From Candidatus Margulisiibacteriota bacterium (GTDB lineage: Bacteria > Margulisbacteria > Riflemargulisbacteria > GWF2-39-127): a stretch of DNA of 50,626 bases. The stretch is taken from assembly GCA_003242895.1 (NCBI GenBank), contig QKMY01000048.1, positions 1 to 50,626 on the forward strand, in the 5' to 3' direction. A program made the position numbers and the translations under genes. Under the pieces are notes generated by a model. That model was not told where the DNA came from. It searched no databases and worked only from the letters and a program-made list of their open reading frames with translations. Positions 1 through 50,626 of this stretch are shown one piece after another (the first letter of the stretch is position 1; every line of letters starts with the position of its first letter).

Positions 1-2193
1 GCAGGAAGTAGTCATCCACCCGAAATAGGAAACCGAAAGGGTATCGCCGTCAGGGTCTGAGCAGAGGGGATTGATTGAGACAGTTTCAGTTTCATTGGCC
101 GTGATCAGTGCAGCAATTGAGACACTTGGAATACGGTTGATATTGCTGATGACAACAAGGATTGACCGGGTAACGAGTCCTCCATAGTTATCGTCAATGG
201 TCAGCAGCACATTGTGAGTCCCGGCATCGTTATAGGTTGTCTGGTAGGAGGAAGTAGTCATCCAGCCGGAATAGGAAACCGAAAGGGTATCGCCGTCAGG
301 ATCTGAGTAGAGGGGATTGATTGCGATAGTTTCAGTTTCATTGGCAGTAATCAGTGCCGGGACGGAGATGCTCGGAATCCGGTTGAAATATATGCCATCG
401 GAATAACCGGTGTCGCTCCACATACCAGCCGCATTCCTGGCCTTAGCACTGAGATAGTAATTCTGTCTGTTTTGTAAGGCGAGACCATTGATCGTAATTC
501 CGTTCAGGTTAGAAGTAACTGTCCAGGATAGTGCTTGTGTTCCACCTTGGGTAGTGCCCAATGCATATTGATACTCGATAATTTCCGACTCGTTATCTGT
601 AGAGGACCATGATACGTGAAGGATAGAATTATTTGTTGTAAAGAATCCTTCATCATTAATAGACGGCGTAGTTGGGGGAGTACTGTCTAATGCCCTGACA
701 ACATTGATCCTTCCATACCCTGAGTACACGTCAAAGCCAGGTGTCATTATGTCGTCAGCAGTATTCCGAATAACATTTTTTACCTCATCGGGAGTAAAGC
801 TCGGATGCTGTTGCAAGATGAGTGCAGCAAGTGCAGCTACGTGCGGTGCGGCCATCGAAGTTCCATCCATGATTTCATAAGTATTCGTGCTTGTTATTCC
901 TAATGAGATGATGCCTTGTCCAGGCGCTGCAATATCTATTTTATTGCCGTAATTAGAGAAGCTACAGCGCTGGTCATTCTGGTCGGATGCTCCGACAGTG
1001 ATGGCATTCGCTATATTCGCAGGGCAGTAATCGGCAACGTTGTCGTTATCATTGCCCGCGGCTGCTACCACGACTACCCCATGGGCTACTGCATAATTAA
1101 CTGCATCAATCTCCAGTTGGGAGTTGGGACCTTCGAGCGAGCAATTGATGACATCAGCGCCATTATTAACTGCATAATAAATAGCATTCGCTACATCGGT
1201 ATCATTTCCGTTTCCAGCATCATCAAGCGCTTTAACCGTCATTATTTTTGAACCGGCTGCTACGCCAATGAGCCCTTTTATATTGTTGCCTATTGCCGCG
1301 ATCGTCCCGGAAACGTGAGTGCCATGGACATAATAATCAAAGGGATATCCATTGTCATTCACAAAATTATAGCCGATTTGATCATCGACAAAACCATTAT
1401 CGTCATCGTCAATTGTATCAGTGCCGTTCAATTCGGCATCATTCGTCCATAGATTCGCTTGGATATCTACATGGTCCACTCGTATCCCGGAATCTACTAC
1501 GGCTACAATAATTCCTGCTCCCGGAGAGTATCCGAATTGATTCCATACACTTTGCATCCCAATTTTTTTGAGGTTCCACATGTATTCTCTGGCATGCTCA
1601 TTCCAGTAATCCCAGTTGTTATTTTGATCTTCATCAACCCAATAATCGTTCGGTAAATTAGTTGCTTTACAGAAAAAGTTTGGTTCGGCGTACTCAACAA
1701 TGGGATTAGTCATATATTTTTGTGTTAATTGAAGGATGTCCTGACCTGATTTAACCTTTATCCGATAGATGTTTTCTAATTCTGGAATAACAGCATTTTT
1801 CGGCCTGCGCTTATCTCTGGCTTTTATGTGTTCTAATAATTCGTGCTGGTGCTTTAGCGTTTTTTGCAGCCGGATTTTTTTTGTACCACTGGACTGTGCG
1901 GTCAAGCTCTCTAGTTTTTTTATACTCTCCTGCGGGGAAAGTTGTTTCATAAAGATTTTGTTTGTCGTGACTATGTCAGACTCGGTAGCTTGGGAATGTA
2001 TCCCCTGTTTTTTGAGCTCGGAGATCGTATATCCTTTTTTTAGCTTTACGATTATTTCGTCAGATGAATAGCTTGCTGCTTTTTGAGAACTGGCCTGGGG
2101 CCGTGAAGGAAGCGATTTGCTTGCGGCTCCAACGGGCATGCTTATCAGTAAAGTAATTGTTAGGAATATTAAATAATTCAATCTTTTTTTCAT
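1..2193 (-). CDS. Secreted subtilisin-like (S8) serine protease, 3' end outside window
   Basis: The protein opens with MKKRLNYLIFLTITLLISM, a Sec signal peptide, followed by a propeptide-like segment (about residues 35-110). The S8 catalytic domain shows Asp234 in AVVDSGIR, His293 in HGTHVSGTIA, the oxyanion Asn381 in VVAAAGND and Ser446 in GTSMAAPHVA, so all active-site residues are present. After about residue 490 comes an Fn3-like domain (IEYQYALGTTQGG, YYLSAKARNAAGMWS), then Ig/PKD-like repeats containing SDPDGDTLSVSY that continue past the window edge; 731 codons are visible. It is probably an extracellular or surface protease. The ATG at 2193 is followed directly by the signal peptide. 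It is divergent from the gene at 2517. The substrate cannot be told. Confidence 0.93.
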   Translation of the reverse strand, partial: MKKRLNYLIFLTITLLISMPVGAASKSLPSRPQASSQKAASYSSDEIIVKLKKGYTISELKKQGIHSQATESDIVTTNKIFMKQLSPQESIKKLESLTAQSSGTKKIRLQKTLKHQHELLEHIKARDKRRPKNAVIPELENIYRIKVKSGQDILQLTQKYMTNPIVEYAEPNFFCKATNLPNDYWVDEDQNNNWDYWNEHAREYMWNLKKIGMQSVWNQFGYSPGAGIIVAVVDSGIRVDHVDIQANLWTNDAELNGTDTIDDDDNGFVDDQIGYNFVNDNGYPFDYYVHGTHVSGTIAAIGNNIKGLIGVAAGSKIMTVKALDDAGNGNDTDVANAIYYAVNNGADVINCSLEGPNSQLEIDAVNYAVAHGVVVVAAAGNDNDNVADYCPANIANAITVGASDQNDQRCSFSNYGNKIDIAAPGQGIISLGITSTNTYEIMDGTSMAAPHVAALAALILQQHPSFTPDEVKNVIRNTADDIMTPGFDVYSGYGRINVVRALDSTPPTTPSINDEGFFTTNNSILHVSWSSTDNESEIIEYQYALGTTQGGTQALSWTVTSNLNGITINGLALQNRQNYYLSAKARNAAGMWSDTGYSDGIYFNRIPSISVPALITANETETIAINPLYSDPDGDTLSVSYSGWMTTSSYQTTYNDAGTHNVLLTIDDNYGGLVTRSILVVISNINRIPSVSIAALITANETETVSINPLCSDPDGDTLSVSYFGWMTTSC
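4..387 (-). repeat. Near-identical tandem Ig/PKD repeat in protease C-terminus
   Basis: Bases 4-141 and 250-387 are near-identical at an offset of 246 bp (82 codons), with scattered substitutions and no indels seen. Each encodes the segment around IPSISVPALITANETETIAI and SDPDGDTLSVSY. The next unit probably lies beyond the left edge. This is recent tandem amplification of an extracellular domain. Confidence 0.85.
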
Positions 2194-2516
2194 TATGCAA
2201 TAAATTTCGATATGTCAGATTAACTTAGAGCACCTTAATTATGCGTCTAAGGTTTATAGCTAAAAGCTTAATAGTATTATAAACTGGAATTTGCCTTAAT
2301 GGCTATAATATATAATTGTTATCTAACCGATTAGTTAAAAAGGATAAGTACTTTTCTGCTTTTGTATTTATTCTACCATGGGCGAATAATCCCAGATAAT
2401 TATCCTGTTCATTCTCTTCAGAAAGCAGCTGAAAGTATCTGTATTATTCACGCATTGACATGGGCAGCCATACTAATTAGAATCACGCCCAACTCATGAT
2501 GAAGGAGCTGATAAGT
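2194..2516. other. Intergenic region between divergent protease and Gly/Met-rich gene
   Basis: A 323-bp AT-rich spacer. It contains a good promoter for the rightward gene (2455-2483). No convincing promoter for the leftward protease gene was identified, although several TATAAT-like hexamers are present (for example at 2276-2281 on the minus strand). Confidence 0.5.
2455..2483 (+). promoter_or_regulatory. Sigma70-type promoter for gene at 2517
   Basis: A perfect -35 TTGACA (2455-2460), a 17-bp spacer and -10 TAGAAT (2478-2483). The predicted start near 2490 leaves a short leader of about 27 nt that contains the ribosome binding site AAGGAG (2502-2507). Confidence 0.7.
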
Positions 2517-3215
2517 ATGAAAAAAATGCGTCTGTTAACTATATTAATGTCTTTTTCTCTAGTGATAGCGCTTCTTTCTTCTTCAATGGTTTTAGCTAAA
2601 ACGAATATGGGTGATCAAAGTGGTAAGGGATCTTCCGGAAATATGTGCAGTTCAGGCAATATGGGAACCGGCGGCAGCGGTGGGACCGGCGGGGGCATGG
2701 AAAACACTGGTAACATGGAAGCTACAGGAAATATGGAGTCCACAGGAAATATGGGTGGCGGTTCAGGTGGGACCGGAGGCGGAACGGAAGGTACAGGTAA
2801 TATGGAAGCTACGGGCAACATGGAGTCTACAGGAAATATGGGTGGCGGGACCGGCGGGACTGGTGGCGGAATGATGGCTACCTCAAATGTTTCCGTTAAT
2901 ATTACCCAAGGGGCGAGCACGGAAGAGAAAATAATTGATGTTAAAGTTAATAATTTGCCGCCAAATGCTGTATATACTGTTTGGATGCTTGGGGAAAATT
3001 CAGAGGAGACGACCGGTATTGGTGTTGAACCATACTCGTTTACCACAGATGCTAACGGTGTCGGGACGTATACTGCAACGGTACCGGCTAGCACCCTCAC
3101 CAGAATGAAAGACATTGCTATCGTTATGAACAAAGATAGTGACCCTCGAAATTTAATATCCCCTAATTTAATCGCAGTATACCGGATGCCGATAAGCGAT
3201 CTCACGCAAAATTAA
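2517..3215 (+). CDS. Exported Gly/Met/Asn-rich repeat protein with C-terminal beta domain
   Basis: The function is not recognised. The chosen start, ATG 2517, has AAGGAG nine bases upstream and gives a clean signal peptide (MKKMRLLTILMSFSLVIALL, cleaved near VLA-KT). An in-frame ATG at 2496 lies before the ribosome site and is unlikely. The mature protein has about 90 residues of low-complexity Gly, Met, Asn and Thr (GNMEATGNMESTGNMGGG repeated), then about 105 residues that look like a compact beta-sandwich (SVNITQGAS, NLPPNAVYTVWMLGEN, FTTDANGVGTYTATVP). It is probably periplasmic or on the cell surface; the Met-rich stretch might bind metal, but this is speculation. The gene has its own promoter and is followed by a terminator-like hairpin. 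Confidence 0.8.
   Translation: MKKMRLLTILMSFSLVIALLSSSMVLAKTNMGDQSGKGSSGNMCSSGNMGTGGSGGTGGGMENTGNMEATGNMESTGNMGGGSGGTGGGTEGTGNMEATGNMESTGNMGGGTGGTGGGMMATSNVSVNITQGASTEEKIIDVKVNNLPPNAVYTVWMLGENSEETTGIGVEPYSFTTDANGVGTYTATVPASTLTRMKDIAIVMNKDSDPRNLISPNLIAVYRMPISDLTQN
2709..2882 (+). repeat. Two 87-bp in-frame repeats in Gly/Met-rich gene
   Basis: Units starting at 2709 and 2796 are repeated with an 87-bp period (29 codons). They encode GNMEATGNMESTGNMGGG followed by a Gly-Thr linker. A partial third unit precedes them (from about 2655). Such arrays commonly vary in copy number between strains. Confidence 0.8.
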
Positions 3216-3255
3216 ACACAGAAGAAATAACTTATACGGTCAATAGATATCTATC

Positions 3256-3283
3256 AATCAGGTAGCTTCATTGCTGCCTGATT
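3256..3283 (+). terminator. Hairpin terminator after Gly/Met-rich gene
   Basis: Stem AATCAGGTAGC / GCTGCCTGATT with one wobble pair and a 6-nt loop, followed by the T-rich GTTTGGTGTTT. It lies 40 bp after the stop codon. The rest of the spacer up to 3548 holds nothing else recognisable. Confidence 0.55.
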
Positions 3284-3548
3284 GTTTGGTGTTTAAGAGA
3301 ATACATCTCAGGCTAACCTGATGCTTGCCTTGCTATATTGGCTTACTGTAATGTTTGTAGTCATCTTGCTGCTTACCAGGAACACATTATTTAATTAATT
3401 GCATTATAGTTGCTGACAATGATATAGTCGTCTGTGATTCTGACGAGTTTCGTTGTTTTTCTCAAAGCTTGTTAGATTCATGTATAAAAAACAGCGCTTT
3501 TAGTTAAACTGGCAGCGTTATTAAAACACAGAAAAGAGGTTGCTACTT

Positions 3549-4736
3549 ATGGCTTTTCCTATTAAAAATAATATATCCTGGGTTGGAAAAATTGATTGGG
3601 AATTAGATAAATTTCATGGAAACGAATATTCTATTCATCATGGCACTTCCTATAATTCTTATCTCATCCAGGAAGAGAAGACGGTTCTGATAGATACTAT
3701 ATGGGCGCCATTTTCAAAGGAATTTGTGAACAAACTTGCACAAACTATTGATCTGAAGCAGATAGACTATATAATTGCTAATCATGCAGAAGTCGATCAT
3801 AGTGGTGCTCTTCCTGAATTATTGAAATATATTCCTGACACGCCCATTTACTGTACGACCAACGGTTCAAAGTCATTATACGGACATTATCATCAAAATT
3901 GGAATTTCAAAACTGTTAAAACCGGAGACAGGCTTAGCCTGGGGAAGAAAGACCTGGTTTTTATTGAAGCTCCGATGCTTCACTGGCCGGATACCATGTT
4001 TAGTTATCTAACAGAGGATAATATTCTTTTTAGTAATGATGCATTTGGTCAGCATTATGCCTCTGAGTTCATGTACAATGATCTTGTCGATCAGTCCGAG
4101 CTGTTTGCGGAAGCGATTAAATATTATGCAAATATCCTTAATCCGTTCAGTCCTATGGTAATTAAAAAAATTAACGAAATTCTGGCATTTAATCTGCCCC
4201 TAGATATGATCTGTCCTAGTCATGGTGTTATCTGGAGGGATAACCCTATCTCAATTGTTGAAGATTATCTGGCGTGGGCTGATAATTATCAGGAAAACCA
4301 GATCACAATAATCTACGATACGATGTGGAATGGTACAAGAGTAATGGCTGAGAATATCGCTGCAGGTATCAAGGATGCCGATAAAGATGTAACCGTCAAA
4401 CTCTATAATGTGGCAAAAGCTGATAAGAATGATGTTGTTACCGAAGTATTTAAATCCAAAGCGATCATAGTTGGCTCACCTACTATTAATCGGGGGATAC
4501 TTACAGCTGTAGCAGGTATTTGTGAAGAGATCAAAGGGTTAGGGTTCAAAAATAAAAAAGCTGCTGCTTTCGGTTGTTATGGTTGGAGCGGAGAATCGAC
4601 GAAGGTACTTGTTGAAATATTGAAGTCTGCCGGCTTCGAGATTGCAGATGACGGGATAAAGGCTTTATGGAACCCTGATGATAATGCTATCAATAGCTGT
4701 ATTGACTATGGTAGGCGGCTTGTTGGGAAATTTTAA
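3549..4736 (+). CDS. fprA: A-type flavodiiron protein (FprA-like O2/NO reductase)
   Basis: A 395-residue protein of the usual flavodiiron length. The N-terminal metallo-beta-lactamase-like domain carries the complete diiron ligand set: His79, Glu81, Asp83 and His84 (NHAEVDHSG), His145 (PMLHWPD), Asp164 (SNDAFG) and His225 (PSHG). From about residue 248 a flavodoxin-like FMN domain follows (IIYDTMWNGTRVMA; SPTINRGI; FGCYGWSGESTK). Members of this family reduce O2 to water or NO to N2O in the cytoplasm using rubredoxin or similar donors. No donor gene is adjacent, so the electron partner is unknown. ATG 3549 is preceded by AGAGG at 9-nt spacing; an upstream in-frame TTG at 3540 sits on the ribosome site. 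It suggests an anaerobe that must detoxify oxygen. Confidence 0.95.
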   Translation: MAFPIKNNISWVGKIDWELDKFHGNEYSIHHGTSYNSYLIQEEKTVLIDTIWAPFSKEFVNKLAQTIDLKQIDYIIANHAEVDHSGALPELLKYIPDTPIYCTTNGSKSLYGHYHQNWNFKTVKTGDRLSLGKKDLVFIEAPMLHWPDTMFSYLTEDNILFSNDAFGQHYASEFMYNDLVDQSELFAEAIKYYANILNPFSPMVIKKINEILAFNLPLDMICPSHGVIWRDNPISIVEDYLAWADNYQENQITIIYDTMWNGTRVMAENIAAGIKDADKDVTVKLYNVAKADKNDVVTEVFKSKAIIVGSPTINRGILTAVAGICEEIKGLGFKNKKAAAFGCYGWSGESTKVLVEILKSAGFEIADDGIKALWNPDDNAINSCIDYGRRLVGKF

Positions 4737-4834
4737 AGAATTATCTTGGGTTAATTACAAAATAAGTCAATAATTGGCTATGAAGCCTCAGCCTTGGTAG
4801 TATGCGATTGCCCTGTAGAGAGGCATATGGTTGG

Positions 4835-5770
4835 TTATCGATTATAGATTAAGCAGGTATCTAAGCATTTAGGTTCGCACAGATTGTTGCATGGCTCGAT
4901 ATGGACCATGATCTTTGAGTCGGGAAATCGATGTTTGATATCGGTAACGATCTTGTCATTAAGGTCATGAGAATCTTGTACTGACATTTCAGGGTTTACC
5001 ACGACATGGAATTCGACGAACCGAGTTGATCCTGCTTTTCGTGTGCGGAAATTGTGGAAGCCATAAATCTTGTGGTAGAGCAGCTTTATTCTTTCTTTTA
5101 TCCAGTTTTCTTCATCGGGAGGAAGACTTTCATCCAATAATCCCTGGAGTGACTGTTTCGTGAGATCATAGGCTGCTTTGAGGATAAGTATAGCTACTAA
5201 TAACGCAGATACAGGATCTATCCAATGGAGATCTACATCGGGGACTAGTATTTTTCCGAGCCAGAATAATCCGAGGCCTCCCATTACGCCTGCTGAAGTA
5301 AAGACATCGGTGCGTAAGTGCCAGGCATCCGCTTGCAACGCAATAGAATCGGTTTCTTTACCAACTTTGAATAACATTTGAGAGACAATAATATTAACTA
5401 TTGATGAGGCGAGCATAACTGCCACACCCCAACCGACGGCTTCCATCGGTTGCGGTGTAATGAGTTTTTTGATAGACACAAAAATAATCCAACCCGCAGC
5501 TACAAAGATTAGTAGCGCTTCTACAACACCTGAGAGATTTTCGAATTTTCCATGACCGAAAGCATGCTCTCGATCTGCCGGCTGACTGGAGGTCTTTACA
5601 GCAAATAGGGCTATAATTGAGGCGAGGAGGTCGACGCCTGAATGTATAGCTTCAGAGATAACTGATACAGAGCTGATCAGTATTCCTACAACCAGTTTTG
5701 CAATGATAAGTGCCGAATTTGAGAATACCGATAGCATAGCTACAAATATTTTTTGCTTTTGTTTTTCCAT
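4835..5770 (-). CDS. Cation diffusion facilitator (CDF) metal exporter
   Basis: A 311-residue CDF protein with an N-terminal domain of about six membrane helices. The hallmark metal-site segments are visible: SEAIHSGVDLLAS in helix 2, HAFGHGKFENLSG in the loop, and ALQADAWHLRTDVFTS in helix 5. The cytoplasmic C-terminal domain follows (FVEFHVVVNPEMSVQDSHDL, MVHIEPC). CDF proteins export Zn, Co, Ni, Fe or Mn by proton antiport. The start at 5770 (MEKQKQKIF) is chosen because AGGAA lies just upstream. Longer readings run back through the leader terminator and riboswitch-like RNA and are not credible. That leader points to cobalt or nickel as the exported metal; this is inference. Confidence 0.93.
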   Translation of the reverse strand: MEKQKQKIFVAMLSVFSNSALIIAKLVVGILISSVSVISEAIHSGVDLLASIIALFAVKTSSQPADREHAFGHGKFENLSGVVEALLIFVAAGWIIFVSIKKLITPQPMEAVGWGVAVMLASSIVNIIVSQMLFKVGKETDSIALQADAWHLRTDVFTSAGVMGGLGLFWLGKILVPDVDLHWIDPVSALLVAILILKAAYDLTKQSLQGLLDESLPPDEENWIKERIKLLYHKIYGFHNFRTRKAGSTRFVEFHVVVNPEMSVQDSHDLNDKIVTDIKHRFPDSKIMVHIEPCNNLCEPKCLDTCLIYNR

Positions 5771-5783
5771 GGATTTCCTCATA

Positions 5784-5897
5784 ATAGAATATAAAAAACC
5801 CCCTGGGAGTATAAGTCCCACGGGGTAATAACCGCTGCCATTAGGCCCGGCTAAGCTCTTAATATTTTAAGTTCGCCTGATCTACCATAAACTTATA
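5784..5897 (-). promoter_or_regulatory. Probable NiCo (czcD-type) riboswitch upstream of CDF gene
   Basis: Read on the minus strand, the leader contains in order CAGGCG (5879-5874), AGCCGGGC (5852-5845), GGCAGCGG and GTGGGAC (5821-5815). From memory, these match the conserved junction blocks of the NiCo riboswitch (CAGGC, AGCCGGGC, GGCAACAG, GUGGGAC). A closing P1 can form between TATAAGT (5897-5891) and ACTTATA (5816-5810), but the gap from P1 to CAGGC is longer than I remember for the family. The 3' strand of the aptamer is also the 5' arm and loop of the terminator at 5793-5825. Metal binding would therefore prevent termination and switch the exporter on. Confidence 0.65.
5793..5825 (-). 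terminator. Attenuator terminator in CDF leader
   Basis: On the minus strand a nine-pair stem (CCCCGTGGGA / TCCCAGGGGG with one G-G mismatch), loop CTTATAC, then TTTTTT. It sits between the riboswitch-like element and the CDF start codon, not after a gene. It is therefore a regulatory attenuator. Confidence 0.8.
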
Positions 5898-5973
5898 ACT
5901 TTTTAAAGTAATTGTCAAATATTTTCTTAATCGAATGTATGGATGCGATAATAATATGCCTTCCCAGTAGCTT

Positions 5974-6345
5974 TCAATCTTCATTCGCGATTAAGAGTAC
6001 CTGCGTGGTTGCGAAAACAATGCCTATTTTGTCAGATACGGCCACTGACAGTCTATGAGGGCCGGCAGTTAATGGCGGCATCCAGCGAATAACTTCAGGA
6101 TCATCAGTTTTGGTTATAGTTCCTTCTCCTGAGAAAAAATACGCTAATTCATCGTTATCAGGATCTGTTGCTTCGACTGATGCAATGATTGAGGTGTTTA
6201 ACGTAGCTTCCCTTTGTGACACTGCTATTTTTTTGATAATCGGCAGACTGTTCAGTGCCGGTGAATCGGGGTCGTTAGTTAAGTTGTTTCCGCAACCTGT
6301 TATTGATAATAGTATGGCAATGATGCTTAATCCTAGTCGTTTCAT
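5974..6345 (-). CDS. Small lipoprotein with one Ig/PKD-like domain
   Basis: A 123-residue protein starting at MKRLGLSIIAILLSITGCGN, a type II signal peptide with lipobox SITG-C. The start at 6345 has AGGGAG nine bases upstream; in-frame codons further upstream lie in the leader. The mature part is a single Ig/PKD-like domain (SVEATDPDNDELAYFFSGEG, IRWMPPLTAGPHRLSVAVSD). It closely resembles the repeat units of the pectate-lyase-like lipoprotein at 6702-9389 (SDPNGDTLAYSFSGQG, VTWTPPTTPGNYSIKALVAD). Both genes share a promoter module (6462-6502 and 9764-9804), so they are probably co-expressed and act together at the cell envelope. It may be a binding module only, since no catalytic domain is present. 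Confidence 0.85.
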   Translation of the reverse strand: MKRLGLSIIAILLSITGCGNNLTNDPDSPALNSLPIIKKIAVSQREATLNTSIIASVEATDPDNDELAYFFSGEGTITKTDDPEVIRWMPPLTAGPHRLSVAVSDKIGIVFATTQVLLIANED

Positions 6346-6427
6346 ATAGGTATTCTCCCTTACGAAAATTATTTGTTTTTCGAAAAAATATGGCCACGTA
6401 ATAATTGTGGTTTGTTTCTTAATATCT

Positions 6428-6459
6428 ATTGGAAATCTCATGCATTGGAAATCTCATGC
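6428..6459. repeat. Two adjacent 16-bp direct repeats
   Basis: ATTGGAAATCTCATGC occurs at 6428-6443 and again at 6444-6459 without a gap. It lies immediately downstream of the predicted -10 box of the small lipoprotein gene. It may be an operator or a recent slippage duplication. Confidence 0.85.
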
Positions 6460-6461
6460 CA

Positions 6462-6502
6462 ATGATATCTTGTAGGCTCTTTTAAATCAAGTGGTAGTAG
6501 GG
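6462..6502 (-). promoter_or_regulatory. Promoter module of small lipoprotein gene
   Basis: On the minus strand: upstream box CCCTACTACCAC (6502-6491), -35 TTGATT (6490-6485), a 17-bp spacer, then -10 TATCAT followed by TGG (6467-6462). The same arrangement with the same 17-bp spacer precedes the lyase lipoprotein gene at 9764-9804, while the spacer sequences themselves are unrelated. This supports a real promoter with an adjacent activator or operator box. Confidence 0.65.
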
Positions 6503-6602
6503 TTGTGTTGGATTTCTGCGGGTACGCGGAAATTATAATGTTTCATCATTAAACAGGCATGCCATAATTAAATAAGTAATATTTAGAAACGGACTGTATA
6601 GG

Positions 6603-6633
6603 AACATATCCCGTGACTTGCACGGGATATGTT
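6603..6633. repeat. Perfect 13-bp inverted repeat
   Basis: AACATATCCCGTG, a 5-nt loop, then CACGGGATATGTT. There is no T-run on either side, so it is not a standard intrinsic terminator. It lies between the lyase stop and the small lipoprotein promoter and could stabilise or end transcripts. Confidence 0.7.
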
Positions 6634-6660
6634 AAGAGGATATTTTAGTGGCTATTTTTG

Positions 6661-6688
6661 GTAAGGGCGTACAATTATACGCCCCTAC
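6661..6688. repeat. 28-bp intergenic palindrome (family copy 1)
   Basis: A near-palindrome beginning GTAAGGGCGTACAA and ending TTATACGCCCCTAC, with two mismatches in 14 pairs. It has the same length and the same GTA...TAC ends as the perfect copy at 33230-33257. It lies just beyond the lyase stop codon and may act as a transcript-end hairpin. Confidence 0.7.
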
Positions 6689-6701
6689 AGGATGAATCAA
6701 A

Positions 6702-9389
6702 CTATTTGATAAAAGAGTTAATGTATTCTTCTATCCAATTATATCCGCTTGGTGCTTTAGCATGTGTGCTGAGGCTGGTTCTATCTGCTGAGTACTGTTG
6801 TTCAAAGCTATCTGGCAGACCGTCGTTATCGGAATCAGCCGGTGTAGTACCTGGTGAAAGGTATGGATAATCGGCATCTGATACACTGTTTTTAAGTGCG
6901 CCGGTACCATTCTTTACATCATTAATTATCCGGGTGTCAACGGCATCTCGCACAGGTACGAAAGCTCCTACTTTATTTAAAACCGCCGTGTAGGTTTCTT
7001 CCGCGGTGTTCTCGTATATTCCTGATAAAGCTACGACCGGTGTGCTGGATTTGAAAGTTGATCCGCTCCCGCCTCCGACAAAGGTCACGAGACTCCAATC
7101 GTCGCCGACGTTGCCTTGTGATTTGTTCGGTCCGATGTTGCCTGACAAAAAGTATCTGGAATTTGCATGTACGTAATATTCTTGATTCCAACCAGGATAG
7201 TTAAATACCTCGATTGGTTTTGCAGGACCTTCTGTCCCTTTTCGTTTGTAAAAGTTCTTTACGACGTTCCAGTATGAAGGGACTGATCCGCTAAACCCGC
7301 CGCCGTATTCATTTGGGGACCCTATGAAATCTGATGCCTTGTTTGTCCAATGGTACATAACATTGTTGACGATCTCTCCGGTTGATCCGTCATTGCATTC
7401 CGGGAGCCTCATCTTGAGATGTGCAAACAAGTTGTGATGGATGGATACCTTTTTGGAATTGTTTCCTGCAAGTAATCCAAAACCGTGTCCGCCGTAATCC
7501 ATCAGCCCTTCCGAAATGATATTCCATTGCCAGGTAATATCATGTGCAGGGAACCAGCTTACTGCGATTTCATCTGATGCCCATGAGAGGGAGTTGTGGT
7601 CAATAATGATGTTATATGGCTGGACTGAACTATTTTCGATACTGAAACAGTCTTCATTCTGTGAGAGGTTACGACCTCTCCCGCTTCGCCATTTAAGGCC
7701 TCTAAGGATAATATCATGCGAACGGATACGAAGTCCGGCATTTCTGACTGCAATACCGCCGCCCGGTGCTGTTTGGCCGGCAACAGTTATATAAGGGCTG
7801 TTGATGCTGACATCCCCGGTGAGCCTGATTGTACCGCCCACGGTAAAGATAACAATTCGTGGTGCATTGTACTCAAGCGCCCAGCGTAAACTCCCTGTCC
7901 CGCTGTTATTGAGGTTTGAAACCTTGAGTATAACAGGGCTTTGGTTAGGGTTGCCGAATGCTCCTCTGGTTTTTGCTCCAAAACCTTCTGCTCCAGGAAA
8001 AGCTCTGACTTCTCCGGTAGTTTGCGGTAACGCTTGAACGACTACGGTTGCTGATGCTGTAACCGAGCTGCTGGCATCCGAAACTTTAACCGTTAGTAAA
8101 TAGCTGCCAGGAGTTACTGGCGGTGTCCAATTCGCAAGGTTAGGTTGCGAACCGTTAGCGACTGTCCCCGGACCGGAAAAAGTGTAGCCCAGGCTATCGC
8201 TGTCAGGATCGCTCGCAGTTACGGTAATTGCAGTGCTTTGTCCCGCCGTAATTGTGGTCGCGGATAGTTTTACCGAACTTATCTGCGGTGGAGTATTGAG
8301 TTGGCTCAACACTGTGGCGCTGATACTCTTGGATACAGTGAATTCGCTATCGGCAACCAGGGCCTTAATGCTGTAGTTTCCAGGAGTAGTTGGTGGAGTC
8401 CAGGTCACTACATTTGGCGAACCTGTTTGTTCAATTGTTCCTTGTCCGGAAAATGAATAGGCGAGAGTATCTCCATTCGGATCACTAGCCTGTACTGTCA
8501 CTTTTGTACTTAGTCCCGGGGTAATTGTTGTAGAATTTGCTACCAGGGAATTAATCACCGGAGCATTGTTTTTGAGAATTACCGTAACGGAAGTATTTTG
8601 GGAAACAGATCCGTGGCTATCTGAAACAATTGCTTTTATTGTGTGCACTCCCAGCGTTGTCGTCGGGGTCCATTTGACCGCATTTGGTGAACTTGTCAGT
8701 GCAATTGTCCCGTCAGCTGTAAAAGCGTATTTCATCGTTTCTTTGTTCGGATCGGTTGCCAGTACGGTTACTATTACCGGATCTCCCTGTTTTATAGTCA
8801 GACTGGATAGAGATAAGTTGTTAATTACCGGTACATAGTAAACCGTAGGTGTATTGACCTTTACGTAGATTGTGCGAAGTACGCGATTTGTACCATCGTC
8901 ACCAATAATCTTCATCGAGTAAGTCCCCGGTGTGGTTGGCAATGTCCAGATGACGGTTTTGGATTTGCTCACAATATCTTTGCCGATCCTGGTACCGCTA
9001 ACGCCATAAGGCAGGTCTATACGGCCGGCTTGCGGTAAATATGTATAGGTTAAGGCAACTTTATTTGTACTGGACGGAGTGGCTGTTATCGTTGATTTTC
9101 CTCCCGGACTGACACTCGTAGGAGATGCAACGACACTTGTTATACTTGGATATACACTGTATCCTGCGACGAGAGTATCAAGATTTATGGCTCCGGCAAT
9201 ACTCGTCGCACTTGTCCCAGTAGAATCATTTTCCGGATTATCCGGCGGATTAGGTATATTCCCTTCTATTTGTGAGTTTGTTTGATCCTCTTGCAATTGT
9301 GGATCTGGTGTTCCTGTCTGATTCGCTACTTTCGAACATCCGGCGATCAGCATCGTTATTAATATGCCGCTTACAATAAGTTTTTTCAT
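6702..9389 (-). CDS. Lipoprotein with Ig/PKD repeats and pectate-lyase-like domain
   Basis: An 895-residue protein. MKKLIVSGILITMLIAGCSK is a lipoprotein signal with lipobox LIAG-C. About four Ig/PKD-like repeats follow (residues 60-470), each ending in a segment such as VTWTPPTTPGNYSIKALVAD. From about residue 475 the sequence matches the PL1-type pectate lyase layout: FPGAEGFGAKTRG, SGTGSLRWAL, ITVAGQTAPGGGI, IIIDHNSLSWASDE and HHNLFAHLKMRLPE. The usual RNPR following the HHN block is replaced by MRLPE, so the substrate may differ. The C-terminus has a calcium-binding-like DSDNDGLPDSFEQQY. The start at 9389 gives the signal peptide; AGGAGG lies 12 nt away, rather far. It is probably an outer-membrane or surface polysaccharide lyase next to the exopolysaccharide locus, so it could act on the cell's own or foreign polysaccharide. 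Confidence 0.9.
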   Translation of the reverse strand: MKKLIVSGILITMLIAGCSKVANQTGTPDPQLQEDQTNSQIEGNIPNPPDNPENDSTGTSATSIAGAINLDTLVAGYSVYPSITSVVASPTSVSPGGKSTITATPSSTNKVALTYTYLPQAGRIDLPYGVSGTRIGKDIVSKSKTVIWTLPTTPGTYSMKIIGDDGTNRVLRTIYVKVNTPTVYYVPVINNLSLSSLTIKQGDPVIVTVLATDPNKETMKYAFTADGTIALTSSPNAVKWTPTTTLGVHTIKAIVSDSHGSVSQNTSVTVILKNNAPVINSLVANSTTITPGLSTKVTVQASDPNGDTLAYSFSGQGTIEQTGSPNVVTWTPPTTPGNYSIKALVADSEFTVSKSISATVLSQLNTPPQISSVKLSATTITAGQSTAITVTASDPDSDSLGYTFSGPGTVANGSQPNLANWTPPVTPGSYLLTVKVSDASSSVTASATVVVQALPQTTGEVRAFPGAEGFGAKTRGAFGNPNQSPVILKVSNLNNSGTGSLRWALEYNAPRIVIFTVGGTIRLTGDVSINSPYITVAGQTAPGGGIAVRNAGLRIRSHDIILRGLKWRSGRGRNLSQNEDCFSIENSSVQPYNIIIDHNSLSWASDEIAVSWFPAHDITWQWNIISEGLMDYGGHGFGLLAGNNSKKVSIHHNLFAHLKMRLPECNDGSTGEIVNNVMYHWTNKASDFIGSPNEYGGGFSGSVPSYWNVVKNFYKRKGTEGPAKPIEVFNYPGWNQEYYVHANSRYFLSGNIGPNKSQGNVGDDWSLVTFVGGGSGSTFKSSTPVVALSGIYENTAEETYTAVLNKVGAFVPVRDAVDTRIINDVKNGTGALKNSVSDADYPYLSPGTTPADSDNDGLPDSFEQQYSADRTSLSTHAKAPSGYNWIEEYINSFIK

Positions 9390-9763
9390 TATGATGAGTA
9401 ACCTCCTAAAAAATGCCAAGCCATTTTTTAAAAAAAAGAATGACCTAGCGATATAGAAATATACTTTCTATATTCTTTATAACCTCCTTATTAAATTATT
9501 ATTGGAAAAAAGATCTTATAATTATTTTTTACGATGAGTCTTCACTGGCAGAAAAAATTTCTACATGATATACCTCCTTATTGTTTAATTATTTGATTAT
9601 CTGTTTTTCGGGCTCTGTATGTCTGTAGTGTGGCTAATGTAACGGATACTAGGATTAATTGTTTTGGCTTGTAAGCTAAAGTGAAATCTCTGTGCTGCAA
9701 CCCTCCTGAATATATTATTTTTATCTTTTGAAGTGATGTTCCAATTTCACTTACCTATAACCA
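9390..9763 (-). other. Long 5' leader of the lyase lipoprotein gene
   Basis: About 370 nt separate the predicted promoter from the start codon. The leader contains several GGAGG sites. The one at 9577-9573 is followed six bases later by ATG-TAG (9566-9561), a minimal start-stop reading frame. A second, at 9487-9483, has no start codon near it. A 9-bp perfect hairpin (ATATAGAAA / TTTCTATAT, 9451-9473) lies just before the true ribosome site. This suggests translational or post-transcriptional control. Confidence 0.5.
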
Positions 9764-9804
9764 ATGATATATTAAAAGATCGCAGAAATCAAATGGGAGT
9801 AGGG
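9764..9804 (-). promoter_or_regulatory. Promoter module of lyase lipoprotein gene
   Basis: On the minus strand: CCCTACTCCCAT (9804-9793), TTGATT (9792-9787), a 17-bp spacer, then TATCAT followed by TGG (9769-9764). It is the counterpart of the module at 6462-6502. A GTAGGG...CCCTAC inverted repeat overlaps its upstream box, extending to about 9823. The remaining spacer, 9824-10020, shows nothing recognisable. Confidence 0.65.
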
Positions 9805-10020
9805 CTGCGTGAAAATACCCTACGTATGCTCAAAACAAAAAAGTTTATAGATAAATAATAATATAATGGTTAAGTCAAATATGGTTTACCATCCATATAA
9901 GGCATATGAAGTTATGATATTTATCATAAAATCAGATAGGGAGTTTTTCCGGGCATATTTTTTTTCCCGCTTTACTATTTCTATATGAGTGGCGAGGAAT
10001 ATTCCGTGTTCATTCGTTCG

Positions 10021-11160
10021 TCATGGTAATGTTGATACTTGATTCTTATATAATGAAGCATAAAGTGAGTGGTAATTATCACATATGATATCCCAATTAT
10101 AGTAAGCAGTTACGTAGGCGACAATTTTATTTTTTATCTGGCTGACGATCTTCGGGTTAGATAATACAAAGTCCAGATTGTGTTTCAGACTTTTGACATT
10201 ACCGGCTTTGAAGGTAAATCCGTAGTGATTATTATTGTCAGGGGTGACTATACACTTATTAATAGGAATGTCACTTACCAATGGACAACATCCCAGGGAC
10301 ATCGCTTCAAGCAATACTAAGGGCATTCCTTCAATATCAGATGGAAGTACGAAGCAGTAGGCATGGGAAAAAAGCGCGTTTTTATCAGTGCCGAATACTG
10401 GGCCGGTAAATATTATTCTTTTATCGTTTGCTGCCATTTTTTTTATTGCAGTTAAGTAGTCTTTTGAGTGAGAATGGTCTCCTGCAATCACGAGTTTTGT
10501 ATCTGTCTGTATTTCAAGAAATGCTTTGATCAGCCGGTGTAGCCCTTTTTCCGGAACTATTCTGCTTAAGAAAAGAATGTATTTGTTTTTTGTCAAACCG
10601 AACTCGCTCAGAAATGTCGTATCATTGATTTGTGGAGTAACGGATATCCCGTTAGCAATGTACACGGTTTTCTTGTTGTATTTTTTATAAAAATAATCTT
10701 TAAGCAAAGGAGAGACAACGGTTGTTTTGTTCGGAAAAAGAATAGAGGCTTTTTCTCCGGCTTTTAGGCAAGCTTTAGCAAGTTTATTCCATTTTTTTCT
10801 TTGCCAGTCAAGGCCATGGCACGTGGAGACTACTTTCTTTCCAAAAAGTTTTGGGATCCAGGAGAGTAGTGAGGGGCCGAGGGAATGGTAATGAATGACA
10901 TCGTAATCGGAAATGGACGCTAATAATGTACACAGGAGCGTGTGCGAGATCGCTTCTAAATGTTTTGTATTGATACAGGGTATATAGTTAAGCTTGATGC
11001 CATTATAACGATCGGTTTTTGTTTTGTTGTAATGCGGTCTGCAGTAAACCGTTACCTCATTTCCTAAAGAAACAAGCCTTATGCTCACTTCCTCCACCAC
11101 TTTTTCTGCACCGCCGAATGTTCCCGGTATTCCCCGGACACCAAGCATAGCTATTTTCAT
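10021..11160 (-). CDS. GT4-family glycosyltransferase
   Basis: A 379-residue GT-B fold transferase. The N-terminal domain begins MKIAMLGVRGIPGTFGGAEK, with the Gly-rich acceptor-side loop. The C-terminal donor-binding domain shows ILFLSRIVPEKGLHRLIKAF and the EX7E motif in DIEGMPLVLLEAMSLG. It transfers a sugar from a nucleotide donor to a lipid-linked or other acceptor at the inner face of the membrane. It overlaps the upstream radical SAM gene by four bases (ATGA), so the two are translationally coupled. That pair is separated from the main glycosyltransferase operon by about 830 bp. The donor sugar cannot be inferred. Confidence 0.92.
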   Translation of the reverse strand: MKIAMLGVRGIPGTFGGAEKVVEEVSIRLVSLGNEVTVYCRPHYNKTKTDRYNGIKLNYIPCINTKHLEAISHTLLCTLLASISDYDVIHYHSLGPSLLSWIPKLFGKKVVSTCHGLDWQRKKWNKLAKACLKAGEKASILFPNKTTVVSPLLKDYFYKKYNKKTVYIANGISVTPQINDTTFLSEFGLTKNKYILFLSRIVPEKGLHRLIKAFLEIQTDTKLVIAGDHSHSKDYLTAIKKMAANDKRIIFTGPVFGTDKNALFSHAYCFVLPSDIEGMPLVLLEAMSLGCCPLVSDIPINKCIVTPDNNNHYGFTFKAGNVKSLKHNLDFVLSNPKIVSQIKNKIVAYVTAYYNWDIICDNYHSLYASLYKNQVSTLP

Positions 11161-12215
11161 AATGGCGTCCTTTCTTTTGCTGCGCTATCGATGGAAGTAA
11201 ATACCGTATTGTTTTCTGGTTGTTGGAAATCAGTTTTTTTATAGCCGCGATATCCGAAAATTTTGTTTTTTAGTATCCAACTGATCGGGAGGCGCATATT
11301 ATTTTTCATTGCCGGGGCCGCGCTTCCTATCATCCAGCATTGCTTATTGCATTTTTTTACTGTTTCACGAATATTTCGGGCATTCTGGCTTGTCCATATT
11401 TCATCAAAACTCTTTCTTTTGATGTTGCCCATAGGTAATTTCCTGTCCATACCATTGCAAGGGAGGATGTCTCCCGAAGGGTCGAGAAAAAAACCGTCAG
11501 ACCCCATATTGCAAGGTATCGGACGGCTGCCTCCATGAATAAAGTTGATCAGTCCGTTATTGAAGTACGCCCGGAACCATTTTTTTGGTGAGCGGGATGT
11601 GAGCAGGCAAGCGATCAGTTTTTCGAATTCATTTGTAACTTTTTCTTTGTTAATAATCCGGTTGTCATATTTATGGAAATAATGAGAATTATGTAACGTC
11701 GCTGTGGCGAATTCGTACCCGAGCGCATTTGCAAGGCTATAGAGAGGTATGAGGTCCTGGGCATTAACCTCCTGTACTGTCATTCCGAAACCGATATCTG
11801 TGATCCCCATTTCACGTAACGTGAGCAGCGTTCTCAATCCTTTGTCGAATCCATCAGGGATTCCTCTGATGGCGTCGTTTGTTTTTGGCATTCCTTCAAT
11901 GCTTATTCTTATACCCAGATCAGGGTGCTTTTTACAAAGGTTTACTATTCGGTCGGTAAAATATCCATTGGTGCTGATGACAATCCGTTTCGTTTTTTTT
12001 CTCAGAATTGCCACAATGTTTTCTATGTCGTTTCTAACGAATGGTTCACCTCCTGTGATATTCGTGAACTTCATTTGCGGAAGCTTTTCTAATTCTTTTG
12101 GGCCGATTTCCTCTTCTTTGTTAGATGGATATTTATAAACATTACACATATTGCATTTTGCGTTGCATCTGTAAGTGAGTATAACAGAAGCATGAAGGTT
12201 ATTTTTTTGTAGCAT
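11157..12215 (-). CDS. Radical SAM/SPASM-type protein
   Basis: A 352-residue protein with the radical SAM cluster motif CNAKCNMC (Cys17, Cys21, Cys24), the TGGEPF SAM-binding segment and STNGYF. A C-terminal SPASM-like region has further cysteines (IPCNMGSDGFF, ILPCNGMD, CNKQC) that would bind an auxiliary iron-sulfur cluster. Family members modify peptides, sugars or cofactors. Coupling to a glycosyltransferase by a 4-base overlap and the nearby polysaccharide genes suggest sugar modification, but a peptide substrate cannot be ruled out; no precursor peptide gene was seen beside it. The start at 12215 is preceded by GGGAGGATTCCAT. Confidence 0.88.
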   Translation of the reverse strand: MLQKNNLHASVILTYRCNAKCNMCNVYKYPSNKEEEIGPKELEKLPQMKFTNITGGEPFVRNDIENIVAILRKKTKRIVISTNGYFTDRIVNLCKKHPDLGIRISIEGMPKTNDAIRGIPDGFDKGLRTLLTLREMGITDIGFGMTVQEVNAQDLIPLYSLANALGYEFATATLHNSHYFHKYDNRIINKEKVTNEFEKLIACLLTSRSPKKWFRAYFNNGLINFIHGGSRPIPCNMGSDGFFLDPSGDILPCNGMDRKLPMGNIKRKSFDEIWTSQNARNIRETVKKCNKQCWMIGSAAPAMKNNMRLPISWILKNKIFGYRGYKKTDFQQPENNTVFTSIDSAAKERTPL

Positions 12216-13044
12216 ATGGAATCCTCCCGGGATATATGGAATTATTTAATAATTGCCATGTTGTAATGTATGGAGTATGTCATTTTGCAACAATGCATTA
12301 CTATTACAAAATGTTCTGGTTGATATTGATCGGAGGTAATAGTTATGATAAAGCGAAAAACTTAGGCTGTATAATAAGTCATTAAAGGCAGATATATTAA
12401 TTCATAATTTTTAGAAAGATAATTGAAGAATAACGATAGTTTTTTTTTGTCATGCTTTAATCCTTGGTAGTGCTTTACGAGAAACTATATACTTAAATAA
12501 TATTCTTTATAAGAACTGCTATCTACGTTGAAGCTCGAAATATATATAAGGTTTTGAAAGTTATTTGTCAATATTATTATATAATGTAAGTTTGATTGTA
12601 TTTGGCTGGTTTTCTTGATTAATGTTTGTTGTCGGCTATTAATAATTTAAAAAGTATAGGGTGTTAGTTATACCTCAATATTTGCATGGGATGATATCTC
12701 TCGTATAGCTATCATCTTCGCCTCATCTGGTGGAATAGATTTCGTTTTTTTCTATTCAACTTAAGCTGCCACCGTCTTCTCCATTAGGAACGGAGAAGAC
12801 TTAGATATAGACGTTATTTCCTTCTAGACCTTCTACTCGCTTAACGTGGAGAAGGTCGCAGGGGGTGAACTGGGAAGTTATGCTTTGCCCCTCCAAGGAA
12901 GGGAGTAAGGAAAGATCACCCTCCCTGAGGGGCGACAGAGAAAAATATGGCGCAGAATCGTTGTTGGGTGGGTTAACAACGGTTATCTAGACCAAGTATT
13001 ATGGATTGGTGTGCTAACCCGGCACAAACCCATCGCCAATTCCC
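12216..13044. other. Long non-coding spacer
   Basis: 829 bp without a credible gene. The part next to the radical SAM gene (to about 12660) is very AT-rich, with no clear signal. The remainder is higher in GC and packed with inverted repeats (see 12690-12980). Confidence 0.6.
12690..12980. other. Block of six consecutive inverted repeats
   Basis: Perfect arms are seen at 12690-12716 (GATGATA), 12733-12757 (GAATAGA), 12774-12800 (GTCTTCTCC), 12827-12857 (GACCTTCT), 12887-12933 (GCCCCTC, with inner AGGGAG) and 12960-12980 (GTTGTT). Nearly the whole 290 bp can fold into a row of hairpins. It lies downstream of the last gene of the main operon. It could be a structured RNA, a composite repeat element or a set of transcript-end structures. 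The strand is unknown. Confidence 0.5.
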
Positions 13045-14244
13045 TTATACCTTCGTAAACAGCGAAATATGCTGTCTTGCTACTTTCTCCCAGGTGAGAT
13101 TTTTGTTGATGAAATTCAGTGCGTCATTTGAGAGGCCTTTTAGGGTGTTGTCGTAGAAGAACGTTTTTGTGAAATTTGTTTGAAAATTTTCTTCGTTGAA
13201 CAGGACAATCCCATTTTGCTGAGCATCGAGCGTTGCATTAAAAAGCGTATCTTTGAGGAAAACTGGCAAACCTGCGGAGAGCGCTTCCAGGACAACCAGG
13301 CTGAAGGCTTCTGACTCTGACATGAAAATGAACGCGTCTGCCAGATTGTAATAATAATTGAGTTCTTTGCCCGGGTTGATTTCACCCAGGTAAACGACTT
13401 TTCCGTCCAGGTTTTTTTCGGTAACGTAATTGTTGATTTCAGCGAAGTATTCCGGGTCGATTATTCCTCCGGCATAGATGAATTTGAAGTTATGTTTGCT
13501 CAGGAACGGGGCAAGGAGTTTTATGGTATTGAACTGGTTTTTGCGCGGACAGATGGAACCGACGTGGAAGAGTATTTTTTCTTGTCGTGGTTTATAGGTG
13601 GCGATGAGTTTGCTTACGACTTCATTGTTTTTCAGGGTACAGTATTTTTTTGAGTTAACTCCGTTGGGAATGAAGACGATCTTTTTTTTATCGATTTTTA
13701 TATGCTCTTCGATATTCTGTTTTGCTTTTTCGTTGAGGACTATAATCCTGTCGGCGTGTTTGAGCGCGAATATTTCCAGAAAATATTTTTTCTTGACGGT
13801 TGATTTAATACTGTCCCAGTCCTGGGACCAGATATAGCTATGGAGTGTGTACATGGTCTTTGACTTTCGTTTTATTTTCCGGCTGATCAGTTTTTCAAAA
13901 AAATAATAGTTATACTGGTTGTGGAAGTGAAGAATGTATTTTGTTCCGTTGTTAACCTTGAGGCTGCGCAGGAACATTGCCAGGTTGAACGAGTAGATGA
14001 TCCGTTTTAATTTGTGCATAAAGCCAAGCGTATACGTTGTTTTTCTCAGGAATTCAGGGACTTTGATTTCGTGGATGTTGTAATCGCTTTTTATCCTGTT
14101 GTTACTGTGCAGATCAATGATCGAGACATCGATACTGCTTTTTACCAATTCTTGTGCCAGATTCTCTACTACTATTTCTGTTGCGGCCCCGACCTTGGCA
14201 GGGATTGAAGTATACCCAGTAGCTATTTCAAAAACTTTTAACAT
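13045..14244 (-). CDS. GT4-family glycosyltransferase, last gene of main operon
   Basis: A 399-residue protein starting MLKVFEIATGYTSIPAKVGA. The start at 14244 has AGGAGG six bases upstream; an in-frame TTG at 14259 lies before the ribosome site. The N-terminal acceptor domain contains KVGAATEIVVENLAQEL and the C-terminal domain has ILFHVGSICPRKNQFNTIKL. The EX7E motif is in SESEAFSLVVLEALSAG. It is a likely inner-membrane-associated glycosyltransferase extending the lipid-linked repeat unit. It lies 15 bp downstream of the preceding glycosyltransferase, so co-transcription is very likely. Specificity is unknown. Confidence 0.92.
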   Translation of the reverse strand: MLKVFEIATGYTSIPAKVGAATEIVVENLAQELVKSSIDVSIIDLHSNNRIKSDYNIHEIKVPEFLRKTTYTLGFMHKLKRIIYSFNLAMFLRSLKVNNGTKYILHFHNQYNYYFFEKLISRKIKRKSKTMYTLHSYIWSQDWDSIKSTVKKKYFLEIFALKHADRIIVLNEKAKQNIEEHIKIDKKKIVFIPNGVNSKKYCTLKNNEVVSKLIATYKPRQEKILFHVGSICPRKNQFNTIKLLAPFLSKHNFKFIYAGGIIDPEYFAEINNYVTEKNLDGKVVYLGEINPGKELNYYYNLADAFIFMSESEAFSLVVLEALSAGLPVFLKDTLFNATLDAQQNGIVLFNEENFQTNFTKTFFYDNTLKGLSNDALNFINKNLTWEKVARQHISLFTKV

Positions 14245-14259
14245 ATCTTTCCTCCTCAA

Positions 14260-15597
14260 TTAGTGGTTGTAATCGATGCTGATTGCCCTTGTTTTCATTT
14301 GTGCAATACCTTGTCCTTTATGATGAGAGACTGATTCAAAAATACCAATTAGTTTTTCTACGTGGGCCGCTTTCGAGAAATTTTTTTCCAGGTACTGCTT
14401 GCAACGTTGCCTTTTTTCCTCAATTTTTGCCGGATCATTTATGATTGTTCTCAGGGTGTTTGCGAGTGAGGTAACATCGAATGCCTGGAATTTAAAAGAT
14501 ATTGTATCATCGACTGTACTTTTGAAGCTGCCGAATGAAGGCACAACTAATGGAAGCTCAAAGAACAGGCTTTCTAGCATGACATTGGGCAGGTTCTCTA
14601 CGATGCGCGAGGGCAGGATAGAAGCGTCAGCCTGTTGATAGACCTCGATGAGTTTTTCCGTTGACGTTATTGGCATTACTTTTACCAGGTCCTCAAGATG
14701 ATTGGTGCTGATATACTTCTCAACATTGGCTATTTCCTTTTTGAGACGCCCGCCGATCAAGGTTAGTCTGAACTGCGAATGCAGATCTTTGAGGGAATCA
14801 ATTGCCTGGAGCAGGTCATAGGTGCCTTTACTGTGATCGAAATTGCCGACACAGATTAAGTTGATTTTTCCTTGAGGTAAACGGTTCCTTTGGTATGTTT
14901 GATCAATGTTCCAGGTGTCACTATTGAAGAAGGTGTGATTAACTGCTAGTTTGTTCTTATCAAACCCGAACTCAATAAGTTTTTCTCTCATGTAATTATT
15001 GGTGCAAATAAAGGTATTAATGTGATCATAGATGCCAACGAAATTATGAAATGAATAGGCCAGGTATTTCAGGCAGGAAGCTGCATGAGAGTTTTTGACA
15101 CACTTGTGTTTTATCACGGATAGCTTCTTATCTTTACACTCATCGCAGAATCTGCCGTCTCTGAAAAAACCGCTTTGCGGGCACATCAGATAGTAATCCG
15201 ATAATCTATGAACTATCGGAACATTGTACCGTTTGCAAGCCGTGATAACGCTTGGCGATAGTTTGTTGACATAGTGAAGCAGATAGCAGACGTCAGGCCT
15301 CGTTTCCCGGATGATCCTTTCCAGATCGTTTTTGACCTGGAAAGAATAGAACTGCCGGCCGATGACGTCGAGGTAGGTTTTTGCGTTCTTTCTATACTCA
15401 TCAAAGAATATTCCTTCTTCTCCGCCGATATTTTTCGTGAAGAAATGCTCATATTTGCTTTTGACATTCGAGCTGTGCCTAGTCGAAAAAGGGATAACTT
15501 CATGTCCGCTTTTTTCCAGCTCTTTTTTGATGTTGAACATATATCGTTCAGGGCCGCCGGAGATAAAGTAGCGGTAATGTACTAAGAGGATTTTCAT
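14260..15597 (-). CDS. GT4-family glycosyltransferase with cysteine cluster
   Basis: A 445-residue transferase starting MKILLVHYRYFISGGPERYM, with the Gly-Gly-x-Glu acceptor loop. A central insert has clustered cysteines (MCPQSGFF, FCDECKDKK, HKCVKN), seen in a subset of GT4 enzymes and possibly binding zinc. The donor domain has LICVGNFDHSKGTYDLLQAI and the EX7E motif in RIVENLPNVMLESLFF. It overlaps the polymerase gene by four bases (ATGA), so its translation is coupled to that gene. It should extend the repeat unit. The sugar is unknown. Confidence 0.92.
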   Translation of the reverse strand: MKILLVHYRYFISGGPERYMFNIKKELEKSGHEVIPFSTRHSSNVKSKYEHFFTKNIGGEEGIFFDEYRKNAKTYLDVIGRQFYSFQVKNDLERIIRETRPDVCYLLHYVNKLSPSVITACKRYNVPIVHRLSDYYLMCPQSGFFRDGRFCDECKDKKLSVIKHKCVKNSHAASCLKYLAYSFHNFVGIYDHINTFICTNNYMREKLIEFGFDKNKLAVNHTFFNSDTWNIDQTYQRNRLPQGKINLICVGNFDHSKGTYDLLQAIDSLKDLHSQFRLTLIGGRLKKEIANVEKYISTNHLEDLVKVMPITSTEKLIEVYQQADASILPSRIVENLPNVMLESLFFELPLVVPSFGSFKSTVDDTISFKFQAFDVTSLANTLRTIINDPAKIEEKRQRCKQYLEKNFSKAAHVEKLIGIFESVSHHKGQGIAQMKTRAISIDYNH

Positions 15598-17063
15598 GCT
15601 GGTAGGGCTCCTCTTTGGTCATGCGTTCCAGGGAGCAGATTGAATTGGGTTTCGCTATCTGTTATCGAAGGCAGAGAATTATTTGAGATGACATTCGTAT
15701 GATTCATGAAAACGGACATGAATATGTAGAGGATACCATTGAGTTGGACGTACAGATGGGGGTTCATGGTCAATCCGCCCACATAGTAGTTGAGAAAGAA
15801 TATGAGGAAGGTTGCGAGAAGCGGTTTGTCAATCGAAGGGAGTTGTGTGTATTTTCTGTATGACAGGTAGATGAACCCGATCGGAGCGAAGAATACGACG
15901 CATCCGACAACCCCTAATTCAATTAAAATGGTAACGAATATATTGTGCGCCGGACCTGAATCCGGGGTGATCCGGTCTCTCCGTCTGAAGTTGTCAAATC
16001 CCATGCCGGTAACCCAGTTATTTTTCAGCAGTATCGCAAAATCTTGATAAAAACCAACTCTGGTTGCCAGTGTTTCGGAATCATTTAGCCGTTCTTGAAG
16101 CTGAGGAGGCAGACCGGCAAAGTTGAGATAACAGGCGCTCAGGATTAATAATGCAGCGAGGCCTGCCACATATTTTATTTTGTTTTTCACAATAAACAGA
16201 AAATTGACGAAGTAAACGAGCAGTAAGCAAACATAGCTGGTACGGGATAGGGTGATGAGTACTCCTGCCGAAATTGCCACGATAAAGAAGGCCCATTTCA
16301 AGCGTTGTTTGTTACTATCTGCCGTATTATAGAAGTATAGTGACATTGCTACTGCAAAAGGAAGGAACAGCCCTGCGGTATTCGGATCGATAAACGGTCC
16401 GCTTGGCTGGAATACACCATGAGCCTCCAGGGTGTAATTATATACAAAGTTTTCGTAGATATCTGTAGGTGGAAGGAAAATATTTACTTTTGTGATAAGT
16501 TCGTAGATCAGGTATGGGACTGTGAGTGTCGAGAAATATACGATGTATTTCATCCATGAAAGGACATCTTTTTTTTGAATATCAGAGAACTTTGCCGTGA
16601 AGTAGTAGAGGATTGGGAATCCGAGTAAAAAGAAATTGCTTTTCGATTCCGGTGCGATACTCTTGGTAAGAGCTGAGATGAGCACCCAGATAACGGAAAA
16701 GAGCAGAATCCAGTCAACTAAATCGATGCGGAACGGAACTTTTTTCTGGTAGAGATTGAAGAAACTTTTTGCCATAAAGATACCCAGAAAAAGCAAAGGA
16801 TAATTGATGGTCAAAAAGCCGAACCTTATACCAAGTAAAGAATAAGAGTTCATCCAGATCGGCCACCAGATGACGCTTATAAAAAACAGGGTGTACAGGG
16901 TTGGAGTTCTGAGTTTTTTCATCAGAAAGAGAAATAGCAGGGAAAAGAGAAGTGCCGCGACAATCATTTTCCCGTTCTGAATAGTTAGATACCCCATTAC
17001 TAAGGACGAGAGTATTACCATAGAGTACTTGTATGTAAGGTTTTTTGCACTATCAAGATTCAT
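15594..17063 (-). CDS. Wzy/O-antigen-ligase-like membrane polymerase
   Basis: A 489-residue polytopic membrane protein with about 11-12 hydrophobic segments. The start at 17063 (MNLDSAKNLTYKYS) has GGAG seven bases upstream and avoids overlap with the previous gene. The Wzy_C-like region has the conserved Arg of SAGVLITLSRTSYVC and, in a large external loop, GMGFDNFRRRDRITPDSG with HNIFVTILIELGVVG. Such proteins join lipid-linked repeat units on the periplasmic face (polymerase) or transfer chains to acceptors (ligase). Because flippase, initiating transferase and length-control genes are all present, polymerase is the more likely role. Confidence 0.88.
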   Translation of the reverse strand: MNLDSAKNLTYKYSMVILSSLVMGYLTIQNGKMIVAALLFSLLFLFLMKKLRTPTLYTLFFISVIWWPIWMNSYSLLGIRFGFLTINYPLLFLGIFMAKSFFNLYQKKVPFRIDLVDWILLFSVIWVLISALTKSIAPESKSNFFLLGFPILYYFTAKFSDIQKKDVLSWMKYIVYFSTLTVPYLIYELITKVNIFLPPTDIYENFVYNYTLEAHGVFQPSGPFIDPNTAGLFLPFAVAMSLYFYNTADSNKQRLKWAFFIVAISAGVLITLSRTSYVCLLLVYFVNFLFIVKNKIKYVAGLAALLILSACYLNFAGLPPQLQERLNDSETLATRVGFYQDFAILLKNNWVTGMGFDNFRRRDRITPDSGPAHNIFVTILIELGVVGCVVFFAPIGFIYLSYRKYTQLPSIDKPLLATFLIFFLNYYVGGLTMNPHLYVQLNGILYIFMSVFMNHTNVISNNSLPSITDSETQFNLLPGTHDQRGALPA

Positions 17064-17088
17064 TTTGAGCTCCTTATTCTGTTTTTTA

Positions 17089-18210
17089 TCAAAGTATTTG
17101 CCGGTATATCCCTGTAAGGCTGTCAATATAAACGTTAATCAGAAAACTCTTTGTTACTATTTTTTCGGCTTCGCAGCCCATTTTTATTTTTTCGAGCGTA
17201 TTGGTGATAAAGAACTTCATATGTTCATGTAGTTTTGCTGTGTCCATAGGATCAGCTAATAACCCGTTAACGTGGTCAGTTACCAGAGTTTTCATGATGC
17301 CGACGTTACTGACTATTGCCGGTAATTTTCTGTACATCGCTTCCAGCAGCACCATCGGCAATCCTTCCCAGAGTGATGGCAGAATGAATATGTCGGAAGC
17401 ATTCAACAGGTCTGCAACATCTTTCCTGATACCTAGGAGTATAACGTTTGAGGATAGTTTGTGTTTCTCTATGTGCATAGTTATGTCGTTTTTTAATATG
17501 CCGTCACCAGCTATCAATAATTTTGCATTGTGATATTCTTTGACAACAAGAGAAAAAGCTTCGATTAAGTACCTGTGTCCTTTTTGTTCTGTCAGGCTGG
17601 CTACGTTTATGAAGACGAAATCATTCTCTGCCAGGCCAAGCTCTTTTCTTACACTTAGCCGATCTTTGCTAACGGCAAACTCTTTTTCGTTAATGCAGTT
17701 ATTGATGATGACCAGTGTCTTTTTTTGTTTGCTGTTTAACTTAAGGGTTTCTACAAGTGACAAATAGACTGGGAGTGAACATGCGATTGTCCTCGAACGT
17801 GACCGGAATGTAACCCTGTCAAAAAAATCCCAATACCATTTTCTGTTGAAAAGTACATTATGTTCATGAACGACTATCGGTATCTTGAGCAGCTTGGCGC
17901 ATATATATCCATGAAGTGACGCTCCCCATAGATGGGTATGGACTACGTCCGGAGAGATGAGCTTTAATATTTTGTACAGTTTTGTAGTAATTTTGGGGTT
18001 ATATGCTTTTTGTGCATCAGGGAAAAGATGTAGTAATGGTATTCCCATTTCTTTTAGTTTTTGGGAATAATAGCTATCACTTTTGCCCAGGATTGATAGC
18101 ACGGTGATATCCGATTTCCCTTGTTCCTGTAATCCGGCAGCTATATTAACGACCATTCTTTCAGCACCGCCGATAGCATCAATATTCCAGATAATTTGGC
18201 AAATATGCAT
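17089..18210 (-). CDS. GT4-family glycosyltransferase
   Basis: A 373-residue protein starting MHICQIIWNIDAIGGAERMV, with the Gly-Gly-Ala-Glu acceptor loop. THLWGASLHGY and HEHNVLFN follow in the N-domain. The donor domain shows FINVASLTEQKGHRYLIEAF, LLIAGDG and the EX7E motif in SLWEGLPMVLLEAMY. It is a typical retaining GT4 enzyme for repeat-unit assembly. It lies 25 bp upstream of the polymerase start, in the same operon. The ribosome site is weak (GGGGGGAATAGTAA). Confidence 0.92.
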   Translation of the reverse strand: MHICQIIWNIDAIGGAERMVVNIAAGLQEQGKSDITVLSILGKSDSYYSQKLKEMGIPLLHLFPDAQKAYNPKITTKLYKILKLISPDVVHTHLWGASLHGYICAKLLKIPIVVHEHNVLFNRKWYWDFFDRVTFRSRSRTIACSLPVYLSLVETLKLNSKQKKTLVIINNCINEKEFAVSKDRLSVRKELGLAENDFVFINVASLTEQKGHRYLIEAFSLVVKEYHNAKLLIAGDGILKNDITMHIEKHKLSSNVILLGIRKDVADLLNASDIFILPSLWEGLPMVLLEAMYRKLPAIVSNVGIMKTLVTDHVNGLLADPMDTAKLHEHMKFFITNTLEKIKMGCEAEKIVTKSFLINVYIDSLTGIYRQIL

Positions 18211-18237
18211 TTACTATTCCCCCCACTTTTTTATGAC

Positions 18238-18263
18238 GGGAGGGCATATAATTCATGCCCCCC
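18238..18263. repeat. Intergenic palindrome (family copy 2)
   Basis: GGGAGGGCAT, an 8-bp centre TATAATTC, then the matching ATGCCCCCC. It fills the 63-bp gap between two glycosyltransferase genes inside the operon. It resembles the copy at 6661-6688 in its GGGC-rich arms and TATAATT centre. Confidence 0.55.
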
Positions 18264-18273
18264 AATAGCATTT

Positions 18274-19449
18274 TTATAGAACTCGTGATGTTTCTTCTAC
18301 GACGCTGTTCGGTATTTGAGACATGAATATCCTCTCGATCGTGACGGCATTACTTTCCCAACTGAACTTGTCGGTTACGTAACGTTCACCGTTTGATCCG
18401 ATATTTTTCCTGAGATTTTCATTCTCTACATATTTCCTGAGGTTATATACCAGTGAATCTATGTCGTCCAGATTGATGAGGTTCCCTGTGACATTATTCT
18501 CCACAAGGTTTTTTAGCCAGCCTACGTTACTCACGATGACCGGCAATCCGTAATACATGGCTTCAAGAGTTGCAATCGAAAACGATTCATAGGTTGAAAG
18601 AAGTGCATATATATCTGATGCAATATAATATTTGTAGATATCTTTGTTGTCTACAAATCCTGTAAAAATAACATTTTTTTCCATATGTAACTGTTTGACC
18701 AGTTTTTCCAGGCGGTGTCTTTCTTCTCCATCTCCTACGATCATGAGCTTAACAACCTTTTTCGTGCTGTCGATGAGCTGCTTGACCCCTTTAATCAGGA
18801 ACGCGATATTTTTCATGTTGATAAGTCTTCCTACATAGATAACCGCTAATTCATCATCTTTTATTTGATGTTGGGCCCTCATCAATTTCCTTATATCCAG
18901 CTTATTATGGATTTCGACTAGGTTAGGTGAAGGTGGAATGTTGATGCAGTTAACATTTTCTTTTTTTAAGTAATGGTATGTGTCCCCATTAACGATAACA
19001 AAAGGTAGTTTTTTTATGACCTTTAACAATACCGGGTCTGGTGGCCCAGGGAACCGTATTATTGTCGGGGTGTCATAATGTGCTTTAATTTTTTTATTCA
19101 GATGCGGTAACGTAAGTATCCAGATAGCGTCATAATAATTAAATTTATCATTCTCTTTAAGGTAATTGAATACTTCTGATCCCCACCAGTAATTATCCAG
19201 ATGCCATAGTTTCCCAAGCCCTTTTACTTTAAACGGCAATTTAGTAGCCAATTTGCTTAAATATGGCGTGTAAATATAGTGAGTTTTAAATTCGTTAACA
19301 GGGAAGGGGACCTCTCCATTTTTTTTGCATCCGGTAATAAACTCAATTTCGTGATTCCTTTTTTGCAGTCCTTTTGCAGTATTGAGATCAAATGTTTCAC
19401 CTCCCCCGCGCCAGAGTCCCATTACACGATTAACAAATAGTATTCTCAT
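18274..19449 (-). CDS. GT4-family glycosyltransferase
   Basis: A 391-residue protein starting MRILFVNRVMGLWRGGGETF. The donor domain has VIYVGRLINMKNIAFLIKGV, LMIVGDGEERHRLEKL and the EX7E motif in STYESFSIATLEAMYYG. AGGAGGAAC lies upstream of the start. It is the first glycosyltransferase of the operon after the three PaaK-like genes, 15 bp from the nearest of them. It is likely to add a sugar to the lipid-linked unit. Specificity cannot be told. Confidence 0.92.
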   Translation of the reverse strand: MRILFVNRVMGLWRGGGETFDLNTAKGLQKRNHEIEFITGCKKNGEVPFPVNEFKTHYIYTPYLSKLATKLPFKVKGLGKLWHLDNYWWGSEVFNYLKENDKFNYYDAIWILTLPHLNKKIKAHYDTPTIIRFPGPPDPVLLKVIKKLPFVIVNGDTYHYLKKENVNCINIPPSPNLVEIHNKLDIRKLMRAQHQIKDDELAVIYVGRLINMKNIAFLIKGVKQLIDSTKKVVKLMIVGDGEERHRLEKLVKQLHMEKNVIFTGFVDNKDIYKYYIASDIYALLSTYESFSIATLEAMYYGLPVIVSNVGWLKNLVENNVTGNLINLDDIDSLVYNLRKYVENENLRKNIGSNGERYVTDKFSWESNAVTIERIFMSQIPNSVVEETSRVL

Positions 19450-19464
19450 AGTAGTTGTTCCTCC

Positions 19465-20865
19465 TTATTTCGTTAGATTGGCGGCCATCTGGGCAGTATT
19501 TCTATTTTTGTTCCAGATGATCTCTGGGTCAACTTTGGAAATAATAAACTGTACTTTTCCCGAAGGCGCTTTAGGAATAGAATCAATAAAGTGTATATCC
19601 AGTGTGCAATCTTTACCTATAAAATCTCTGATTTTTTTTAGAGACAGTTCAAAGCTGATGCTATTAAAATTGCTCATTTTTACGATATACAGTGTGAACT
19701 TTTCTAACGATTCCTGGACGAACTGATAGGCTTTTATTCCTTCGATCCCAAAAAAATACTGATTGAAATACCAGCCATGAACAATTTTTCCATTTTTGAG
19801 AATGACATGGTCCATGCTTCTGCCGAGGATTTCTTTTAAAAGAATAGTTTGCATACCGCAGGTACATTTTTCCTTGCTTAATGTTCCTATATCCCCTACT
19901 TTGTAACGGATAAACGGCATTCCGAGATTGTTGAGGTTAGTAAGGATGATTTCTCCCGGTTTGTCGTAGACCTCTTCTCCGGTTTCCGGATCGATGCATT
20001 CGACGATGACGTTGTCCATAAATATATGGAACCCTGAGTGCCGTTTACATTCGCACGCCATTGCGCCTACTTCACGTCCGCCATATCGGTTGAAGCATTT
20101 CACGCCGAACGTATCTTCTATAGTTTTTCTCATGTGCGGGTAAAGGGTTTCTGAGGTAGTTGAGATGGAAATCTTTGGATATGAGGGTATGATCCCTTTT
20201 GCATTCAGATAACTTGCCAGGAGATATATGGAAGAGCTTGAGGCCATAATAAATTCCGGTTCGTGTCGTGTCATATCTTTATGGAATTGTTCTATTTTTA
20301 AGTCTGACATATCAAATGCATCATAGAACCTGGTATTCTGCCAGAATAGCTTTGATTTTTTTGAGAAAGCTTTCCTATCGCGAGGGGCGCCCCAGAGCCG
20401 GGCACTTCTGGCCCCCCAGTACCATCCGCTCATTTCATTAATGATCATCATCGAAGCCCAGATATGGTCCTTATAGTTCTGGTCTTGGTAAAAGGTGAGC
20501 GGTTCCCCGGTAGAGCCTCCGCTGGAGTTTGGGTAAAGACCTATGGGATTTTTTACGATAAGATTTTTGATTTCTTTTCTGATGATATCTTTGGTAAGGA
20601 TGGGGAACTTCTTTAGGTCGGCAATCGTGAAGTTGCTTATCGGTTTTTTTACTGTATCGATTGTTTTTTTATAGTATGGGGTGGTATATGCAGCCATTAA
20701 CAATTTTCTCATTTTTTTTTCCTGATACTTTTCTATGACACTTCTATCCTGGTATTGAATGCTTTTTTTCTCTTTATAGAGTTTCCAGAGTTTTTTCTTG
20801 AATAAATGGGATGCTTTATATTTATATGAACTTTTGCAAAAGGCATCTTGCAGCCTGTTAATCAT
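19465..20865 (-). CDS. PaaK/CapK-like adenylate-forming enzyme (paralogue 1)
   Basis: A 466-residue protein of the phenylacetate-CoA-ligase-like (CapK) family. Visible motifs are the Ser/Thr/Gly-rich AMP loop SSGGSTGEPLTFYQDQ, ISTTSETLYPHMR, RYGGREVGAMACECKRH, RYKVGDIG and C-terminal KAPSGK with the expected catalytic lysine. Cysteines in ACEC and CTCG may bind a metal. Family members activate a carboxylate as an acyl-adenylate. In capsule loci CapK-like proteins are common, but their substrates are poorly defined. No acyl carrier protein or acyltransferase gene is adjacent. GGGAGGAATTATT precedes the start. It is the last of three tandem paralogues, which suggests activation of several acyl or amino-acyl decorations, or one complex. 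Confidence 0.88.
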   Translation of the reverse strand: MINRLQDAFCKSSYKYKASHLFKKKLWKLYKEKKSIQYQDRSVIEKYQEKKMRKLLMAAYTTPYYKKTIDTVKKPISNFTIADLKKFPILTKDIIRKEIKNLIVKNPIGLYPNSSGGSTGEPLTFYQDQNYKDHIWASMMIINEMSGWYWGARSARLWGAPRDRKAFSKKSKLFWQNTRFYDAFDMSDLKIEQFHKDMTRHEPEFIMASSSSIYLLASYLNAKGIIPSYPKISISTTSETLYPHMRKTIEDTFGVKCFNRYGGREVGAMACECKRHSGFHIFMDNVIVECIDPETGEEVYDKPGEIILTNLNNLGMPFIRYKVGDIGTLSKEKCTCGMQTILLKEILGRSMDHVILKNGKIVHGWYFNQYFFGIEGIKAYQFVQESLEKFTLYIVKMSNFNSISFELSLKKIRDFIGKDCTLDIHFIDSIPKAPSGKVQFIISKVDPEIIWNKNRNTAQMAANLTK

Positions 20866-20937
20866 AATAATTCCTCCCTCTCAGGTTATTGTTTAGTCAT
20901 GATATTCGTTATGATAAAGCCATAAAGTGATCTGTCG

Positions 20938-22347
20938 TTATACTCTGGTAATCATTTTTGTTGATCTGCTTATCAGGGTTTTTTCTTTTTTCTGTCCAGC
21001 TGCCTCCGGGTTAATTTTCGAAATAATATATTCCCTGTGACCTGGTGAAGAATCCGGGATTGCTTCTACGAACTTGATCTCTATTGACGCGGTTTCTCCA
21101 AGGATTTTTTTCATTTTATTAAGAGGATCATTAAGGCTATTGATGTTGAAACAGTCCATTTTAAGTATATTCAGCGTATAGCTGTTGAATGTCTCCTGGA
21201 CAAACTGGTATGATTTGATTCCTTCTAAAGGGAAGAGTGCCTTACTTAACATCCAGCCGTTAATGTGGTTCCCATTTTCCAATACAACATTAGCAGTACT
21301 GTTTTTAAAAATCTCTTTAATTAACGGAGTGCTCATTCCACATGAGCAGTTTTCTTTGGTGAGTGTGCAGGTATCGCCGATTTCATATCGTATAAATGGC
21401 ATTCCATGATTATTTAGATCAGTAATTATAAGCTTGCCTGGCCTGTCGTAGGCTTCTTCTCCTGTTTCCGGATCAAGGCATTCCACAATCACATTATCCA
21501 TAAAAACATGAAGTCCGTTATGTTTCCTGCATTCACCGGCAATTTCTTCGATTTCGCGGCTACCATAATGATCAAAACATTTAACGTTAAACGTCTCTTC
21601 AATTGTTTTTCTCATATATGGGTAAAGTGTTTCCGATGTAGTTGATATTGATAGTTTTGGATAATTAGGAATAATACCTTTGGAGTTAAGATAGGCAGCA
21701 AGCAAATAGATTGAAGATGTGTGCGCTATAATGAATTCCGGCACACGAGCGGTCATCATACGGTGGAATTCGTTCAGTTTGTTTTCTGACAAGGGAGATG
21801 CGTCATAAAGCTGGGTATTATGCCAGAAATGGTCTAATTTTTTAGAAAAATATTGTTTGTCTTTTTGTTTGCTCAATAATCGTACGCAGCATGCCCCATA
21901 GAACCATCCGCTCAGCTCATTCCTGATCAGCCTTGATGCCCAGGCGTGATCTTTATAGTTTTGGTCCTGATAGATGTTAATCGTACCTCCGGTAGGTCCT
22001 TCAATCGAATTACGGTGCAGGACTGCCGGGTTCTGAATGATGAGATTACCTGCTTGCTGCTCAATAATATCCTTGGTAAGGATTGGGAACTTTTTTAGAT
22101 CCTTAAGTACTACTTCGTTTATCGGCTTTCCCAGTGAGTCTATAATCTTTTTGTAGTATGGGGTCTTATATGCCTTGGTAAATAAGACCTTTAGTTTGCT
22201 CAACTGGTATTTTTCAATTATGCTTTTATCTGCATAGTTAATTCTTTTTTTCTCATCGTATAGCTTCCACATATTTTTTTTTATAAGCTTAGATAGTTTT
22301 TTCTTGGCTTTACTTTTACATAGGGCATCTTGTACTTCGCTGATCAT
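20938..22347 (-). CDS. PaaK/CapK-like protein with altered active site (paralogue 2)
   Basis: 469 residues; start at 22347 (MISEVQDALCKSK), with GGAGT seven bases upstream. It aligns end to end with its neighbours on both sides but has lost key residues. The AMP loop reads SIEGPTGGTINIYQDQ instead of SSGGSTGEP; RYGGRE is HYGSRE; ACEC is AGEC (one of four conserved cysteines lost); and the C-terminal SGK/TGK is SPGHREY, so the catalytic lysine is missing. These coordinated changes suggest a catalytically inactive or repurposed subunit, perhaps partnering an active paralogue. The reading frame is intact, so it is not an ordinary pseudogene. Confidence 0.85.
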   Translation of the reverse strand: MISEVQDALCKSKAKKKLSKLIKKNMWKLYDEKKRINYADKSIIEKYQLSKLKVLFTKAYKTPYYKKIIDSLGKPINEVVLKDLKKFPILTKDIIEQQAGNLIIQNPAVLHRNSIEGPTGGTINIYQDQNYKDHAWASRLIRNELSGWFYGACCVRLLSKQKDKQYFSKKLDHFWHNTQLYDASPLSENKLNEFHRMMTARVPEFIIAHTSSIYLLAAYLNSKGIIPNYPKLSISTTSETLYPYMRKTIEETFNVKCFDHYGSREIEEIAGECRKHNGLHVFMDNVIVECLDPETGEEAYDRPGKLIITDLNNHGMPFIRYEIGDTCTLTKENCSCGMSTPLIKEIFKNSTANVVLENGNHINGWMLSKALFPLEGIKSYQFVQETFNSYTLNILKMDCFNINSLNDPLNKMKKILGETASIEIKFVEAIPDSSPGHREYIISKINPEAAGQKKEKTLISRSTKMITRV

Positions 22348-22402
22348 AGAATTACTCCTTTCGACAAACAGTTGAGGAACAATCAACAGGTAGTCTTTTT
22401 TA

Positions 22403-23773
22403 TTAATTTTTTTTTAAGGTCCATATGTTTTCAGGGTTTACTTTCGATGATACATATCTATATTTCCCTGTAGGAGTTGTTGCTACCGATTGGATAAATT
22501 TGGTCTCGAGAACAGAATCCTGCCCGATGACCTTCTTTATCTCATTTATTGCGTTATCGAATCCCAGATTATCGAAGGTGTCCGTTTTTACTATGCTGAG
22601 AGTGAACTTTGATAGAGAATCCTGTATGAATTGGAAGGCCTTAATTCCTTCCAGCCCGAGCAGTTTTAATGCGAAAAAGCATCCGTGAATTATCCTCCCG
22701 TTTTGCATCGTAAAATGCTCGGTATTCCGCCCTATTATCTGTTTGAAACGTAACGTGTTCCGTCCGCATTTGCATCTTTCTTTTGAGATGATGCCCACAT
22801 CTCCTATCCGGTACCGTATAAACGGCATCCCGTGGTTATTGAGGTCAGTCACCACAATTTCACCGGGGCTATCAAAAACCTCTTCTCCGGTTTGCGGATC
22901 GAGGCACTCAATAATGACATTATCCATCATAATATGCAGGCCATTGTGGGCTTCGCATTCACAGGCTATTGCACTTATTTCCCTTCCACCGTAGCGATTA
23001 AAGCATTTAACTCTGAAAACGCTTTCTATTGTTTCTCTCATGTGCGGATAGAGCGGCTCCGAGGTTGTAACAATGGATATTTTTGGATAGTTTGGCTTAA
23101 TACCCTTGGACTTAAGAAATTTAGCAAGGAGGTACATCGATGAGGCATAGGAGATAATTATTTCCGGCTGAAACAAAGACATGTCGGCATGATATTCTTC
23201 AAGCTTGTTTTCTGACATGTCAAAAGTATTATAAAAACGGGTGTTTTGCCAGAAAAGGTTTGATTTTTTATTGAAAGCATTTTTATCTTGCAGAGCACCC
23301 CAGAGTCTGGCGTACCGTGCCCCGTAATACCATCCGCACATCTCGTTTATTATCATCATTGAGGCCCATATATTATCCCTGTAATGTTGGTCCTGGTAGA
23401 AATGTACCGGTTCTCCTGTTGATCCGCCGCTGGCATTGGGGAACAGATATTTTATATCCTTCACAATAAGGTCGTGCTTTTTTTCCCTGATAATTTCTTT
23501 TGTCAGAATTGGGAATTTTTTGAGATCTTTAAAGGTTATATTGTCTATGGGCTTATTCAGCGCGTCTATATATTTTTTATAATAGGAGGAATTTTCTGCC
23601 ATTTTTAATAAGATTTTTAATTTGTCGAGCTGGATATCTCTAATTTCATTGCGGTCGAGATATTGGACTCGTTTTTTTTCATAATAAAGTTTCCAGGTTT
23701 TTCTTTTGAGAAACTGAGAAACTTTTTTTTTGTATATGTTTTTACAAATCAAATCTTGTACATCTTTTGGCAT
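22403..23773 (-). CDS. PaaK/CapK-like adenylate-forming enzyme (paralogue 3)
   Basis: 456 residues starting MPKDVQDLICKNIYKKK. The family motifs look intact: NASGGSTGEPVHFYQDQ, VTTSEPLYPHMR, RYGGREISAIACECEAH, RYRIGDVG, CKCG and the C-terminal TPTGKYRYVSSKVNPENIW with the conserved lysine. It is the first of the three tandem copies in transcription order, 43 bp after the flippase stop. GGAGGAATTAAAAGAA precedes the start. It probably activates a carboxylic acid with ATP for polymer decoration. The three copies share the unusual N-terminal Cys/Lys-rich segment and so arose by local duplication. Confidence 0.88.
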   Translation of the reverse strand: MPKDVQDLICKNIYKKKVSQFLKRKTWKLYYEKKRVQYLDRNEIRDIQLDKLKILLKMAENSSYYKKYIDALNKPIDNITFKDLKKFPILTKEIIREKKHDLIVKDIKYLFPNASGGSTGEPVHFYQDQHYRDNIWASMMIINEMCGWYYGARYARLWGALQDKNAFNKKSNLFWQNTRFYNTFDMSENKLEEYHADMSLFQPEIIISYASSMYLLAKFLKSKGIKPNYPKISIVTTSEPLYPHMRETIESVFRVKCFNRYGGREISAIACECEAHNGLHIMMDNVIIECLDPQTGEEVFDSPGEIVVTDLNNHGMPFIRYRIGDVGIISKERCKCGRNTLRFKQIIGRNTEHFTMQNGRIIHGCFFALKLLGLEGIKAFQFIQDSLSKFTLSIVKTDTFDNLGFDNAINEIKKVIGQDSVLETKFIQSVATTPTGKYRYVSSKVNPENIWTLKKN

Positions 23774-23816
23774 TTCTTTTAATTCCTCCTGGACATTTGA
23801 TTAATTCTCCAAGCTA

Positions 23817-25298
23817 TTACGTGCCGTTTGCATTATCCCAATTAAGCATTTTTTCTTTTTTGAAATAAAAGGCAGCAACCCCAACTAATAATAAAATGTT
23901 GATGATGAGTGTTTTGGTTAGTAAGAATATAGTGTTATCCATGGTAAGAAAATAGGTATTGATGTAATATCCTGTGATAAGTCCCAATGCGGCCAAAGAG
24001 GCAAAGGTAATATCTCTACGCCAGATATAATTGATAGAGGCGTCTTTATATTTATACTGAACGATGGCAATCCCTACTATATAACCGATAGACTGGGCTA
24101 TAGAGAACCCGATTAAGCCGAAAGTAAGCCCGAAAATAATTTCCAGGATTACGGTTGTTGCTCCTACATAAAAGGAAAGTGCAAAGCCTTCTTTAGGAGA
24201 TTTATAGAGATATACTCCTATATTTGACAGTAAATAAAGGGTGTACGTGATTATGGATATGGCTAAGACGTTAAGTAAATAATAGTATTCAGTGAATTTT
24301 TCTCCACCCAGCAAAAACATAAACAATTTGCTGTTCAGAAAGATAACCGAGACACCGATGAGAACCAGGGATATGAGTATCTGATAGACACGGCCAAGAT
24401 TATTCTTGAAGACCAGTAGCCCCTTTGATTTTATTTCGGCAAGTTTTGGCGTTACCGTATCATAGATAGCTTCAAAAACCAGCGTAATTAAATTGATTAT
24501 TTTTTTCGCAATGAAATAAATAGCGAGTTTTTCAGGATTAAAGAGGAACGCGATGAGCATTTGATCTGCCTGGGAGAACATGAACCGCATAATTCCCTGT
24601 CCGTAAAACGGGAATGAAAATTTGATGTATTCTTTTGCCGAATAACCATTATATTGGCTGAACAGAAACTTGCTCATACCAATAAATCCGCAAATAACGC
24701 CTAACAGCGTTCCGAGGAGAAATCCCAGCATTATGCCGTGCAGTTTATATCCCAGTAATATGAATATCAGCGCAAATGCCCGTTGCGAGACATTCGTAAT
24801 AATGTTTAAGAAAGCAAGCATTTTGAATTGTTGCAGCGTCTGATAGAGTAAGATGAACCGATCAAAAATCGTATAGAAGAAGCTGTTAACAATTATCCAG
24901 TCGATGAAAACTGCCAGGTCTTTTGATTTCAGGAAAATTGAAGCAATATAGGTATCAATACCAAATCCTGCCAAACACAAGAGTAATGTTGCGAAGGTAG
25001 AGGCGATCATTGTGATCTTGATGATATCGCCGGTTTTTGTGTGTTCTTTTTTTGCGAGCAATTCTGGGATCAGTCGTAGCGCCGTACTGTTCAACCCTAA
25101 ACCGCCAAGCATTCCAAGTAAGGAATAGAAAATAAAGAGAACTGCAAAGATTCCGAGTTCGGTCTGGTCCAGAATCCGGGAGATATAGCCTATGAAAGCC
25201 AGAGAAATAAATAGCAGGCTTATTTTGGTTGAGAGATTGATGAAACTATTGAGTGCTAAGCTTTTGCCTGCAATTTTTTTCTTTATCATTTTAAGCAT
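23817..25298 (-). CDS. Wzx-like polysaccharide flippase
   Basis: A 493-residue MATE/MOP-superfamily membrane protein with about 12-14 hydrophobic segments. The N-terminal helix has SLALNSFINLSTKISLLFIS and FIGYISRILDQTELGIFAVLF, typical of Wzx and related flippases. The start at 25298 (MLKMIKKK) has GGGA seven bases upstream and avoids overlap with the deacetylase gene. It should move undecaprenyl-diphosphate-linked repeat units to the periplasmic face for the Wzy-like polymerase at 15594-17063. Confidence 0.92.
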   Translation of the reverse strand: MLKMIKKKIAGKSLALNSFINLSTKISLLFISLAFIGYISRILDQTELGIFAVLFIFYSLLGMLGGLGLNSTALRLIPELLAKKEHTKTGDIIKITMIASTFATLLLCLAGFGIDTYIASIFLKSKDLAVFIDWIIVNSFFYTIFDRFILLYQTLQQFKMLAFLNIITNVSQRAFALIFILLGYKLHGIMLGFLLGTLLGVICGFIGMSKFLFSQYNGYSAKEYIKFSFPFYGQGIMRFMFSQADQMLIAFLFNPEKLAIYFIAKKIINLITLVFEAIYDTVTPKLAEIKSKGLLVFKNNLGRVYQILISLVLIGVSVIFLNSKLFMFLLGGEKFTEYYYLLNVLAISIITYTLYLLSNIGVYLYKSPKEGFALSFYVGATTVILEIIFGLTFGLIGFSIAQSIGYIVGIAIVQYKYKDASINYIWRRDITFASLAALGLITGYYINTYFLTMDNTIFLLTKTLIINILLLVGVAAFYFKKEKMLNWDNANGT

Positions 25299-25311
25299 AA
25301 TAATTCCCTCT

Positions 25312-26214
25312 TTAAAATAACGTGTTAACAGGAACAAATTGAGATTTGTTTTCGGTATGAACATAATTAATGAAAGCTTCTAAGGTTTCTGTCAGCTTTG
25401 GCTCTGTGTTAACCTGCCAGTAGTGCGTAGCGAGGATAAAGGGAGCATTTGTGCTGCAGCAGAAGTTATAATCTCTTTTTAACGATTCGAGAGTTACGTT
25501 CGGTACCAGGCCATAGGCATGGACTTCTTTATGCGATTTATAGTCCATGGTGTGAGGATAGACCCTTCTATATTTTGCCTTCCATAAGACTTTTAGAAGC
25601 CAGAACTTCAGACTTTCCATACTAAAGTTCCTATTGAAATACATTATTCTCATTGTACCGCCGCAAATATCCAAATCGCATTCGGCAACAGCTTTTACTG
25701 CGTCTTTGCTAAAGGCGTTACTTGGCGCTACAAATACATTTATTTTCGTTCCAAAGAGATCTTCCAGATAGTCTTTTCCTAGCCTTGTTTCTTTTTTTAA
25801 TTGCGAATAATTCTTCCAGGCATACTCTCCAATAAAAATAAGATCTTCACCTCTCACGTCCTTTTTAAGCATGGTTAAGTTGTCTTTGGTTGCCAGAAGA
25901 GGGAGGTCTTTTTTGTTCTTTGCTGCTTTATACTGGTGGGTATGTCCATGGAGCATGATAGTTACTTTTTTTTCTTTGATTTTTTCTCTCAGGTATTGAA
26001 TAAGTCTTTTGTTTTCTCCGATTGCTTTCTTTTCTTTTTCCTGGTAAAAGTTTACGCCCTGGCTGCCGCAATTGTGGGATTTGACAGCATAGGGGACGAC
26101 TGCCAGTGATGTAGAAATACCTTTCGCCCAAATATGTTTATAGACAGCCTCTAATTCTTCCGGCTCTGTAAAATAACTGGTGTCATCATCTCTTAAGGCA
26201 AATTTTATGTTCAT
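25312..26214 (-). CDS. NodB-superfamily (DUF2334-like) polysaccharide deacetylase
   Basis: A 300-residue protein with the layout of metal-dependent carbohydrate deacetylases: FALRDDDTSYFT (Asp pair), MLHGHTHQ (His metal ligands), FVAPSNAFS and ILATHYWQ near the C-terminus. No signal peptide is visible, so it would act in the cytoplasm on a lipid-linked or nucleotide sugar. It lies 14 bp upstream of the flippase start. GGAG stands just before ATG 26214. Removal of an acetyl group could expose an amine for later decoration, possibly by products of the PaaK-like genes; this is inference. Confidence 0.78.
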   Translation of the reverse strand: MNIKFALRDDDTSYFTEPEELEAVYKHIWAKGISTSLAVVPYAVKSHNCGSQGVNFYQEKEKKAIGENKRLIQYLREKIKEKKVTIMLHGHTHQYKAAKNKKDLPLLATKDNLTMLKKDVRGEDLIFIGEYAWKNYSQLKKETRLGKDYLEDLFGTKINVFVAPSNAFSKDAVKAVAECDLDICGGTMRIMYFNRNFSMESLKFWLLKVLWKAKYRRVYPHTMDYKSHKEVHAYGLVPNVTLESLKRDYNFCCSTNAPFILATHYWQVNTEPKLTETLEAFINYVHTENKSQFVPVNTLF

Positions 26215-26288
26215 TTTCTCCTCCTTCTTAGTTATCTACGACAGGGATTAGCTGCCCAGCTTTCCTGGGTAGTGTAAAAATCAACTTT

Positions 26289-27311
26289 TTAACTATATTG
26301 TTTTTTAATAATTTGCCACATTAATCCATAGAAGTATTTTGCATCCTTCAGTCCGGGTACCCATGGGGATTGTTTGTATTTTCTTACTCTGCCTTTGATT
26401 TTTTCACACAAAAATTTTTTTATGAAGGCGCGCTGGTATTCTTCGACAGATTTTATTGGTAAATAATATTTTTTGATATCATAAGGTGATTGGGTTAATG
26501 TTCCGCCATCAAAATACATTCTGAATATTTCAATATCATTATTTGAAGGATTATACTTAATACCTAAAGAATACTTGTTCCAGATTTGTTGGTTCTGTCT
26601 GAACCTTATACTCTTTCCATTATTGGTAAAATATGCCATAACATCGATGTCAGGCATGATGCAGTTGCCTAGTCCGTAAAAAATATGTTTCTCTTTATAT
26701 ATTTCATAGGACTGTATGCAGTGAGAATGATGGCCGACAATGAGGTCCGCTCCTTTATCGATAGCCATATGAGCGATTTTTACGTCATAAGGTTTAGGAT
26801 AAAAGATTTCTTCTGCGCCCCAATGAAAAACCACGATGATCCGGTCGGCTTTTTCTTTTAATGCATCAATATCCTGTGCTATTCTTTTTTCGTTCAGAGG
26901 AGAACTGCCATTAGCTCTTTGTCCTCCTGAGATACTTGAGGTAGACGGGCAGCAATAGCCTAAGATGCCAACAGTTGCTGTGTCTATTTTGAGAAGAGCG
27001 GGATTATTGTAATTGTTATACTGGTTACCTGCTCCAAAATATTTTATGTTGTTTTTTAAGCAAAAACTCAAGGTGTCTTTGTATGCCTCTTCACCATAAT
27101 CCATAATATGGTTGTTAGCGAGGCAGACAGCGAGAGGATGCTGCTTAAATGTTTCCTCTATATAAGACTTTTCTTGTCTTAGATTAATTTTGTTTAAAGC
27201 CGGTTTCCCATGTTTTGAAATAGGGTATTCAAGATTACAGATGTAATTTTCAATATTGAATTCTATCTTATATGGTTTATTCAAATATATATCACCAAGA
27301 AATGTTATCAT
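26289..27311 (-). CDS. CapA/PgsA-like metallophosphatase-fold protein
   Basis: 340 residues. The start at 27311 (MITFLGDIYLNKPYKIEFN) has GGGGGAG just upstream; an in-frame ATG 57 codons earlier lacks a ribosome site and would be in the leader. CapA-family blocks are visible: TFLGDIYL, NLEYPIS, CLANNHIMDYGEEAYKDTL, VFHWGAEE and LIVGHHSHCIQSYE. CapA proteins are needed for capsule or poly-gamma-glutamate production, with an unclear enzymatic role. No signal peptide or membrane anchor is seen, unlike many CapA proteins. It is the first gene of the leftward operon, divergent from the WbaP-like gene. Confidence 0.87.
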   Translation of the reverse strand: MITFLGDIYLNKPYKIEFNIENYICNLEYPISKHGKPALNKINLRQEKSYIEETFKQHPLAVCLANNHIMDYGEEAYKDTLSFCLKNNIKYFGAGNQYNNYNNPALLKIDTATVGILGYCCPSTSSISGGQRANGSSPLNEKRIAQDIDALKEKADRIIVVFHWGAEEIFYPKPYDVKIAHMAIDKGADLIVGHHSHCIQSYEIYKEKHIFYGLGNCIMPDIDVMAYFTNNGKSIRFRQNQQIWNKYSLGIKYNPSNNDIEIFRMYFDGGTLTQSPYDIKKYYLPIKSVEEYQRAFIKKFLCEKIKGRVRKYKQSPWVPGLKDAKYFYGLMWQIIKKQYS

Positions 27312-27484
27312 ATACTCCCCCCGATTATTGATAATGTCTATGTGAAATAGTTCATATCTCCATATTGGTTTAGTCTTTGTTGATGATACTAATAAGGGAA
27401 ATATATTATTAGAATGATAAGTAGATGAAATTTGTAAGCGCTTGATCGTTATGAAAATCCGATATGTACTGGCTATATTCATGC

Positions 27485-27513
27485 TTTTTAATACTTATTC
27501 ATGTGTTTGTCAA
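27485..27513 (-). promoter_or_regulatory. Possible promoter of leftward polysaccharide operon
   Basis: On the minus strand a perfect -35 TTGACA (27513-27508), a 17-bp spacer and a weak -10 TAAAAA (27490-27485). It lies about 170 bp upstream of the CapA-like start. The weak -10 makes this tentative. Confidence 0.4.
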
Positions 27514-27740
27514 GAATCGATATTTGTTTTTTTTGTAATGGGTAAGTGATTCCGGGTGCCGGTAATTTTGCCTAAGCTGAAGAGGAGCCCTTTCTACAGG
27601 AACACATTACGGCACCTTCTTGTCTGTAGGTGCGCGATTAATCCTACATCTGCGGCGTGGACAATTTCCCGAAAGTAGAGACGTAAGATTATATTTAAAG
27701 ATTTCGTGTGCGATTGCCTTGTAAGTGATCATTAATACTC
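27514..27740. other. Spacer between divergent promoters with degenerate palindromes
   Basis: Non-coding. It contains a shortened copy of the 28-bp palindrome family (27626-27647) and scattered GC-richer patches. It is probably the control region of the whole polysaccharide locus, but no specific operator is recognised. Confidence 0.4.
27626..27647. repeat. Shortened intergenic palindrome (family copy 3)
   Basis: GTAGGTGCGCGATTAATC followed directly by CTAC. Compared with the perfect 28-bp copy at 33230-33257, about six bases of the right arm are missing, so the hairpin is broken. Confidence 0.55.
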
Positions 27741-27769
27741 TTGACAAATAGTGCCGGCTGAATTATAAG
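27741..27769 (+). promoter_or_regulatory. Sigma70-type promoter of rightward export operon
   Basis: TTGACA (27741-27746), a 17-bp spacer and TATAAG (27764-27769). The transcript would begin near 27776, giving a leader of about 185 nt before the WbaP-like start. That leader is AT-rich with a small CGAC/GTCG hairpin but no recognisable riboswitch. Confidence 0.65.
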
Positions 27770-27960
27770 TTGGGCACAATTATTAACATACTGAAAACAA
27801 ACCTATACCGCGACCTCAATAGTCGAGTCATAATAAATCCAAATATCATAATAAAATAATAAAGTTCAGGCTGTCAGGTATTTCGGATAATTCTTTTTTA
27901 TAAGCACTTCAATATAGTCATACCATTATTAATGTTTATTTAAGCGAAAGGATGGGGGAC

Positions 27961-29406
27961 ATGCTTAAAGAACATTATCGAGCAGTATCTAATTTTAGAA
28001 GACTCATCGATATTATGCTTGTTCATGTTTCGTTTTATTTTACACACATAGTCTGTTTAGTCTTTTCGTTTAAAAGTCTCGAAGAGTATACGAGAACCGG
28101 TAAGGTGTTCTTATTTCTCATTATGAGCGTGATCTGGTGGATTGTTCTTAAGCAGAACAGCCTCTATAAGTCGCATCGGTTCGAGACACTGTTCATGCAA
28201 CTGGTGCGGATTGTTAAGGCCGTATCTGTTGCTGCAGTACTTTTCTTGGCAGCAATAACCATTTTTGAGTTCCCTGCTATCGGGAAGATATTTATGACGA
28301 TATTTGTTGTTCTTAGTCTGGGCTCGTTATTCATGGAAAATGTAATTATAGCAAAGTTAGCAGAATCTTTACGTAAACTCAACATTAATACTAGAAATGT
28401 AATTGTCGTAGGCATGGGTAAAGAAGCTGCGGACATACTTCTCAAAATTAAAGAAAACCCGGGATGGGGACTAAAACTAGTCGGAATTATTATCCCTGAT
28501 CAAATAGATTCTGATAATAATGTCGACAGTATATCTGCGCTCTCTCGGTTGCATGGTTACAAAATCCTCGGAAAATTATCGGATTTTTATTCGATTACCA
28601 AGGGGAATGTGATTGATGTCGTGTTTTTTTCCGGGTCTCCATGGTATCTAAACGCTATGCAGCCATATATCCAGTATTGTATTCAGCGAGGAATCGATAC
28701 GGAGCTTTGTGCTACTTTTTTTGATAAACTGGATTTTGTAAAAATGTTTGTTGATGAGATCGGCAATTTACCCCTGATCTCATTTGAGACAGCACATAAA
28801 AAACCCTATCAGTTGCTGGTAAAAGAGCTTATTGACCGGGGTATTGCTTTCTTAGGCCTTTTCATTTTAGCCCCTTTATTTTTTATAACGTCCTTGGCTA
28901 TCCGGCTTGATTCTCCCGGATCAGTTTTTTTTAAACAGAAGCGGGTGGGACGGCATGGACGTATTTTTGAAATGTATAAGTTCCGCTCAATGGTCACTGA
29001 CGCGGAGGCGCGTAAAAAAGATCTTTTTGCTTTAAATGAAATGTCCGGTCCTGTTTTTAAGATTACGCATGATCCCCGGATAACGAGAGTGGGGAAATTT
29101 ATCCGGAAAACAAGCTTGGACGAACTCCCTCAATTGATTAATGTGCTTCGAGGTGAAATGAGCCTGGTAGGCCCACGGCCCCCTTTGCCTTCGGAAGTAG
29201 CTCAATACAGCGACTGCCAGATACGGAGATTGTCTGTTAAGCCCGGAATAACTTGTACCTGGCAAGTGAGCGGACGTAACCATATTGATTTTGAAACCTG
29301 GATAAAAATGGATTTGGATTATATAGATAAATGGTCTCTGTCGAAAGATGCAAAGCTGCTTCTTAAGACGATGCCGGCTATTCTATTCCAGAATGGTGCA
29401 AAGTAG
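27961..29406 (+). CDS. Undecaprenyl-phosphate sugar phosphotransferase (WbaP/WcaJ-like)
   Basis: A 481-residue initiating transferase. It has four N-terminal membrane segments, a central CoA-binding-like Rossmann domain (NVIVVGMGKEAADILLKI), a further membrane helix near residue 300, then the catalytic domain with KQKRVGRHGRIFEMYKFRSM, TSLDELPQLINVLRGEMSLV, GPRPPLPSEV and KPGITCTWQVSGRN. It transfers a sugar-1-phosphate to undecaprenyl phosphate and so starts repeat-unit synthesis at the inner membrane. ATG 27961 has AAAGGA at 8-nt spacing; an ATG at 27952 overlaps that ribosome site. It is the first gene of the rightward operon. Confidence 0.94.
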   Translation: MLKEHYRAVSNFRRLIDIMLVHVSFYFTHIVCLVFSFKSLEEYTRTGKVFLFLIMSVIWWIVLKQNSLYKSHRFETLFMQLVRIVKAVSVAAVLFLAAITIFEFPAIGKIFMTIFVVLSLGSLFMENVIIAKLAESLRKLNINTRNVIVVGMGKEAADILLKIKENPGWGLKLVGIIIPDQIDSDNNVDSISALSRLHGYKILGKLSDFYSITKGNVIDVVFFSGSPWYLNAMQPYIQYCIQRGIDTELCATFFDKLDFVKMFVDEIGNLPLISFETAHKKPYQLLVKELIDRGIAFLGLFILAPLFFITSLAIRLDSPGSVFFKQKRVGRHGRIFEMYKFRSMVTDAEARKKDLFALNEMSGPVFKITHDPRITRVGKFIRKTSLDELPQLINVLRGEMSLVGPRPPLPSEVAQYSDCQIRRLSVKPGITCTWQVSGRNHIDFETWIKMDLDYIDKWSLSKDAKLLLKTMPAILFQNGAK

Positions 29407-29562
29407 CAGGACAATATCATTTATTTAGGGAGGTGATGGGGTTTACTGTTCGACGAGATTTTTTGTGAAATATGGCATAGCCATGTTTATACCAGAAAGC
29501 CGAAGTGTTAATTGTTTTTTTAGCATACTGGCTTATGGTTCCATGAAGAGGGGGATGGGTAA

Positions 29563-30522
29563 ATGAAAAAAGTACTTATTATGTTCGCAATAATTCTTTC
29601 CTATATGCTTCCTGCGGCATATGCAGAGGTTTTGATTGAAAAAGGTGATACTTTAAAGGTATATGTTTTCGATCGCCGGGGTACCGATTTGGTTCTTGGT
29701 TCTTTTTCTCCGAACGGTATGGCACAGCAACTGGGAGAAGAAGATCCGCATCAGGTTAACGTGTCTTCAGAAGGAAAAATATTTATCCCTAATATCGGGG
29801 TGCTTTCCGTTTCCGATAAGAGCACGACTGAAGTTGAGAAAATGATCATACAAGGGTTAAGTTCTTCAATTCAACTCCAGCAAGTTGCAGTGCTTCTTAT
29901 GACGCCAAAATTCAACAGGGTCTATGTTTTAGGTGAAGTGGCTAATCCCGGAATGTATAAATACGATCAGACGAAACCATATGAAGGAAAATTGATGAGT
30001 TTGATCAGCAGCGCAGGTGGATTCACTGATAGGGCAAACAAAGACGCTGTGAGTATTATAAAAGAAAATGGATCGATGGTTACTATTAATCTTATGCAAA
30101 TGGTAAGAAAGAATTCAATTAGAGAAAACGTTGTTCTGGAAGATAAAGACACGATTATGATCGGACAATGTATTTCCCGAGTGTACGTCATCGGTGAAGT
30201 GAGAACTCCCGGAGGGTATCAATTTTTGGAAGGCGCCACCTTTGCAGATTACATCGCTGAAGCCGGAGGTATCAACAATACTGCGGCAATGGACAACATT
30301 GGAATTGTCAGAAAGAATAAAGATCGGAATGAAGTGTTTAAAGTGGCGCTTGACGGTACCTTTTCAACTAACGGACAGAAGAACACCGCGGTCTATCCTG
30401 GAGATACTATCTATGTGCCCAAGCACTTTTTTGCTGATTGGAAGGACCTGGGATCAGTCTTAGGAATGGCACGGGATTCCATTTATGTTTATGATACGGT
30501 TACCGGAAGGTACCCCCGTTAA
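29563..30522 (+). CDS. Wza-like polysaccharide export protein with SLBB domains
   Basis: 319 residues with signal peptide MKKVLIMFAIILSYMLPAAYA. There is no lipobox cysteine, unlike Wza of enteric bacteria. The Poly_export domain (VLIEKGDTLKVYVFD, VSSEGKIFIPNIGVLSV) is followed by two SLBB-like segments (VYVLGEVANPGMYKYD; VYVIGEVRTPGGYQFLEG). Such proteins form the periplasmic or outer-membrane conduit for polysaccharide. No amphipathic C-terminal pore helix is obvious, so a separate outer-membrane protein may be needed. It is preceded by a 156-bp spacer and followed 11 bp later by the phosphatase gene. Confidence 0.92.
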   Translation: MKKVLIMFAIILSYMLPAAYAEVLIEKGDTLKVYVFDRRGTDLVLGSFSPNGMAQQLGEEDPHQVNVSSEGKIFIPNIGVLSVSDKSTTEVEKMIIQGLSSSIQLQQVAVLLMTPKFNRVYVLGEVANPGMYKYDQTKPYEGKLMSLISSAGGFTDRANKDAVSIIKENGSMVTINLMQMVRKNSIRENVVLEDKDTIMIGQCISRVYVIGEVRTPGGYQFLEGATFADYIAEAGGINNTAAMDNIGIVRKNKDRNEVFKVALDGTFSTNGQKNTAVYPGDTIYVPKHFFADWKDLGSVLGMARDSIYVYDTVTGRYPR

Positions 30523-30533
30523 AGGATACGATA

Positions 30534-31250
30534 ATGCTGGATTTACATAGTCATATATTACCTGGTCTCGATGACGGTCCTCAGACAGAAGCCGAATCGA
30601 TAACGATGATAAAGTGCATGGACAAACTTGGGTTTAAGCATATTGTGGCTTCTCCTCATTACATTCAGGGATTGTATGAGAACTCCTCGGATATTGTTAG
30701 TTCTGCTGTTAAAAATATCTGGAGTAGATTTGAAGAGAACAATATCTCAACTCAAATAATTTCTGCAAATGAGGTTTTTATTGATTCGGTGTTTAATGAT
30801 AGCGGTGAAATGGCAGATTTCCACGTTTGCGGCAGGAAGTGCCCTTTCATTTTATTAGAAGCCCCGTTTAATAGTTTTATGATCGAGACCTTATATAATA
30901 TTATATTTGAGTTAACGAACAAACAGGTGAAGGTCATCCTAGTGCATCCGGAACGTTCAATGGAACTGGTTCGTCATTTTCATTTATTTGAAGAATTGGT
31001 TGCTCGCGACGTTAAGCTGCAAGTTAATCTAATGAGCCTTATCGGGGCTTACGGTAATCATAGTAGGATGGTCGCAGAAAAATTACTCGAAGAAAATATG
31101 GTTTTTGGAATCGGCAGCGATATACATACTGTTAAACAAGCAGCTCACGATATTCCAAAAGCGCTTATAAGAATTAATGAGCTTATCGGAGAAGTAAGAT
31201 TATCTTTAATGATGAAAAATGCCAAAGAGGAATTAGGTGTTTGCTCATGA
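30534..31250 (+). CDS. CpsB/YwqE-like PHP-type tyrosine phosphatase
   Basis: A 238-residue PHP-fold protein. Metal-binding segments are MLDLHSHILPGLDDGP (His5, His7), IVASPHY, SANEVFIDS, VILVHPERS and FGIGSDIH. The family dephosphorylates the tyrosine cluster of bacterial tyrosine kinases that control polysaccharide length and export. Its target should be the Wzc-like kinase encoded immediately downstream. AAAGGA precedes the start at 6-nt spacing, and the gene follows the Wza-like gene by 11 bp. A CpsB-type phosphatase beside a fused Wzc-type kinase is a less usual combination than the low-molecular-weight Wzb type. Confidence 0.92.
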   Translation: MLDLHSHILPGLDDGPQTEAESITMIKCMDKLGFKHIVASPHYIQGLYENSSDIVSSAVKNIWSRFEENNISTQIISANEVFIDSVFNDSGEMADFHVCGRKCPFILLEAPFNSFMIETLYNIIFELTNKQVKVILVHPERSMELVRHFHLFEELVARDVKLQVNLMSLIGAYGNHSRMVAEKLLEENMVFGIGSDIHTVKQAAHDIPKALIRINELIGEVRLSLMMKNAKEELGVCS

Positions 31251-31325
31251 TCAGCGTTGATTTCACAAGCCAGACCATAATGGATATGGTGTGGGAAGGT
31301 TATTAAAAAAGGGGGGGAATAAGTT

Positions 31326-33200
31326 ATGGAATTATTCGAATATTGGAACATGATACTGCGCCGGAAGGGGATTATCTTACTTTCTTTATTGATTATTGTT
31401 GGTGCAGCTGTATTTTATAGTATAAGGGCTACTCCTATCTACGAAGCGAATTGCAAACTTTTGATCACAGAAAAAAATAATGGAGGTATCCTGGGGGCTT
31501 TTGAAGCGATTGACTTGATGAGCCAGATCGGAGGGAAATCAGATCCTGTAAATACCCAAATGGAAATTTTGCAGACCCGGCCGATTTTAGAGAGAGTGAT
31601 TCAAGTTAATAATTTGAAAGATCGTAAAGGCAATTTTATTGATAGCGAATCATTGCGCAAGGATATCAAACTTGCAGCTATTCGAACAACGAATTTGATT
31701 CAGATATCCTATCGTGATAAAAATCCTGTTACCGCAACAAATGTTGTTAATACGTTAGCGTCGGTGTTTGTTGAGCAGAATCAGCGGCTTAATCAGGAAG
31801 AGTATAGCAGCGCCAGGGTTTTTATAGAAGATCAGTTAAAAAAACAGAGAGACAAGCTTACTGAAACAGAACAGGCTTTGCTGGCTTATAAGAAAATGTA
31901 TAAAACTGTTGCCTTGCCGGAAGAGACGACATCCAGAATTGGCAGCTTAGCGCAGTTCGAAACCAATAAAATGGAAATTGATACCAAACTTAAAGGCGCA
32001 TTTGCTCAGGAACAAGATTTAAATAGCAAGATCAATGGAGTAGGTGCGAGAAATAATCCGTTCTATTCGTATTGGTGGACTAACCTCGAGCAGATAAGGA
32101 ATGAGATTATAAGCCTTAAAGCGCAAAAAACCAATATCGATAATCAGGTCGACCAGCTTACCAGTCGTTTGGGTCAGCTTCCTCCCAAAGAGATCGAGCT
32201 TGCCAGGTTGACACGGGACCAGACAATTGCGAATCAGGTATACTCTGCGCTGCTTGAGCGGTATGAAGAGGTGCAAATAAACGAAGCTGGTAAAATAGCG
32301 AATATTAAACTCATAGAACCTGCGGTTGTCTCTTCGTTACCTGTTCTTCCGCAGAAGAAAAACAATATTATTCTGGCTGTTTTTGTCGGTTTGTTATTCG
32401 GTGGTGCCTTATCATTATTTTTGGAATATATTGATGATGTCCCCAAATCCGTTGATGCCGTCAAACATGTTCTTCCATATAATGTTTTAGGTACGGTACC
32501 CTATGAAGATAACCTCAATAACTTTTTCTTGAAAGCTGCTCCGCGTGGGCCTTCTTCAGAAGCTTTGCGGCTTATTCACACCAGTTTGAAGTATAAGGAC
32601 ATTATGCGGCAGAAATCTCCGGGATTGTTGATTACCAGTGCATTAGCCTCGGAAGGAAAGACTACTATTATAGCGAATCTGGCCTTGTCCCTTTCGTCTG
32701 CCGGGAAAAAAGTCGCATTAGTCGATCTCGATTTGAGAAAGCCAAAACTTACAAAGATATTTAATCTTTCAAAAGAGAAGGGTATTACAAATTATTTGAT
32801 CGGGGAAGAATCGTTATCAGATATCTTTTTCCCTTCTTCTTCCGGAAAGAATATCACGGTTATTCCTGCTGGGACGATCCCTCCTAATCCTACGGAGCTT
32901 ATTGCCAGTGAAAGGATTGGCGCGATGATCGACCAATTAAAGAATTATTTTGATATCGTTCTTTTTGATGCTCCACCGGTGACGCTGGTTGCGGAGACCC
33001 TTGATCTTGCGAGGTTTATGGATGGCATTATGATTGTAGTCGATATGAAGAACGCGTCGCTGCGCTCCTTAAATGCTGCCAAAGAATTATTTCAAGATAA
33101 GAACCTTCCGATTGTAGGGGTAATCATAAATAAACTTATCAAAGAAAGAAGCGGGTATAGTTATTCGCATTATGGATATACTTACAAATACGAATATTAG
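31326..33200 (+). CDS. Wzc-like chain-length determinant fused to BY-kinase
   Basis: 624 residues. The N-terminal Wzz-like domain begins MELFEYWNMILRRKGIILL, with a first membrane helix (residues 15-32). A periplasmic coiled-coil-rich region follows to a second helix near residue 355 (IILAVFVGLLFGGALSLFLE). The cytoplasmic kinase domain has Walker A SALASEGKTTI, Walker A' VALVDLDLRKP and Walker B DIVLFDAPP. The C-terminal tail is a Tyr cluster (GYSYSHYGYTYKYEY) for autophosphorylation. It controls polymerisation and export by cycling phosphorylation with the phosphatase encoded just upstream. GGGGGG precedes the start. Confidence 0.94.
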   Translation: MELFEYWNMILRRKGIILLSLLIIVGAAVFYSIRATPIYEANCKLLITEKNNGGILGAFEAIDLMSQIGGKSDPVNTQMEILQTRPILERVIQVNNLKDRKGNFIDSESLRKDIKLAAIRTTNLIQISYRDKNPVTATNVVNTLASVFVEQNQRLNQEEYSSARVFIEDQLKKQRDKLTETEQALLAYKKMYKTVALPEETTSRIGSLAQFETNKMEIDTKLKGAFAQEQDLNSKINGVGARNNPFYSYWWTNLEQIRNEIISLKAQKTNIDNQVDQLTSRLGQLPPKEIELARLTRDQTIANQVYSALLERYEEVQINEAGKIANIKLIEPAVVSSLPVLPQKKNNIILAVFVGLLFGGALSLFLEYIDDVPKSVDAVKHVLPYNVLGTVPYEDNLNNFFLKAAPRGPSSEALRLIHTSLKYKDIMRQKSPGLLITSALASEGKTTIIANLALSLSSAGKKVALVDLDLRKPKLTKIFNLSKEKGITNYLIGEESLSDIFFPSSSGKNITVIPAGTIPPNPTELIASERIGAMIDQLKNYFDIVLFDAPPVTLVAETLDLARFMDGIMIVVDMKNASLRSLNAAKELFQDKNLPIVGVIINKLIKERSGYSYSHYGYTYKYEY

Positions 33201-33229
33201 TGACTTTTTTCGCTGATTAGGTTCGTTAT

Positions 33230-33257
33230 GTAGAGACGCGATTAATCGCGTCTCTAC
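33230..33257. repeat. Perfect 28-bp intergenic palindrome (family copy 4)
   Basis: GTAGAGACGCGATT followed by its exact complement AATCGCGTCTCTAC. It lies 30 bp after the Wzc-like stop codon, without a following T-run. It is the best preserved member of the family also seen at 6661-6688 and 27626-27647. Confidence 0.85.
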
Positions 33258-33365
33258 GGTTTGATAGATCATTTTTACTGTCGGGCTGGGGTACTTCAAT
33301 AGTTGTGGTATCCCTGTCGGGATGATTGTAATAAAGGACGCTTCCGCTCCTTTATAATCCTAGGA

Positions 33366-33410
33366 CTTAAGACCAGTACGCGCTGGCCTTAAGAATCCTC
33401 GCGTTTTTTT
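33366..33410 (+). terminator. Possible terminator of export operon
   Basis: Stem CTTAAGACCAG / CTGGCCTTAAG with one mismatch, then eight Ts about 10 nt downstream (33404-33411). The distance between stem and T-run is longer than usual, so the call is tentative. It would end the rightward polysaccharide transcript. Confidence 0.4.
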
Positions 33411-33606
33411 TCTGGTAGCCTCGGTCAGACGGCGCCTGCGGAACTCGGAGTCAACTACGACATCATTCACACCAGCGCAAACCCTTCGCCAAAAGGCTGT
33501 GTCACAAATTATGCCACACCTTTGGTAGCTGCGGGTAGCAAATTGCGCAGGTGTTTCTGTGTCTTCGTAAGCCCCTTCAGACATCCTCGGCGATTGTGGG
33601 TTGGGA

Positions 33607-35205
33607 TTAGGAGGGCTTCTTCCTTAGCTTCAATATTAAGGTTGCGCCCTGGTCAGGAGTGCTTTTTACGGTTATGTCCCCGCTATTTGGTGCTAGTCTT
33701 ACTGTGTCTCTGATCCAGCTCAGTCCTATGCCGCTGGAGCCGGAAGTGGAATAGCCCAGATCGAATATCTTATTCTGGTGTTCCTGCGGTATTCCTTTAC
33801 CATTATCGGCAAATTCCAGTAGAAAATAGTGTTCGTTAAGATCGCGGGCGGTTATTGTGATCGATGGAGCGCTCGTTGCTGAGAGTGCTGCAAAAGCATT
33901 CGTGTAGAGATTAGAAAGAATTATTACTAACGTGTTCATGGGTATTGCCGGATAGATCGTATCCGGAAAATCGCGATTAACAATCCCGCTGAAGACGCCA
34001 AGTACGCGTTTGGCTGCTTCTGCCTCGGCTTCAATAAGAGAGTATCGTTCATTTCCGGCGGACTGGGCCAAGGTCCCTGATAAGGCATAGGTGCTTTTTA
34101 TTTCGTTAAGCATATCCTTGATCCGTGTGCCAAGCGTAGCTGTCGCCTCTTGCAATATCTCCAGACAGAACGATATGTATTCATCTTTTGCGACATCACG
34201 AGGCAGCTTCCTGGCCAGGTTATTGGTAAATGCCTCGATTTGCCCAAGCGGGTTCTTGAGGTCATGCGCACAACCGGAAATGGACTGGCGCATGGATTCC
34301 AGAACTGACATACGCTGAAGCTTTTCTTCGAGTACAGCCTGTTTCTCCTGGAACTCAAGATGTTTACGGTAGTTGTAGTAACGGATAAACAGACCCCCAA
34401 CAAGGGTAATGATAATGTACTTGTAGATTTGGGGAATTGGCAAAAGATCATTGATTATCCAGAGACAGATAAGGGAAATCAGGAAAGGGATGGTATAGTC
34501 GGCTGTTTTTTTGATAACTACTTTGATATCCATGAGCTGATGCTTTAGGATGGCGTATGTAATTATTGATACCATAAATAGAGAATTATAGGGGCCTACC
34601 CAGACATATCTATAGTTACCAAGTAAGATCAAAATCAGATTAAAGTACATTCCTATAGAATATGTACCGATGGTTGCAATGAGCATGTACAGTAGTTGGT
34701 TTTTAAATATCCCGGATGCCTTAAGCATTTTTACGAAAAGTATACCAACTGCTGCGCCCGAATAGGTCACATACCACAAACCATAAAATGGGTAGAGATA
34801 TCCCAAAATACTTTCTTTGCCCCAAGTTCTCATAATAATATCCCTAATAAAAGCATTTGGAATGAACACGAGGAATGAAGTTAAAACAGCTGGCAAATGT
34901 AATAGTAGAGTCTTTAGAGGATTTAATTTTGTGCCAGTGAAGACCAAAGTAAAATGCAAAAAAGTAGTAGCAATAAAGGCAGCAGCAACGATAAATTCTC
35001 TATTCCAGAACAAAGCTTGAGTAAAATTATCAACCAACCGGAACATTAGAATGCCGAAAGACCACAAGCTGACAAAGACCGCGCATAAAGCGAAGATAGA
35101 GTCGATACTTTTCTTTGCCGACTTCCAAGCGATAATGCCTGCTAAGATTAAATCCAGAACTAAAGAAAAAGAAAGAAGAAGATTAATGGATAAATTTGTA
35201 AGCAT
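33607..35205 (-). CDS. Histidine kinase with N-terminal 7TM-type sensor
   Basis: 532 residues. Seven or eight membrane segments (residues 5-275) resemble the HisK-7TM sensor region, including ITYAILKHQLMDIKVVIKK. A short coiled coil leads to the dimerisation and phosphotransfer helix SGCAHDLKNPLGQIEAF with His314. The ATPase domain has the N box (SNLYTNAFAAL), G1 (FADNGKGI) and G2 (GSSGIGLSW). It starts 13 bp after the methyltransferase stop with no clear ribosome site, so translation is probably coupled. The gene order, methyltransferase then membrane kinase, recalls phcB-phcS, so it may sense a fatty-acid-derived signal; this is inference. A truncated copy of its ATPase segment lies at 36305-36852. 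Confidence 0.92.
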   Translation of the reverse strand: MLTNLSINLLLSFSLVLDLILAGIIAWKSAKKSIDSIFALCAVFVSLWSFGILMFRLVDNFTQALFWNREFIVAAAFIATTFLHFTLVFTGTKLNPLKTLLLHLPAVLTSFLVFIPNAFIRDIIMRTWGKESILGYLYPFYGLWYVTYSGAAVGILFVKMLKASGIFKNQLLYMLIATIGTYSIGMYFNLILILLGNYRYVWVGPYNSLFMVSIITYAILKHQLMDIKVVIKKTADYTIPFLISLICLWIINDLLPIPQIYKYIIITLVGGLFIRYYNYRKHLEFQEKQAVLEEKLQRMSVLESMRQSISGCAHDLKNPLGQIEAFTNNLARKLPRDVAKDEYISFCLEILQEATATLGTRIKDMLNEIKSTYALSGTLAQSAGNERYSLIEAEAEAAKRVLGVFSGIVNRDFPDTIYPAIPMNTLVIILSNLYTNAFAALSATSAPSITITARDLNEHYFLLEFADNGKGIPQEHQNKIFDLGYSTSGSSGIGLSWIRDTVRLAPNSGDITVKSTPDQGATLILKLRKKPS

Positions 35206-35218
35206 ATTTTATTTTAAA

Positions 35219-36223
35219 CTATTTTTGTAAGTGCAAATAAATATTTGCTTTTGTTTTTTCGTCAAAAAAAGTATGCTTTTTTGAGTACCCAGCCCCGTCA
35301 GAAAGTCCGATTAATTGTTCTTGACCTCTATAAATCAGTTTCCAGTCACAAAGAAATTCTATATTAATTTTATTAGGAATATTTTTTTCAACGTTAGTTA
35401 TGAGAAATATTCCATCATTATTCAAATAATTATACATACTATTGATTACTAATTTAGCTATTTTATCATTTAAATAATCAAAAAGACCGAAGGAGTATAT
35501 GAGGTCAAACTTAGGCAGGTTAAGCCTTTTCAAATTTTTAACAAGACTTAATATATTCATATGTAAATATGTAATAGAGATATCAGGATTCAGGTATTGA
35601 TCAAGCTGATTTTTTACAAATTCAATAGCCTCACTTTCCATGTCATTAAGATATATTTTTGCTTTAATATGTTTTTCTTTTAACAACTCGATAATTTCTT
35701 TAGCGGGGCCACATCCAAGTGATAAGATACAAAGCGGTTCGTCGCTAGACATATTATTTAGATATTCATTAAAATAACTTTCTCTATTAATATGGGCCTG
35801 TGAAGCGGGGATAGAACTAGTATATCTGTTTATAAGCATTTCAAATAAATTGCCTCCCAGATAATCATTAAGATAGAAGTAGTGAACAACTAGATAGTCA
35901 CCATCATATCCTAACGGTTTATCATGTATCCTTTTATTAAGCGGACCTATATTAAATAACTGATCTAGTAACAGATCTCTGGTAAACTGCTTGTATTTTT
36001 GGTATGCTTCCTGGTTATTTAATATATGCGGCTGAGCAATATCCCACATTTTTGATAAATAAGAGTCAATATCATTGTATATTTTCGGTGCAATACTGTC
36101 TAAATAGCGTTTTTTCTCCTCAATACTTTTATACTGACTATTTTCCTTGTCTAGCTTTATTTTTAATTTATTTAAGTATGTATGGAATTTTCTGCATATA
36201 TATGTGTATTCCAATGTTATCAT
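35219..36223 (-). CDS. SAM-dependent methyltransferase, PhcB-like candidate
   Basis: 334 residues. A helical N-terminal half (about 1-160) carries KPLGYDGDY (102-110) and PASQAHINRESY. A class I methyltransferase core follows with SLGCGPAKE (168-176), IYLNDMESEA and DLIYSFGLFDYL. From memory, the GY.GDY motif before the methyltransferase core is typical of proteins annotated as 3-hydroxypalmitic acid methyl ester biosynthesis (PhcB type). A signal-producing role fits the membrane kinase directly downstream. The gene is strikingly AT-rich (about 30% GC by eye) compared with its neighbours, suggesting transfer from elsewhere. AGGAG lies nine bases before ATG 36223. Another methyltransferase function cannot be excluded. 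Confidence 0.8.
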   Translation of the reverse strand: MITLEYTYICRKFHTYLNKLKIKLDKENSQYKSIEEKKRYLDSIAPKIYNDIDSYLSKMWDIAQPHILNNQEAYQKYKQFTRDLLLDQLFNIGPLNKRIHDKPLGYDGDYLVVHYFYLNDYLGGNLFEMLINRYTSSIPASQAHINRESYFNEYLNNMSSDEPLCILSLGCGPAKEIIELLKEKHIKAKIYLNDMESEAIEFVKNQLDQYLNPDISITYLHMNILSLVKNLKRLNLPKFDLIYSFGLFDYLNDKIAKLVINSMYNYLNNDGIFLITNVEKNIPNKINIEFLCDWKLIYRGQEQLIGLSDGAGYSKKHTFFDEKTKANIYLHLQK

Positions 36224-36304
36224 GTGGTTTGCTCCTCATTAACTAATTATCGTTAAATTCATTATATCAACTCACCCAGGGATTACACTAGCATTGCACA
36301 TAAT

Positions 36305-36852
36305 TCAACCCCTCAGCCGTACTGTATCTCTGATCCAGCTCAGTCCTATGCCGCTGGAGCCGGAAGTGGAATAGCCCAGATCGAATATCTTATTCTGGTG
36401 TTCCTGCGATATTCCTTTACCATTATCGGCAAATTCCAGTAGAAAATAGTGTTCGTTAAGATCGCGGGCGGTTATTGTGATCGATGGAGCGCTCGTTGCT
36501 GAGAGTGCTGCAAAAGCATTCGTGTAGAGATTAGAAAGAATTATTACTAACGTGTTCATGGGTATTGCCGGATAGATCGTATCCGGAAAATCGCGATTAA
36601 CAATCCCGCTGAAGACGCCAAGTACGCGTTTTGCTGCTTCTGCCTCGGCTTCAACAAGAGAGTATCTGTCATTTCCATCGGACTGGGAAAAGGTCCCTGA
36701 TAAGGCATAGGTGCTTTTGATCTCGATAAGCATATCCTTGATCCTTGTACTGAGAGTAGCTGTTGCCTCTTGCAATATCTCAAGACAGAAGGATATATAT
36801 TCATCTTTCGCGACATCACGAGGCAGCTTCCTGGCAAGGTTATTGGTAACTG
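36305..36852 (-). pseudogene. Truncated duplicate of the histidine kinase
   Basis: Bases 36320-36852 align without gaps to 33700-34232, the part of the kinase encoding NNLARKLPRDVAKDEY through WIRDTVRL. The copy lacks the membrane sensor, the phosphorylatable His box and the last part of the ATPase domain, and it ends in RG-stop. It begins six bases after the stop codon of the response regulator, where a full-length kinase partner would be expected. It is the remnant of a kinase gene broken by recombination. Confidence 0.9.
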
Positions 36853-36858
36853 CTGAGG

Positions 36859-38061
36859 CTATGCCTCATACCCGGCAGCGATAATATGTTGTTCGCCACT
36901 TAGGATACGGTTTAATTCATCATCTTTTAACGTTCGATCATTTCTCCGGTTATTCTGGTAGAGTGCTTCCGCTTTCATTGCGCCAGAATCTATTCGATAT
37001 TGAATCCATCCTTTTATCCAGTGACATTTTTCATAGTATAAAGCTAAAAACAATTTATAAGATTCGGCTGAAAAATTTGTTTCTGATCTTTGCAGCATCA
37101 ATTGTATTGTCGGAATAACCTGAGCATAATTATCAATTAATTTTAAGGTTCCGTTTGCTTTGGCGAGGATTGCCGGGCCAAGGTTCTCGGTCTCGAATGG
37201 AGAATATATAGATATGCTTATTCTCGGGTCATGTATCTTTGCCTGCCATAAAGGATATAGCGCATTGAGCGGATCAGCAGCGATCATGATCCCGGCTATC
37301 TTGGATGTTTTTAATATCCGTAGAAGTGATTGCTGATCATCTGCCATATGAGCTACTATGCCTGATTGTTGAAGCTGTATTTGCAGCTCGATCATTTCTT
37401 TTTTGTTAAAACCGTAGAGCAGAATATCTTTGTGTCCAACCCCTAGCGATGGACAGCCAGCCCAACTATGTTTTATTTGGGGAACGGAATCTTCAATGTG
37501 CTTGATATCTGATAGGTAGACAGGAGGCATAAAGAAACTTTTGAGCATGGACTCTGTTGTTAGTTCGGCAGCTATTTCGCTATGCAAAATACTTTCGATT
37601 AAGGCAGCTTTTTCCCTCCCGTCCACATAAGAATTAATAAGATTTTCTCCAGGGGAAGAAAAATTGCAATATAATTCGGATAGATGGACCTTGTCATCCA
37701 GGGCGACCTGTATCCTTTTTAATATTTCTTCTTCGCTGCTTTTCTTCTCAATATACCATTTGGCGCCATAGTTGAAGCATTCATCAACAATTGACAGAGC
37801 ACTTACGCAGGTGATCATTACTACTTTTATTCCCGGCTGTTGTTTGACAATTTCTTTAAGTATCCCATGCCCTTGAAGCTTTGATCCCTCAAGTCTTATA
37901 TCCAGCAAAACAAGGTCAAATTTGTTTTCCTCGATTGCAGCGAATGCTTCATCAGAATTGCGGGCATTTATAACCTCGTATTCTCCTTTTAATATGTAGG
38001 TAATATGTCCAATCCAAGCCTTCTCATCTTCAACCAGAAGTATTTTTCTTTTATCAGCCAT
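36859..38061 (-). CDS. Response regulator with a second, degenerate receiver-like domain
   Basis: 400 residues. The N-terminal receiver has the acidic pair Glu11-Asp12 (LLVEDEK), phosphoacceptor Asp54 (LVLLDIRLEG), Thr84 (VVMITC) and a Lys in WYIEKK. Residues 211-320 (KDILLYGFNKKEMIELQIQL, GIMIAADPL, ISISIYSP) follow a receiver-like strand-helix rhythm but lack the acidic pocket, so they look like a pseudo-receiver. No DNA-binding or enzymatic output domain is recognisable. It overlaps the upstream XRE gene by one base (TAATG) and precedes the broken kinase copy. It may signal through protein contacts, perhaps with the XRE regulator. Confidence 0.85.
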   Translation of the reverse strand: MADKRKILLVEDEKAWIGHITYILKGEYEVINARNSDEAFAAIEENKFDLVLLDIRLEGSKLQGHGILKEIVKQQPGIKVVMITCVSALSIVDECFNYGAKWYIEKKSSEEEILKRIQVALDDKVHLSELYCNFSSPGENLINSYVDGREKAALIESILHSEIAAELTTESMLKSFFMPPVYLSDIKHIEDSVPQIKHSWAGCPSLGVGHKDILLYGFNKKEMIELQIQLQQSGIVAHMADDQQSLLRILKTSKIAGIMIAADPLNALYPLWQAKIHDPRISISIYSPFETENLGPAILAKANGTLKLIDNYAQVIPTIQLMLQRSETNFSAESYKLFLALYYEKCHWIKGWIQYRIDSGAMKAEALYQNNRRNDRTLKDDELNRILSGEQHIIAAGYEA

Positions 38062-38513
38062 TACTTTCCCTCCTTAAGATAATGTTTTATTGCAAAATCG
38101 ATAGTATTCTCAAGAAAATTTTTTAATTCCAGATCGCTTATTTTGGCAATATTCTTTCTTATTTCTTCCAGCGGATCAGGTGGAATGTCTGTAACTGTCG
38201 GACCTTTTCCATTGATTATATTGTCAAAGACCGGCAGAGCTCTTTTGAGCCAGCGCAGGGCTTTTTTCCCTCTGTTTTTTTCATATTGATCATACGTTCT
38301 TTGTAGCAGCAACTCAACGAACTCAATTTCACTCAAATCAAAAGCCTTGGCAAATAATTCTATTTTTTCGTCAGATAGCTGCTTTCCCTTCTGTTCCAAT
38401 CCGGAAGCGAATGTCAGGCTGCACCCGAGCTTTTCTGCAAGCAGCGAGTAATTAAGCCCCTTTTTTTTTCGGTAGTATTCGACATATTGCGCAAATGATG
38501 AAAAATCTAACAT
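38061..38513 (-). CDS. XRE-family helix-turn-helix regulator
   Basis: 150 residues from ATG 38513 (MLDFSSFAQYVEYYRKKKGL). The HTH is NYSLLAEKLGCSLTFASGLEQKGKQLS (helices about 20-50). The C-terminal half is helical and unrecognised (ALRWLKRALPVFDNIINGKG, LKNFLENTIDFAIKHYL). The start was chosen because a -10 box TATAAT ends six bases before it, predicting a leaderless or nearly leaderless message; longer in-frame starts lie inside the promoter and its repeats. Two 13-bp direct repeats upstream are likely operator sites, perhaps its own. It is the first gene of the leftward regulator cluster. Confidence 0.78.
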   Translation of the reverse strand: MLDFSSFAQYVEYYRKKKGLNYSLLAEKLGCSLTFASGLEQKGKQLSDEKIELFAKAFDLSEIEFVELLLQRTYDQYEKNRGKKALRWLKRALPVFDNIINGKGPTVTDIPPDPLEEIRKNIAKISDLELKNFLENTIDFAIKHYLKEGK

Positions 38514-38519
38514 ATTTTC

Positions 38520-38547
38520 ATTATACCCAACCAAATGATTTTGTAAA
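38520..38547 (-). promoter_or_regulatory. Promoter giving a predicted leaderless XRE transcript
   Basis: On the minus strand TTTACA (38547-38542), a 16-bp spacer and a perfect TATAAT (38525-38520). The first base of ATG 38513 is only seven bases from the end of the -10 box, so transcription should begin at or next to the start codon. Confidence 0.6.
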
Positions 38548-38567
38548 CCATTCATTACTAAACGGAT

Positions 38568-38606
38568 TATTTCGATGCAATTTATTGTCAATATATTTCG
38601 ATACAA
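38568..38606. promoter_or_regulatory. Paired 13-bp direct repeats, likely operator
   Basis: TATTTCGATGCAA (38568-38580) and TATTTCGATACAA (38594-38606), 26 bp apart. They lie in the divergent region between the XRE gene and the CheY-like genes, about 20 bp upstream of the XRE -35 box. The phasing, about 2.5 helical turns, puts the sites on opposite faces of the helix. The XRE protein or a response regulator may bind here. Confidence 0.6.
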
Positions 38607-38671
38607 TGTTATAAGAAATAAACCAGCCAGTTGAGTGGTTTATGTGGATGATAGATGAGAGGAGTAACGAG

Positions 38672-38821
38672 ATGAAGCTATTAATAATCGATGATGATGA
38701 GAGAGAAATAATCGCTCAGTTGGTACGGCAAATAACAAAGAAGAGTGCACAGCTTGAGGCGACACAGGAAAAAGTCTATGGGAAGCCACAAAGTAGTCTA
38801 TACCAAGGAGTAACGAGATGA
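38672..38821 (+). CDS. Short receiver-derived peptide (decayed response regulator start)
   Basis: 49 codons starting MKLLIIDDDEREIIAQLVRQ. The ribosome site GGAGTAACGAG and the first ten codons are almost the same as those of the CheY-like gene at 38818, so the start was duplicated. After the DDDE acidic cluster the sequence departs from a receiver, and the reading frame stops in an ATGA overlap with the next start. It is probably a decayed copy or a leader peptide coupled to the CheY-like gene. There is no evidence of function. Confidence 0.55.
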   Translation: MKLLIIDDDEREIIAQLVRQITKKSAQLEATQEKVYGKPQSSLYQGVTR

Positions 38822-39192
38822 AGCTGCTAATAATCGATGACGATGAGATGGTCAGAAGCACATTACGGTATTTTCTTCAAAATAACTATGAGGTATATGA
38901 AGCCGGGAACGGAAAAGAAGGGCTAGAGGTACTTGCAAGGGAAAAGATTTCTCTGGTACTTCTCGACTATCATATGCCGGGCATGAACGGGATCGAGACG
39001 CTGCTGCTGATCAAACGTGATCACCCAGGAGTGCAGGTGTGCATGATGAGCGCGGAACATATTCCCTATTTCCGTGAATATGCCTTGTCTTATGGTTCGT
39101 ATGATTTCATCCGAAAACCGTTTGATTTAGACGAGGTAAAGGCGGTCCTGAAAAATATGGAAGAAAATAATGCGAAAGGAGCGAGTTTATGA
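38818..39192 (+). CDS. CheY-like single-domain response regulator
   Basis: 124 residues, a stand-alone receiver domain. The acidic cluster is IIDDDE (Asp7-Asp9), the phosphoacceptor Asp51 lies in LVLLDYHMPGMNG, a Ser follows in VCMMSAE, and Lys lies in IRKPFD. AAGGAG stands seven bases before the ATG. It has no output domain, so it would act by binding a partner. It is in a compact cluster: a duplicated start before it and a 53-residue gene overlapping its stop (ATGA). It is transcribed away from the XRE and response-regulator genes. Confidence 0.92.
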   Translation: MKLLIIDDDEMVRSTLRYFLQNNYEVYEAGNGKEGLEVLAREKISLVLLDYHMPGMNGIETLLLIKRDHPGVQVCMMSAEHIPYFREYALSYGSYDFIRKPFDLDEVKAVLKNMEENNAKGASL

Positions 39193-39350
39193 ACATGACC
39201 TGGAAATGTTTAACCCCTGAGATCCTGCAGCGATTATCCGACAGGTATGTTGCCAGGGCCAGGAAAGCAAAAACCGCAGAACAGAAAAAAATGTACTACA
39301 ACAAAGTGCTGCTTTATTCGGGACTTAAGGCGGTAGTAGAGGAAAAGTAG
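39189..39350 (+). CDS. Small 53-residue protein coupled to CheY-like gene
   Basis: The function is not recognised. Its ATG overlaps the CheY-like stop codon (ATGA), so it is translationally coupled. The sequence begins MNMTWKCLTPEILQRLSDRY and is basic and helical (ARARKAKTAEQKKMYYNKVL), ending AVVEEK. It could be a partner or output peptide of the regulator. It ends just before the structured leader at 39353. Confidence 0.6.
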   Translation: MNMTWKCLTPEILQRLSDRYVARARKAKTAEQKKMYYNKVLLYSGLKAVVEEK

Positions 39351-39352
39351 TT

Positions 39353-39545
39353 GCGCCTCTTTCCCCGGTAAGGCATAGCTATCAAGCTAAGGGTATTCGA
39401 GAAGGTGAAGAACAATTAAGAGGGTGCGCCGCCTCTTTCTGCGGAAGTCGATGTACGATTCTATTGAAGTCTACTCGCCGACCGGGCAATAGCAGGAAAA
39501 AAGATAGCTGATTTTGGCGGAAAGAGGCGCGCTTTTCTGATTTTT
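39353..39545 (+). ncRNA. Structured leader RNA with 12-bp closing stem and alternative pairing
   Basis: GCGCCTCTTTCC (39353-39364) pairs perfectly with GGAAAGAGGCGC (39519-39530), closing a domain of about 178 nt. A second GCCTCTTTC (about 39431-39439) could pair with the same 3' strand instead, nearer to the T-rich GCTTTTCTGATTTTT that follows. Inside, CCGGT (39365-39369)/ACCGG (39481-39485) and AGCTATC (39377-39383)/GATAGCT (39503-39509) are complementary and would cross as a pseudoknot. I do not recognise a known riboswitch. It sits between the regulator genes and the giant GH8/RTX gene and may be an attenuator for the latter. Confidence 0.5.
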
Positions 39546-39599
39546 AGCCGGACATTAATAGATGTTTATAAAAAATAAACTATATAAGGAGAAGATAAA

Positions 39600-40391
39600 A
39601 TGGATATCTGCCAACTATTAAACATAAAAAACTGGTTCATTCACGGGAAATCAGAAACCGCCAAAAAAACAAGCACCTGCAGTGGAGGTGCCCTTGCCAG
39701 TGCAAGCACCCTATCATCGAAAAACATCAGATCAGATGATATGCTCTCATATCTCACTACTGCGAAGCTCGTACCTCTGAGCAGCGGGACATCAACACTG
39801 AGTAGTTCCTACCTCATAGCGATGAGCGGAGATACCAGAATTGCAAATAATAATACTGATCCGAATGGACAGACAAAAGAATATATCAAACAACAGTACA
39901 ATGAACTGCTGCTCGCCTATAAGCTCGACAATAATGGCAGAAGCTATATCAAGGATCCGAGAGATCAGATAACCTCAGAAGGCATGACCTACTGGCTCTA
40001 CCTGACAGCCCGTATGGCCCAGCTCGACCCGGTAAATGCCAGTCAGTACAAACAGGTCTTTGATTCACTGCTCGCCGGGGTGGAAAGCATGATTGACCTG
40101 GCACGCTCAGAGAATAATAGCGGGGCATTTCCCGCCTGGAAAGTACAGCTTAGCAACGGAACACTAGCTCTCGTCTCTGACCAGAATGGGAAAACAGCCA
40201 ATTCAGCCGCTGATGCTGACCTCGATCTGATCCGGTCATTGATCGCTGCCCGGAACCTGGTAGCATCCGGTGTTTGGTCGGACAATAATTACGGGGCTAA
40301 AGCCAGGGCATTGATCGAAAGTGCTAGTTATGGAGAGAAGTCCTTGTTGCAGGATGATCCGTGGCTATTCAACCACCCAGGAAGAATTTGA
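39600..40391 (+). CDS. GH8-like glycoside hydrolase domain, 5' part of a frameshifted gene
   Basis: 263 codons before a frameshift. The sequence resembles the alpha/alpha-barrel GH8 (cellulase/chitosanase) family: ITSEGMTYWLYLTARMAQ around the expected general acid Glu, FPAWKVQLSNGT, and NSAADADLDLIRSLIAARNL containing the Asp-rich block, followed by NNYGAKARALIES. At DDPWLF the frame changes: this reading ends NHPGRI-stop, while the +1 frame continues STTQEEFDCAVTALTKG into the rest of the protein. There is no signal peptide at the N-terminus (MDICQLLNIKNWFIHGKSE), consistent with C-terminal RTX-type secretion. GGAGAAGATAAA precedes the start. It may be a true mutation, an assembly error or recoding. 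Confidence 0.65.
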   Translation: MDICQLLNIKNWFIHGKSETAKKTSTCSGGALASASTLSSKNIRSDDMLSYLTTAKLVPLSSGTSTLSSSYLIAMSGDTRIANNNTDPNGQTKEYIKQQYNELLLAYKLDNNGRSYIKDPRDQITSEGMTYWLYLTARMAQLDPVNASQYKQVFDSLLAGVESMIDLARSENNSGAFPAWKVQLSNGTLALVSDQNGKTANSAADADLDLIRSLIAARNLVASGVWSDNNYGAKARALIESASYGEKSLLQDDPWLFNHPGRI

Positions 40392-43300
40392 TTGTGCGGT
40401 CACTGCCCTGACCAAAGGTATCAACGGGCACTATACCGAATCCAAAGAAATGGACACTGCCATTTACTTGCCCCTGGCCTATGCGGTTGGCGATAATGGC
40501 AGTATGGATAAAATGACTGCTGATATCAGCAGCAATGTCATACCCAAAGACAACTATTTTTCACGAACTCTTATACTAATGGGATTGATGAGTAGCGTAT
40601 TTCCCGTCAGAGAAATGGCAGGGCGAACGATCAGCCCGGAAAAGGCCGGATTGTACCAGCCGCTACCGATGAGCGAGGCTAAGCTCAAGGAAGAGTTGTC
40701 CAGGCTCAAGGTCAGAGTCGATGGACAGACAAATGATCATGGAAAAATAACTCCTGACTGGTTACCGGGTTATGTGGAAATGGGCAAGGTATTGCTGAAA
40801 TTGCTGACAGGAAGAAATATTCCTGGCGGTATCAATCCGGTACCGGCAAGCTGGGTCTATGACAACGGGGCATGGACAGATAGGGTAGAAATAAACTATA
40901 TTAAGAAGCTCAAAGACAATAACTGGAGCCTGATCGACCATTACCCGACAAGCAAGGACGAAGCGCTGTCCATGCTGGATAAGTTCGCTCCTAAACTCGT
41001 TCCTGAGGTGCCTGCCCCGACACCTATTCCGGTGCCCACTCCTATACCGACCACAACACCAGTTCCTACTCCTCAACCAAACCCCATCACTCAAATACAA
41101 ACGATGGTAACAAATCTTAATCAGAGCAACCCAACACTGGCGATACCTTATAAAAATAGTTATAGTGAAAACGAAAAAGAACTTATAAATCAGCTTAATA
41201 AGTTAGGCTATAATGACCGTCAATCGTTAGTATTTGATAATTTGCTATCGCTTTGGAGTGGCGTTGATAATTGGAATTTAGCCACCAATTCTAATCTCGT
41301 CAAAACGATACCAAGCAGCACAGACAAAGACAATGTAAAAGAGATTGTCGTTGATACTGCCGGTCAAACAATCGGGTTCATGAATTCCGCGCTGGGAGAA
41401 TTCTTGGAAAATGCCAAAGGCTTGAATACTGCATCGAAAAAGATTGTTATCAGAGCTTTTAAGACTAAGGAAATATTAGCAGTTGCGACCTTAACCTATG
41501 CCGGCAAAGAAGACAAATGGGACGCGACAGTTACTTTTGCAGAAGGACTGGCAATCGGGAGTCTCATTAATGACCCCTTGATCAAATGCTTCGGTCTATG
41601 GTATGGGACATTAGCCTCATTAACCGTACAATATGGATCTGGTCCGCTATATACGTACCTTAACAAAAAAGCAATTGCCTATAATAATTATCAGGACAGC
41701 ATGGCATCATGCGTTGTCGAATTGCAAGACAGGGTCCTTGTGAACTGGAAAGATTGTGAGCAGATGCAACCTTTTGTCACGAATTTTCGTAACAATAACA
41801 CTAAACTGTTGCAGCTCGAAACCCCAACAGCTATTTACTTGTACGGCTCGCTGAAATCCGATACTGATCAATCGCTGGAAGTAGAGACCAAAACAGGAAA
41901 GAAGACCTATATCTACGGAGGTAAAGGGATAAACAAAATTATAGTCCAGGGGGTCTCCATCGAAGATGTTTTTATAGAGGGCGGTAATAAAAACGATATT
42001 ATAAACGGAGGCGGTAGCGGGAAAAATAATATAAATGGCGGTGGAGGTGAAGATACTCTCATTGGAGGCAAACAAGATGACATTCTTAATGGTGGAGACA
42101 ATGACAATGCTGATGATATACTAACTGGTGGGCTAAGAAATGATTCTTATCAGTTCAGTGGAACCTGGGGAATCGATGCAATCGTTGATGCCAGAGATGA
42201 CAATGGAATTCAAGAAGGAACAATCCAAATTAAGGATAGTAATGGGATATTTAAGCAACTAGAAGTAGGCCAAACTGAGTCCGATCTTATTCATAATAAA
42301 AAAATAAAAGATTCGGACAATACTACCTATTTATTAAAGTCCAATAATGACCTTGAAATACAGGTCGGGGGCAATTCCAGGAAAGTAATCTTAATTAAAG
42401 ATTTCAAGAACGGAGACCTGGGCCTTACCTTCAAAAAAGCTGCAAACGATAAGTCGACGGTCTGGAATGGGTTCAATTTTTCTTTCATCGATTGGAACAG
42501 CACTCAATATACCTCATTTGATGAGTTCAAGCTTGCTTTTGAGGGAGGGGCTTTCGGGAAACAAGGCCTGGCATCTGTGCTCACGTCATTACCGAAACTC
42601 GACCTTGAGCAGTACCTCACAGACCTTTCCTTTGACCTGCCCAAAGGAATTAACTGGAAAACCCTCGATCTAAGTTTGTTCGGGACTGATATAACTCAGG
42701 AGTTCATTAATTCACTGGGTACCACATTTTCCAGATTGAAAGATTCGTTCCCCTCGGTCTCCGCGCCTACTTCTGAATTGCATATTAATAAATACAAAGC
42801 TGATTATGGACAGGTGAAGATCGGGAATACCGACTATGCGCTGGATGTATCAAATGAATTGGATGACCTATGGAAAGATAGCGTAAAAGGCACGCCGCTG
42901 GAAGGTTTTAGCGGCAAGGAATTCTTTGCGATGATAAAAAATCCTCAAAATATAATCGATAACAACATTAAAGACAAATTAGCTTATATGATATCTAATA
43001 CTACCGGGCTCAATGTTTCTGTCTCATCGGGAATCGTCAATATTATCACGTCCAAAAATATTAGCGAAGCGACACGTGAAACGCTGAAACAAATAGCTGT
43101 AGCTGAAGGAGTCAAGTATTTATCTCAAGCTACCGGAATTCCAAGTATAGAAATTGAAATAACCTCAATAGTAGTTCCTGCCCTGATAAATAAGAGTATT
43201 GAGATGTATAATGCGATAAGTTTCTACTGGAAAATAGGAGAAATAATCAAGAAATTTGTAAAAGACGGCGGTATTAACTATTTTTTATATAAGCTTGAAC

Positions 43301-43788
43301 GAAAGCTCGGCAATCCGGCAGGATTCAGTACGCTGGAAATAATGGAAAAAGTAAAAAATGGAGGAGGAATATTCTGGGAATATGCGTTAATGCAGCGACT
43401 CAAGCCTCTCTATAGCAAAGAAGCCCAAATTGAGATAACAAAGGCACGCTATGAACCGGATATAAAATCCTATAAAAATAACATAGACGCCTATGAAGAT
43501 GCTATCAAAAAAGGGTTCCATCAAGTAATAATGTACTATGAGTGGAAACAGGTTAATGGGCGATACCAATATGTAAGCATTACCAAACAAGAATATGACA
43601 AAAAAATTAAAGAAAAAAACAGAAATGTCTCCGGCCAATATCAATGGGTAGATAAAGAAGGCAAGCTTGCCGCCTACTATATCCCGAGTCCAAGTAGTTA
43701 TGAAAATAGTAAGTATTTTTACAGTGTCAAAAAAGCACAATTAGATGCTGAGATAAACAGTATCCTTGCCGATAAGGATAGCAAATAA
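40321..43788 (+). CDS. Very large RTX-type calcium-binding protein, 3' part of frameshifted gene
   Basis: The coding match begins near 40370; the nominal ATG at 40321 has no ribosome site, so this is the continuation of the gene starting at 39600 (about 1,395 residues in total). It completes the hydrolase-like region, then has a Pro-rich linker (PAPTPIPVPTPIPTTTPVPT), a region with hydrophobic segments (about residues 340-460), and RTX nonapeptide-like repeats at 41980-42130 (GGGGEDTLIGGKQDDILNGG). An RTX-associated segment (VILIKDFKNGDLGLTFK) follows, then a long C-terminal region ending in a Lys/Tyr-rich helical tail. RTX proteins fold on calcium outside the cell and usually leave by a type I system, but no such system is in this window. 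Confidence 0.7.
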   Translation: MLVMERSPCCRMIRGYSTTQEEFDCAVTALTKGINGHYTESKEMDTAIYLPLAYAVGDNGSMDKMTADISSNVIPKDNYFSRTLILMGLMSSVFPVREMAGRTISPEKAGLYQPLPMSEAKLKEELSRLKVRVDGQTNDHGKITPDWLPGYVEMGKVLLKLLTGRNIPGGINPVPASWVYDNGAWTDRVEINYIKKLKDNNWSLIDHYPTSKDEALSMLDKFAPKLVPEVPAPTPIPVPTPIPTTTPVPTPQPNPITQIQTMVTNLNQSNPTLAIPYKNSYSENEKELINQLNKLGYNDRQSLVFDNLLSLWSGVDNWNLATNSNLVKTIPSSTDKDNVKEIVVDTAGQTIGFMNSALGEFLENAKGLNTASKKIVIRAFKTKEILAVATLTYAGKEDKWDATVTFAEGLAIGSLINDPLIKCFGLWYGTLASLTVQYGSGPLYTYLNKKAIAYNNYQDSMASCVVELQDRVLVNWKDCEQMQPFVTNFRNNNTKLLQLETPTAIYLYGSLKSDTDQSLEVETKTGKKTYIYGGKGINKIIVQGVSIEDVFIEGGNKNDIINGGGSGKNNINGGGGEDTLIGGKQDDILNGGDNDNADDILTGGLRNDSYQFSGTWGIDAIVDARDDNGIQEGTIQIKDSNGIFKQLEVGQTESDLIHNKKIKDSDNTTYLLKSNNDLEIQVGGNSRKVILIKDFKNGDLGLTFKKAANDKSTVWNGFNFSFIDWNSTQYTSFDEFKLAFEGGAFGKQGLASVLTSLPKLDLEQYLTDLSFDLPKGINWKTLDLSLFGTDITQEFINSLGTTFSRLKDSFPSVSAPTSELHINKYKADYGQVKIGNTDYALDVSNELDDLWKDSVKGTPLEGFSGKEFFAMIKNPQNIIDNNIKDKLAYMISNTTGLNVSVSSGIVNIITSKNISEATRETLKQIAVAEGVKYLSQATGIPSIEIEITSIVVPALINKSIEMYNAISFYWKIGEIIKKFVKDGGINYFLYKLERKLGNPAGFSTLEIMEKVKNGGGIFWEYALMQRLKPLYSKEAQIEITKARYEPDIKSYKNNIDAYEDAIKKGFHQVIMYYEWKQVNGRYQYVSITKQEYDKKIKEKNRNVSGQYQWVDKEGKLAAYYIPSPSSYENSKYFYSVKKAQLDAEINSILADKDSK

Positions 43789-43852
43789 CAGGTAGGTAAA
43801 AATACTTTTATTAAGTATAATCTTATATAAAACATTATTTATAGGAGCTACT

Positions 43853-45019
43853 ATGAGAAATAAAATATTCACATTGATGATGATAATTTTGGTATTGCTT
43901 CAATATAACACCGCTATAGCTGCCGGTAATGGTGAAAAGATCGTATTTGAAGATAAATATTTTGAGAATTCTGTCCGAGGCGACATTAACATGCCGACAG
44001 GGGATATAACAGATGATCAACTTGATGGCGTAGCAACGGTGTTCTGCTCCCCTCCTTTTAGTAAAGGCATGACTAGCCTGGAAGATCTCAAGCATTTTCC
44101 AAATTTACGAACACTTTGTATTTCAAATCTGGATATTAGAGATGCGACACCGATTGGGTACTTGCACAGATTAAAAGGTCTTCACATTCGTTCAACGCTT
44201 CTCAGTGACTTGTCGAGCCTGGCAAATGCTCCTGATCTGAAGTATCTTACCCTTATAGATAACAAAATAAAAGATATTTCTGCCGTGGGTAAGCTTACAA
44301 AATTACTTACACTTGATATAGAAGATAATAATGTGAATGACATTTCCTTTCTGAGTACTTTATCAAATTTAGAATCATTGGTATTAGCTGCCGGGCAAAT
44401 TTCTGATATTTCTGCTTTAGGAAAGTTAACCAATCTTAAATCGCTATCTTTATTTCATGTTCAGGTAATTGACGTTAATCCATTAAAGGATTTGAAAAAC
44501 CTCTTATATGTTCATATAGGAAGCCCTACTCTTAAAGATGTATCAGCCCTACAAAATCTCAATAATATTGAACAGTTATATTTGTATAGTAAAGTAGAAG
44601 ACTTGTCAGTGATAAGCAAATTGCCAAATTTAGAAGACTTAACGGCATCCGACAAAATATCCAACATTGATGACCTAAAGTATTTAACAAAATTGACCCG
44701 GATTGATCTTCGTTCCAATAAAATTACCGATATCTCTGTCCTGAAAGCCCTCAACAATTTAACTGAATTGAACCTGGGTAACAATAAAATAACCGAAATT
44801 GATACCCTGAAGGTCCTCAAGAGTTTAACGAAGTTAGGGCTGAATGATACTGATATAACCGACCTTTCTCCCTTGCTCGAACTAACAAATCTAAAAGAGG
44901 TATCTATTGCCGACGATGACCTCGACCTGCGGCCAGGTTCCCGTAACCGGGAAGTCGTCGATCAATTGCGGCAGCGAGGCTGCCAGGTGATTACACTGCT
45001 GGGAACATACCAGAATTAG
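43853..45019 (+). CDS. Exported leucine-rich repeat protein (internalin/SDS22-like)
   Basis: 388 residues with signal peptide MRNKIFTLMMIILVLLQYNT (cleaved near IAA-GNG). About twelve repeats of 21-22 residues follow, such as LTRIDLRSNKITDISVLKAL and LTELNLGNNKITEIDTLKVL, which form a curved protein-binding solenoid. A short cap ends the protein (DQLRQRGCQVITLLG). There is no membrane anchor or sorting signal, so it is periplasmic or released. It lies 64 bp after the RTX gene with its own GGAG site and may be co-transcribed. The binding partner is unknown. Confidence 0.9.
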   Translation: MRNKIFTLMMIILVLLQYNTAIAAGNGEKIVFEDKYFENSVRGDINMPTGDITDDQLDGVATVFCSPPFSKGMTSLEDLKHFPNLRTLCISNLDIRDATPIGYLHRLKGLHIRSTLLSDLSSLANAPDLKYLTLIDNKIKDISAVGKLTKLLTLDIEDNNVNDISFLSTLSNLESLVLAAGQISDISALGKLTNLKSLSLFHVQVIDVNPLKDLKNLLYVHIGSPTLKDVSALQNLNNIEQLYLYSKVEDLSVISKLPNLEDLTASDKISNIDDLKYLTKLTRIDLRSNKITDISVLKALNNLTELNLGNNKITEIDTLKVLKSLTKLGLNDTDITDLSPLLELTNLKEVSIADDDLDLRPGSRNREVVDQLRQRGCQVITLLGTYQN

Positions 45020-45084
45020 GGGAGCCTTAATCGAAGGTTGTCCATAGCAGCATTGATGCATTGCTGTATTTCGATCAGATATTA

Positions 45085-45303
45085 CTAGGATTTGTACATC
45101 TCAACAAAAGATCTATAGGTGTAAGTGCGAGAATAGATTTCTTTTGCTTCTTCCTTGCTGATTTTTCCATCATTATCCTTATCCGCTTGCTTAACAAATT
45201 CACGAACTTTCTTATCCGAAAAATTGCCAAACTTCCAATTGCTATCCTGATATCCGCTACGGTCATATCTGTCTCCGTCTATGGTTTGAGCATTATTACT
45301 ATC
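45085..45303 (-). pseudogene. EF-hand protein fragment
   Basis: The open frame reads DGDRYDRSGYQDSNWKFGNF, then FVKQADKDNDGKISKEEAKE, a textbook EF-hand loop (DKDNDGKISKEE), ending VEMYKS-stop. There is no start codon in frame, and an in-frame TGA (45304-45306) lies just upstream. It is probably the 3' end of a broken calcium-binding protein gene. Confidence 0.6.
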
Positions 45304-45504
45304 TCACTGGCAGGTATTCCCAAATGCCGAAGTATATCTGCTGTCCGGACAGGAAAATACAAATTGTAAAAATATCTAATTCTATATCGGATTTTTTTTA
45401 TCATAACTTGCACGTTTATAGAACAAATATTCCCAATCTCTTTGTTTCAACCGTTTGCGTGGTATAAAACTTTCACATTATTTTAAAATTTGCTAAAATA
45501 TAGT

Positions 45505-45668
45505 ATGGTTATGACTGACACAGAAAAAAACAAACACTAATTATTGACGATGACAAAAGCGTTGTCGTTGTTTTAAAGTATTACTTTTCACCCGAAGCCT
45601 ATTACGTACTGGCGACATCAAAAGGGAATCCCGCCTCTCAACTATCAACCACAAAGCACAGTTGTTAA
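45505..45668 (+). pseudogene. Receiver-domain fragment with frameshift
   Basis: ATG 45505 or 45511 starts MTDTEK and then runs into a stop after a run of seven As. With one more A, the frame continues QTLIIDDDKSVVVVLKYYFS and PEAYYVLATS, the first third of a response-regulator receiver, before stopping at 45668. There is no phosphoacceptor region. It is a dead remnant. Confidence 0.65.
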
Positions 45669-45778
45669 TGAAAAAAATATCAGTTCTGTAATGTAAATCT
45701 ATACCTTGTAATCAGGGAGGTGTGTTAACCTACATAATTTGCATTTAGTTTGCAATTACAATATTAAGGAGGATTAAG

Positions 45779-46690
45779 ATGAAGCAAAAGAATATAATAG
45801 TATTGGTTTTTTTATGTTTCTTATTACTTGGCATCGTTTCAACTGGAAATTGCGCAGAAAAATTTTCACGAAAGTATCCGGTATTAATTAAAACAAATGA
45901 TCTGGAACAGATAATAGATGACAAAAATCTGGTTATTATTGATTGCCGTACCCCGGAGCTGTATAGAGTTTCGCACATTAAGGGTGCTATTAACTTATAT
46001 ACCAGAGATATCTATGACCATAGCTCACCTATTGAAAACATAATTCCCCCACTGAAAGAACTTGCCGAACTTTTTGGCTCTAATGGAATTAATACCAGTA
46101 AGAGAGTCGTTGTGTACGAGAAAAACTCCGATGCGAGAGAGGCAGCTAGAATGATCCTCTATCTCGAAAGCTGCGGGCATGACAAGGTACAGTTTCTGGA
46201 TGGCGGTATCAATAAGTGGTTAGCTGAAAAACGGGAAAAGACGAGCGATCTTCCCCAAATTACTAAAACACAATTTAAATTGAATTCGCAACCGCAGTTT
46301 ATAGTTTCTAAAGATTACGTTTTGTCAAAACTTAACAAATCTAATGTTCTCATTTTGGATGCAAGAGGCGAGAAGGAATATTCCGGTCAGGTTGCAGGAA
46401 GCAATGTGAAAAGGGGGGGAGGCCATATCCCGGGAGCCATTAACAATAATTATAAAGAACTGATTGATGAAGATGGTAAATTTTCTGATAAGGCTGTACT
46501 TACAAAAATGTTTAAAGAAGCCGGTTTAAATGCTAATATCAACGAAGTTATTATTTATTGCAGGACAGCTGTAAGAAGTTCACTGGTACGAATGGCCTTA
46601 AAACACATCGTTGGTTTCGAAAATACCAAAGTATATGACGGTGCCATGGTTGAATGGTCAGTAGATCCTAGCTGTCCTTTAGTTAAATAG
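45779..46690 (+). CDS. Exported tandem-rhodanese sulfurtransferase
   Basis: 303 residues with signal peptide MKQKNIIVLVFLCFLLLGIV (cleaved near NCA-EKF). Two rhodanese domains follow. In the first (VIIDCRTPELYRVSHIKGAI to LDGGINKWL), the active-site position reads VVVYEKNSDAREAAR and lacks the catalytic cysteine. In the second (ILDARGEKEYSG, GGHIPGAINNNYKEL), VIIYCRTAVRSSLVRMAL carries the cysteine. This is the usual arrangement for thiosulfate or mercaptopyruvate sulfurtransferases. It would act in the periplasm. The start has AAGGAGGATTAAG upstream. It is followed by a bidirectional hairpin at 46760-46789. Confidence 0.92.
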   Translation: MKQKNIIVLVFLCFLLLGIVSTGNCAEKFSRKYPVLIKTNDLEQIIDDKNLVIIDCRTPELYRVSHIKGAINLYTRDIYDHSSPIENIIPPLKELAELFGSNGINTSKRVVVYEKNSDAREAARMILYLESCGHDKVQFLDGGINKWLAEKREKTSDLPQITKTQFKLNSQPQFIVSKDYVLSKLNKSNVLILDARGEKEYSGQVAGSNVKRGGGHIPGAINNNYKELIDEDGKFSDKAVLTKMFKEAGLNANINEVIIYCRTAVRSSLVRMALKHIVGFENTKVYDGAMVEWSVDPSCPLVK

Positions 46691-46759
46691 AAAATATGGT
46701 TTGCAGGATGTGAGAATATACTCCGGTACAACAACTTTTTATTGCCTTAATAAGACAAA

Positions 46760-46789
46760 ACAACAGTCCGCACTTTTGCGGACTGTTGT
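46760..46789. terminator. Bidirectional terminator between rhodanese and PGK-like genes
   Basis: A perfect 13-bp stem, ACAACAGTCCGCA / TGCGGACTGTTGT, with a 4-nt loop. On the minus strand it is followed by TTTGTCTTATT, which suits the leftward PGK-like gene. On the plus strand the following bases are less T-rich. Confidence 0.75.
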
Positions 46790-46911
46790 GCTAATTACTT
46801 CTATAACCTTCGATATTTTTTCCCTCGGAATACCTCACTCTATTTGCATGTCTACTATTTCAGTATGCCGATTTTTTATGGGAATTTCCCAAATATTTTT
46901 TGTGTATAAAA

Positions 46912-48444
46912 TTATGCTATACTGGGATTTTTAAGAGATTCAATAACCGGTAAATCTTTAATATTCCCTTTATTATCCTTCTGATTAAAACCCAGAAAAT
47001 CCATAGCAGCCCCACCCATTGTAGAGACAACGTTGTTTGGCGTCCCTTTGTAATCAGAGCCTTTGTTTTGTTCTATAGCAGCGTTTGTGTCGCCTCCGCC
47101 TGCTATGCCGAATCCGCTTTTTTTATTATCTAATGCGTCAATTATTGTATCTGTACCTTTAGCAAGAAGCGGATCTTCGAATACTCCCATAGGTCCGTTC
47201 CAGTACCAGTAGTTCATTTTGTCTATTAATTCCTCCAAATTTTTTCTGGTTTTTGGACCTATATCAACCTGCATTCTGCCCTCTGATATTTCAGTTTCAA
47301 TTTTAAGTGATTTTGCCTTTTCTTCCGGCTGTAATTCAAAATAATTTTCCGGCACTGTAATGTAATCTTCTGGTAAAATGAGCGATGTTTTATGTTGTTT
47401 GCAGGCATCAAGGATTTTCTGTGCTCCTTCCAGCTCATCTTGGCTTATCTTCGCTGCTCCGATCGATTTTCCTAATGCTGCCAGGATCGGATTGAGCATT
47501 TTGCCGCCGAGACTTATATTTGGAATCCCGAGCTCAACAATTTTCAGAATAGGGGTAAGTTTACCTTCTTTGGTAACCTTTCCTTTTTCATTGACTTCGT
47601 CTGCAACCTTGGCGCCTCCGAATATGGCAACTGAATGTTCAGGGTCTGTTAAGAACCCGGTTCTCAGGGTTTGAAGACTCCCTCCCTCTGTAACATATAA
47701 TTCCCCAGCAACTGAATGCTTCCCAGCTTCAAGCATCATTTCGTTGATGCTCTTCATTGTCGGGTCTTTTGGCCGGTGCCAGGCACTGGTTGCGTCATTG
47801 ACCATGACATCAAGCAAAGGAACGAGAGGTTCGACTATATGTGTTCCATTGGAACCTACAGCTTTGCGGTCATCCTGGTTAAGTCTGATATTCTGCATTA
47901 CGACTATATCGTATTTGCCGGCTTTTAGTTCCGATAACTTTTTGAGAGCTTCAGGTCCTGAGAACTTCTCTTCTTCAACCCTGCCTATTAAGACTACTTT
48001 TTTGCCTTGTGCCAGTTCCGGATTAATCGGTTGTCCATCTACTACAGCGTAGAAATTTTTATTAAAATTCTCATAAGCATTCAGCTGTAATGCCAATTCT
48101 TCTGTTACTTCAAGGTTGTCTTTGAACTCGACCCCGTTTATCTTGCCTTTGTCCTGGATATGAAACATTATTGCCGGTTTTCCACCTGCTGTTATGATGG
48201 AAGTTACATCAGGCATTGTTTGTTTTATACGGGCAGCATTCTTTATTTTGTAACCGCGTTCATTATCGGCAGCTCCCCAAGTGACATTGTAATCAGGTCT
48301 GTAGCCAACTACTTTTCCTGTTATGTTATAATTGTTTAAATATCTTAGCAGCGTAGGTATTCCTGCTTTGTTTAATGGATTTAGTACCTTGGAATTACCC
48401 CCCGATCCTTCTTTAATTTGAATGATTTTGTTATAAATTTCCAT
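46912..48444 (-). CDS. Divergent phosphoglycerate kinase-like protein
   Basis: 510 residues, about 100 longer than usual PGK. The family signature can be followed throughout: YRPDYNVT (for RVDFNVP), MVNDATSAWHR, AIFGGAKVADEV, DIGPKT, YWNGPMGVFED, IAGGGDTNAA and VVSTMGGAAMDFLG. However, the substrate-binding SHLGRP is replaced by FHIQDKGK, and GGGMA is GGKML. Extra sequence is present at the N-terminus (about 35 residues) and around VVLIGRVEEEKFSGPEALKK. It may be a PGK with altered substrate handling, or a paralogue with another role; whether the genome has a standard PGK cannot be seen. GGAGG precedes the start at 48444. It is cytoplasmic and transcribed alone. Confidence 0.85.
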   Translation of the reverse strand: MEIYNKIIQIKEGSGGNSKVLNPLNKAGIPTLLRYLNNYNITGKVVGYRPDYNVTWGAADNERGYKIKNAARIKQTMPDVTSIITAGGKPAIMFHIQDKGKINGVEFKDNLEVTEELALQLNAYENFNKNFYAVVDGQPINPELAQGKKVVLIGRVEEEKFSGPEALKKLSELKAGKYDIVVMQNIRLNQDDRKAVGSNGTHIVEPLVPLLDVMVNDATSAWHRPKDPTMKSINEMMLEAGKHSVAGELYVTEGGSLQTLRTGFLTDPEHSVAIFGGAKVADEVNEKGKVTKEGKLTPILKIVELGIPNISLGGKMLNPILAALGKSIGAAKISQDELEGAQKILDACKQHKTSLILPEDYITVPENYFELQPEEKAKSLKIETEISEGRMQVDIGPKTRKNLEELIDKMNYWYWNGPMGVFEDPLLAKGTDTIIDALDNKKSGFGIAGGGDTNAAIEQNKGSDYKGTPNNVVSTMGGAAMDFLGFNQKDNKGNIKDLPVIESLKNPSIA

Positions 48445-48702
48445 CCAGTTTCCTCCTCTAGATATTTTTTCTATTTATTATTTCGAAAAAAGAGAATAAA
48501 AATTTCATTTTTTAGGCAAACAAAATATCGATTTTTTTAGAAATATCTTTTTTGGGTTCCTTGGGCTTTAATATTGTGTTTTTATTAGCAGCAATTGTGA
48601 TAATTAGATTTACTTACTTTCCTTCATTTCTTTAATAATTTGAAATAAATCCATTTTGATTACGAATAATAACCAGAATAAAAAAGAAAAGGATACCCAT
48701 GC

Positions 48703-50004
48703 ATGCTTAAGAAAATATTAGCTGGAGGATTTTCTGATAATTTTAGAGAAAACAGCCAAATTGTTTCTAAAATAAACATTTTATTGAATAAAGGCTATAT
48801 CACTGATAAAGATTCTATTGATTTTCTGGAAAACCAGCTGACTCATTCTGATCCATCTATCAGGGAACTTGCTGCCAGAACCATCGTTACTGAAGTAATA
48901 GGGCAGGAATATATGTCTCAAAGGTTGCAGTCCTTAAAGGTTTTGTTGCCTTTTGTTCCTTATCCTGATCTTCACAACGCGCCATCTTTTGGTCAAATAG
49001 ATTTACATACGCACTCTCTTCTTTCTGATGGCTATTCTACGCCTGCTGCCCATATCCTTGATTCATATGAACAGGGATTATTTGCAGTTGCGCTGACTGA
49101 TCATGATATACTGCCCCAGTTTAAGCCTTATCATGAATCTTATCTTTCGGCACAGATAGTTAACGATTATTTTAAGGATCTTGGAGTGAGCAGGGATTTT
49201 ACTTTTATCCCCGGGGTGGAATTCAATGTCATGTTTCGCGGGTTACCGGTGCATATGCTTGCATATCTTCCTGATTATTATAAATGTTATGACGAATTGA
49301 TTTCTTTGCCTGTTTTCCAGAACATGCTGCACAAACTTTCATTAACTGCTGAGGCAAAGGAAAAGGCTGTCTGGATGCTTTTGGGGAAACTAAATGAAAG
49401 GTTCCCTGAATTAGCTGTTACCAAGGAAGAAGTTAGGAATGCAGCCAGAGGAAATATTATCAGATCTCATATCACTGATGCTTTGTTTAATAAATACAGA
49501 GATTATTTCAATTCTCTGGAAATAACACGTTCCAAAGACGTCTGGTATAAATGGCTTCCACATGAATATAAGAGCAATAAAGGGTATACCAATTATCTGC
49601 CATCTATTGAGGAAATATCCTTTTTATTAAATGCTGCAAATGGAAAAATAGCTATTCCGCATCCAAATGAAATTTTTCAGGAGGAAAGATTTGCCAATAA
49701 ATCGGGAACTTTAGAAGGGATCACTGAAAGCCTTATGTATTTAATGAAAACAAAGAAATTGCATGATCAGGCATTCCTGGGTATCTCATATTACAGCTCC
49801 AAAGGTACCGCCGAAGACAGAGCAAAGGTTATGGAATTATATCAGCGGGTAATTTGTGAAGAGCCTTATTTCGGAGCCGGGTTTTATTTATTACCCGAGT
49901 CGGACAGTCATGGCAAATTTACTTCTTCACCTGGCAGACAATCTGATTATCCGACTGATAGAAAAGAATACAACGCTACTATTCTGAAATCACTGTTTAG
50001 CTGA
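48703..50004 (+). CDS. PHP-domain phosphoesterase
   Basis: 433 residues. About 100 N-terminal helical residues (SQIVSKINILLNKGYITDKD) precede a PHP domain with metal-site segments IDLHTHSLLSDGYSTP, VALTDHDILPQF, FIPGVEFNVMF, IAIPHPNEIF and PESDSHGKFTS. It resembles the TrpH/YciV group of PHP phosphoesterases, which act on nucleotides or short RNA, but it is longer. The metal-binding residues look complete, so it should be catalytic. The ribosome site is AAGGA, about 10 nt from the start. It is divergent from the PGK-like gene and seems to be a single gene. Confidence 0.82.
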   Translation: MLKKILAGGFSDNFRENSQIVSKINILLNKGYITDKDSIDFLENQLTHSDPSIRELAARTIVTEVIGQEYMSQRLQSLKVLLPFVPYPDLHNAPSFGQIDLHTHSLLSDGYSTPAAHILDSYEQGLFAVALTDHDILPQFKPYHESYLSAQIVNDYFKDLGVSRDFTFIPGVEFNVMFRGLPVHMLAYLPDYYKCYDELISLPVFQNMLHKLSLTAEAKEKAVWMLLGKLNERFPELAVTKEEVRNAARGNIIRSHITDALFNKYRDYFNSLEITRSKDVWYKWLPHEYKSNKGYTNYLPSIEEISFLLNAANGKIAIPHPNEIFQEERFANKSGTLEGITESLMYLMKTKKLHDQAFLGISYYSSKGTAEDRAKVMELYQRVICEEPYFGAGFYLLPESDSHGKFTSSPGRQSDYPTDRKEYNATILKSLFS

Positions 50005-50013
50005 ATATTTCCT

Positions 50014-50105
50014 GGATTGATGTTTTGCGATAACAATATCTACTCCTTCTCCGGGTTGTTGGGATATCATTATAGAATATGATTTGGAATATCGCAAAAA
50101 AATCC
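50014..50105. repeat. Long-loop inverted repeat between convergent genes
   Basis: GGATT and TTTTGCGATA (50014-50032) match TATCGCAAAA and AATCC (50090-50105), enclosing about 57 nt that contain a smaller ATCAT/ATGAT hairpin. It lies between two convergent genes and may end transcription from both sides. Confidence 0.5.
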
Positions 50106-50111
50106 AACCAG

Positions 50112-50390
50112 CTAGACTTTAACTATATGAACGCCCGCTTCTTTAAGTATGGGGAATAGGTTATCCTGCCAGTCCATGGATTTTGTATTGGGAACTGGTC
50201 GACCTGAAGGCATCATATTTGTTGGGACCTTATCCTTTCCCAGTTGCTGGCTGATTTTCTTTCTTAAACAGGAGCTTTCTTTATCCCCTTTACAGTATGA
50301 AGTTATATAGCCCTTAACGCCTATGCTGACGACAGGGTCATTTTGATAAGTTTTAACAAAACTGCAAGTCATTAAATTTGAACATTCCAT
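50112..50390 (-). CDS. Small Cys-rich protein of unknown function
   Basis: 92 residues. Four conserved-looking cysteines are spaced as in MECSNLMTCSFVKTY (Cys3, Cys9), SYCKGDKESSCLRKK, followed by VPTNMMPSGRPVPN. I recall similar Cys-rich segments (C-x5-CxF, YCxG, CxR, NMMPxG) as small proteins or tails of sensory proteins in anaerobes; they may bind an iron-sulfur cluster or zinc. There is no signal peptide. AAAGGGGAAAG precedes the ATG at 50390. Function not assigned. Confidence 0.7.
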   Translation of the reverse strand: MECSNLMTCSFVKTYQNDPVVSIGVKGYITSYCKGDKESSCLRKKISQQLGKDKVPTNMMPSGRPVPNTKSMDWQDNLFPILKEAGVHIVKV

Positions 50391-50548
50391 AAGAATCTTT
50401 CCCCTTTTTGTATTGTGTTTATGATAAAAATTATAGCATTAATACTCGGTTTATTTCTATAAATATTTTTAAGTGACAGCTCTTGTTTTTTTTTGTTTAT
50501 ATAAGGTTTCATTACGAAAAAACGTGGGGTGCAGATACTTTCGGTGGG

Positions 50549-50626
50549 TTAAGCGACTTTTAAGTAATTATCGACGACATAATCCCATTCATTAGATAAA
50601 TAACGAGCTCGAAGAGCAACAATGCT
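50549..50626 (-). CDS. C-terminal end of a gene entering from the right edge
   Basis: The open minus-strand frame at the window edge reads ALRARYLSNEWDYVVDNYLK then VA-stop (25 codons visible). No stop interrupts it up to the edge. The fragment is too short to assign a family. About 160 bp separate it from the Cys-rich gene. Confidence 0.4.
   Translation of the reverse strand, partial: SIVALRARYLSNEWDYVVDNYLKVA

Follow-up and report, generated by a model that had tools for sequence, protein, structure and literature searches.

The window, meaning here the whole stretch of DNA analysed (50,626 nucleotides from a Candidatus Margulisiibacteriota bacterium), carries on its minus strand a run of genes for a methyltransferase, a membrane histidine kinase, a response regulator and an XRE-type protein, with a receiver gene diverging from it. 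The features are as follows:

33607..35205, minus strand: 7TM sensor histidine kinase of 532 amino acids, candidate sensor (HisKA_7TM, E 5e-15; HATPase_c, E 2e-16)
35219..36223, minus strand: PhcB-superfamily class I SAM methyltransferase of 334 amino acids, candidate signal synthase (Methyltransf_31, E 4e-9)
36305..36865, minus strand: truncated copy of the catalytic core of the kinase, corresponding to its residues 321-505 (93% amino acid identity)
36859..38061, minus strand: response regulator of 400 amino acids (single Response_reg, E 2e-20, with a 270-residue extension)
38061..38606, minus strand: XRE-type DNA-binding regulator (ORF of 181 amino acids; HTH_3, 1.5e-6; probable start near 38513)
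38818..39192, plus strand: response regulator with a single receiver domain, oriented divergently to the module (Response_reg, 3e-25)

The kinase gene is the last of the module. The methyltransferase ORF ends 13 nucleotides before it, and the genes for the REC regulator and the XRE protein, which overlap at start and stop codon, lie upstream of the methyltransferase. The four principal ORFs, their strands and the 13-nucleotide gap had all been described in an earlier note on this DNA, and ORF and Pfam analysis confirmed them. Beyond the module, positions 38660-38848 hold a 43-nucleotide direct repeat (93%) with two receiver-gene starts inside, the first of which resembles a remnant. Further on, 39600-43788 contains a pair of overlapping ORFs, not in the same frame, that read as a single broken protein; GGxGxD-type RTX-like repeats occur in the second, and neither has a Pfam match.

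The methyltransferase falls within the superfamily that contains PhcB. As PhcB reference we used a Ralstonia pickettii locus (L074) authenticated by residues named in the literature, all of which it has: PhcB R22, PhcS L161 and PhcQ R154 (PMC6989110), and PhcS H230 (PMC11960443). Homology to the window protein extends across the methyltransferase domain (R. pickettii PhcB, E 6e-24, 26% identity; Cupriavidus necator PhcB, E 3e-25), with 22-26% identity to PhcB across the aligned family. The link to PhcB proposed in the earlier note is thereby borne out. The motifs KPLGYDGDY and LSLGCGPAKE are both present; KPLGYxGDY is common to the PhcB and window-protein families, and K102, P103, G105, Y106, G108, D109, Y110 and 20 more positions are invariant between the window protein and the PhcB set. 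The window enzyme aligns from about residue 130 of PhcB, whose set measures some 460-500 amino acids, and has no counterpart of the N-terminal extension.

A search of 55 genomes found homologues in nine; one of these is the window's own genome, and in the rest identity is about 30%. A homologue on a Paraburkholderia plasmid, with the gene order methyltransferase-kinase-regulator-regulator, led in a genome scan to Ralstonia, Cupriavidus, Janthinobacterium and others (53-92%). The phcB loci were retrieved by the pattern KPxGY[APD]GD[YF], derived from an alignment in which the window protein was included. A 34-sequence tree places PhcB in a clade of its own (100/100), with the window sequence outside it, and thus does not group the window enzyme as a PhcB orthologue. 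It lies nevertheless on PhcB's side, amid the sequences of its phylum and with weak internal support, on the opposite side of a strongly supported branch from rhizobial-type members without kinases. A single clade of the phylum's 12 methyltransferase sequences is not rejected (p-AU 0.27).

Among the wider superfamily, an Enterobacter ludwigii plasmid (L016:3790-6927) encodes a polyketide synthase with a C-terminal KPxGYxGD methyltransferase domain behind a carrier-protein-like stretch, and one member lies three genes away from a fatty acid desaturase. Members from rhizobia and their relatives have no adjoining kinase; rhizobial and Roseateles plasmid members (L157, L158, L015) are divergent to GGDEF/EAL proteins, with no kinase alongside. 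Viral contigs yielded one distant homologue, a KPxGYxGD methyltransferase (27%) on an IMG/VR contig of 4404 bases (L167) that may be host DNA.

The AlphaFold2 model of the methyltransferase (mean pLDDT 88.5) retrieved generic class I folds only from the PDB, the top match being an uncharacterised protein (3ocj, TM 0.56-0.62), and such a fold search does not fix the substrate. NCBIfam holds no specific family for the protein, BioC and other matches being far below cut-off. Matches of the family profile in the PDB include the carboxyl methyltransferases CheR (5ftw, 4e-6) and juvenile hormone acid O-methyltransferase (2e-4), an enzyme class that would fit a signal synthase.

Within the window's phylum, the methyltransferase gene is directly followed by a same-strand 7TM histidine kinase gene in 8 of 12 loci; the remaining four comprise one broken kinase, one convergent kinase and two contig ends. 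Stop codons interrupt the kinase sensor at locus G029:C54. The eight intact pairs are separated by -4 to +25 nucleotides, often with a 4-nucleotide overlap, and their sensors are all 7TM. The pairing is therefore kept in distant relatives, as the earlier note's proposal demanded. In Pseudomonadota, 19 of 299 genomes have a methyltransferase homologue, and a kinase lies within 1.5 kb in three of the 19 loci, exactly the three phcB ones. Kinase coupling thus stands at 10/12 in the phylum against 3/19 in Pseudomonadota (Fisher p 5e-4, to be taken as indicative and not as an exact probability, because the loci are related). Adjacency alone is not proof, since there are several other 7TM kinases whose preceding gene is an ordinary housekeeping one (NAD synthase, TsaD, IspD).

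7TM domains occur in 56 of 74 genomes of the phylum, and sixty further regions were chosen by 7TM match, not by methyltransferase. Proteins encoded directly upstream of 7TM kinases have methyltransferase Pfam matches in 10 of 52 cases, pre-chosen loci counted in. Within the 7TM-selected loci, the upstream neighbour is a methyltransferase in at least 7 of 44 cases; among other ORFs the count is at most 2 of 117 (p 0.002). The 7/44 figure is our own reckoning and depends on the share of the ten Pfam matches that belongs to pre-chosen loci. Directly upstream of 7TM kinases there are also two KAS III enzymes, a thioesterase, UbiE-type methyltransferases and housekeeping genes and, in four genomes, a LuxD-type acyltransferase (Acyl_transf_2, best 4e-29) fused with a methyltransferase domain. 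The window's own genome has a second 7TM-kinase module, in which an acyltransferase gene overlaps the kinase gene and is followed by genes for a two-REC regulator, a REC protein and an XRE protein. These loci are:

L224:2743-5838, L225:2364-5216, L226:2985-5219 and L227:1863-4514: LuxD-type acyltransferase/methyltransferase fusions upstream of 7TM kinases
G000:C58:76170-81206 (L190:6171-11207): second module of the same genome, with GNAT/FeeM-like acyltransferase (FeeM, 2e-4, below Pfam's cut-off), 7TM kinase, two-REC regulator, REC protein and paralogous XRE protein

It is possible, though we put it forward tentatively, that the phylum holds modular lipid-signal cassettes, in which varied acyl- and methyl-transfer enzymes (PhcB-type methyltransferases, LuxD-acyltransferase/methyltransferase fusions, KAS III and FeeM-like acyltransferases) each precede their own 7TM kinase, and in which sensors and cores are swapped between cassettes.

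The module resembles the Phc system of Ralstonia and Cupriavidus (PhcBSRQ, PhcA) in its homologous methyltransferase with KPLGYxGDY and a shared core, in the multi-spanning membrane histidine kinase gene that directly follows it, here after 13 nucleotides, and in a REC regulator in which no DNA-binding domain is recognised. In other features the two differ. The methyltransferase, at about 22-26% identity, is without the PhcB N-terminal extension of roughly 130 residues; the sensor is a 7TM domain (PF16927) and not the PhcS membrane domain, PF16927 being absent from PhcS and the window 7TM region having no significant similarity to PhcS (best E 0.11). Downstream of the kinase there is neither a PhcR-type REC-kinase nor PhcQ, the extension on the upstream REC protein is of another kind, the regulator and XRE genes stand upstream of the methyltransferase, and the phylum is another. 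We therefore reject the identification of the module as a Phc system, on sensor family, regulators, N-terminal extension and gene order relative to phcBSRQ.

The product of the Phc system is methyl 3-hydroxymyristate or methyl 3-hydroxypalmitate. Its regulator PhcA belongs to the LysR proteins, which are so widespread that only an orthology test would make them diagnostic. The Lqs system of Legionella (LqsA-LqsS-LqsR) follows the logic of synthase, membrane kinase and regulator, with a PLP-dependent synthase, LqsA, that is not a methyltransferase. The window module shares this general logic but has no LqsA-type PLP synthase, and the link is rejected by enzyme class, the candidate synthase here being a SAM-dependent methyltransferase. 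The initial label of a Phc/Lqs-like module is accordingly not supported. The window sensor scores above Pfam's cut-off for HisKA_7TM (PF16927); this is a domain family rather than a defined system, and in the window it comes paired with a PhcB-type methyltransferase, in a kinase without the region of weak GAF matches found in some linked relatives.

The response regulator (36859-38061) had been thought to carry two receivers. One REC domain is detectable, and neither Pfam nor profile comparison finds a second in residues 130-400, where a single-sequence AlphaFold2 model, too weak to decide the matter, has a low-confidence beta-alpha repeat. The extension (residues 131-400) has no Pfam or PDB match and no relatives in the 74 phylum genomes or the plasmid collection. 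The XRE protein has a paralogue in the second 7TM-kinase module of the same genome (L190:10590-11207; 41% identity, E 1e-33). A REC-only regulator is often convergent to 7TM kinases in the phylum and is 38-79% identical between loci (L224:101-607, L262, L279, L278 and others); it is likely to be a common partner of these kinases. A close copy is absent from the window, where the divergent receiver at 38818-39192 is about 30% identical to REC-only regulators adjoining other 7TM kinases and its relation to the module is uncertain.

The homology to PhcB, the genetic coupling to 7TM kinases conserved across the phylum and the domain content are directly supported, and from them we infer that the coupling reflects a relation of synthase and receptor. 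The methyltransferase would make a small, probably lipid-derived, carboxyl-methylated molecule, presumably the methyl ester of an acyl chain, which would leave the cell; the 7TM domain of the downstream kinase would sense it; and the kinase would pass phosphate to the REC regulator at 36859-38061, which together with the XRE DNA-binding protein would provide the output. That the locus is a signal-synthase and sensor-kinase module is, on balance, probable, and a lipid-type signal is its most likely form; that the product is specifically a 3-hydroxy fatty acid methyl ester is doubtful. The logic of synthase plus sensor, already put forward in the earlier note, is supported because superfamily membership and conservation of the pairing both held.

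An unlikely alternative is a metabolic role: the methyltransferase would produce or alter some ordinary lipid or polysaccharide precursor, and the kinase would regulate that pathway or simply share an operon with it. Polysaccharide genes do adjoin the module, at about 10-33 kb, and superfamily members without kinases exist, as a C-terminal domain of a polyketide synthase and near a fatty acid desaturase. However, the polysaccharide genes converge end to end on the kinase, with no shared promoter, none such were seen beside the modules of relatives, and it is the 7TM kinase that is conserved alongside the methyltransferase. The large exopolysaccharide locus invoked earlier is real, but support for its control by the module goes no further than proximity, and the genes are convergent.

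Somewhat less probable still is a role of the methyltransferase as a CheR-like adaptation enzyme, which would methyl-esterify the kinase or another protein and tune its sensitivity, with no diffusible signal. CheR is the best solved-structure match of the family profile and also a weak Pfam match, and adaptation, too, would account for the constant link with a membrane kinase. However, PhcB belongs to the same superfamily, has a comparable neighbour and yields an ester that diffuses (PMC8578825, PMC11960443); a CheB-type methylesterase was not seen next to the methyltransferase, and the fusion to a LuxD-type acyltransferase at four other 7TM-kinase loci points to acyl chains.

The kinase has the look of a chimera. 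The 7TM sensor is 46% identical to that of its nearest paired relative, L017 (BLAST, 50% over 239 amino acids, E 1e-78), whereas the catalytic cores of the two share 24%, and the window core is 21-29% identical to those of the other linked kinases. Among the latter the core is the better conserved part in every pair (core 32-50%, 7TM 22-42%), a pattern that the window kinase reverses with respect to its nearest relatives. It is also shorter, through want of the linker region in which some relatives have weak GAF matches, and its core has no close relative in the phylum genomes or plasmid collection. This suggests a fusion in which the 7TM sensor came from a kinase linked to a methyltransferase and the catalytic core from another kinase. 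One very long branch leaves the kinase-core tree without resolution, and support for the fusion therefore comes from the identity pattern, the absent linker and the duplicated core. The donor was possibly a kinase that once followed the XRE-regulator pair and of which a fragment remains. Fast divergence of the core may be an alternative to such a splice.

That fragment, between regulator and methyltransferase, was missed by the earlier note, which otherwise had the genes and their placement right. It matches the kinase gene over 534 nucleotides at 95.3%, of which the distal 300 are 99% identical, most mismatches lying in the proximal part. Uneven divergence of this kind is the pattern that partial gene conversion would give, and the near-identity of one part implies that the copying was recent or that the copies were homogenised. 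The duplicate is probably non-functional. An assembly error could be another explanation of the match between 36305-36865 and 33695-34230. Given the duplication debris and the very divergent core, the module may be in transition. Least probable of all is that it is decaying or non-functional in this genome, a product of recombination that carries a fragment of a kinase and a mismatched core: the duplicated fragment, a core at 21-29% to linked kinases that are 32-50% identical to each other, and the stop codons at the related locus G029:C54 would agree with this, but the methyltransferase and kinase frames are intact, the methyltransferase motifs and kinase H-box are kept, and part of the duplicate is nearly identical.

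In the literature, our search, of incomplete coverage, found no PhcB-type signalling placed outside Burkholderiales, and a 2026 review names no lineage beyond Ralstonia and close kin for methyl-ester signalling (PMC13220807). Because the pairing recurs across the phylum, the locus may represent a cell-to-cell signalling module with parts unlike those of the known one. If this is true, a conserved PhcB-superfamily enzyme would work with a different sensor family in another phylum, the chemistry would be older than supposed or would have been reinvented more often, and 7TM histidine kinases would gain candidate ligands.
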